Assembly (NCBI GenBank): GCA_021372635.1
Contig: JAJFUA010000011.1
Location: 1-34,743 of the forward strand
Direction of reading: 5' to 3'
Source: Desulfobacteraceae bacterium
GTDB taxonomy: Bacteria; Desulfobacterota; Syntrophobacteria; Syntrophobacterales; Syntrophobacteraceae
DNA length: 34,743 nt
Below, piece by piece: positions 1 through 34,743 of the stretch (positions are counted from its first letter, which is position 1; each line of letters begins with the position of its first letter). A program made the translations under genes and the position numbers. Below the pieces are notes generated by a model. It was given only the letters and a program-made list of their open reading frames with translations, was not told the DNA's origin and ran no database searches.

Positions 1-441
1 TGGATTTCCTTTTTCAGAAAACCCATCCGGTTCTGGCTCCGGCTGGCCCTGGGCGCGGTCTTCATCGCGGCGAGCGTGGACAAGATCGTGCATCCGGCGG
101 CCTTCGCCAAAATCATCTACAATTACCAACTGCTGCCCGACTCGCTGATCAACATCGCGGCGATCGTCCTGCCGTGGCTGGAACTGACGCTGGGAACGCT
201 CCTCATCTGCGGCGTCTGGCTGCCCGGGGCCGTGGTCCTGACGAACCTGCTCCTGGCCGCCTTTTTCGCCTCCCTGGTATTCAACGTGTTCAGGGGCATC
301 AACGTTCACTGCGGCTGTTTCAGCACGGCAGCGGCGGGAGACCCGACAATCGCCTGGTACATGGTCCGCGATTCCGTTTTTTTGTCGGCGGGGATCGCTC
401 TCCTGTACGAAACATTTTTCAGAGGTCGCGTTTTGGAGTAG
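1..441 (+). CDS. MauE/DoxX-family membrane protein, 5' end cut by the window
   Basis: The frame is open from base 1, so the gene begins upstream of the window. The visible 146 residues hold several hydrophobic segments: one near the start (FWLRLALGAVFIAAS), one at about 54-75 and later ones. They also carry the motif INVHCGCFS, a Cys-Gly-Cys pair at a membrane boundary that is typical of the MauE/DoxX-like family (methylamine-utilisation MauE and relatives). These proteins sit in the inner membrane. MauE is tied to disulfide formation or maturation of exported proteins, but many relatives have no known role. A GTG at 76 could act as an internal start, yet the sequence before it is already family-like (a helix followed by VDKIVHPAAF), so it is probably not the true start. 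No partner gene is visible. Confidence 0.72.
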   Translation, partial: WISFFRKPIRFWLRLALGAVFIAASVDKIVHPAAFAKIIYNYQLLPDSLINIAAIVLPWLELTLGTLLICGVWLPGAVVLTNLLLAAFFASLVFNVFRGINVHCGCFSTAAAGDPTIAWYMVRDSVFLSAGIALLYETFFRGRVLE

Positions 442-521
442 AATGGCGGCGAATTTGTTCGATTGAATGCGTGAGTTGCAGATTCTCGTTACAGTGAATG
501 AAAAGGGATCGCCAAGAGTCT

Positions 522-1178
522 ATGAAAAGAAATGCGCTGATTGTCTGTTTCGGCTTGGTTGTGTGCGTTCTGGCACTGCCTTCCTGTTGTCTTTTCGAAT
601 CGAGCAAAGATACGACCGTCGTAAGCATCAAGCCGCCCCCTCCTCCGGAGCCGCCGAAGCCCGCCGATCTGCCGTACAGCAAGATCAACTTCGACTATCC
701 CCTGGCATCGCTCAACAGTCCGAGGATTTTTGTCTATAAGAATCAGAGAAGGCTGCTGCTGATCCAGGACGAGACTCTGATCAGGGATTACCCTGTGGGA
801 CTGGGGCCGAGCCCGACCGGCGACAAGTGCTATCGGGGCGACGGCAGGACGCCTGAGGGGGAATTCTTCATCTGCTCGAAGAACCCGAACAGCAACTACT
901 ACAAGTCGTTCGGCATCAGCTATCCCGACGCGAAGCGGGCCAAGGACGCTCTCATCGCAGGGACGATAAGCTGGAACGATTATCAGAACATCGTCAATAC
1001 CTCATCGCAGCACAATACGCTTCCCACATGGAACACGCCGCTGGGAGGCGCGATCATGATCCACGGCGGCGGAGCCTACAAGGACTGGACACTCGGGTGC
1101 ATCGCCGTCTCCAACAGCATCATGGATGAACTCTTTCCGGTGATCCCACTCGGAACCCCCGTGAAGATACTGCCTTAA
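522..1178 (+). CDS. L,D-transpeptidase (YkuD domain) lipoprotein
   Basis: The 218-residue protein has a lipoprotein signal peptide: KR at the N-terminus, a hydrophobic core, then LALPSC with the lipid-bearing Cys at about residue 22. A short proline-rich linker (PPPPPEPPKP) leads to a YkuD catalytic domain. That domain ends in the active-site pattern IHGGG...DWTLGCIAVSN, with the conserved His and nucleophilic Cys. Enzymes of this family form 3-3 cross-links in peptidoglycan or attach proteins to it; the lipid anchor places this one at the periplasmic face of a membrane. An in-frame ATG lies at 498, but it would give an overlong signal peptide and has no better ribosome-binding site, so 522 is preferred. 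A GC hairpin follows the stop. Confidence 0.88.
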   Translation: MKRNALIVCFGLVVCVLALPSCCLFESSKDTTVVSIKPPPPPEPPKPADLPYSKINFDYPLASLNSPRIFVYKNQRRLLLIQDETLIRDYPVGLGPSPTGDKCYRGDGRTPEGEFFICSKNPNSNYYKSFGISYPDAKRAKDALIAGTISWNDYQNIVNTSSQHNTLPTWNTPLGGAIMIHGGGAYKDWTLGCIAVSNSIMDELFPVIPLGTPVKILP

Positions 1179-1184
1179 GCGCCG

Positions 1185-1217
1185 CGGGGTGGGCGGCGGA
1201 TCGATGCGCCCACCCCG
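1185..1217. terminator. GC hairpin between convergent genes
   Basis: A perfect 11-bp stem (arms 1185-1195 and 1207-1217, loop of 11) begins 6 bases after the transpeptidase stop and lies 32 bases past the end of the convergent wrbA gene. There is no U-tract on either strand. It is probably a bidirectional terminator. Confidence 0.55.
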
Positions 1218-1248
1218 TGAGGCACAACACCGCAAAGGCTGAAGGCCG

Positions 1249-1860
1249 CTATCGGGCCAGCTTCGAGGCGATGGCCGCCACGTGCTTTCCCTGGAACCTG
1301 GCCGCGGCCAGTTCGTTTTCGCTCGGCAGGCGTTCGCCCTTCGCTCCGGCAATAGTGGAAGCGCCGTAGGGCGAACCGCCGGTAATTTCGTCCATTCTCA
1401 TCTGCCCGGCAAACGTGTACGGAAGGCCCACGATGACCATCCCCTGGTGCAGCAGCGTGATGTGAAAGCTCAGTATGGTGGACTCCTGCCCTCCGTGCTG
1501 CGTATTGCTGCTCGTAAACACGCTCGCCACCTTTCCCACCAGCGCGCCTCTCGCCCACAGTTGCCCGGTTGCATCCAGGAACTGCCGCATCTGCCCGCAC
1601 ATGTTCCCGAACCTGGTCGGAGTGCCGAAAATGATCGCATCCGCCGTGGCAAGGTCGTCCACGCGGCAGACGGGCACATGGGCCATCGCCTGCTGGCTTT
1701 CCACCGCGCCCATCAGCTTCAGGACCCCTTCGGGCAGCGTTTCCGGTACACGGCAAACGCCGACCTCGGCCCCTTCCACTTCCCTCGCACCTTCCGCAAC
1801 CGCCTCGGCCATACGGTGTATATGACCGTACATCGAATAGTAAACCACCAGCACCTTCAT
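1249..1860 (-). CDS. wrbA: WrbA-type NAD(P)H:quinone oxidoreductase (flavodoxin-like)
   Basis: The 203-residue protein has the usual WrbA length. It opens with a beta strand and FMN phosphate loop ([16 protein letters not shown]). It continues with the family motifs [21 protein letters not shown], whose residues bind the flavin ring, and [12 protein letters not shown], then ends with [12 protein letters not shown]. WrbA proteins are tetrameric FMN enzymes that reduce quinones by two electrons, which limits radical formation under oxidative stress. ATG at 1860 is chosen because GGAGG lies 9 bases upstream; the in-frame ATG at 1869 abuts that same GGAGG and is too close. The gene stands alone, convergent with the transpeptidase gene and divergent from the sugar kinase gene. 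Confidence 0.92.
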
Positions 1861-2261
1861 GATTGCCATCCTCCTGTCCGTCGTTTCAAAGGCTCATTTC
1901 GTCCGTTCCGCTTCCTGCACCAGCTCCCCGTCCCTTCCCCGGAATCCCGCCGGTTGCATCCATTCCCGCAAGGCCACTGCAAAACAAGCTAATGCCTGTC
2001 CTCACCCAATCAAGGGGTTCCGGCAACTCCCCCTTCCGCCGTGCATCGCACCGTCCCTCCCGGGGCCACGATGCTCCTTCCGTCACAGCACGCCTTTTCT
2101 CCGCCGCCCGATCGCAGAATCATGGCGCGGAGCCTGGCGCTCTGCTATTATGGCCACAGGCATTTCCGGAAATATGCGCAACACCGTTTTCGAACGGCAG
2201 GCGCCGGTTCGTTCTTCCTGCCGGCGGCAACTTCCCCTTTCTTTTGGAGCAGGACGCTGCC
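1861..2261. other. Divergent intergenic region, 401 bases, no clear content
   Basis: This stretch lies between the divergent wrbA and sugar kinase genes and should hold promoters for both. I see no convincing -35/-10 pair. A TATTAT near 2142-2147 lacks a good partner. Open frames crossing it give arginine- and proline-rich proteins with no recognisable motif. Confidence 0.4.
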
Positions 2262-3164
2262 ATGCCGAAATCGTTTTCTGTCGATGTCCTCTGCGTGGGG
2301 TACGCTTCGTTCGACCTGACGATGCTGGTCGATCACCACCCGGCCGCAAATGAAAAGTGTTTTGCATCCGCCATGGCCGAATGCGGGGGAGGTCCCGCCG
2401 CCAACGCGGCGGTCGCGGTGGCTCGCCTGGGAGGCACGAGTGCCTTCGCAGGGTATCTCGGAGACGATTCTTTCGGGGCCAGGCATCTGGCCGAACTGGC
2501 CACGGAGGGCGTCCGCACGGAACTGGTCGTTCGCGGGCCGCACGCAACCGCCCTTTCCGTGATCCTGGTCAAGCCCGGGGGGGACCGTACCGTCGTAGCA
2601 TACAAAGCAGCCGATTCCGGGCTCCGGGAGAAGGAGGTGGATTTTTCCGCGTGCAGCGCCGGGGCGATTCTCTTCGACGGCCATCAAACTGCCGTTTCGC
2701 TCCCTTTGGCGGATGCCGCAGGGAAATCCGGCATACCCACCATCCTGGACGCGGGTTCCGTGCGCGAGGGGACGGTTGCCCTGGCACGCAAGGTCGATTA
2801 CCTGGTAGCATCGGAAAAGTTCGCCCTCCGGTTCAGCGGAGAACAAGACCCGAGGAAAGCTCTGCACGTCCTCGGCCGAACGGCGCCCTTTGCCGCGATC
2901 ACGATGGGCGAGCGGGGCATCCTCTGGAAGTCCGGCGCGGAAGAAGGTATGATGCCGGCTTTCAGCGTTGACGCGATCGATACCACGGGAGCGGGAGACA
3001 CCTTCCATGGCGCTTTCGCTCTCGGGGTTTCACGGGGGCAATCCATGAACACCATCCTGGAATATGCCGGCGCGGCGGCCGCACTCTGCTGCACGAAAGC
3101 CGGGGCGCGTCTCGGCATTCCCACCCATGGGGAGGTGGAGCGGTTTCTGCATGCGCGGCGATGA
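2262..3164 (+). CDS. PfkB-family carbohydrate kinase (ribokinase-like)
   Basis: The 300-residue protein has both PfkB signatures: an N-terminal glycine-rich substrate region (ECGGGPAANAAVAVARLGG, about 40-58) and the C-terminal anion-hole motif DTTGAGDTFHGAF, with GAGD at 243-246 supplying the catalytic Asp. It would transfer phosphate from ATP to a sugar or nucleoside in the cytoplasm. The opening CVGYASFDLTMLVD resembles the sulfofructose kinase/ribokinase branch more than phosphofructokinase, but the substrate cannot be read from sequence. The frame stays open far upstream (to 1863); that part is low-complexity and ATG 2262 is the first start that leaves a normal kinase N-terminus, with AGGA 7 bases upstream. 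No sugar transport or catabolic genes adjoin it. Confidence 0.9.
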   Translation: MPKSFSVDVLCVGYASFDLTMLVDHHPAANEKCFASAMAECGGGPAANAAVAVARLGGTSAFAGYLGDDSFGARHLAELATEGVRTELVVRGPHATALSVILVKPGGDRTVVAYKAADSGLREKEVDFSACSAGAILFDGHQTAVSLPLADAAGKSGIPTILDAGSVREGTVALARKVDYLVASEKFALRFSGEQDPRKALHVLGRTAPFAAITMGERGILWKSGAEEGMMPAFSVDAIDTTGAGDTFHGAFALGVSRGQSMNTILEYAGAAAALCCTKAGARLGIPTHGEVERFLHARR

Positions 3165-3202
3165 GCCGACGACGGGTGAAAAGGCTGTTCTGCCGGAGAG
3201 CG

Positions 3203-3223
3203 AAGCCGGCCACACGCCGGCTT
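3203..3223 (+). terminator. GC hairpin after the sugar kinase gene
   Basis: A perfect 8-bp stem (3203-3210 with 3216-3223, loop CACAC) lies 39 bases after the kinase stop. No U-tract follows. A second small palindrome, CGGTCGACCG, sits just beyond it at 3227-3236. Confidence 0.42.
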
Positions 3224-3280
3224 GATCGGTCGACCGGATCGGGCTTGAATGCGTCCCGCGCTTCGGGCCGGGAGAAGGGA

Positions 3281-3532
3281 ATGGTCATGAAAATATTCGT
3301 CTGGCGCCACAGCAAGCTTTACTCCAGTTGGTCCATGTTCGATGAACCGCACATCTGCCGTCGCAACTACATGCAGGCCGAAGCGGTGGTAGTGGCCGGT
3401 ACGCAGGAGGAAGCCCTCGCATTGCTGGAGCAGGATGATACCTGGAACATCGAGGAGTTGCGACGGCTAGAACCCATCGTTTACAGCGTGGAGAAACCTT
3501 CGGTGGTGACGAAGATCGTGTTTTCCGGATAA
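3281..3532 (+). CDS. Uncharacterised 83-residue protein
   Basis: I do not recognise this protein. The longest frame starts at 3161, but its first 40 residues are an arginine-rich stretch typical of non-coding DNA. A clear GGAG lies 6 bases before ATG 3281, giving MVMKIFVWRHSKLYSSW. The product is soluble, with no signal peptide or membrane segment. It reads like a small alpha/beta fold: a first strand (KIFVWRHS), a helix (TQEEALALLEQDD), and a final strand (VVTKIVFSG). His, Cys and Trp occur near the N-terminus (WRHSKLY, HICRRNY) without a metal-binding spacing I can name. It sits alone between two hairpins, so it may be its own transcription unit. Confidence 0.62.
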   Translation: MVMKIFVWRHSKLYSSWSMFDEPHICRRNYMQAEAVVVAGTQEEALALLEQDDTWNIEELRRLEPIVYSVEKPSVVTKIVFSG

Positions 3533-3582
3533 CACGGCGTGCCGGGCATTGCGGCTTTCGCAAGCTGAGGGCACGCTGGAGC

Positions 3583-3637
3583 GCGTCCGTACGGACGCCG
3601 GTGGAGGCTCCGTCCCTTCGGAAGGCCGGAGGGACGG
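3583..3637 (+). terminator. Two consecutive hairpins between small genes
   Basis: A perfect 16-base palindrome (GCGTCCGTACGGACGC, 3583-3598) is followed by an 8-bp stem (3610-3617 with 3630-3637, loop of 12). They begin 50 bases after the stop of the 83-residue gene and end 83 bases before the inhibitor gene. The pair may act as a terminator; the loop-less palindrome could instead be a binding site for a dimeric regulator. Confidence 0.4.
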
Positions 3638-3720
3638 TATCGGTATGCAACAACCCCGGAGAATGAGGGCGTTCGGAGCCGTCGTGCCACGGCATACGCC
3701 CCGTATGGATGAGGTGACCT

Positions 3721-4218
3721 ATGCGCCGATTGATCTTGAGCACCGTCTTGCTTTGTGCCTGCATGGCTCTTACCCTGGTTACGGGAAGAATTCCCGCAGG
3801 CTTCGCTATGAGCGAAAAAGACCGCTCCGTCCCTGGCGACCCGTCGCAGACATCACATCGTGCCCCGGGAATGGAAATGCTTGCCGCAAACGAAAAGAAT
3901 GACAACGCCGGATCGACCGATCCCGAAAAGCCCATCGCCACCTCACCCGGCCGGGAATTCGACATTTCGCTGCAATCGAACCGGACGACCGGATTCATGT
4001 GGCAGCTGGCAAGCCCGCTCGACGCATCCATCGTGCAATTCGTCGGTTCCGAGTATAAAGCGCCGAAAAGCAGGCTCCAGGGCGCAGGAGGCACGGAGGT
4101 GTGGACTTTCCGCTCGGTGGGCCCGGGGCAGGCCACAATCTCCATGAAGTACGCCAGGCCGTGGGAGAAGAATGTCCCTCCCGTCAAGACCGTGACGTTC
4201 AAAATCGTGTCTCAGTAA
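3721..4218 (+). CDS. Chagasin-like (MEROPS I42) cysteine protease inhibitor, exported
   Basis: The 165-residue protein has an N-terminal signal segment (RRLILSTVLLCACMALTLV) and a low-complexity linker to about residue 75. A chagasin domain follows. The three inhibitory loops of that family are visible: NRTTGFMW (87-94, matching the NPTTGY-W type loop), GAGG (121-124) and RPWE (146-149). I42 inhibitors block papain-family cysteine proteases tightly. The Pro of the first loop is Arg here, a tolerated change in some bacterial members. The export signal suggests action in the envelope or outside the cell, either protecting against foreign proteases or controlling an own enzyme. No papain-like protease is coded in this window. 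The start fits a GAGG 6 bases upstream. Confidence 0.83.
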   Translation: MRRLILSTVLLCACMALTLVTGRIPAGFAMSEKDRSVPGDPSQTSHRAPGMEMLAANEKNDNAGSTDPEKPIATSPGREFDISLQSNRTTGFMWQLASPLDASIVQFVGSEYKAPKSRLQGAGGTEVWTFRSVGPGQATISMKYARPWEKNVPPVKTVTFKIVSQ

Positions 4219-4419
4219 TCCCCGGAATCAGGCGGAAATCCCTCAGGGTGCCAAGGCTCGATGGCCCGCCCCCCGGAGGAATCATCCACCGCGCACCGCT
4301 CTGCAGACTTTACGCCTGCCTTCCGCCGCGGTCCGGCCCGCTTTCCGGTTCAAAAGACGAAGCCCATGAGCGGGAAGCTTTGAACCGCTCCAAGTGTAAA
4401 CGCAATGGAAGCCTGCCTG

Positions 4420-4887
4420 ATGGAAGAGTACCTTGCCGCAGTCCTGTCCGACACCCACGGACTCGTTCGGCCCGAACTCACTGTGGCCCTCGCGGGGGTT
4501 CAGCTCATCATACACGCAGGGGATATCGACCGCCCGGAGGTTGTAGAGACGCTCGAGACGATCGCTCCCGTGGTCGCAGTGCGTGGCAACGTGGACCGGG
4601 AAGAATTGGCCGTACGATATCCGCGGGCAACCGTGGCCGAAGCGGGCGGCGCATTGATCTACGTGCTCCACGATCTGCACGATCTCGACCTGGACCCCGC
4701 TGCGGCAGGGTTTCAAGCCGTCGTCAGCGGGCATTCCCACAAGCCTTCGATGTTCAGGAAAGACGGCGTTCTCTATCTGAATCCCGGCAGCGCCGGACCA
4801 CGGCGTTTCATGTTGCCCGTGACTTTTGCCCTGCTGCGCATACGGGACAAAACCCTGATTCCCGAAATCGTCCGACTGACGGACTGA
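4420..4887 (+). CDS. YfcE/MJ0936-type calcineurin-like phosphodiesterase
   Basis: The 155-residue protein has every metal-binding motif of the small YfcE-type metallophosphoesterases: DTHG (11-14), HAGD (32-35), RGNVD (55-59), LHD (83-85), SGHSHKP (103-109) and NPGSAGPRR (121-129). Such enzymes hydrolyse phosphodiesters with a dinuclear Mn or Ni centre in the cytoplasm; the natural substrate is usually unknown. ATG 4420 is preferred because GGAAG lies 8 bases upstream; an in-frame ATG at 4405 adds five residues and has no ribosome-binding site. It appears to be a single-gene unit closed by a strong hairpin downstream. Confidence 0.88.
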   Translation: MEEYLAAVLSDTHGLVRPELTVALAGVQLIIHAGDIDRPEVVETLETIAPVVAVRGNVDREELAVRYPRATVAEAGGALIYVLHDLHDLDLDPAAAGFQAVVSGHSHKPSMFRKDGVLYLNPGSAGPRRFMLPVTFALLRIRDKTLIPEIVRLTD

Positions 4888-5001
4888 CCGGGGGGACAAA
4901 CGAACGGGAAAGCATGAAAACGGCGCTCCCGCAAAGAAATGCTTCGACTGCAAGGCGATATCCCGCACGAAGGCTCTCTGATCCTTTCGCCATCCTTCAT
5001 G

Positions 5002-5040
5002 AGAGAGAAACCCGGGCGGCGCCGGTCCGGGTTTCTCTCT
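5002..5040. terminator. Strong 14-bp hairpin downstream of the phosphodiesterase gene
   Basis: A perfect 14-bp inverted repeat (arms 5002-5015 and 5027-5040, loop of 11) lies 114 bases after the stop. The 3' arm is pyrimidine-rich (TTTCTCTCT), so the end of the stem partly serves as a U-rich tract. This is the longest perfect stem I found between genes here. Confidence 0.6.
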
Positions 5041-5125
5041 CCGGCACTCATTCATTCTTCGCGTGGACTGCTTCTTGCAAAAGCCCATCAGTACCGGAAA
5101 GTACCGGAAAAATCCGCTTGTAAAG

Positions 5126-5153
5126 TTCACATGAAAGTGGGATTAGATATATA
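5126..5153 (+). promoter_or_regulatory. Possible sigma-70 promoter of the ankyrin gene
   Basis: TTCACA (5126-5131), a 16-base spacer and TATATA (5148-5153) lie in a locally AT-rich stretch in the 425-base gap before the ankyrin gene. The predicted transcript has a leader of about 150 bases that contains a mini-ORF at 5171-5206. A short direct repeat (AGTACCGGAA twice) lies just upstream at about 5092-5111. Confidence 0.42.
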
Positions 5154-5170
5154 GTGGGAGGTGCTGTATC

Positions 5171-5206
5171 ATGGCTGCACGTAACAGAAGAGGTGCCAGT
5201 CCGTGA
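5171..5206 (+). CDS. Possible 11-codon leader peptide
   Basis: ATG at 5171 is preceded by a strong ribosome-binding site (GGGAGGTG, 5156-5163, 7 bases away) and opens an 11-codon frame, MAARNRRGASP, ended by TGA. It lies in the leader of the predicted transcript of the ankyrin gene. The peptide is rich in Ala and Arg. It may be a translated leader, or simply chance beside a purine-rich stretch; no attenuator hairpin pair was identified. Confidence 0.22.
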   Translation: MAARNRRGASP

Positions 5207-5312
5207 AAGCGCTCCTTGAAGTTCTTCCGGCGGACGGCGGCCCTGTCCGCGGATCCGGCCGAACGCGGGGAAGGGGATTGCGCGCGAAAGCTTAAAAAGA
5301 GAGGGGAAAAAT

Positions 5313-6206
5313 ATGAAACAGGGAATAAGAGTCGTTGCACTGGTGGCGGTAGGTTGCCTGGGGTTCCTGTTTGCTTCCCAGGCCAGCGCCGCCACCATCT
5401 CGCCGGCTCAGGCACAGGAATTGGCCAAGCAGAAGCAGGCAAAGGACGCAGCGGACCAGGCTCGCCGGAATTCTGAACTGCTCTTCGCGGCCGACGCCGG
5501 ATACCAGGGCAGGGTCAGCGATCTGCTCAGTCAGAAGGCTGACATTAACGTCAAAGATGCTGACGGAATGACTCCGCTGATGCACGCGGCACTGAGAGGG
5601 AACGCGGAAATCGTTGAAATGCTGCTCCAGTACGGCGCGAGAACGGACATAGCCGACAACTTCGGTTCCACCGCACTGATGCACGCTTCGTGGGGCGGCA
5701 AGACGGAGATCGCCAAGCTCCTCATGCTGCGCGGAGCGGAAGTGAATATTCGAAGCAGCGAAGAATTGCCCAGGCTGAAGGTCAAGGGCGTGACGGCCCT
5801 GATGGCCGCCTGCATGAACGGGCATTTTCAGACGGCAAAACTGCTGGTCGCCAGCAGCGCCAATGTGAATCAACGCGACGACAACGGGCTTACCGCCCTT
5901 TCCTACGCAGCGAAAGGCGGCTACGCGGACGTCGCCCGGCTGTTGCTGGCCAATGGCGCGGATACGGAAATCAGGGATCAGCACGGCAGAACCCCTCTGA
6001 TGCTGGCCACGATCTACGGCCATCTCGATACAGTGCGGGCGCTGGTCAACGGAGGGGCCAATCTGAAGGCAAAGGACACGAACAAGCTGACCGCGGCCAA
6101 GTATGCCTGGGCGCTCGATCAGGACTCGATTCTGCGGCTCCTCGAAGATGCCAGGCAAAACCAGGCGCAAAACAGGATGGTCAGAAAATCGCCTCTTTCC
6201 CGCTGA
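5313..6206 (+). CDS. Exported ankyrin-repeat protein
   Basis: The 297-residue protein has a Sec signal peptide (KQGIRVVALVAVGCLGFLF) with probable cleavage after ASQASA, at about 26/27. A charged, Gln/Lys/Ala-rich helix (28-52) follows, then about seven ankyrin repeats. The clear ones run at 84-115, 117-148, 158-189, 191-222 and 224-255, each with TxLMxAxxxGH-type helices and a (D/N)G(M/L/R)T turn; a partial one is at each end. A 10-residue insertion (about 149-158) breaks the spacing between the third and fourth. Ankyrin stacks bind other proteins, and the signal peptide points to a periplasmic partner. The binding target cannot be told. GAGGGG lies just before ATG 5313. Confidence 0.88.
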   Translation: MKQGIRVVALVAVGCLGFLFASQASAATISPAQAQELAKQKQAKDAADQARRNSELLFAADAGYQGRVSDLLSQKADINVKDADGMTPLMHAALRGNAEIVEMLLQYGARTDIADNFGSTALMHASWGGKTEIAKLLMLRGAEVNIRSSEELPRLKVKGVTALMAACMNGHFQTAKLLVASSANVNQRDDNGLTALSYAAKGGYADVARLLLANGADTEIRDQHGRTPLMLATIYGHLDTVRALVNGGANLKAKDTNKLTAAKYAWALDQDSILRLLEDARQNQAQNRMVRKSPLSR

Positions 6207-6225
6207 TAACAATCATCCATCCGGC

Positions 6226-6243
6226 CGGACCCGCACCGGTCCG
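6226..6243 (+). terminator. Weak hairpin after the ankyrin gene
   Basis: A 6-bp GC stem (6226-6231 with 6238-6243, loop of 6) lies 20 bases after the stop, without a U-tract. Confidence 0.3.
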
Positions 6244-6445
6244 CTTCCACGCGGAACAGGCGCGGGTCTGCAGACCTCCACCCTTGCTTCCACTCCGCCG
6301 CCGCGTTCCAAAGCGCATGGACTGGAAGGAGTCGGCAGTATCGCCGGCCGTTCCGGCATGAGGCTCTTGCCACGCGAATAACGGCTCCGCTTTCCATGAA
6401 TACTTCCCGTATGCACCCAATCCCGTTACAGATGGAGAATCGTTA

Positions 6446-6817
6446 ATGTGGCCTTTTCAAGAGCAAACACGTGAAAAAAGATATCCGGTGGACTGGGAGG
6501 CCCGGCTTCGACTGGCAGTTCCGGACCCGGGGGCGGTCATGGCGGCGCGGATCGTCGATATTTCTCTCGGCGGTGCGCGACTGGCCCTTGAACGGATGCG
6601 CATCGGTTCCTATCATCTCTGCATCGGTGATCGCCCCGGCTCGCTCTACCTCTCCATCGCCCTGGCCGAAGACACGGTGGAGGCCGCCATTGAAATCAGG
6701 TGGTTCAACTGGAATGAGAAGCTCAAGGCTTTTCTCGTGGGGGCTGAATTCAGCCGCATGGACTTGGAGGCGAAGTCCCTTCTGTCCCGGGCCGTGAGCG
6801 CGTTGCCGGAAGCCTGA
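6446..6817 (+). CDS. PilZ-domain protein
   Basis: The 123-residue protein consists almost wholly of one PilZ domain. The second c-di-GMP motif, (D/N)xSxxG, is present as DISLGG (38-43), followed by the usual ARLAL strand. The first motif, RxxxR, is not intact: the N-terminal basic patch reads TREKRYPVDW, where the arginines are spaced R-x-x-R. Binding of c-di-GMP is therefore uncertain. There is no second domain or signal peptide, so it would act by contacting another protein, for example in motility, adhesion or secretion. It is 60 bases upstream of the HAD phosphatase gene and may be co-transcribed, though no functional link is evident. Confidence 0.82.
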   Translation: MWPFQEQTREKRYPVDWEARLRLAVPDPGAVMAARIVDISLGGARLALERMRIGSYHLCIGDRPGSLYLSIALAEDTVEAAIEIRWFNWNEKLKAFLVGAEFSRMDLEAKSLLSRAVSALPEA

Positions 6818-6877
6818 AGCACGGACAGGCGAACGATCATCGATCCACGAACTGCATGTACTCTCAAAGAGGGCTGG

Positions 6878-7531
6878 ATGAATTACAAGGCGGTACTTTT
6901 CGATCTCGACGGCACCTTGCTCGACACATTGGAAGACCTCGCAGGTTCGATGAACAGCGTGCTGCGCCGTTCGGGCTTTCCGGAACACGAACTGCACGCC
7001 TACAAGTATTTCGTGGGTGACGGGATGTTGAACCTCGTTCGCAGGGCGGTTCCCGAAAACGCCAGGACAGACGAAAGCGTGGTCGCCGCCTGCCTGGCTT
7101 CCATGAAGGAGGAATACGGCAGAAGATGGAAGGAGAAAACACGACCGTATCCGGGAGTGCCCGAGATGCTCGACGCGCTTCGGCAAAAAGGGGTCAAAAT
7201 GGTCGTGCTGTCGAACAAACCCCATGAATTTACGCAACTCACCGTCACCTCCCTGCTGCCGCGCTGGAAGTTCGACGCCGTATTCGGCGAGCGCCCTTCC
7301 ATACCGAGGAAGCCGGACCCGGCGGCGGCGTTGGAAATCGCCGTCGCGATCGGCGTCCGGCCCGCCGAATTCCTCTACCTTGGCGATACGGCAACGGACA
7401 TGATCACCGCCAACGCGGCCGGCATGTACCCGGTGGGAGCGCTCTGGGGTTTCCGAACGGCGGAGGAACTCACCGCAAGCGGTGCAAAAACGCTCATCAG
7501 AGAGCCTTCCGATCTCCTGCATCTGCTCTGA
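6878..7531 (+). CDS. HAD-superfamily hydrolase, phosphoglycolate phosphatase-like
   Basis: The 217-residue protein has all four HAD motifs: FDLDGTLLD (nucleophile Asp9, acid Asp11), VVLSNK, RKPDP and GDTATDM. The helical cap between motifs I and II (about 17-80) is the size found in Gph-type enzymes. It closely fits phosphoglycolate phosphatase (EC 3.1.3.18), which clears 2-phosphoglycolate formed in DNA repair, but the family is promiscuous and a pyrophosphatase or sugar-phosphatase role is possible. ATG 6878 has GAGGG about 5 bases upstream. Confidence 0.87.
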   Translation: MNYKAVLFDLDGTLLDTLEDLAGSMNSVLRRSGFPEHELHAYKYFVGDGMLNLVRRAVPENARTDESVVAACLASMKEEYGRRWKEKTRPYPGVPEMLDALRQKGVKMVVLSNKPHEFTQLTVTSLLPRWKFDAVFGERPSIPRKPDPAAALEIAVAIGVRPAEFLYLGDTATDMITANAAGMYPVGALWGFRTAEELTASGAKTLIREPSDLLHLL

Positions 7532-7780
7532 CGCACATCCTTCCGGAGAGAGCCCACACCCGCAGCGAACCGGTAGCGGGGGCCCCGGAAGATACCGCAC
7601 CCTGCCCGTTCCTTCCAACCGCGACCGGCACCGCCGGCCCCAATTCAAGCCCTCTCCGATCCGGAACCATGCGCCGCGCATTGCAGGCACGCTCCGATTG
7701 GAGAGGCCGCGTCTCTTCCCGCCCCGCGGCACCCGGCCGTCCGGCGGGCGGACAACCGACAACCGAACGAGGAGATGGAT

Positions 7781-9082
7781 ATGCCCGTCATCGCATCCAA
7801 CGAACGATCACCCGTCGTGGTTGCGGGCTGCCGCACTCCGTTCCTGCGCCACGGGACGGATTTCCGGGACCTGATGTCCTACGATCTGGCCAGAATGGCC
7901 CTCAAGGGACTGTTGGACAGGGTTTCCCTTTCCCCCGGGGCCGTTCAGCATGTCATCTTCGGTTCCGTTCTGAACGAGCCCCGGACCAGCAACGTGGCCC
8001 GGGAAGCGGTGATCGGAGCCGGCCTCCCGAACACCATCCCCGCACACACCGTCACCATGGCCTGCATCTCCGGAAGCCAGGCCGTTACGCGTGCGGCCGA
8101 CATGATCGCCCTGGGAGAAGCCGATACGATCATCGCGGCGGGGACGGAGTGCCTGAGTGATATCCCGATCCTGCTGCGGCGTCCCATGAGGCGAAAACTG
8201 ATGGCCCTGCGCAGGCTTCGCGGCCCGTTCGGCTACCTTCGCTGGCTGTGGCGCCTCCGCCCTTCCGACTTCCTGCCCGAAATTCCCGAAGTCGCCGAGT
8301 TTTCCAACAGCTTGACGATGGGCCAGGCTTCGGACCGCATGTCCGCCCGGTGGGGCGTCGACAGGGAAGAACAGGACCGGTACGCCCTGCGGTCGCACCG
8401 GCTGGCCGAAAGGGCCGCGCAGCAGGGATTCCTCGGCGAGGAGATCCTGCCGGTCGCCGTCCCGCCGCACTTCCATGTCGTGGACAGGGACAACGGCATT
8501 CGCGGCGACACGTCCGACGAAAGACTCGCCAGGCTGCCTCCGGCTTTCTATCACCCCTTCGGCACGGCAACAGCCGGCAACTCATCCTTCCTGAGCGACG
8601 GCGCGGCGGCCGCCCTCATCATGTCCGGGACGAAGGCAGAGGCACTCGGCTTCAAGCCGCTCGCCCGCATCGTCTCCTATGCCTATACGGGCTGCGATCC
8701 CTTCGAGGAGCTGCTCCTGGGACCCGCCTACGCCATCCCGAAGGTCCTGCGGGACACAGGTCTCGACTTGAGGGACATGGACGTTCTCGAATTCCATGAA
8801 GCCTTCGCCGGGCAGATCCTTTCCAACATCCGCGCACTGGAAAGCGACCGGTTCGGTCGCGAGAAACTGGGGCTCGACGGCAGGGTGGGCGAAGTGCCCA
8901 TGGAACGGCTCAACACCCTCGGGGGGTCGCTGTCCCTGGGACACCCCTTCGGAGCCACGGGGATTCGCCTCGTGACGACCTGCTGCCGGCGTCTGCAGCG
9001 GGAAGGCGGCCGCTACGGACTCGTGGCGAGTTGTGCGGCCGGCGGCCTGGGGCACGCCATGATCCTGGAACGCATCGAGTGA
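7781..9082 (+). CDS. fadI: Thiolase (acetyl-CoA C-acyltransferase), FadI-like
   Basis: The 433-residue protein is of the long FadI/trifunctional-beta type. It shows the nucleophilic Cys95 in TMACISGSQAV, the GGSLSLGHPFGATG signature with the catalytic His, and the second Cys in ASCAAGGLGHAM. It cleaves 3-ketoacyl-CoA with CoA to acetyl-CoA and a shortened acyl-CoA. ATG 7781 is selected because GAGGAG is 6 bases upstream; the in-frame ATG at 7775 abuts that site. An insertion rich in Arg and Leu (about 130-160) is in the membrane- or partner-binding region of trifunctional beta subunits. fadJ starts 13 bases downstream, so the two gene products probably form one alpha/beta complex. The direction of flux, oxidation or synthesis, cannot be settled from sequence. 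Confidence 0.9.
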   Translation: MPVIASNERSPVVVAGCRTPFLRHGTDFRDLMSYDLARMALKGLLDRVSLSPGAVQHVIFGSVLNEPRTSNVAREAVIGAGLPNTIPAHTVTMACISGSQAVTRAADMIALGEADTIIAAGTECLSDIPILLRRPMRRKLMALRRLRGPFGYLRWLWRLRPSDFLPEIPEVAEFSNSLTMGQASDRMSARWGVDREEQDRYALRSHRLAERAAQQGFLGEEILPVAVPPHFHVVDRDNGIRGDTSDERLARLPPAFYHPFGTATAGNSSFLSDGAAAALIMSGTKAEALGFKPLARIVSYAYTGCDPFEELLLGPAYAIPKVLRDTGLDLRDMDVLEFHEAFAGQILSNIRALESDRFGREKLGLDGRVGEVPMERLNTLGGSLSLGHPFGATGIRLVTTCCRRLQREGGRYGLVASCAAGGLGHAMILERIE

Positions 9083-9095
9083 GGAGTACCGGGAT

Positions 9096-11267
9096 ATGAG
9101 GACTCTGCAGATGGAAATCGACGGTGCCGGCACGGCCGTCATCCGCATAGACGATGAGGGAGACACGCTGAACAAGCTTTCAAGCGTCATGATCTCCGAA
9201 CTCGAAGAGGTTCTGCGCGAGATCGAGCGGGACCACGCGATCCGGTCCCTGCTGTTCATCAGCGGCAAGGAGGACAATTTCATTGTCGGCGTCGACATCC
9301 GGGAGTTCGAAGAGGCCTCGGACCGCACCGCAATGCACGAAAGCATTCACGTGATCCAGGGGCTCTTCAACCGCATCGAGCGCCTGCCGTATCCCGTGAT
9401 TGCGGCCGTCAACGGCCCCTGCCTGGGAGGAGGCATGGAACTCGCCCTCGCCTGCCGTTTCCGAATAGCGACCGACCATGACAGGACCCTGCTGGGACTT
9501 CCCGAGGTGAAGCTCGGGCTCATCCCAGCGGCAGGGGGTACGCAGAGGCTGACACGGCTTCTCGGAGCCGGCAGGGCACTGCCCCTGATCCTCGAAGGGA
9601 GGGCGTTGAGCGCGCCGCATGCCCGTTCCATCGGGATGGTCGACCTCGTCGTCCACCCGTACGACCTGCTCGGAACCGCAAAGAGATGCCTGCCCTATTT
9701 CGGGCAGCGCATGAAAACACGGCAGGGCACGCGCCGCTATCCCCCGTTCCCTTCGCTGGACTGGGTGCTCCGCCACCTCAAACCCGCCAGGAAGTACTAT
9801 TTCGCCCAGGCGGCGAAACGCATAGACGCGAAGGCTCACGGGAACTACCCCGCCCTGCCCGAAATCCTGCGCTGCGTGGAAAACGAAACGACCTGCGGTC
9901 TGCCCTGCGGCCTCGAATCGGAAGCCGAAGCCTTCAGCCGCCTGGTGCTCTCTCCCGAATCGGAAGCACTCCGGAGCCTTTTCTTCGCAACCACAGCGAT
10001 GAAAAGGAAACCGTCCACTCCCTTCGCCCGGCAGGTTCAGCGCGTCGGCATCCTGGGAGGAGGCCTCATGGGAGCGGGCATAGCGACCGTCGCAGCCCGG
10101 TCGGGAATGCCCGTCATCATGCGGGACGTCTCCTTGTATAATCTCTCCCGGGGATTGAAGGACATCTGGACGCATCTCGACAGGCAGAGAAGGAGGCAAA
10201 AGCACAACCCCGTCGAACGGGACCGCATTTTCAGCCGGGTGGTTCCCACGACGGATTACCGGGACTTTTCATCGGCGGACGTGGTGATCGAAGCCGTATT
10301 CGAAGACCTTTCCCTGAAGCGGCAGGTACTGCAGGAAATCGAAGAGTTCGTCAAACCGGAGTGCATCTTTGCTTCCAATACCTCGGCGATTCCCATCAGC
10401 CGCATCGCCTCCGCGTCCAGGCGGCCGGAAACGGTGATCGGAATGCACTATTTCTCCCCCGTACCGCGCATGCCATTGCTGGAAGTGGCCGTTACGCCCC
10501 GGACTGCCGAATGGGTCAGGGACACGGTGGTCTCCCTCGGGCGGCGGCTGGGCAAGACCGTGATCGTGGTGCAGGACGGGCCCGGTTTCTACACCACCCG
10601 CATCCTTGCGGCCTACCTCCTCGAAGCCGCCACTCTGCTGAACGAACTGGCGGAGATTCACCAGGTCGACCGGGCCATGGTCCAGTTCGGTTTTCCTGTC
10701 GGACCGTTCAAGCTGCTCGATGAAGTGGGAATCGATGTGGCCGCTCATGCGTCCCGGGAAATTCACGAACTGATGGCGGACCGGGACTTTTCGCCTCCAA
10801 CCGGCCTCCATGAACTCCTGAGAAACGACTTCCGCGGACGGAAGAACGAACGCGGTTTCTACCGCTATGCGGCACACTGGTGGCAGGACGTCGGAACCGT
10901 CTTGAAAAAGTCCGGGGAACGGAGGGCGGTCAACGAAGAAGCCTATGCATATTTCGGAGGGAAAAAGCGGGAGGTACTGGACGAGGCGGATATCCGGGAC
11001 CGGCTTTCCCTCATCATGATCAACGAAGCGATATACTGCCTGCAGGAAGGGATCGTCTCGAACCCGGCCGACGGAGACGTGGGCGCCGTACTCGGCCTCG
11101 GGTTTCCACCGTTCCTGGGAGGGCCGTTTCGCTACCTCGACAGGATCGGCGCCGCCGAAGCCACCGTCAGGCTCGAACGCCTCGCGGAAAGGTTCGGGAA
11201 GAGATTTGCGCCGGCCCCGCTGCTCGTCGACATGGCGATGAAGGAAGAATCCTTTTACAGCGGCTGA
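9096..11267 (+). CDS. fadJ: Bifunctional enoyl-CoA hydratase/3-hydroxyacyl-CoA dehydrogenase, FadJ-like
   Basis: The 723-residue protein has two fused enzymes. The N-terminal crotonase domain (about 1-300) carries NGPCLGGGME (catalytic Glu115) and LPEVKLGLIP (Glu137). The C-terminal dehydrogenase begins with a Rossmann motif VGILGGGLMGAG (about 316), then SNTSAIPISRIA and GMHYFSPVPRMP with the catalytic His near 450. Both helical dimerisation domains follow (GPGFYTTRIL, FGFPVGPFKLLDEVG). It hydrates trans-2-enoyl-CoA and oxidises the (S)-3-hydroxyacyl-CoA with NAD+. The length matches FadJ/FadB (about 715-730). It is 13 bases downstream of the thiolase gene, forming the classic alpha/beta pair. 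No acyl-CoA dehydrogenase or ligase lies nearby, so the rest of the pathway is coded elsewhere. Confidence 0.92.
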   Translation: MRTLQMEIDGAGTAVIRIDDEGDTLNKLSSVMISELEEVLREIERDHAIRSLLFISGKEDNFIVGVDIREFEEASDRTAMHESIHVIQGLFNRIERLPYPVIAAVNGPCLGGGMELALACRFRIATDHDRTLLGLPEVKLGLIPAAGGTQRLTRLLGAGRALPLILEGRALSAPHARSIGMVDLVVHPYDLLGTAKRCLPYFGQRMKTRQGTRRYPPFPSLDWVLRHLKPARKYYFAQAAKRIDAKAHGNYPALPEILRCVENETTCGLPCGLESEAEAFSRLVLSPESEALRSLFFATTAMKRKPSTPFARQVQRVGILGGGLMGAGIATVAARSGMPVIMRDVSLYNLSRGLKDIWTHLDRQRRRQKHNPVERDRIFSRVVPTTDYRDFSSADVVIEAVFEDLSLKRQVLQEIEEFVKPECIFASNTSAIPISRIASASRRPETVIGMHYFSPVPRMPLLEVAVTPRTAEWVRDTVVSLGRRLGKTVIVVQDGPGFYTTRILAAYLLEAATLLNELAEIHQVDRAMVQFGFPVGPFKLLDEVGIDVAAHASREIHELMADRDFSPPTGLHELLRNDFRGRKNERGFYRYAAHWWQDVGTVLKKSGERRAVNEEAYAYFGGKKREVLDEADIRDRLSLIMINEAIYCLQEGIVSNPADGDVGAVLGLGFPPFLGGPFRYLDRIGAAEATVRLERLAERFGKRFAPAPLLVDMAMKEESFYSG

Positions 11268-11316
11268 CGAACGGCCGGAAGACGGGACGCTCCGCCCGGA
11301 GACGACGGGCAAGGCA

Positions 11317-11913
11317 TCAATCCGTTTTGCTGACGACCGTCATCTCTTCCTGGGCATGCTCGCTGACGCGGCCGGCGAGATGGGAACTGTACCGTCTGAG
11401 CATCCACAATTCGGGGATGATTTCAGATATGAGCTGCCCGTCGTCGAAAACCCTCACGATGGAGCTTTCGGAAACCACCACCGCCACGGCGCTCGTCTGT
11501 TTCGTGATGGAAGCGGCCGCCATGTGCCTGCTGCCGAGTCCGAGCGGAAGCTGAATCCCCTCGGAAAAGGCGTCAATGTACCGGCAGGCGGACAGGACCA
11601 CTCCTTCGTCGGAAACGACGAAGGCGCCATCGAGCTGAGCCAGTTCCTTCACCGTTTCCCTGACGTCGGGATCGTCGACGTGCTTCAGTTCGTCCGGGTG
11701 TCCATAGAGCGGATCCAGGATGAGACTCCTCGAATGCTTCATGACCTCTTCGGAATCCGAAACGACGAACAAGGTACCGATCTTCCGGCCTTCACGGCCT
11801 TCCCTCGCGATCTCCACGGCCAGTATGATGACCTGCTTCAGTATTTCCGGATTGATTCCGCGTTTTTCCGAACAAACCTCGCAGAACAGATCGTCGGGCA
11901 TTTTGAATTTCAT
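11317..11913 (-). CDS. Single-domain diadenylate cyclase (DisA_N/DAC domain)
   Basis: The 198-residue protein carries a C-terminal DAC domain with both nucleotide-binding signatures: LDGAFVVSDEG (DGA at 95-97) and LGLGSRHMAAASIT (GSRH at 127-130). Such domains condense two ATP into c-di-AMP, a second messenger linked to potassium, osmotic and cell wall control. The N-terminal 90 residues (with CEVCSEKRG near the start and a helix IIILAVEIAREGREGRKIG) replace the membrane helices of CdaA and the DNA-binding part of DisA. ATG 11913 has GGAGGG 6 bases upstream; the longer frame to 12099 is low-quality sequence. Activity depends on dimer packing that cannot be judged here. Confidence 0.85.
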   Translation of the reverse strand: MKFKMPDDLFCEVCSEKRGINPEILKQVIILAVEIAREGREGRKIGTLFVVSDSEEVMKHSRSLILDPLYGHPDELKHVDDPDVRETVKELAQLDGAFVVSDEGVVLSACRYIDAFSEGIQLPLGLGSRHMAAASITKQTSAVAVVVSESSIVRVFDDGQLISEIIPELWMLRRYSSHLAGRVSEHAQEEMTVVSKTD

Positions 11914-12424
11914 AATTTCCCTCCGGTCCCTGCCGCAGAATGTCTTCACGGAAAGCAGGATGGTTCGCCTGTGCAAAGGAATGACGAAACGAGAGGAATC
12001 GAGGCACTCGTCCTGGCGGCATGCGATACGCGATGCCCCCCAGGCGTCACGCAAGCTCAGTGGACAACGTAGTGGAGGCATCACGCGGCGATCAGCCACC
12101 GCCTTCGATCTCCTGGATTTGCCTGACTGTAAAACTGCTTACCTGAAACATAAGGCCGTCCCGCACCATGTCAACCGCAGGAGACGGCATGCAGCCCCGC
12201 CGGGGCATGGATGAACCCGCATGCGGCAGGGAATCGAACTTGCATCTGCCCCGCGAACGGAGCGGAAATACTCCGGAAGAGGGACGAAGAGCGCACCATG
12301 GCGAGCATGAGCGCCCGCTCCGTTCCCTTCCGCCCCGTCCGGGAACGCCTCTTCGATACATCCGCCTGACCCTGAGCGAATACGGCGGCCACTTCGGAAC
12401 CTCAACCGCGGCGGATTCGCAATC
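11914..12424. other. 511-base gap with no supported gene
   Basis: This stretch lies between two minus-strand genes, the MEMO protein gene and the cyclase gene. Open frames in it are proline- and arginine-rich and match nothing. A patch at 12230-12241 resembles a tRNA T-loop on the minus strand, but the flanking arms do not pair. A promoter for the cyclase gene is expected here, but I cannot assign one. Confidence 0.4.
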
Positions 12425-13663
12425 CTATTTCTTCGAACTGCCGTCGTCCCCGTCGTAAAACGCCATGCTCGCAAAGGTGACGAAGGAACGGTCCTCGCCC
12501 ACAATGGCATAGGAATGCTTCAGTGTCCTGCCGAGCGCCCTCCCCTCCAGGGCACGGGAAAACACGTAAAGCGGCGCCGCACCGCATACGCGCCGGCGGT
12601 TGCGCTCACGCAGGAGGATTTCCATGAACCCCCCGGAATCGCACCTTTCAAGGGTCTCCAGCAGTCCGCGGTCCGCCGCCATGTGTTCGATCAGCAGGGA
12701 ACTGTCGGGAGACGACCGGTCTCCGTAGCGCGGACCGATATGAGCCAGATCCACGCTGGCGAGGAACCCCACGCTTCCCCTCCTGGCGGCGATGTCCCGC
12801 AGCAGCGCGACGGTCTCTTCGATGTACCCCGCGTCGGAATCCCGTTCTTCCATGGAAAAGGAACACAACAGCGGCACGATGCGGGCATCGGGCTGAAAAT
12901 ACGACAGGAATACCGTCTGGAACTCGATTACGTGCTCCCTCTGGTGGTTGTATTCCGAAGCGAGGAAATCGCGGGGAGCGGATGCCCTGAATTCCTCGCA
13001 GAACTCCCGGTCGCAGGCAAGCGTGCCCAAAGGGGTTTCGAAATCCTTGACCGTCAGCGCAAAGCCGTTCTCCACCGGCTCATGCCCGGTGCCCAGGATC
13101 ACCCAGGTCTTCGGCAGAACGGATTCACCGAGCGCCTTATAGGCACAGGCGTAGCACGAACCTCCCGCACCGAGGTCGATATGGGGGGCGACCAGACCGA
13201 GCAGACGGCGGCCGTCGCCGTGCGTCTCCGGCAGTCCGGGACCTCCCTTCTTTTCGGAAAAGAAATCCTCGATGAGGTTGCGCAGCTCGTCGGCTTTGCC
13301 TGGATAGGATTTCCCTGCATGGCGCATCCTGCGGACGGGATCGTTCATAAAGCGGGCGACCGCGCGGGCAGCGGCATCGTAGAACCGTTCGTTCTCGAGC
13401 AGCAGGTGCTCGTCCATCAGCGCCACAACGTCCTCCATGTCCTGCATCCGGAGCAGTTGCCCCGTTTTTCGCATGACCAGTTCCTGGAGGTCCCGCAGCG
13501 AGTTCTCGCCGTTCATGTGCATCAACAACGCGGCGGCTATCGGCGTGAACAGCAGGGGCTCCTCGTCGAGTCCCATCTGATCCCGAACCAGTATCAGCTG
13601 CCGGCCCTCGTGCCGCACGGGAAAAACCTCTACACCATAGCGTACTTTCGGATGACCCGACAT
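12425..13663 (-). CDS. MEMO-family protein (AmmeMemoRadiSam system protein B type) with an extra N-terminal domain
   Basis: The 412-residue protein has a C-terminal MEMO domain (about 155-410). Motifs are APHIDLGAGG (His161), ILGTGHEP, EHVIEFQTVFL, SVDLAHIGPRYGD (Asp305, His308) and CGAAPLYVF. MEMO proteins share the fold of iron-dependent extradiol dioxygenases, and bacterial ones often occur with a radical SAM and an AMMECR1 protein. The N-terminal 95 residues form a separate unit: a beta part (YGVEVFPVRHEGRQLILVRD), then helices ending in DMEDVVALMDEHLLLEN. That pattern resembles PqqD-like winged helices. ATG 13663 has GAGAGG upstream and beats GTG 13669. No AMMECR1 gene and no adjacent radical SAM gene are present. 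Its substrate is unknown. Confidence 0.82.
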   Translation of the reverse strand: MSGHPKVRYGVEVFPVRHEGRQLILVRDQMGLDEEPLLFTPIAAALLMHMNGENSLRDLQELVMRKTGQLLRMQDMEDVVALMDEHLLLENERFYDAAARAVARFMNDPVRRMRHAGKSYPGKADELRNLIEDFFSEKKGGPGLPETHGDGRRLLGLVAPHIDLGAGGSCYACAYKALGESVLPKTWVILGTGHEPVENGFALTVKDFETPLGTLACDREFCEEFRASAPRDFLASEYNHQREHVIEFQTVFLSYFQPDARIVPLLCSFSMEERDSDAGYIEETVALLRDIAARRGSVGFLASVDLAHIGPRYGDRSSPDSSLLIEHMAADRGLLETLERCDSGGFMEILLRERNRRRVCGAAPLYVFSRALEGRALGRTLKHSYAIVGEDRSFVTFASMAFYDGDDGSSKK

Positions 13664-13824
13664 GAACACCTCTCAGGAGGAACGAAGGAAGCGGTGAACG
13701 GTTAAGATCGCAAAACGGCCCAACCGGTCGGGACGGACGTTTTCATATGTGCGGAAAGTATATCCGCTCCCACGCGACCGCTCAACCATTTGTTTGTTCA
13801 ACCCGGCAGGCGAAAGGAATCGAT

Positions 13825-14460
13825 TCAGGGTGCGCGGAGATCCCTGCTGGAGTATATGCCGTCGCCAATCGCGGAAACCGCGTACTCCAGGGCGAGCCTG
13901 CCCGCTTCCAGCGGGGTGGACGTGGCGTATGCGCCGATTTCCGACTCGCCGTGCCCCACGAGCTTCGTCACCTTGCTTTCGAGGGTCGAGAAGAACTCCA
14001 CCTGGAGATCGACGTCGAAGCCGTGCTTATACCGCCTGTGCCACGCTTCCACCCTGACGAAGCGTGGCACGGCCACCAGTTCGAAATCCCGATACCCTCC
14101 TCCCGCCTCCCTGTACGCCGAGACCCTGTCCATCGCCTCGGCTTCGCTCCCGGTCACATCGAGGGCCACTCGGCTGTAGTACCTGCCAAGGAGCGCCCTG
14201 AGCTGATCCGTCGCTTCCACGCCGAACCGGTGCCGGACTTCCCCCTCTTCCCGGAAGCTCACGTAGACGAAACGTTCGAAAGATTCGGGAACCAGGAGCA
14301 GAACACGCACCGGAACCGGTGCCGCAGGCGCCGGACTGACGGGCGGAGGCACAAAGGGAGACGCCGTACAGGACGCCACCCAGAACACGACGCCCAGGCA
14401 AAGCAGTTTTCCGAAGGCGCCCGCCGAAGACCTGGAAAAATACTTTATGAAACTGGCCAT
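13825..14460 (-). CDS. Uncharacterised lipoprotein
   Basis: I do not recognise the family. The 211-residue protein has a lipoprotein signal peptide ending in WVASC (lipid Cys at about residue 31), a short proline/alanine linker (PFVPPPVSPAPAAPVPV), then an alpha/beta domain. It contains RVLLLVPESFERFVYV, a helix DQLRALLGRYYSRVAL, and several strands (DFELVAVPRFVRVEA, GFDVDLQVEFF). The layout resembles small periplasmic lipoproteins of the outer membrane. ATG 14460 is chosen over the longer frame (14589) because GGGGAG lies 6 bases upstream and it gives a proper signal peptide. It is upstream of, and in line with, the MEMO gene (161-base gap), so joint transcription is possible but unproven. 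Confidence 0.72.
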   Translation of the reverse strand: MASFIKYFSRSSAGAFGKLLCLGVVFWVASCTASPFVPPPVSPAPAAPVPVRVLLLVPESFERFVYVSFREEGEVRHRFGVEATDQLRALLGRYYSRVALDVTGSEAEAMDRVSAYREAGGGYRDFELVAVPRFVRVEAWHRRYKHGFDVDLQVEFFSTLESKVTKLVGHGESEIGAYATSTPLEAGRLALEYAVSAIGDGIYSSRDLRAP

Positions 14461-14704
14461 ACCATTCTCCCCTTTCGCTCCGCACCCCGCGTCGAGAGGC
14501 GCGAACCCGTTCATGAAGCGCAAACCGTGCGGGAATGCCGTCCGCCGCAAAACAAGGGACCGCTTATCACACTCTTTCAGGATAATCACTTTGGACAGTC
14601 ATGAAAAAAACAGGGGAACGCTCTCGGGAGGGCCGCATGCAAAAAAGATTTGCCCTCAAATGGCGGAGGAAGGAATCCAGCCCGGGGCAACCGATCGGGG
14701 CACA

Positions 14705-14723
14705 CCTGGGTATGGCACCCAGG
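14705..14723 (-). terminator. Hairpin after the CxxC mini-protein gene
   Basis: A perfect 7-bp stem (14705-14711 with 14717-14723, loop of 5) lies 30 bases past the minus-strand stop. There is no U-tract. Confidence 0.35.
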
Positions 14724-14753
14724 CGCCCGCGAATCGAATGCATCCGGCAGGGA

Positions 14754-14939
14754 CTACTGCTCGTCGAAGTCGATGATCATATCGGCTTCGTTGCCGCAGA
14801 CCGTGCAGGTCCTGGTCTGTTTTTCCTTCTTCTTCATCTTGCCCGGTGCTTCCTCCACCTCGATGAACTCGCAGGTAACGGTCATCTCGGCTTCATTCCC
14901 ACACTTCGTGCACGTACAGACTTCCCTCTTCTCTGCCAT
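14754..14939 (-). CDS. 61-residue protein with two CxxC zinc-ribbon-like knuckles
   Basis: This tiny protein is two copies of one motif: CTCTKCGNEAEM near the N-terminus and CTVCGNEADM near the C-terminus, joined by an acidic then lysine-rich linker (EVEEAPGKMKKKEKQ). Each copy gives a CxxC pair, so the four key cysteines could hold one zinc or iron ion, as in a rubredoxin-like or zinc-ribbon fold. I do not know its role; a metal-binding, redox or transcription-related role is possible. ATG 14939 has GAGGAG a few bases upstream, a strong ribosome-binding site that supports it being real. It lies about 290 bases upstream of the lipoprotein gene. The upstream gap of 399 bases contains an AT-rich element. 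Confidence 0.7.
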   Translation of the reverse strand: MAEKREVCTCTKCGNEAEMTVTCEFIEVEEAPGKMKKKEKQTRTCTVCGNEADMIIDFDEQ

Positions 14940-15123
14940 GACTGCTCCTCTTCAGGTTTCGGGTTTGTGCAATCGATTCAACGTAATCGGCGTCCAGGGT
15001 GAAAGATAAAACACGATTCCCCGAAGCGCAAAGGGGCGGAGACACGAATAATACAAACATCCGCCGGATAACCGGCCCGGCACCTTCCCGAAGGGGCAGG
15101 AGTAACAATAGGAAATTTCTAAT

Positions 15124-15142
15124 AATAATAGCTATCATTGAC
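15124..15142. promoter_or_regulatory. Fur-box-like element in an AT-rich island
   Basis: A 19-base stretch beginning AATAATAGC and ending TCATTGAC matches the E. coli Fur consensus (GATAATGATAATCATTATC) at about 12 of 19 positions. It lies in an AT-rich island (about 15110-15180) that stands out from its GC-rich surroundings, within the 399-base divergent gap between the CxxC gene (minus) and the membrane-hairpin gene (plus). TTGACA (15138-15143) and TATAAT (15166-15171) are both perfect hexamers but 22 bases apart, too far for a normal promoter. Low-complexity AT could produce such matches by chance. Confidence 0.3.
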
Positions 15143-15338
15143 AATCTATGTATCCGTTTTACCATTATAATGTTACGGATAAAAACCGGTTGGCGAAGAT
15201 TCCCACCCGCAGGGTTTCCAGGACGACGCGTCGACGGACCGCTTCGCCGGGCAACGAAGTCCTCCTCGACGAACGGTGACCCTCAGCGGCCGGAAAAGGA
15301 CTTTCGGGCCCACCGCCCGGAGAAATGGGGGTGAATGC

Positions 15339-15872
15339 ATGGAAAACACTATGGAGAAGTACGATCGCCTGGGGGGGATCATGATAAGCATCGCCCTCCT
15401 TACGATGGGAATGGGTTTCATCGTTCTCGGCGTAACACTGTTTCCGGTGTTCGGTGTCGTCATCGGGCTCGTCTTGATATACTTTGCTTTTTCGCCGATG
15501 CTGCGAAAGCCTTTTCGCCGCGCCATCAAGGTGGCGATCGGAATCGGACCGGAAGAGTTGAAGCATGCATCGATCGTTCCGGTGACCATCCTGTCCACTT
15601 CACGTGAAAGGGGAGACGATTTCGACTTCGATGCATCGACGGTGAAGGCTTCGACGATCACTTTCGGGCCGGACCGGCTCCCGCCGGTCGACAGCATGGG
15701 CAATCCCGTCGTCGCGGACAGGCACCTCATCGATAGGGACGGAGACAGCGACAAGGATTTCGTTTTCTATTTTCGCGTCGGTCAGGGCGGCCTCCGAAGC
15801 AGAAGCGGCGAAGTGTGCGTCAGTGGCGAGACGGTTTACGGAGAATTGATCGAAGGTTGTACGAAGGTGTGA
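15339..15872 (+). CDS. Two-helix membrane protein with a C-terminal Asp/Gly beta domain
   Basis: The 177-residue protein has a membrane hairpin (helices about 13-33 and 36-52) followed by a basic stretch RKPFRR and a C-terminal domain (about 64-177). That domain reads IVPVTILST...FDASTVKASTITFGP...DRDGDSDKDFVFYFRV...VCVSGETVYGELIEGC. The same order (IPVAILTT, TVxxxSVxFGP, DxDGDGDxDLVLHF, LTGxT.DG..IEG) recurs in extracellular repeat domains of many secreted bacterial proteins. Here it is short, single and tied to membrane helices, and the positive-inside rule would put it in the cytoplasm. The Asp-rich loop suggests calcium binding. The start at 15339 has GGGGGTGA upstream. Function unknown. 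Confidence 0.72.
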   Translation: MENTMEKYDRLGGIMISIALLTMGMGFIVLGVTLFPVFGVVIGLVLIYFAFSPMLRKPFRRAIKVAIGIGPEELKHASIVPVTILSTSRERGDDFDFDASTVKASTITFGPDRLPPVDSMGNPVVADRHLIDRDGDSDKDFVFYFRVGQGGLRSRSGEVCVSGETVYGELIEGCTKV

Positions 15873-15991
15873 ACCCGGGCGCCGCAATGGTCGATCCCGG
15901 GAACGGCCTCCGGGCTGTTCCCGGCCGCTTCCCCCCGTTTTCCATTCTGCCGATATCGCCTGCTTTCCTTTCGCAGCACCCATTTTTCCCA

Positions 15992-16026
15992 GGCAAATAA
16001 CAATTTGCCCAAAACCTGATTTTTTT
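15992..16026 (+). terminator. Hairpin and T-run after the membrane-hairpin gene
   Basis: A 7-bp stem (15992-15998 with 16003-16009, loop AACA) is followed after 10 bases by seven T (16020-16026). The gap between stem and T-run is longer than in a classic terminator. Confidence 0.45.
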
Positions 16027-16038
16027 GTAGAAGAATAT

Positions 16039-16066
16039 TTGACTTTTCGCGGGTTGACGGTAAGAA
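16039..16066 (+). promoter_or_regulatory. Possible promoter before the HExxH gene
   Basis: TTGACT (16039-16044), a 16-base spacer and TAAGAA (16061-16066) lie about 75 bases before the GTG start. The -10 box is weak. If real, it may serve the HExxH-gatC-gatA unit. Confidence 0.28.
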
Positions 16067-16140
16067 CGATCCGCTGTCTTGGGCATTCCACGTTTTTTTT
16101 CGTTTATTCTCGGATTGCCGCGGGAAAAGAACGAGTATAA

Positions 16141-16746
16141 GTGGACAAAAAGCAAGGTGGCCGTGTAGTCGACGGGTTGCATACGGTGGAAGGGATCACA
16201 CAGGACATCAAACGATCGGCTTTCGATGAAAGCGAGATTTCCGTCTTGAGGCAGTCCATCTCGATTTCGGAAGATCTCATCAGCGACTTTTACAAGATTT
16301 CCACTTCCGAATGGAAGAGGTACCGGTATGACATACAGTCCTTGAAGGACCTCCATGAAGAGGAAATCACGGACGGCGCGTTTGCCCAGATTCGCCGCTA
16401 CCGGAGATGCCCGGATGAACGGCTGCGGGGGAGCGAAGTCGGGGATTTCTTCAAGATCTGCCTTCAAGATCACGTGATTCGGAGGGCCACGCAGAGGGAT
16501 CCCGGAATCCGGCTTTTTCCGCTCAGCGTATATATCGTCATCCACGAACTGATTCACGTCGTCCGCTTTGCAAGATTCCTGCAGCGTTTCGACAGTACGA
16601 CGGCCGAGCGGGACGCCGAGGAAAAACGGGTCCACGCGCTGACCTTCCAGTTGCTGGGAGGATGCAGAATCGGCGGCATAGCGGAGATCCTCGATGCCTT
16701 CAGGGATTCCCGCGCCATGGAAACATTCGTCGGCCTTTCCGAGTGA
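16141..16746 (+). CDS. Uncharacterised HExxH protein, possible zincin-like metalloprotease
   Basis: The 201-residue protein begins with GTG. It has no signal peptide. At 135-139 it carries HELIH within a hydrophobic helix (SVYIVIHELIHVVRFARFL), and further acidic residues follow (TTAERDAEEKRVHALTF, about 153-169), where a third zinc ligand Glu could lie. This is the layout of a zincin active site. I cannot place it in a named peptidase family. The start codon has only a weak ribosome-binding site (GAACGAG). It ends 52 bases upstream of gatC, so it may share a transcript with gatC and gatA, but nothing links their functions. A structural use of the motif, without catalysis, remains possible. 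Confidence 0.72.
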   Translation: MDKKQGGRVVDGLHTVEGITQDIKRSAFDESEISVLRQSISISEDLISDFYKISTSEWKRYRYDIQSLKDLHEEEITDGAFAQIRRYRRCPDERLRGSEVGDFFKICLQDHVIRRATQRDPGIRLFPLSVYIVIHELIHVVRFARFLQRFDSTTAERDAEEKRVHALTFQLLGGCRIGGIAEILDAFRDSRAMETFVGLSE

Positions 16747-16798
16747 GCGGGCACTGGCATTGCGCGCCGCGGAGGAAAGTGAAGGACAGGCAGCAGTC

Positions 16799-17089
16799 AT
16801 GAGAGAAAAAATCAGCAGGGAAGAAGTTCGGCACGTCGCGAAACTCGCCCGCCTGGACCTGGCGGAAAACGAGGAGACGCGCATGACCGACCAGATGAAC
16901 CAGATCCTGGGCTACATGGAAAAGTTGAACGAACTGAACACGCAGGAAGTCTCCGCGACGACGCACGCCATTCAGCGGCAGAACGTTTTCCGCGCGGACG
17001 AGGTGCGCGATTCACTGGAACGCGACCGGGCGCTCGCCAACGCACCCGAAAGCGACGGAGTGAGTTTCATCGTACCCAAGGTCATATAA
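16799..17089 (+). CDS. gatC: Asp-tRNA(Asn)/Glu-tRNA(Gln) amidotransferase subunit C
   Basis: The 96-residue protein shows the GatC pattern: ISREEVRHVAKLARLDLAE at the N-terminus, a helix MNQILGYMEKLNELNT, VSATTHAI, and a C-terminal NAPESDGVSFIVPKVI. GatC wraps around GatA and GatB and is needed for stable assembly of the transamidosome, which turns Glu-tRNA(Gln) or Asp-tRNA(Asn) into the correct amide. The length matches the family (about 95). gatA starts 24 bases downstream with a clear ribosome-binding site, so they form an operon. gatB is not in the window. Confidence 0.95.
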   Translation: MREKISREEVRHVAKLARLDLAENEETRMTDQMNQILGYMEKLNELNTQEVSATTHAIQRQNVFRADEVRDSLERDRALANAPESDGVSFIVPKVI

Positions 17090-17113
17090 GGCCGCTGAAA
17101 TGAGGTGAACGGC

Positions 17114-18583
17114 ATGGATCTCCATTCTCTTACCATCCACGAACTCCACGAACTGCTCTCCCGAAGGGAGGTGAGCGCCGCGGAGGTCGTGACCGCCTAC
17201 CTGCGCCGCATCGACCAGATCGATCCGGCCGTACAATCCTATCTCGCCGTGATGGCCGAGCAGGCAATGGAAAATGCCGGGCGATTCGATTCCGCCCGCG
17301 GGGATTCCTCCCTCTCTCTACTCGACGCCATTCCCCTCGCCATCAAGGACGTGATCTGCACGAAGGGGGTCCGGACCACCTGCGGTTCGCGCATCCTGGA
17401 GGGATTCGTTCCCCCCTACGACGGTACCGTCGTGGAACAGTTGCAGAAGGCGGGAGCCATTTTTCTCGGCAAGACGAACATGGACGAGTTTGCCATGGGG
17501 TCGTCTACGGAGAACTCCGCCTATTCGGCCACCAGGAACCCGTGGGACCTGGAGCGGGTGCCCGGCGGGTCCAGCGGCGGGTCGGCGGCGGCCGTTGCGG
17601 CGGATTTGTGCGCCGGTTCGCTGGGAACCGACACGGGAGGGTCCATTCGGCAACCGGCTTCCTTTTGCGGAGTGGTCGGACTCAAGCCCACCTACGGCCG
17701 GGTTTCCCGGTTCGGCCTCGTGGCTTTCGCCTCCTCCCTGGACCAGATCGGACCCATCACCAAGGACGTCGAGGATGCGGCCATTCTCCTGCAGGCCATA
17801 GCCGGCCACGACCTGCGCGATTCGACGTCGGTGGAGGCACCCGTCCCCGACTATCGAAGCAGTCTCAAGGAACCGCTGAACGGCCTCCGGCTGGGCATAC
17901 CGAAAGAGTACTTCATCGAGGGGATGCACCCCGACGTGGCTTCGGCCGTGCAGCGCGCGATCGTCACCTGCAGGGAACTCGGGGCGGAAATCATCGACGT
18001 TTCCCTGCCGCACACCGGATACGGCGTCGCCGCCTACTACATCATCGCCCCCGCGGAAGCGTCGTCCAACCTCGCCCGGTACGACGGCGTAAAATACGGG
18101 ATGCGGGTCTCCGGCAGCAGGGATCTCCTGTCCATGTACAGCCAGAGCCGCTCGCGGGGATTCGGTCCGGAAGTCAAGCGCAGGATCATGCTGGGCACCT
18201 ATGTTCTTTCCGCCGGCTATTACGACGCCTATTACAAGAAGGCTTCACAGGTAAGAACGCTCATCCGGCAGGATTTCCTGGATGCGTTCGAAAAATGCGA
18301 TGCCCTGCTGGCCCCGGTGGCCCCCAACCCCGCCTTCAAAATCGGCGAAAAAGCGGATGATCCTCTCCAGATGTACCTCAGCGACGTACTCACCCTGCCC
18401 GCCAGCCTGGCCGGCATACCGGGGATTTCCGTACCCTGCGGCTTTACCGGGAAAAACCTGCCCATCGGACTCCAAATCCTGGGGCCGCATTTCCGCGAAG
18501 ACGTGATCCTCCGGGTCGCCTATCAGTTCGAACAGGCAACCGAATATCACAAGGCCAGGGCACCATTGAACGGCCTGCCGTAA
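17114..18583 (+). CDS. gatA: Asp-tRNA(Asn)/Glu-tRNA(Gln) amidotransferase subunit A
   Basis: The 489-residue protein is a full-length amidase-signature enzyme. The catalytic triad is clear: Lys78 ([10 protein letters not shown]), the cis-Ser in [10 protein letters not shown] (about 153) and the nucleophile Ser177 ([12 protein letters not shown]). It hydrolyses glutamine and passes ammonia through a tunnel to GatB, which amidates the mischarged tRNA. ATG 17114 is preferred to GTG 17105 because GAGGTGA is 5-6 bases before it. It directly follows gatC. A 9-bp hairpin lies 39 bases past the stop. Confidence 0.96.
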
Positions 18584-18622
18584 TCCCGTGTTGCGGGATA
18601 CCGGCTTCCCGCCTTTTGCGGC

Positions 18623-18651
18623 GGAATCCCCGAGTGCTGCCGGGGGATTCC
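18623..18651 (+). terminator. Hairpin after gatA
   Basis: A perfect 9-bp stem (18623-18631 with 18643-18651, loop of 11) lies between gatA and the next frame. A 6-bp stem (ATCCCG/CGGGAT) precedes it right after the gatA stop. No U-tract is present. Confidence 0.45.
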
Positions 18652-18670
18652 GTCCGGAACGGCCGCGGGC

Positions 18671-19186
18671 ATGCGCCTCCGCCGCGTCGCAATCGCCGTC
18701 CTGGTGCCGATTTTTGCCGCGCAGAGCTGGGTGGCCCAGCGGCCGTGGCGAAACCAGCTGGACCTGTACGCCTACGCCGTGGACGTCGAGCCACTGTCCG
18801 CGAGACTTCACACCTACTACGGCATGAACCTGCTGTCGCGGGGTGAAGTGCTTCCGGCGGCATGGCAGTTCATGGCGAGGGTTTATATCCTCGAGGAATT
18901 TCCCGGCCGGGTCGATCCCGCGCCGCTCTACCATCTCGAACAGATGCCCGTTCAGCAGAGGCTTCTGGAAGGCCCCTCCCTGCTTGCCCCGGAAGACCCC
19001 TGCCGGTTTCTGGACGACTATCTCGGATTTTTGCAGGCCAGGACCCCGCACCTGTCGCGGTATGTCCGCGAGGTACTGTCCAGGCGATACGCCGAGTGCG
19101 GCCGCAGCCTCAACGGGCAGGATTCAGAACAAAGCGGGCCTGACGGGGAAAAAAGCGGAATTGCGGATTCCAATGGAAGACCCTGA
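18671..19186 (+). CDS. Uncharacterised protein, possibly the C-terminal remnant of a TPR glycosyltransferase
   Basis: The 171-residue protein starts with one hydrophobic segment (VAIAVLVPIFAAQSW), then a WRNQLDLYAYAVDVEPLSARLHTYYGMNLLSRGE stretch (W at about 26). That layout, a last membrane helix followed by W-(R/K)-N, a helix and one TPR-like unit, is seen at the junction of GT-C membrane glycosyltransferases with C-terminal TPR repeats. The large N-terminal catalytic part is absent. The frame is open back to the gatA stop, but no upstream remnant matches and the ribosome-binding site is weak. It may be an intact short protein, a decayed gene, or a mis-set start. The C-terminal 20 residues are low-complexity. 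Confidence 0.5.
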   Translation: MRLRRVAIAVLVPIFAAQSWVAQRPWRNQLDLYAYAVDVEPLSARLHTYYGMNLLSRGEVLPAAWQFMARVYILEEFPGRVDPAPLYHLEQMPVQQRLLEGPSLLAPEDPCRFLDDYLGFLQARTPHLSRYVREVLSRRYAECGRSLNGQDSEQSGPDGEKSGIADSNGRP

Positions 19187-19215
19187 GGCAGTCCCACCCC
19201 GCCAGGGAGGAGAAA

Positions 19216-19234
19216 CGGGCCGCATGGCGGCCCG
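19216..19234. terminator. GC hairpin between convergent genes
   Basis: A perfect 8-bp stem (19216-19223 with 19227-19234, loop ATG) lies in the 66 bases between the 171-residue gene and glgC, which converge. It probably ends both transcripts; no U-tract is seen. Confidence 0.5.
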
Positions 19235-19252
19235 GCGGACTGACCCGCCCGC

Positions 19253-20524
19253 CTATTTGAAATATCCCTTGGGAACGACCACGATGCCGCGCGGCGTCAC
19301 CTCGAAGCGGCTCCGGTCCGCCTGCGGATCGATCCCGATCTGGGTATGGGGCGGAATGTAGTTGTGTTTGTCGATGATCGCTTTCTTGATCCTGCAGTAA
19401 CGGCCCACTTCCACGTCGTCCATGATGACCGATTCGTCGACCTCGGCCCAGCTCCGGACCAGCACGTTGCACGACAGGACGGAACTGCGCACGATTCCCC
19501 CGCTGATGATACAGCCGGGCGAAACGATGGAATCGACGGCGGTGCCGACCCTTGGCGGCGTTGCGTCCGGCTGGTTGAGCACGAATTTCGCGGGAGGGTA
19601 TTGCCGCTGGTACGTCCGTATGGGCCACAGGGAGCCGTACAGGTTGAAAAAGGGATCGACACCCGTGAGGTCCATGTTGGCGTTCCAGTAGGAGTCCAGT
19701 GTTCCTACATCGCGCCAGTACTGCGAATCCCGCGTGCCTTCCACCAGGATTCTGCGGCGCACGCCTTCCTCGTCTACCATGCGGACGTAGTCCATGATCT
19801 TGTTCAGGCGCCGGTAGGGATAGGCCATCACCTTGAGTTCGCCGATGAGCTTGGGGATGATGTCCCCACCGAAGTCGTCGTCGTCCGTCTTGTGGAGCAG
19901 GTCGATGAGCAGGTCGGCCCGGAAGAGATAGATTCCCATGGAGGCCAGCGACCGCTCCGGGTCGTCGGGGATGGCTTTGGGCTCTTTCGGCTTTTCCTGC
20001 CAGGCGCGAATGCGGAAGTCGTTATCCACTTCGGCGATGCCGAATTCCGAAGCCGTGCTGCGGTCCACCTCCAGCAGGCCCACCGTCACGTCCGCCCCCT
20101 TGGCCTCGTGATACTCCCGGAACTTGGAGTAATCCATCTTGTAGACGTGGTCTCCGGAGAGAATCAGGACGTATCTCGGCCTTTCCCTTTCGAGGAGGTA
20201 GAGGTTCTGGCGAACACAGTCTGCTGTCCCGCGGTACCATTCCGTCCCCAGCCTCTGCTGCGGCGCGGCGATGCGAATGTAGTGGCCGAGGTCCGCCGAA
20301 AAGATGTTCCAGCCTTCCTCGAGGTGATCCACGAGGGATTGCGACTTGTACTGGGGAAACACGAGGATTTTGTAGATCTGAGAGTTGATGCAGTTGCTCA
20401 AGGGAATGTCTATGAGCCGGTAAATGCCGCCGAAAGGGACGGCGGGTTTCGAGCGATCGTCCGTGAGGGGCATGAGTCTCTGCCCTCTACCCCCCGCCAT
20501 GATCACGGTCAACACGTCTTTCAT
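19253..20524 (-). CDS. glgC: Glucose-1-phosphate adenylyltransferase (ADP-glucose pyrophosphorylase)
   Basis: The 423-residue protein has the bacterial GlgC pattern. It shows the nucleotide loop MAGGRGQRLMPLTDDRSKPA, FGGIYRLIDIPLSNCINS, and WYRGTADCVRQNL. The catalytic region is ILSGDHVYKMDY, and the substrate site is WQEKPKEP. A left-handed beta helix follows (SIVSPGCIISGGIVRSSVLS). It makes ADP-glucose from glucose-1-phosphate and ATP, the committed step of glycogen synthesis, and is usually under allosteric control. ATG 20524 has GGAGAG 5 bases upstream; the longer frame to 20590 overlaps the gap after the thioredoxin-like gene. It is 67 bases downstream of that gene, in line with recO-ccdA-tlpA, but no other glycogen gene is in the window. 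Confidence 0.93.
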   Translation of the reverse strand: MKDVLTVIMAGGRGQRLMPLTDDRSKPAVPFGGIYRLIDIPLSNCINSQIYKILVFPQYKSQSLVDHLEEGWNIFSADLGHYIRIAAPQQRLGTEWYRGTADCVRQNLYLLERERPRYVLILSGDHVYKMDYSKFREYHEAKGADVTVGLLEVDRSTASEFGIAEVDNDFRIRAWQEKPKEPKAIPDDPERSLASMGIYLFRADLLIDLLHKTDDDDFGGDIIPKLIGELKVMAYPYRRLNKIMDYVRMVDEEGVRRRILVEGTRDSQYWRDVGTLDSYWNANMDLTGVDPFFNLYGSLWPIRTYQRQYPPAKFVLNQPDATPPRVGTAVDSIVSPGCIISGGIVRSSVLSCNVLVRSWAEVDESVIMDDVEVGRYCRIKKAIIDKHNYIPPHTQIGIDPQADRSRFEVTPRGIVVVPKGYFK

Positions 20525-20591
20525 AACTACTCTCCCCTCCTGCTTCGCTGAAACCTGTCGGCGGCAACCGGCTTCAGGCAGCCGCAGCATC

Positions 20592-21149
20592 TCAGCGGGA
20601 TTGGCGGAGCAACTGCTTTATATCCGGAGGCACGGTATTGGACCGGTATGCCACCTTGCCGTCCCGGTCCACCAGGATGAACAGCGGAATACCCTGCACG
20701 CGGTAGCTCTTGGTCACCTCTCCGCCCTCGTCATAGAGGTTGGGATAAGGTGCAGGGTGACCCGCCATGTATTTTTTCATGCGCTCCGGCGTGTCCACTC
20801 CTCCCACGTTGATGCCCAGAATCTCCAGTTCGCTTTCGGGCACGTCCTTGCGCATGCCGGCCACCTGGGGCTTCACCGCAAGGCATGCAGGACACCACGT
20901 CGCCCAGAAATAAAGGAGGACGGGGCGGTTTCCCTTGTAGCTGCTCAGACGGTGGCCGGAGCCGTTCGTATCCTTGAGTTCAAAGTCGGATGCCTGCGCT
21001 GCTCCGGGGTCCTTGCCCAGAAAAGCCAGCAAATCCGGTTTCCCTTCGGCGGCGTTCCCCACTCCCGGACCGCCCCAGAAAACCTGGAGAAGAAACATGA
21101 AACCGGCCGCACACAGCAGTGCCCTCCCCGTACTCCCCTTCGTTCTCAT
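20592..21149 (-). CDS. TlpA/ResA-family exported thiol-disulfide oxidoreductase
   Basis: The 185-residue protein has a signal or anchor segment (RALLCAAGFMFLLQVFWG) and a thioredoxin fold with the redox motif WCPAC (85-89), preceded by KGNRPVLLYFWAT. The strand VQGIPLFILVDRDG supplies the cis-Pro typical of thioredoxin-like proteins. Such proteins keep cysteines reduced outside the cytoplasm, for example in cytochrome c maturation. Its ATG overlaps the ccdA stop by 4 bases (ATGA), so the two are translationally coupled and CcdA is its probable electron donor. Confidence 0.9.
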   Translation of the reverse strand: MRTKGSTGRALLCAAGFMFLLQVFWGGPGVGNAAEGKPDLLAFLGKDPGAAQASDFELKDTNGSGHRLSSYKGNRPVLLYFWATWCPACLAVKPQVAGMRKDVPESELEILGINVGGVDTPERMKKYMAGHPAPYPNLYDEGGEVTKSYRVQGIPLFILVDRDGKVAYRSNTVPPDIKQLLRQSR

Positions 21150-21853
21150 ATCCAGAACTCTCCTGTCTTAATGAAAAAGTATTCAGCAGCCAATATCATA
21201 ATCAGCCCGAAGAGCTTTTGCACCCGCATCATCCAGATCCCGGAACGAGGCAGGGAAGCGAGCAGGCCGGTGAACGTGCCGACGAGGATTACGAAAAATC
21301 CCAGTCCGTAGGCGAAGGCAAAAAGCATTACGATCCCCCAGATCAGCTCCTGCCGGGTAGCCACGATGGTCAGCAGGACGCCGAGGATGGGCGTGGTGCA
21401 GGTGCTGACGACTAGGGCGGAAGCGCCGCCGAGCAGGAAGCTCGTCAGCAGATCGTGCCCTTTGAAATCGCGGACCTGGAACCGATTCAGAAAGGCGGGG
21501 GGCGTCATGGGCACGGCCCCGAGCATCACGAGGCCGAACAGAAGGCAGATGTTCCCGACGACCAGGAAAGTCCACTTGCTGGTGGCAAGCATCCCGAAGA
21601 GCTGCCCGGTGAGTGCGGCAAAAGCGCCGAGCCCGGCATAGACCACTGCCAGACCCAGCACATATACGATGGACAGGGCAAAGCCGCGCCAGCGCTTTCC
21701 CTCCGATTTCCCCCCGATGAACGCCACGGTGATAGGCATCATGGGATAGGTACAGGGGGTGAAACTCGCCAGGACTCCTCCCGCAAAAGCCAGGAAAATG
21801 GCCAGTACGGGATGATGCACCGCTATGGCCTCAAACTGTGCGATCCATTCCAA
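21146..21853 (-). CDS. ccdA: CcdA/DsbD-type transmembrane electron carrier
   Basis: The 235-residue protein has about six membrane helices and the two redox cysteines of the CcdA family, in FTPCTYPMMP (Cys34) and VSTCTTPILG (Cys152). It carries reducing power from cytoplasmic thioredoxin across the inner membrane to periplasmic partners. The start is TTG at 21853, with AAGGA 9 bases upstream, and lies within the last 23 bases of recO; the next in-frame start (GTG 21820) would shorten the N-terminus. It overlaps the tlpA-type gene by 4 bases. Without the two extra periplasmic DsbD domains it is the short form. Confidence 0.9.
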   Translation of the reverse strand: MEWIAQFEAIAVHHPVLAIFLAFAGGVLASFTPCTYPMMPITVAFIGGKSEGKRWRGFALSIVYVLGLAVVYAGLGAFAALTGQLFGMLATSKWTFLVVGNICLLFGLVMLGAVPMTPPAFLNRFQVRDFKGHDLLTSFLLGGASALVVSTCTTPILGVLLTIVATRQELIWGIVMLFAFAYGLGFFVILVGTFTGLLASLPRSGIWMMRVQKLFGLIMILAAEYFFIKTGEFWI

Positions 21854-22625
21854 AGATGTGTCCTTCCCTTCCCGCTTCCGTACAGACCTGCTCCAGCATT
21901 CTGAGACTCTTCAACTCCCGTCTGGTAATATCCCGGATCCAGTCCAGCACCCCGTGCAGTATGGGGGTTTTCCTCTCCTGGAGAAGGCGCAGCCGCCACA
22001 CTTTGTCCAGAGCAAGCCGTCTCGCCTGCTGAATGAGAACCAGCGTTCCGAGGTCCAGCTTCAATTGACCGTCCTGCAACGAACGATGCTCCGAGCAGGC
22101 CAGCTTTCCCTGCTGCAGATGCCACCACCAGCGCGTATCCTCCCGAATCGGGCGCAGGCAGACGCAGCAATTCTCCAGGGCGGGCAGATAACCCATTGCA
22201 TCCAGGAAACGGATCAGGAACAGGAGGATCACGTTCAACGGGTCCTTCGATCCGGCCAGTTGGCCCAAAGTCGCATCGAACAGTGAGAAGACCTCCGGCT
22301 GACACTCGCCCTCGGGCGTCATCTCCATGACGATTTCGGAAACCAGGGCGCCGTATCCCCACCGTTCCACATCTGTTCGCAGCTCCAGGTGAGGTTCGAC
22401 GAGCTTGCAGGCCTCGACCCAGATCAGGGACTTCCTCTCACGGTATGTCAAAGCCACCAGGCTGCACGGCTCGAAGGCGTGCACGAACCTTTTCTGGCTT
22501 CGCCTGGCTCCCTTCGCGATTCCCTTGAGCTTTCCCCCCTCCTGAGTATAGAAGGTAATCAGGCGGTCGGATTCCCCGTAGTCGCGTGTGCTCAAAACAA
22601 AAGCGCTCGTATCGTGTACGTTCAT
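21831..22625 (-). CDS. recO: DNA repair protein RecO
   Basis: The 264-residue protein shows the RecO pattern: an N-terminal OB fold (TSAFVLSTRDYGESDRLITF, KGIAKGARR), then a helical domain with a zinc-site-like cluster (ENCCVCLRP and GKLACSEH). RecO anneals single strands and, with RecR, loads RecA onto SSB-coated DNA in RecF-pathway repair. There is no good ribosome-binding site before ATG 22625. The ATG overlaps the stop of a small upstream frame (ATGA), which suggests coupling. ccdA starts inside its 3' end. Confidence 0.93.
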   Translation of the reverse strand: MNVHDTSAFVLSTRDYGESDRLITFYTQEGGKLKGIAKGARRSQKRFVHAFEPCSLVALTYRERKSLIWVEACKLVEPHLELRTDVERWGYGALVSEIVMEMTPEGECQPEVFSLFDATLGQLAGSKDPLNVILLFLIRFLDAMGYLPALENCCVCLRPIREDTRWWWHLQQGKLACSEHRSLQDGQLKLDLGTLVLIQQARRLALDKVWRLRLLQERKTPILHGVLDWIRDITRRELKSLRMLEQVCTEAGREGHIFGMDRTV

Positions 22626-22807
22626 CTCATAAATGCCCGGGCAGGAACCAGATCGTCCAGTATGTCTTCAACCGTTTCGCCTACTTTTTTATTTATAGCC
22701 CACCAGCGGCCGAATTCCCATTCTTTCAGGCCGGCGCCGGACCGGATACTTTTCCGGCATGCTCCGCGCATTCCGCCACGAAGGCGCTCCCGCAAAAGAG
22801 GAGGCAT
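22622..22807 (-). CDS. Possible small ORF coupled to recO
   Basis: A frame of up to 61 codons ends in an ATGA overlap with recO. Its last 25 residues (NKKVGETVEDILDDLVPARA) have sensible composition, the rest is Arg- and Gly-rich. Its start, if ATG 22807, lies inside a terminator hairpin and has no ribosome-binding site; ATG 22771 is an alternative. It may be a real small gene that provides coupling, or chance. Confidence 0.25.
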   Translation of the reverse strand: MPPLLRERLRGGMRGACRKSIRSGAGLKEWEFGRWWAINKKVGETVEDILDDLVPARAFMR

Positions 22808-22827
22808 CCGCAGGTGGGGGATGCCTC
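22801..22827 (-). terminator. Terminator of the mfd-surA-rodZ unit
   Basis: A perfect 9-bp stem (22801-22809 with 22819-22827, loop of 9) lies about 125 bases after the rodZ stop. On the minus strand it is followed by TCTTTTG, a short U-rich tract. It separates the mfd-surA-rodZ unit from recO. Confidence 0.6.
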
Positions 22828-22953
22828 AACGAAGATACGCCCTTGCGGCGAGTAACGGGACTTCCTGTTCCTTGCCGTTCCGCCGGGACTCATCCGTTGA
22901 AAAAGCTTTTCGGCCGGGCACCTTTCGGCGGTTCGCAAAGAGGATCGCAGCGG

Positions 22954-23910
22954 CTACCGGGCGGGATTCCTCCCCTGGTCCGGGACCAGCTTGGGGTCGG
23001 GCAGATGCAGACGCACCACCCGCTTTGACGACTGCGCGGGGGCGGTGACGGGGGTTCCGTTCCACGACAGGCTGATGGCCCCCGATTTTCCCATTATGAC
23101 CTGGACGTCCTTCTCCACTTCCCACTCCCGTTTTTCACCCTGCTGCAGCGTGGCTTTCTGAACGGGCTTGCCGTCGGATTTCACCTCGATCCAGGCTTTT
23201 CGGGAAGCGACTGCGGTAAGGCGGTTCTTTCGGGCGGGTTGGAAAACCGCCACGGCTCCTTCTTCGGGCAGCACCTCTCCCGGGCGGGGGGTGGAGGCAA
23301 CGGGGACCGGACGGCTCGCAACAGGTTCGGCAGGCTTCGCGGAGACCCCCTGGGGAGTCTTGTCCGGCTTACCTTCCGGCGCTTTGGGAAGGAACGCGGG
23401 CGGCTTTCCGGCATCCGGCTGCGCCGCTTTTCCGAATTCGGAAGGATTCCGCTCGGGCAGATCCAAGGGCAGTTCCTGCTGTGGATACACTTCTTTCGAT
23501 GCGGACGGAGAATCCGCCAGCCGGGCGCGCTTTTCGGCAATCATCCTGCCGCAGTAGAGCGCTCCGGCAATGACGAGCAACCCGAAAATGACGATGTACA
23601 ATCCTGCCCGGCTCTTCTGGTGGAAGGACCGGGACCAGGCGCCGTAGCGCTGAATGCCTTCATCCTGGCGGTCGCAGGCTTGAATCTGGGTTTCAAACCG
23701 TTCCAGGAGGGGAGCAGGGTCCATTCCCAGGGCGGAACAGTATGAACGGATAAAACCGCGAATCAGAAGCACCGTCCCGATCCGTTCGAATTCCCCTTCC
23801 TCCATGTGCTGAAGCATCTCTACGCTAACGCGTATTTTTTTCGATACGGCCTCCAGGGTCATGCCCTGCCGCAATCGTTCTTCCCTCAATATGTCTGCAA
23901 GATCTTTCAT
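22954..23910 (-). CDS. rodZ: RodZ-like cell shape protein (HTH, membrane anchor, C-terminal beta domain)
   Basis: The 318-residue protein begins with a Cro/CI-type helix-turn-helix (LADILREERLRQGMTLEAVS, then KKIRVSVEMLQHMEEGEF). A single membrane helix follows at about 105-124 (GLYIVIFGLLVIAGALYCGR). A long proline-rich linker leads to a C-terminal beta domain of the DUF4115 type (SRKAWIEVKSDGKPVQKATL, SLSWNGTPV). RodZ links MreB to the membrane and sets rod shape. The start ATG 23910 is 14 bases after the surA-like stop. It is the last gene of a three-gene unit and is followed by a hairpin. Confidence 0.88.
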   Translation of the reverse strand: MKDLADILREERLRQGMTLEAVSKKIRVSVEMLQHMEEGEFERIGTVLLIRGFIRSYCSALGMDPAPLLERFETQIQACDRQDEGIQRYGAWSRSFHQKSRAGLYIVIFGLLVIAGALYCGRMIAEKRARLADSPSASKEVYPQQELPLDLPERNPSEFGKAAQPDAGKPPAFLPKAPEGKPDKTPQGVSAKPAEPVASRPVPVASTPRPGEVLPEEGAVAVFQPARKNRLTAVASRKAWIEVKSDGKPVQKATLQQGEKREWEVEKDVQVIMGKSGAISLSWNGTPVTAPAQSSKRVVRLHLPDPKLVPDQGRNPAR

Positions 23911-23924
23911 GAGACTCACTACAC

Positions 23925-24947
23925 TCAAAGCGATATTTTGATAAAGGCCTTCGATTCAAGATCCTTTACCCATTCCTCGTAACGTCGGTTGACTTCCTGC
24001 TGAAAGAGTTGCTTCCGGATCTTTTCGCGGTCGACGGAATCGCCGGACACACGGGAAGTCTGCACCGGAGCCTGCGCCTTCCCCGTTTCCACGTCCAACA
24101 TCTTCAAAATGTAAAATCCGTTCGGCCCCTTCACCACGCCGGTGACATCGTCTTTCCTGAGTCCTTTCAGCGCTGCGGCGATGGAAGGCGCAAGCTCATC
24201 CGCCTCGACAAACCCGATGTCTCCGCCTTCATCGGCCGCCGGCCCCTTCGAATACTCCCTCGCCAAGGCGGAAAAGCTCCCGCCGCCTTTGATGCGGCCG
24301 AGAATATCGCGGGCCTGCTTCTCGACCTTCTCCGATTCCTTCGCCCCGCTCCCCTCCGGTACGGGAAGAAAAATCAGCGCCACCCGCCGCCGTTCACTCC
24401 CCGTGGAACTCAAGCTCTCCCTCGGCTCCGGCGCGGCGGCCACAACCCCGCCGCTCTTCGCCCGGGCATCAATCTGCTCCTTGGTGATGACCACCTTGGA
24501 TCTGAAGCTGCGGTCCATCAGGCGGTTCCGTTCGAGTTCCTTGCGAATCGACTGGCGAAACTGCGCGCGCGTCTGCCCTTCCTTCTTGAGCAGTTCCTCA
24601 AGCTGGGCATCGCTGATGTGATGCTCATTTTTGACCGTTTCGATGCCCTCGTCGACCTCCCGATCCGTCGCCTCTATCTTGAGCCGCTTCATCTCCTGTT
24701 CCGTAAGTTTCTCGCGAATCATCTGCTGGAGGAGTTCGCGCTCCACGGAAGGCATTTTGGCCGGATCCACGTCTTTCAACTGCGGATTGGCCTTCTGAGC
24801 CCGTTGGATTCGTTCCGACAGTTCGCTGTATAAAATAATATCCCCATTCACTGTCGCAATGATACGATCCAGATTCTCCGCCCGGACACAAGGCACACAA
24901 AGACCCAGCAAAGCGAAAAAGAAGAATAATTTTCCAGTGATACGCAT
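23925..24947 (-). CDS. surA: SurA-like periplasmic peptidyl-prolyl isomerase
   Basis: The 340-residue protein has a signal peptide (RITGKLFFFFALLGLCVPC, ending CVRAEN). An N-terminal SurA chaperone domain follows (DRIIATVNGDIILYSELSER, REKLTEQEMKRLKI). A parvulin domain comes next (ERRRVALIFLPVPEG, FSALAREYSKGPAADEGGDI, GPNGFYILKM). SurA chaperones outer-membrane proteins. One parvulin domain, not two, makes it shorter than E. coli SurA. ATG 24947 has a run of six G upstream. It is 29 bases downstream of mfd and 14 bases before rodZ. Confidence 0.86.
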   Translation of the reverse strand: MRITGKLFFFFALLGLCVPCVRAENLDRIIATVNGDIILYSELSERIQRAQKANPQLKDVDPAKMPSVERELLQQMIREKLTEQEMKRLKIEATDREVDEGIETVKNEHHISDAQLEELLKKEGQTRAQFRQSIRKELERNRLMDRSFRSKVVITKEQIDARAKSGGVVAAAPEPRESLSSTGSERRRVALIFLPVPEGSGAKESEKVEKQARDILGRIKGGGSFSALAREYSKGPAADEGGDIGFVEADELAPSIAAALKGLRKDDVTGVVKGPNGFYILKMLDVETGKAQAPVQTSRVSGDSVDREKIRKQLFQQEVNRRYEEWVKDLESKAFIKISL

Positions 24948-24976
24948 GAAACCCCCCAAGTATGAAATCTCATAAC

Positions 24977-27900
24977 CTACTGAATTGACTTGGTATCACT
25001 AGCACGTTCATCTGCCTCTTGCAAGATCCTTTTCAGCCGGGCAAGACGTTGCGGCCAGTGGCGTCCCCATATCTCCACTTTCAATCGGCGGTCCGTTTCG
25101 CGCACGAACGAGCATTTCCTCTCTTCCATGCCCGGCAGGAGCCGATGAAGTTCACCAGGTCCGGTGAAATGAAGGGTAAAAAACTCCTCGTCGCCTTCCA
25201 TTTTTGCGATTCCAAGCCGCTTGCAGAGCAGGCGGGCTTTTGCGAGCAGGATCAGGTTCCTGGCATTTTCGGGGAAAGGACCGTACCGATCGCGCCATTC
25301 CGCGGCCAGGTCATCGATATCGGAGGACTCGGAGGCGGTGGCAAGGCGCTTGTAGGCAACAAGCCTCTGGTCCGTGTCCGGGATGAAGGGTTCCGGGAGA
25401 AAGGCGGAAATGGGAACGTTGATTTCGGGATCGAAGGGTTCCACTTCCGTCTTTTCCCCCTTCATCTGCCCGATGGTCTTCTCGAGAAGCTCCAGGTAGA
25501 GTTCGTAGCCCACCGCCTGGATGTGCCCCGACTGGGAAGACCCCAGGATAGTACCCCCACCGCGGATTTGCAGGTCGTTGAGAGCGATCTTGAAACCCGC
25601 CCCCAGTTCGGAGAAGTCCATCAGCGCCGTCAGGCGCTTCTGGGCGTCCCGGCTGATGAGATCCTCACCCGGGATGAGCAGGTACGCAAAAGCCTGTTCG
25701 CTGGACCGGCCCACCCTGCCGCGCAACTGGTAAATCTGTGCCAGGCCGAATTTGTCGGCGCGGTTGATGACGATCGTGTTCGCAGCCGGGATATCGAGTC
25801 CCGATTCGATGATGGTCGTACACACCAGGACGTCGATCTTCCGGGAGATGAAATCGAGCATCACCTTTTCGAGGTCCCGCTCCTTCATCTGCCCGTGCGC
25901 CACTCCGACGCGGGCTTCCGGCACCAGCCGGCCGATCGACGCCGCCATCTGGTAGATGCTCTGGACATGGTTGTGTACGAAAAAGACCTGCCCGCCCCGG
26001 TGCAATTCGCGGTAGATCGCCTCCCGCACCGTAAAGTCGTCGTATTTGCACACGTACGTTTCAATGGCATGGCGGTCCTGGGGCGGCGTCTCGATAGTGC
26101 TCAAATCCCGGATGCCCGCAAGCGACATGTGGAGCGTCCTCGGGATCGGCGTGGCCGTAAGAGTCAGGACGTCCACCGAAACCCGGAGCTGCTTGAGCTT
26201 TTCCTTGTGCTTGACCCCGAACCGGTGTTCCTCGTCGATGACCAGCAGGCCGAGATCCTTGAAAGCGATATCCTTTGAAAGCAGGCGGTGCGTTCCCACG
26301 ACGATGTCGACGGTCCCCTTTTTCAGGCCTTCGATGACCTGCTTCTGCTGAGCCGGCGTCTTGAAGCGGCTCATGGAGGCCACCACGACGGGAAAGCCTT
26401 CAAAGCGTTCACTGAAGCTCTGAAAATGCTGCTCCGCCAGCACGGTGGTCGGGACCAGGATGGCAGCCTGCTTCCCGTCCATGACGGCCTTGAAGGCGGC
26501 CCGAAGAGCGACCTCCGTCTTGCCGTATCCGACGTCGCCGCAGATCAGCCGGTCCATCGGACGGGCAGAAGCCATGTCCTCCAGCACGTCGTCGATCGCC
26601 TGCGCCTGGTCCGGCGTCTCCTCGTAGCTGAACGTTGCGGAAAATTCCTCGAAATACTTGTCCGGCGGGGAAAAACGGTATCCGTCGTTCACCTGGCGCA
26701 ACGCATACAGGTTCAGCAATTCCTCCGCAATCCGTTCGGCTGCTTCCTTCGCCTTTTTCTTGGCCGCATCCCAGGATTTCCCCCCCAGCTTGTCCACCCG
26801 GGGATTCACCCCCTCGATCCCGAGATACTTCTGGACCTTCTGCAGCTTGTCCACCGGGACGTAAAGGCGGTCGCCCTCCTGGTATTCCAGCAGCAGAAAA
26901 TCGCTCTCGATTCCTCTCACGCCGAGGTGGACCAGTTCCTTGTAGACCCCGATCCCATGGTCCACGTGCACCACGAAATCGCCGACGTGAAGATCCTGGA
27001 ACGAACTCAGGAACACGCCGGAAATGGATTTCTTGGAACGGCCGTGCGATTTCCTGCCGAAGACCTCTTCTTCGGACACTATCGCGATGCGTTCGGCCGG
27101 CCAGCGGAAACCCTTTTCCAATGCTCCGACCAGCACCTTGACGGACAAGTCCTCGAAGGACTCCTCTCCGAAAGGCAGCGGACTGAAGACGGCATCTACT
27201 CCATAGCCGCCGAGCAGCCCCGCAAGCCTCTTCGCCTGCTCCTTCTGCCCGCAGACGAGAAAAGCGAGCAGCCCTTCGTCGCGCCATTGCCGGAACTGCG
27301 CAGCCAGGGGTTCGAGCAGCCGCTCCCTGTGGGAATGGGCCTTCACGGCCAGCGTCAGCGCTTCGTGTCCCTCCGCTCCGACGTCGAAAGTCACGGGGGC
27401 TTCTCCGGGCACGGGAAGCGGGTTCGCCCACACCTGCTGGAACCGCGCCGCTTTTTCGATGAATTCGTCGGGGGCTTCGAGCACTTCGCCCGGAGGTCTT
27501 TTCCATTCATGAGGAGACTGATGATTTTCCCACTCCTGGGCGGCTTTCCAGTAATGCCCGTCCATCTCACCGCGCACCTGCATGGTGTCCGACCAGACAA
27601 CGACCGTCGAAGGGTCCAGGTAATCCAGGAGCGTGACCATTTTTTCATAGAAAACGGGGATGATCGCTTCGAACGCCCCCAACTGGTGGCCTTCCTGGAT
27701 CTTGTCCAGCCACACGTTGCCCGCGGCGGGGGTGAGCCGTTCCCTGCGCACGTCTTCATAGACGGCGTTCCGGGCACGTTCCCGTGCCGCCTCGTCCAGG
27801 ATGATTTCACTGCCCGGCAGCAGCACCGCGTCCTCGATGGACCCCAGCGAGCGCTGCGTGCTGGGATGAAACAGGCGGATCGATTCCAGCTCGTTTCCGA

Positions 27901-28549
27901 ACAGTTCGATTCGCATCGGCCACCGGTAGAGAGGGGCATACACGTCCAGCACCCCTCCCCTTCGGCTGAAGTCTCCGTACTCCTCGACGAGGGTCACGCC
28001 ATAGTAGCCCCGGTCCACGAGCCGTTTCGCCAGGGATTCCGGATCGATATCCTCGCCGACGACCGTGTGTTCCGTGTGTTTCATCAGGATTTCCGGCGGA
28101 GGAAGCCGTTCCAGGAGGGCCAGTGCGGAGGTCACGACCAGCACGGGGGCGGATGCCGCCCGAAGGGCGTAGAGCGCCTCGATGCGCCGGGCGGTCCGTT
28201 CCATTCTGCCAAGAGTGTGGACCTTGCGCCCGGTCCGGGAGGGAAGGGTCCATATCTTCCGGTCGAGCGGGGAATCCGCCCGGTAACCGTCTTTCCCCCA
28301 GAAAAAAGAGACGGCCTCCGCCAGTTTTTCGGCGTCCCGGTCCGTCGGGGCGACGAGCAGAAGCGGCTTTCGCTGCGAACCGAGGCTCCGGGCCAGGAAA
28401 AACGCGAGGGCAGGCAAATGTATGCCCCGCAGGGAGATGGAATCCCGCGATCCGGCCAGCGCAGTCAGAATATCCTGAGAGCGGCTTCCGGAATACTCGA
28501 CATCCCGGCCCGGTCCCACCTCGTCAGCAACAAACAGGGTTTCTTTCAT
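24977..28549 (-). CDS. mfd: Transcription-repair coupling factor
   Basis: The 1190-residue protein is a full-length Mfd. It has the UvrB-like N-terminal part, the RNA polymerase-interacting domain (DFVVHVDHGIGVYKEL, about 526) and the DNA translocase with Walker A GDVGYGKTE (about 668) and DEEH box (about 769). RecG-like motifs and the C-terminal TRCF domain follow. It removes stalled RNA polymerase and recruits UvrA to the lesion. A minus-strand promoter (TTGACA) lies about 120 bases upstream. The gene leads the mfd-surA-rodZ unit. A 771-codon antisense frame inside it is a shadow of GC bias. Confidence 0.96.
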   Translation of the reverse strand: MKETLFVADEVGPGRDVEYSGSRSQDILTALAGSRDSISLRGIHLPALAFFLARSLGSQRKPLLLVAPTDRDAEKLAEAVSFFWGKDGYRADSPLDRKIWTLPSRTGRKVHTLGRMERTARRIEALYALRAASAPVLVVTSALALLERLPPPEILMKHTEHTVVGEDIDPESLAKRLVDRGYYGVTLVEEYGDFSRRGGVLDVYAPLYRWPMRIELFGNELESIRLFHPSTQRSLGSIEDAVLLPGSEIILDEAARERARNAVYEDVRRERLTPAAGNVWLDKIQEGHQLGAFEAIIPVFYEKMVTLLDYLDPSTVVVWSDTMQVRGEMDGHYWKAAQEWENHQSPHEWKRPPGEVLEAPDEFIEKAARFQQVWANPLPVPGEAPVTFDVGAEGHEALTLAVKAHSHRERLLEPLAAQFRQWRDEGLLAFLVCGQKEQAKRLAGLLGGYGVDAVFSPLPFGEESFEDLSVKVLVGALEKGFRWPAERIAIVSEEEVFGRKSHGRSKKSISGVFLSSFQDLHVGDFVVHVDHGIGVYKELVHLGVRGIESDFLLLEYQEGDRLYVPVDKLQKVQKYLGIEGVNPRVDKLGGKSWDAAKKKAKEAAERIAEELLNLYALRQVNDGYRFSPPDKYFEEFSATFSYEETPDQAQAIDDVLEDMASARPMDRLICGDVGYGKTEVALRAAFKAVMDGKQAAILVPTTVLAEQHFQSFSERFEGFPVVVASMSRFKTPAQQKQVIEGLKKGTVDIVVGTHRLLSKDIAFKDLGLLVIDEEHRFGVKHKEKLKQLRVSVDVLTLTATPIPRTLHMSLAGIRDLSTIETPPQDRHAIETYVCKYDDFTVREAIYRELHRGGQVFFVHNHVQSIYQMAASIGRLVPEARVGVAHGQMKERDLEKVMLDFISRKIDVLVCTTIIESGLDIPAANTIVINRADKFGLAQIYQLRGRVGRSSEQAFAYLLIPGEDLISRDAQKRLTALMDFSELGAGFKIALNDLQIRGGGTILGSSQSGHIQAVGYELYLELLEKTIGQMKGEKTEVEPFDPEINVPISAFLPEPFIPDTDQRLVAYKRLATASESSDIDDLAAEWRDRYGPFPENARNLILLAKARLLCKRLGIAKMEGDEEFFTLHFTGPGELHRLLPGMEERKCSFVRETDRRLKVEIWGRHWPQRLARLKRILQEADERASDTKSIQ

Positions 28550-28646
28550 GCAGTGCTCTGTTCCTCGCCGCCCGGCTCAAAGCGAACGGTATATCCATCA
28601 TGACCCAACGCCGATGCGGACGCTCCGGCCCATCATCAGCGAAGAA

Positions 28647-28675
28647 AAGCTAAAAAAAGATTTCACCTGTGTCAA
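28647..28675 (-). promoter_or_regulatory. Possible promoter of mfd
   Basis: On the minus strand a perfect TTGACA (28675-28670) is followed, after 17 bases, by TAGCTT (28652-28647). The -10 box is weak. It overlaps the selA promoter on the other strand. Confidence 0.42.
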
Positions 28676-28690
28676 ATATTAAAATATAAC
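28662..28690 (+). promoter_or_regulatory. Possible sigma-70 promoter of selA
   Basis: TTCACC (28662-28667), a 17-base spacer and TATAAC (28685-28690) lie about 80 bases before the selA ATG in an AT-rich stretch. It overlaps the divergent mfd promoter. Confidence 0.5.
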
Positions 28691-28775
28691 CAAATCGGAG
28701 TGGGAAAGGAAGTTTTCATTCTCCCGGCATGTTATTGGTTTGATTTTGCAGAAAGAACAGGAGGGATCGACAGCA

Positions 28776-30212
28776 ATGGCAAATCCCGTCACGCAGGAAC
28801 TCCTGCGCCGGCTCCCGAGCGTGGATGCCCTGCTCCAGGCGAAAGCGGTCCAGGAGGCGCTGGCCGTCCAGCCGCGCAGGCTTGTTCTCGAAAGCATCCG
28901 GCAGGTGCTCGATGCGTTGCGAAAACGCATTCTGGAAAACCCTGAAAACGCGGCCCACGAGTCCGACCTGGATCCGCAACTCCTCGTCGGGCGAATCCTC
29001 GAACGCCTGGAGTCCCTCGGCAGCCATACTTTGATGCCCGTCGTCAACGCAACGGGCATCGTCGTTCACACCAATCTCGGCCGGTCCCTTCTCGCTGCGG
29101 AGGCCATGGAGCGTCTGCAGCTGCTGTGCGCGGGGTACAACAATCTCGAGTACGACCTGGGAGAAGGCCGAAGAGGCTCCCGCTACGTCCATGCGGAGGC
29201 CATCCTGTGCGAACTCACGGGGGCCAAAGCCGCCCTGGTGGTCAACAACAACGCGGCCGCCGTGCTGCTGGTTCTAAATACCCTGGCCAACGGCCGCGAA
29301 GTGGTGGTTTCCCGCGGGCAACTCGTGGAAATCGGCGGTTCCTTCCGAATACCCGACGTCATGCGGAGCAGCGGGGCCGTCCTGAAGGAGGTGGGAACGA
29401 CCAACCGCACGCACCCAAAGGACTACGAAGCGGGAATCTGCGGGGATACGGCGCTGCTCATGAAAGTCCACACCAGCAACTATAGGATCGTGGGCTTCAC
29501 CACCGGGGTCGGCATGGAGGAGATGGCGGCCATCGCTCACAGGCACGGGCTCCCCGCCATTGAGGATCTTGGAAGCGGGTCGTTCGTGGACCTTTCGCCC
29601 TTCGGCCTGAAGGGCGAGCCGACCGTTCAGGACTCCGTCCGCGCCGGCGCCGACGCGGTGACCTTCAGCGGAGACAAGCTCCTGGGCGGGCCACAGGCCG
29701 GGATCATCGTGGGTGCCAGGGAGATCGTCGACCGCTGCAAGCAGAACCCCCTCACCCGGGCACTGCGCGTGGACAAGATGACCCTCGCGGCACTCGAGGC
29801 CACCCTGCGGCTCTACCGGGACGAACGTGGAGCGATCCGGCAGATCCCGACGCTGCGTATGCTCGCCGCGACTCCCACGGAACTCGAAGAGCGCGCCCGT
29901 TCCCTCGCTTCACAGATTCAGCAGGCGGACAGGGATCGCCTGCTCGACGTGCAGGTGCTTCCCGGATTTTCTCAGGTAGGTGGCGGGGCGCTCCCGGAAC
30001 AGGATATCGAAACGAGGGTGGTCGCCGTTCGGTCGGAGTCGATCGGTACGCAGAAAATCGAGGCGGCGCTGCGGTCCAACACGCCGCCCGTGATCGGGCG
30101 CATCGAGTTCGACCGCTGCCTGCTGGACGTTCGCACGATACAGCCGGACGAATTCGTCGCCATTCGGGAGGCCTTCGAGCGGATGCTCGCCGGAACGGCG
30201 GGGTCCCGGTGA
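28776..30212 (+). CDS. selA: L-seryl-tRNA(Sec) selenium transferase (selenocysteine synthase)
   Basis: The 478-residue protein is a full-length SelA. Motifs include PVVNATGIVVHTNLGRSLL, EYDLGEGRRGSRY, ALVVNNNAAAVLL and VGTTNRTHPKDYE; Lys301 in TFSGDKLLGGPQAG carries PLP. It turns Ser-tRNA(Sec) into Sec-tRNA(Sec) with selenophosphate. ATG 28776 is preferred to the longer frame (28740); GGAGGG lies 10 bases upstream. Neither selB nor a selC tRNA is present here, so the rest of the pathway is elsewhere. It converges with the J-domain gene, leaving 12 bases between stops. Confidence 0.96.
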   Translation: MANPVTQELLRRLPSVDALLQAKAVQEALAVQPRRLVLESIRQVLDALRKRILENPENAAHESDLDPQLLVGRILERLESLGSHTLMPVVNATGIVVHTNLGRSLLAAEAMERLQLLCAGYNNLEYDLGEGRRGSRYVHAEAILCELTGAKAALVVNNNAAAVLLVLNTLANGREVVVSRGQLVEIGGSFRIPDVMRSSGAVLKEVGTTNRTHPKDYEAGICGDTALLMKVHTSNYRIVGFTTGVGMEEMAAIAHRHGLPAIEDLGSGSFVDLSPFGLKGEPTVQDSVRAGADAVTFSGDKLLGGPQAGIIVGAREIVDRCKQNPLTRALRVDKMTLAALEATLRLYRDERGAIRQIPTLRMLAATPTELEERARSLASQIQQADRDRLLDVQVLPGFSQVGGGALPEQDIETRVVAVRSESIGTQKIEAALRSNTPPVIGRIEFDRCLLDVRTIQPDEFVAIREAFERMLAGTAGSR

Positions 30213-30224
30213 GGCGGACGCCTC

Positions 30225-31115
30225 TCAGCCCACGCTCAGGTGCAGGTAGAGGTCCCCTCTTCCCCGGCCTCCATGAAGGTCCGCCTTTCCCATTTCCTTC
30301 AGGCGCAGCCGGGTCCCGGACCGGACTCCGGCGGGGATCCGCACGGAAACGCGCCTGCCCTGTTCCAGGTGCGGCAGTTCCACCTCGACGACCGCACCCG
30401 TCATCGCCTGGGCCGGCGAGATGGCCAGCTCGTAGATCACGTCCGCGCCGCCCGGGCGGCCCAGTTTTCCGATGCCCCCCGGCTGCTTCGCGTCCATTTC
30501 CTGGATCTTCCCCAGCAGGAATCTGCCGACTTTTTTCCCGGCCCTCGCGAGGAGGGACACGCTCTCCTTGAGAAGCCCCCGGCTTCCCTGCGCACCGGGC
30601 ATCGAATCCGCATTGAAACGTCTGGTCCCCGGAGCCGGTCTCGGGGAAGGACCGGTTCGAACGATCCGGATGCCCCCCGGCCCACCGAAGAACAACCCCT
30701 GGAAGAGTACCTTCTTATCACCGAAAAAGAGGCCGTTGAAGAACCGGTCATCGAAGCGGAAACCCATGCGCTGGAACTCCCGCTGCATTTCGTAGAACAT
30801 GTCCTGCGCCTGGCGGCTGTTGAAGAAATCCCGGAGTATCTCTTCCTGCGAATACCCGAACCCGGACGGAGAAGGACCGCCCTGCCTGGGCTGAAACCCG
30901 AGCCGCCGGTACTGGTCGTACTGGGAACGCTTTGCCGAGTCGCCAAGGACTCCGTATGCCTCGCTGATTTCCTTGAAACGCTCTTCAGCCCGCGGATCGT
31001 CGGGATTTCTGTCCGGATGGGTTTCGAGAGCCAGCTTTCTATACGCCTTCTTTACATCTTCCGGTGAGGCTTCCAACGGTACCCCCAGGATCTGATAGTA
31101 GTCCTTCTGCGACAT
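30225..31115 (-). CDS. Short J-domain (DnaJ/CbpA-like) protein
   Basis: The 296-residue protein starts with a full J domain (DYYQILGVPLEASPEDVKKA, HPD in ETHPDRNPDD). An unusual middle (about 85-215) is rich in Phe, Arg and Gly, with GLFFG twice (NGLFFGDKK and QGLFFGGPG) and no zinc-finger CxxCxGxG repeats. The C-terminal 70 residues match one DnaJ C-terminal beta domain (DVIYELAISPAQAMTGAVVE, IPAGVRSGTRLRLKEMG, GDLYLHLSVG). DnaJ-type proteins stimulate DnaK ATPase. With only one such domain and no dimerisation tail it differs from canonical DnaJ. ATG 31115 has GAGGA upstream. Confidence 0.83.
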   Translation of the reverse strand: MSQKDYYQILGVPLEASPEDVKKAYRKLALETHPDRNPDDPRAEERFKEISEAYGVLGDSAKRSQYDQYRRLGFQPRQGGPSPSGFGYSQEEILRDFFNSRQAQDMFYEMQREFQRMGFRFDDRFFNGLFFGDKKVLFQGLFFGGPGGIRIVRTGPSPRPAPGTRRFNADSMPGAQGSRGLLKESVSLLARAGKKVGRFLLGKIQEMDAKQPGGIGKLGRPGGADVIYELAISPAQAMTGAVVEVELPHLEQGRRVSVRIPAGVRSGTRLRLKEMGKADLHGGRGRGDLYLHLSVG

Positions 31116-31192
31116 CGTGTCCTCATTCTCCCAGATCTTGTAGAACGGGCAGCACACCGGCCGCCCACGTGTGAATTGCACTTTAAGTTTAA

Positions 31193-31221
31193 ATTATACG
31201 ACCACTTCCGTCCAAGATCAA
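31193..31221 (-). promoter_or_regulatory. Near-consensus sigma-70 promoter of the J-domain gene
   Basis: On the minus strand TTGATC (31221-31216), a 17-base spacer and a perfect TATAAT (31198-31193) lie about 78 bases before the ATG. This is the best promoter seen in the window, so the gene is probably strongly expressed. No heat-shock (CIRCE or sigma-32) pattern is evident. Confidence 0.65.
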
Positions 31222-31354
31222 GAAGGCTCCCGGAAGCACTGCGCCACGAAATACGGACCCGCAGGTTGGATCGAGGACCGGACAGGGGACGTCCTCTGGT
31301 ATCCTGGCGGAGGAAAGCCCTCCCCCTCACGGGAAGGCAACGCGCCACTCCGGT

Positions 31355-33109
31355 TCAGGGCGTGCAGGCCCCGCAGCGCCGGCAGTTTTCCTCGGGGCGG
31401 CACGGAGGGCTGCTGCGTCCTTCGAGGGAGCGCATGTATTCGTCCCAGAGATAACTTCTCGACGTTCCGCACTCGATGATTTCCCACGGGAAGAGTTCAT
31501 CCCGGTCCCGCTCCCGCATGACCCAGAAGTCGGGATTGAACGGCACGGATTTCAGCGCCTGTGTCCAGGAAAGGCCGCCGAGCGCGACTTTTTCCAGGAA
31601 GGACCCGGCGCGCCGGTCCCCCCTGGCCAGCAGAGCCTGGACGTACGCCCATTTCGGCAGATCGAAGTGCACCCTGACGTTGGGCACCTTCCGGAGCGCC
31701 CTTTGAATCCGGCGGGCCCGTTCCTTCAGTTCCACTACCCCCGCGAACCCAGACCACTGGAAAGGGGTAAACGGTTTCGGCACGAACGAATTGACGCTTA
31801 GAGTGATGGTCCCCAGGCGCCGCAACCCACGGCTCACCTTGAGCACGTGGTGCTTGATCCCCTTGGCCAGTTCGACGACGGCGTCCAGATCTTCATTCGT
31901 CTCCGTCGGAAGACCGATCATGAAATAGAGCTTCAGGTGCAGAATCCCCCTCTCCGTAAGGCGCTCCACAGCCGCATAGATCTGCTCGACTTCCAGGTTC
32001 TTGTTGATTGCGCGCCGCAGCCGGTCCGACCCCGCTTCGGGGGCAATAGCGACGGATTGATGCCGGCTCGCCTCGAGGGTGGACACGATTCCGGGAGTGA
32101 TCGTATCGGCCCGCAGGGAGGAGAAGGAGAGGGATGCCCCCCGGTCGACAAGAGCGTCACAGAGGGCGGAAATCTCGGGATGGTCCGAGACGGCCGCGCT
32201 GACCAGCCCGATCCGGGAATGGCCCTCCAGGCGACCTCCCGCGTGCAGCAGCAGCTTATCGGCGGCATGATACCTGACCGGCCGGTAGACGAAACCGGCG
32301 GCGCAGAAGCGGCATCCTCTCCCGCATCCCCTCCCGATCTCGACGAGTTCCACATTGCTGAATTCCGTATTGGGAGTGAGGATCACCGTCTGGCAGGGAT
32401 TGTGCCGGGAGAGGTCCGCGCGGCGATAAACCACCCGCTCCGGCACGCGCGCTCCGGCACGCGGTTCGATGGATTCCACCTGCCCGTCGGACCGATAGTT
32501 CACACGGTACAGAGAGGGGACGTAGATACCGGGGACTTCGCGGGCCAGGGTTTCGAGCAACTCCGCGCGGGGAGGATCGTCTTCCCCCGTCCTGCGGAAG
32601 GCTTCCAGGAACTCGGGAACCAGGTCTTCCCCCTCTCCGATGAACAGGAAATCCAGGAAATCGGCCAGAGGTTCGGGATTCAGAAAGACGGCCACCCCCC
32701 CGGCGGCCACCAGCGGGTGGGATCGGTCCCTCGCCTCCGCCCGGGGAGGAATCCCCGCGAGGTGCAGCATTTCAATGGCGTGCGGATAGTCGTTTTCGAA
32801 GGGGATGGAAAAGGCGATCAGGTCGAATTCCCTCAAGGATCTCTGCGATTCCAGGGATACCAGTCTGCCGGGAGATTGCCCGAGGGCCGCCATGTCTTCC
32901 GGTTCGGGATAGAAGACCCTTTCGCAGACGACATCCCCGGGAAGATTCAAAAGGCTGTAGACCGACTGGAACCCCAGGTTGGACATACCCACCGAATAGC
33001 GGTTGGGAAATGCGAGAGCAATGCGAAGCTTTCCACTCCAATCCTTTCGGATGGTCCCTTCTTCCTCCACCAGCCACTGCTGTCTTTTTTGCCTGTGATT
33101 TTTGAGCAT
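31355..33109 (-). CDS. B12-binding-domain radical SAM protein (TIGR03960-like)
   Basis: The 584-residue protein starts with a cobalamin-binding-like domain (RIALAFPNRYSVGMSNLGFQ, then VCERVFYPEPEDM). A radical SAM core follows, with the cluster motif CGRGCRFC (CxxxCxxC, about 260-267) in EIGRGCGRGCRFCAAGFVYRP-like context. The C-terminus ends in a second Cys cluster, C-x5-C-x2-C-x2-C, that could bind another iron-sulfur centre or zinc. Proteins of this family are often found fused or adjacent to a DUF2344 domain, which is absent here. The reaction is unknown. ATG 33109 has no clear ribosome-binding site; GTG 33154 is an alternative. Confidence 0.82.
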   Translation of the reverse strand: MLKNHRQKRQQWLVEEEGTIRKDWSGKLRIALAFPNRYSVGMSNLGFQSVYSLLNLPGDVVCERVFYPEPEDMAALGQSPGRLVSLESQRSLREFDLIAFSIPFENDYPHAIEMLHLAGIPPRAEARDRSHPLVAAGGVAVFLNPEPLADFLDFLFIGEGEDLVPEFLEAFRRTGEDDPPRAELLETLAREVPGIYVPSLYRVNYRSDGQVESIEPRAGARVPERVVYRRADLSRHNPCQTVILTPNTEFSNVELVEIGRGCGRGCRFCAAGFVYRPVRYHAADKLLLHAGGRLEGHSRIGLVSAAVSDHPEISALCDALVDRGASLSFSSLRADTITPGIVSTLEASRHQSVAIAPEAGSDRLRRAINKNLEVEQIYAAVERLTERGILHLKLYFMIGLPTETNEDLDAVVELAKGIKHHVLKVSRGLRRLGTITLSVNSFVPKPFTPFQWSGFAGVVELKERARRIQRALRKVPNVRVHFDLPKWAYVQALLARGDRRAGSFLEKVALGGLSWTQALKSVPFNPDFWVMRERDRDELFPWEIIECGTSRSYLWDEYMRSLEGRSSPPCRPEENCRRCGACTP

Positions 33110-33167
33110 GCCGGGAAAAACGCCGCCCTCTGACCGTTGAGTTGATTTCACCACCGCAGAAACACGT

Positions 33168-33190
33168 CGAGGTGGGCAGAACCCACCTCG
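33168..33190 (-). terminator. Hairpin between ftsZ and the radical SAM gene
   Basis: A perfect 9-bp stem (33168-33176 with 33182-33190, loop CAGAA) lies 250 bases past the ftsZ stop. On the plus strand TATTTATAAC follows, and on the minus strand ACGTGTTTCTG, so the U-rich side is not decisive. Confidence 0.45.
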
Positions 33191-33271
33191 TATTTATAAC
33201 ATCGGGAAAGCAGGATGGAAATCCCCCGCCGTGTCACGGGCGAGCGGCAGAGGATGTCCGGCGGGCGCGGG

Positions 33272-33293
33272 CCGCGCGCTTATGAGCGCGCGG
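33272..33293 (-). terminator. Very GC-rich hairpin after ftsZ
   Basis: A perfect 9-bp stem (33272-33280 with 33285-33293, loop TATG) lies about 150 bases after the ftsZ stop. No U-tract follows. With the hairpin at 33168-33190 it fills most of the 331-base gap, in which I see no gene. Confidence 0.4.
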
Positions 33294-33440
33294 GGGCCGG
33301 TCCGCCGGCCAGTAAACGCCGATTTGGCCATTGAAACAGAAAGTCGTTCCACGGGCGACCACGAACCAGGGGGAAGGCCGTTCCGCCGCCCGTTTTCAAT
33401 CTCCTCGAACGGGGCGAACCCCTCCGGGAAAAATCCCGAA

Positions 33441-34655
33441 TCAGTCCGCCTGCCTGCGAATGAACGTCGGAATGTTCAAATCTTCTTCGTCCGTCGCAGC
33501 GCCGGTGAGCTTCTGCAGGAAAGTCCTCTTCCTCGGCTGCGGTTCCTGGACCGGGGCCTCTCTGCCGGAACGGTGCCGGACCACGGTCGGGATCTGCAGG
33601 TAATCGTAGTTCAGTTCCGGCACGATACCTTCCGGTTTAATCCGCTTCGGACGCGTCGTGTCGATCCGCTGGGTCTGATCGACTCTTCCGATACCGGTCG
33701 CGATCACCGTGACGCGGATTTCGTCTTCCATGTTCTCGTCCATGACGACACCCAGAATGAGGTGGGCGTCTTCGTTCACTTCCTTCTGGATGATGGAGAG
33801 AGCTTCCTCGAATTCGTGCATGCCCAGGTCGGGGCCCGCCGAGATATTCACGAGAGCCGCGCGGGCGCCGTGGATGGAGATGTCTTCGAGCAGCGGGCTG
33901 GAGATGGCCTGCTGGACCGCCTGGGAGGCCCGGTTCTCACCCGTGCCCACTCCCGTTCCCATCAGTGCCAGTCCCATTTCACCCATGACGGTCTTGACAT
34001 CGTTGAAGTCGACGTTGATGTAGCCTTCCTTGATGATGAGGTCGGAAATACCCTTGACGGCGTAGAGGAGAACATCGTCGGCCCGTTTGATCATTTCCAG
34101 GAACGTGGCGCGCCTGTCGGCCAGGCAGAGAAGGCGGTTGTTGGGGATCGTGATGAGGGTGTCGACGACTTCCTCCAGGGATTTCAGACCGCTGTCCGCA
34201 TTGCTCTGACGGACCCGGCCCTCGACATTGAACGGCTTCGTCACGACCGCGACGGTCAGCGCTCCGGCTTCCTTGCACGCCTGCGCGGCGATGGGCGCGC
34301 CGCCGGTCCCCGTTCCGCCCCCCAATCCCGCGGTGATGAAGACCATATCGCTGCCATCGACCGCGGCTCGAATCTTGTCCAGATCCTCCTGGGCCGCCTT
34401 GGCTCCAACCTCGGGATTTCCACCGGCTCCGAGGCCCTTGGTCAGGTTTACGCCAAGCTGGATCTTCACCGGTGCCAGATTTCGCTCGAGCACCTGGAAG
34501 TCGGTATTGGCAGCGACGAACTGCACGCCATCAAGTCCGGCCTTGATCATGTTGTTGATCGCATTGCCGCCGGCGCCGCCGATGCCGAGCACCGAAATCT
34601 TTGCCTTGCTCTGGATGAACTGATCTTCAACCACCGTTTCAATGGCTTTGTCCAT
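33441..34655 (-). CDS. ftsZ: Cell division protein FtsZ
   Basis: The 404-residue protein is a complete tubulin-like GTPase. It has the N-terminal strand and first loop (ISVLGIGGAGGNAINNM), the GTP signature GGGTGTGGAP (112-121), and the GTPase loop with NVDFNDVKTVM. The C-terminal peptide DLNIPTFIRRQ matches the site that binds FtsA. FtsZ polymerises into the division ring. ATG 34655 leaves a usual FtsZ N-terminus; an in-frame ATG at 34694 adds 13 residues (MTIKNPKRGKGNK) and has GGAG 5 bases upstream, so it may be the real start. ftsA would be expected upstream, beyond the window. Confidence 0.95.
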   Translation of the reverse strand: MDKAIETVVEDQFIQSKAKISVLGIGGAGGNAINNMIKAGLDGVQFVAANTDFQVLERNLAPVKIQLGVNLTKGLGAGGNPEVGAKAAQEDLDKIRAAVDGSDMVFITAGLGGGTGTGGAPIAAQACKEAGALTVAVVTKPFNVEGRVRQSNADSGLKSLEEVVDTLITIPNNRLLCLADRRATFLEMIKRADDVLLYAVKGISDLIIKEGYINVDFNDVKTVMGEMGLALMGTGVGTGENRASQAVQQAISSPLLEDISIHGARAALVNISAGPDLGMHEFEEALSIIQKEVNEDAHLILGVVMDENMEDEIRVTVIATGIGRVDQTQRIDTTRPKRIKPEGIVPELNYDYLQIPTVVRHRSGREAPVQEPQPRKRTFLQKLTGAATDEEDLNIPTFIRRQAD

Positions 34656-34743
34656 CTTGTTCCCTTTCCCCCTCTTCGGATTTTTTATCGTCATAGATTC
34701 TCCATGGAAGAAAAATCAGAGCGATCAACCCAAGCGAAGCAGC

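Follow-up and report, generated by a model that had tools for sequence, protein, structure and literature searches.

We describe here a protein, encoded in the 34,743-nucleotide stretch of DNA analysed as a whole (the window), in which a predicted PqqD/RRE-type winged helix and a MEMO domain are connected through a helix. The protein is a member of an old and widespread single-branch subfamily, referred to below as RRE-MEMO. Somewhat short of even confidence, we propose that the protein is a two-domain metalloenzyme, in which the N-terminal domain would dock a peptide or protein encoded elsewhere and the MEMO site would modify it.

Overall architecture of the RRE-MEMO protein

The open reading frame is real, and runs on the minus strand from 13663 to 12425 of the window. 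Its start is the ATG at 13663, where the homologs begin as well, and not an upstream GTG. The gene and its domains are arranged as follows:

12425-13663, minus strand: whole gene, RRE-MEMO fusion protein (P0002), 412 aa
13391-13663, minus strand: residues 1-91, predicted PqqD/RRE-type winged helix (AF2 model, fold search, profile comparison)
13343-13390, minus strand: residues 92-107, predicted linker helix to the MEMO domain (AF2 models)
12449-13339, minus strand: residues 109-405, MEMO domain, class III extradiol dioxygenase fold (Pfam/NCBIfam; VIA-align against human MEMO1)

The Pfam model PF01875 (MEMO) matches residues 113-400 with an E-value of 7.2e-41 and 140.6 bits against a cut-off of 27, and the NCBIfam model TIGR04336 (AmmeMemoRadiSam system protein B) gives 109.5 bits against a cut-off of 26, while residues 1-112 have no Pfam match. 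Superposition against human MEMO1 (3bcz) by VIA-align revealed a Z of 31.2 and an rmsd of 2.5 over 270 aligned residues. Human MEMO1 aligns from residue 107 only, in agreement with the initial annotation, which had placed the first 95 residues outside the MEMO fold. The AF2 model of the full chain has a pLDDT of 95.8 and a pTM of 0.92. Judged from this whole-protein pTM, the RRE-type and MEMO domains likely hold a fixed position relative to each other.

Structure and kinship of the N-terminal domain

The AF2 model of residues 1-112, built with an alignment of 71 sequences, has a pLDDT of 93.4. It consists of a hairpin (strands 11-18 and 21-28), a strand at 37-39 and helices at 41-48, 56-67 and 73-85, followed by the linker helix. 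The third strand is only three residues long in this model (RRE as defined in PMC12710340). A Foldseek search with the domain returned the TbiB1 RRE at the top (E 0.024) and PqqD next (E 0.031), none of the matches being below 0.001. Alignment by VIA-align gave the highest Z for the LarB1 RRE with its leader peptide (Z 10.1, rmsd 3.1, 83 aligned), followed among the RRE and PqqD structures by the TbiB1 RRE, also solved with a leader peptide (Z 9.9, rmsd 3.4, 85 aligned), TigE (Z 9.4, rmsd 3.8, 102 aligned) and PqqD (Z 8.9, rmsd 2.7, 85 aligned); MccB gave Z 8.0, rmsd 2.6 and 76 aligned. Rickettsia protein lysine methyltransferases (Z 9.8), MINA53 (Z 9.3) and the small-molecule carbamoyltransferases GdmN (Z 9.0) and NovN (Z 8.1) are matched as well, and the winged helices of NO66/MINA53 are among the structural matches. 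Since the scores of GdmN/NovN, the methyltransferases and MINA53 are also high, a peptide substrate cannot be concluded from the fold by itself.

The sequence of the window protein alone (residues 1-101) has no PF05402 match, and no PDB sequence was matched significantly by the N-domain profile (best E 0.078; PqqD 5sxy at E 1.1), so that structural and profile-profile comparisons were needed. The N-domain profile aligned by hhalign to that of 37 PqqD-type proteins with a score of 41.0 over residues 35-90. In the controls, 200 column shuffles yielded a mean of 10.8 and a maximum of 19.4, the reversed alignment scored 21.0 and stretches of the MEMO domain scored at most 21.3. When the 71 members were scanned singly, Pfam PqqD matched 8 (best E 6.5e-5) and HTH_47 an equal number (best E 0.035), PqqD having the lowest E-value among their Pfam matches. 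The corresponding NCBIfam scan found PQQ_PqqD in 5 of the 71 and the RiPP protein ApyI in one.

Together, the model and the profile comparisons show residues 1-91 to be a separate domain, predicted to be a winged helix of the PqqD/RRE type and joined by a helix to the MEMO domain. The initial annotation had, by eye, likened the order of elements here, which opens with a beta hairpin, to PqqD-type winged helices. This likeness is borne out by the AF2 model, the structural matches, the hhalign score relative to the shuffles and the PqqD hits in individual members, and the same order of elements is seen in the model.

A winged helix could also mean that the N-terminal domain binds DNA and that the protein is a metal-sensing regulator. 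The domain does match the Fur-type regulators Fur and MUR weakly (Z 5.3 and 5.9), but the RRE and PqqD matches are clearly better (Z 8-10) and PqqD leads the Pfam matches of the members, which makes a regulator very improbable.

Compared with known systems, the domain resembles PqqD (PF05402; 5sxy, 3g2b) in fold and profile, but is fused and by itself escapes the PqqD model. It shares the fold and the order of elements with the RREs of LarB1 and TbiB1 (6jx3, 5v1v), TigE (8vpo) and TglHI (8hi7); in TglHI an RRE-like part is, according to the entry title, paired with an iron enzyme. Unlike with these, no adjoining precursor, protease or exporter was found for the window gene, and its enzyme domain is MEMO.

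Spread and ancestry of the fusion

A search of 198 genomes of the same phylum, in which family members were taken at an E-value of 1e-20 or better, found the RRE-MEMO protein in 50 genomes, and in each of the 50 the match begins at residue 17 or before. The initial annotation had asked whether the N-terminal unit always travels with the MEMO domain, and among these members it does; this rests on the 198-genome search and not on the 80 named loci described below, which were ranked by the whole protein and so say nothing about how often the N-terminal domain is absent. Averaged over alignment columns, conservation comes to 0.467 in residues 1-91 and 0.464 in the MEMO domain. With the N-terminal domain as conserved as the MEMO domain, it is no extension in decay.

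Among 84,980 species genomes, a scan gave at least 593 stretches, at least 587 of which are relatives. The best 80 of the at least 587 relatives span the protein nearly end to end, bar one that a contig end truncates. Going by the organism names in the titles, 19 phyla are represented among these best 80, and 11 of the 80 bear no label; such names may be wrong for metagenome bins. An unrooted tree was built from 87 MEMO domains, those of 51 of the 119 family members and of 36 other MEMO proteins. In it the 51 fused proteins make up one side of a branch with 100/100 support, and across it lie 27 labelled stand-alone and 9 AMMECR1-fused MEMO proteins. Alignment A1 omits L051, which has unknown bases in its N-terminus, and alignments A2 and A3 omit 10 of the 80 named loci (L092, L093, L097, L099, L101, L108, L125, L146, L157 and L159), mostly near-copies, L093 being cut by a contig end. 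The scan and the tree show the fusion to be an old subfamily on a single branch.

A six-frame search of the 198 genomes with the N-domain profile alone recovered the same 50 genomes and four weak matches. One of these is a 91-residue protein passing PF05402. The other three sit in long proteins, which are M50 peptidase-like: L274 (1546-3777, plus strand), L275 (minus strand) and L277 (903-2816, plus strand). They are the nearest matches of the N-domain outside the family in these genomes, and the N-domain-like part is N-terminal in L274 and L275 and internal in L277. The match to the M50 peptidase family, whose cut-off is 27.2 bits, is weak in both L274 (26.7 bits) and L277 (27.5 bits), L274 also matches HlyD models below their cut-offs, and L275 passes PF05402 and resembles L274 by eye. 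In the profile alignment, the PxLR and D positions of the N-domain hairpin are common to L274 and L275. The organism's own genome was found to hold no PqqD match elsewhere.

The main alternative to a docking function is that the RRE/PqqD fold does not dock a peptide at all, but packs, dimerises or serves as a lid on the MEMO site, with a small molecule as the substrate. In GdmN and NovN the RRE-like fold belongs to enzymes acting on small molecules, and in NO66/MINA53 and PKMT it may have a packing role. The helix at 73-85 and the strand at 37-39, which hold the peptide in RREs, have conservation values of 0.42 and 0.44 versus 0.60 for the turn at 49-55. Conservation in the domain peaks at the hairpin ends and the DG turn and not in these groove elements, and no peptide gene was found near the gene (see below), both of which favour this alternative. 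On the other hand, the closest structures are leader-bound RREs, and the nearest sequence relatives outside the family, a PqqD protein and the M50/HlyD-type proteins, are peptide handlers by their look. We regard a packing or lid function as a considerable possibility, if a somewhat doubtful one.

Metal site and subfamily signatures

In human MEMO1, His49, His81 and Cys244 are the iron ligands, and Asp189 and His192 lie near the metal but are not bound to it (PMC11081632). The account given there describes an enzymatic reaction of human MEMO1 as not proven, and the literature searched on MEMO proteins, human MEMO1 included, yielded no reported reaction. The corresponding residues of the window protein, with roles taken from PMC11081632, and two signatures of the subfamily are listed below:

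13181-13183, minus strand: His161, predicted metal ligand (human His49), in 119/119 members and 36/36 other MEMO proteins
13082-13084, minus strand: His194, predicted metal ligand (human His81, motif ILGxxH), 119/119 and 36/36
12584-12586, minus strand: Cys360, predicted metal ligand (human Cys244), Asp in 4/119 members
12749-12751, minus strand: Asp305, near the metal (human Asp189), 119/119 and 36/36
12740-12742, minus strand: His308, near the metal (human His192), 119/119 and 36/36
13175-13180, minus strand: Ile162-Asp163, signature beside the ligand, 115 and 113 of 119 versus A-G in 36/36 other MEMO proteins
13046-13048, minus strand: Lys206, signature, 115/119 versus G in 29/36 other MEMO proteins

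His194 was paired with His81 by the ILGxxH motif, one place off the ungapped pairing by HMMER. His161, His194 and Cys360 are all present in the window protein, and the predicted 2-His-1-Cys metal site is intact. The initial annotation had rightly noted that His161, Asp305 and His308 are kept, but it missed the metal ligands His194 and Cys360. The four positions other than Cys360 are invariant throughout. Cys360 is replaced by Asp in L123, L133, L141 and L144, which are by title from Poribacteria (two), Abditibacteriota and Armatimonadota. This replacement restores the 2-His-1-carboxylate set of the extradiol dioxygenases, which argues that position 360 binds the metal in the RRE-MEMO family.

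Human MEMO1 (3bcz, 7kq8) shares the MEMO fold and the same three metal ligands, but lacks the N-terminal domain and has HAGY at and after the first ligand where the window protein has HID. In addition to the signatures listed above, the subfamily has Gly310 where other MEMO proteins mostly have Glu or His. Because Ile162-Asp163, Lys206 and Gly310 are unlike those of the other MEMO proteins examined, the substrate or the reaction likely differs from theirs.

Genomic neighbourhood and partners

Neighbourhoods were compared with genes called crudely as longest open reading frames, at 121 loci after 9 of 130 had been dropped as repeats. The neighbour scan covered 267 of 415 open reading frames, a first batch, nearly all from genomes of the same phylum, being left out. 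No neighbour recurs across lineages at the 121 loci; the commonest are a TPR protein, at 16 loci, and, at 10 loci each, UPF0047 and a protein of the histone-deacetylase fold.

A radical SAM partner, which the initial annotation had suggested looking for, was rejected, as Radical_SAM was found in 9 of 148 and 2 of 119 neighbour open reading frames (11 of 267), no neighbour is conserved, and two carrier genomes lack the AmmeMemo radical SAM protein (see below). A gene of the UPF0004/radical SAM methylthiotransferase type lies directly downstream of the MEMO gene at L088 (7713-9056), L094 (8296-9633) and similar loci. These loci form one cluster of 7 of the 121 with similar downstream neighbours, the two scanned members of which are of the UPF0004 methylthiotransferase type, and they rank with the nearest relatives of the window protein.

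In the window itself, the gene at 11317-12099 (minus strand), beside the RRE-MEMO gene, encodes a DisA_N/DAC domain of the c-di-AMP cyclase type (Pfam E 5.1e-20), with RHM by eye where the motif RHR is usual; a c-di-AMP cyclase gene does not recur beside the family at the 121 loci. A putative lipoprotein, so judged by eye and with no Pfam match, is encoded upstream at 13825-14589 (minus strand). Farther away are a radical SAM protein with Radical_SAM_N2 and a weak B12-binding match (31355-33154, minus strand, about 18 kb from the RRE-MEMO gene) and a protein that by eye looks like SelA, the selenocysteine synthase (28740-30212, plus strand). ARAGORN found no tRNA in the window.

The protein might be a variant B component of the AmmeMemoRadiSam system, working with AMMECR1 and the radical SAM protein. 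The model of protein B, TIGR04336, is indeed matched by 71 of the 71 members scanned, and the AmmeMemo radical SAM model TIGR04337 by 48 of the 50 carrier genomes. However, TIGR04337 is also found in 141 of the 148 non-carriers, so there is no association. In G121 and G149 (98% complete each) the RRE-MEMO protein is the only MEMO protein and both AMMECR1 and the AmmeMemo radical SAM protein are absent, and G019 (99% complete) lacks AMMECR1 and any other MEMO protein. Two other MEMO proteins are encoded in the organism's own genome, each in a frame that includes AMMECR1 as well. Neither AMMECR1 nor the radical SAM protein was found as a recurring neighbour at the 121 loci with 267 open reading frames scanned. 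Compared with protein B, stand-alone or AMMECR1-fused, the window protein has the same domain and passes the cut-off of its model, but RRE-MEMO sits on its separate, fully supported branch, has an RRE-type domain in place of AMMECR1, and occurs in genomes without the other parts of the system. A variant B component is thus quite unlikely, and we propose that RRE-MEMO needs neither AMMECR1 nor the AmmeMemo radical SAM protein to work.

Small open reading frames of 25-75 aa within 1.3 kb of the gene (2316 in number) were clustered in a search for a precursor. None is shared beyond close relatives; the largest groups cover at most 7 loci and look like chance frames of conserved DNA. A RiPP-type precursor, protease or exporter was not found beside the gene, and no such families lead the tally of the 267 of 415 neighbour open reading frames. 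RiPP enzymes usually sit in clusters. These observations, and the occurrence of the gene singly, lacking a conserved neighbour, in about 19 named phyla (among the best 80 of at least 587 relatives), count against a RiPP maturation enzyme with a precursor located at a distance from it. Such an enzyme is unlikely, even though the fold class fits it and RRE-Memo fusions stand among the RRE proteins in PMC12710340.

Proposed function and implications

We return to the proposal of a peptide- or protein-modifying metalloenzyme. By analogy with RREs, which dock leader peptides, the N-terminal domain may dock a peptide or protein substrate by an extended segment, and a nearby side chain would then undergo a redox modification at the MEMO site, which probably carries Fe(II). 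That no substrate, precursor open reading frame or conserved partner was found at the 121 loci and within 1.3 kb counts against docking. Because no precursor gene or partner lies beside the RRE-MEMO gene, the substrate would most likely be encoded elsewhere, and perhaps be a housekeeping protein or a small peptide supplied in trans. It is plausible that the substrate is a peptide or protein whose gene lies elsewhere; the initial annotation, too, had suggested a peptide or protein substrate.

The RRE-MEMO fusion is already on record in print. In a single sentence, Bregman et al. 2025 (mSystems; PMC12710340) name Memo-like proteins (PF01875) as one of the RRE fusions 'unprecedented in RiPPs'. 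That architecture, an RRE with PF01875, is very likely the same as that described here; the likeness is one of architecture only, and the sentence gives no spread, ancestry, site or context. Burroughs et al. 2019, reportedly a survey of the LigB/Memo superfamily in J Biol Chem, may already mention winged-helix fused MEMO proteins; it lay outside our literature search, in which a single branch or origin, the spread, the lack of partners and the active-site signature of RRE-MEMO were not found. PMC7159879 cites it on Memo-Ammecr1 systems.

A subfamily with its own domain of a substrate-docking type offers a possible bait for the substrate and would make MEMO chemistry easier to test, and the natural Cys-to-Asp exchange at a metal ligand is a clue to that chemistry. 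The family also presents an RRE-like domain long kept outside RiPP gene clusters. If the docking proposal is true, no MEMO subfamily before this one would have had a substrate class indicated by its anatomy. Possible, if on the unlikely side, is the wider picture of a trans-acting, cluster-free iron enzyme that modifies peptides or proteins in about 19 phyla, in which the RRE would serve general cell physiology and not natural-product synthesis.
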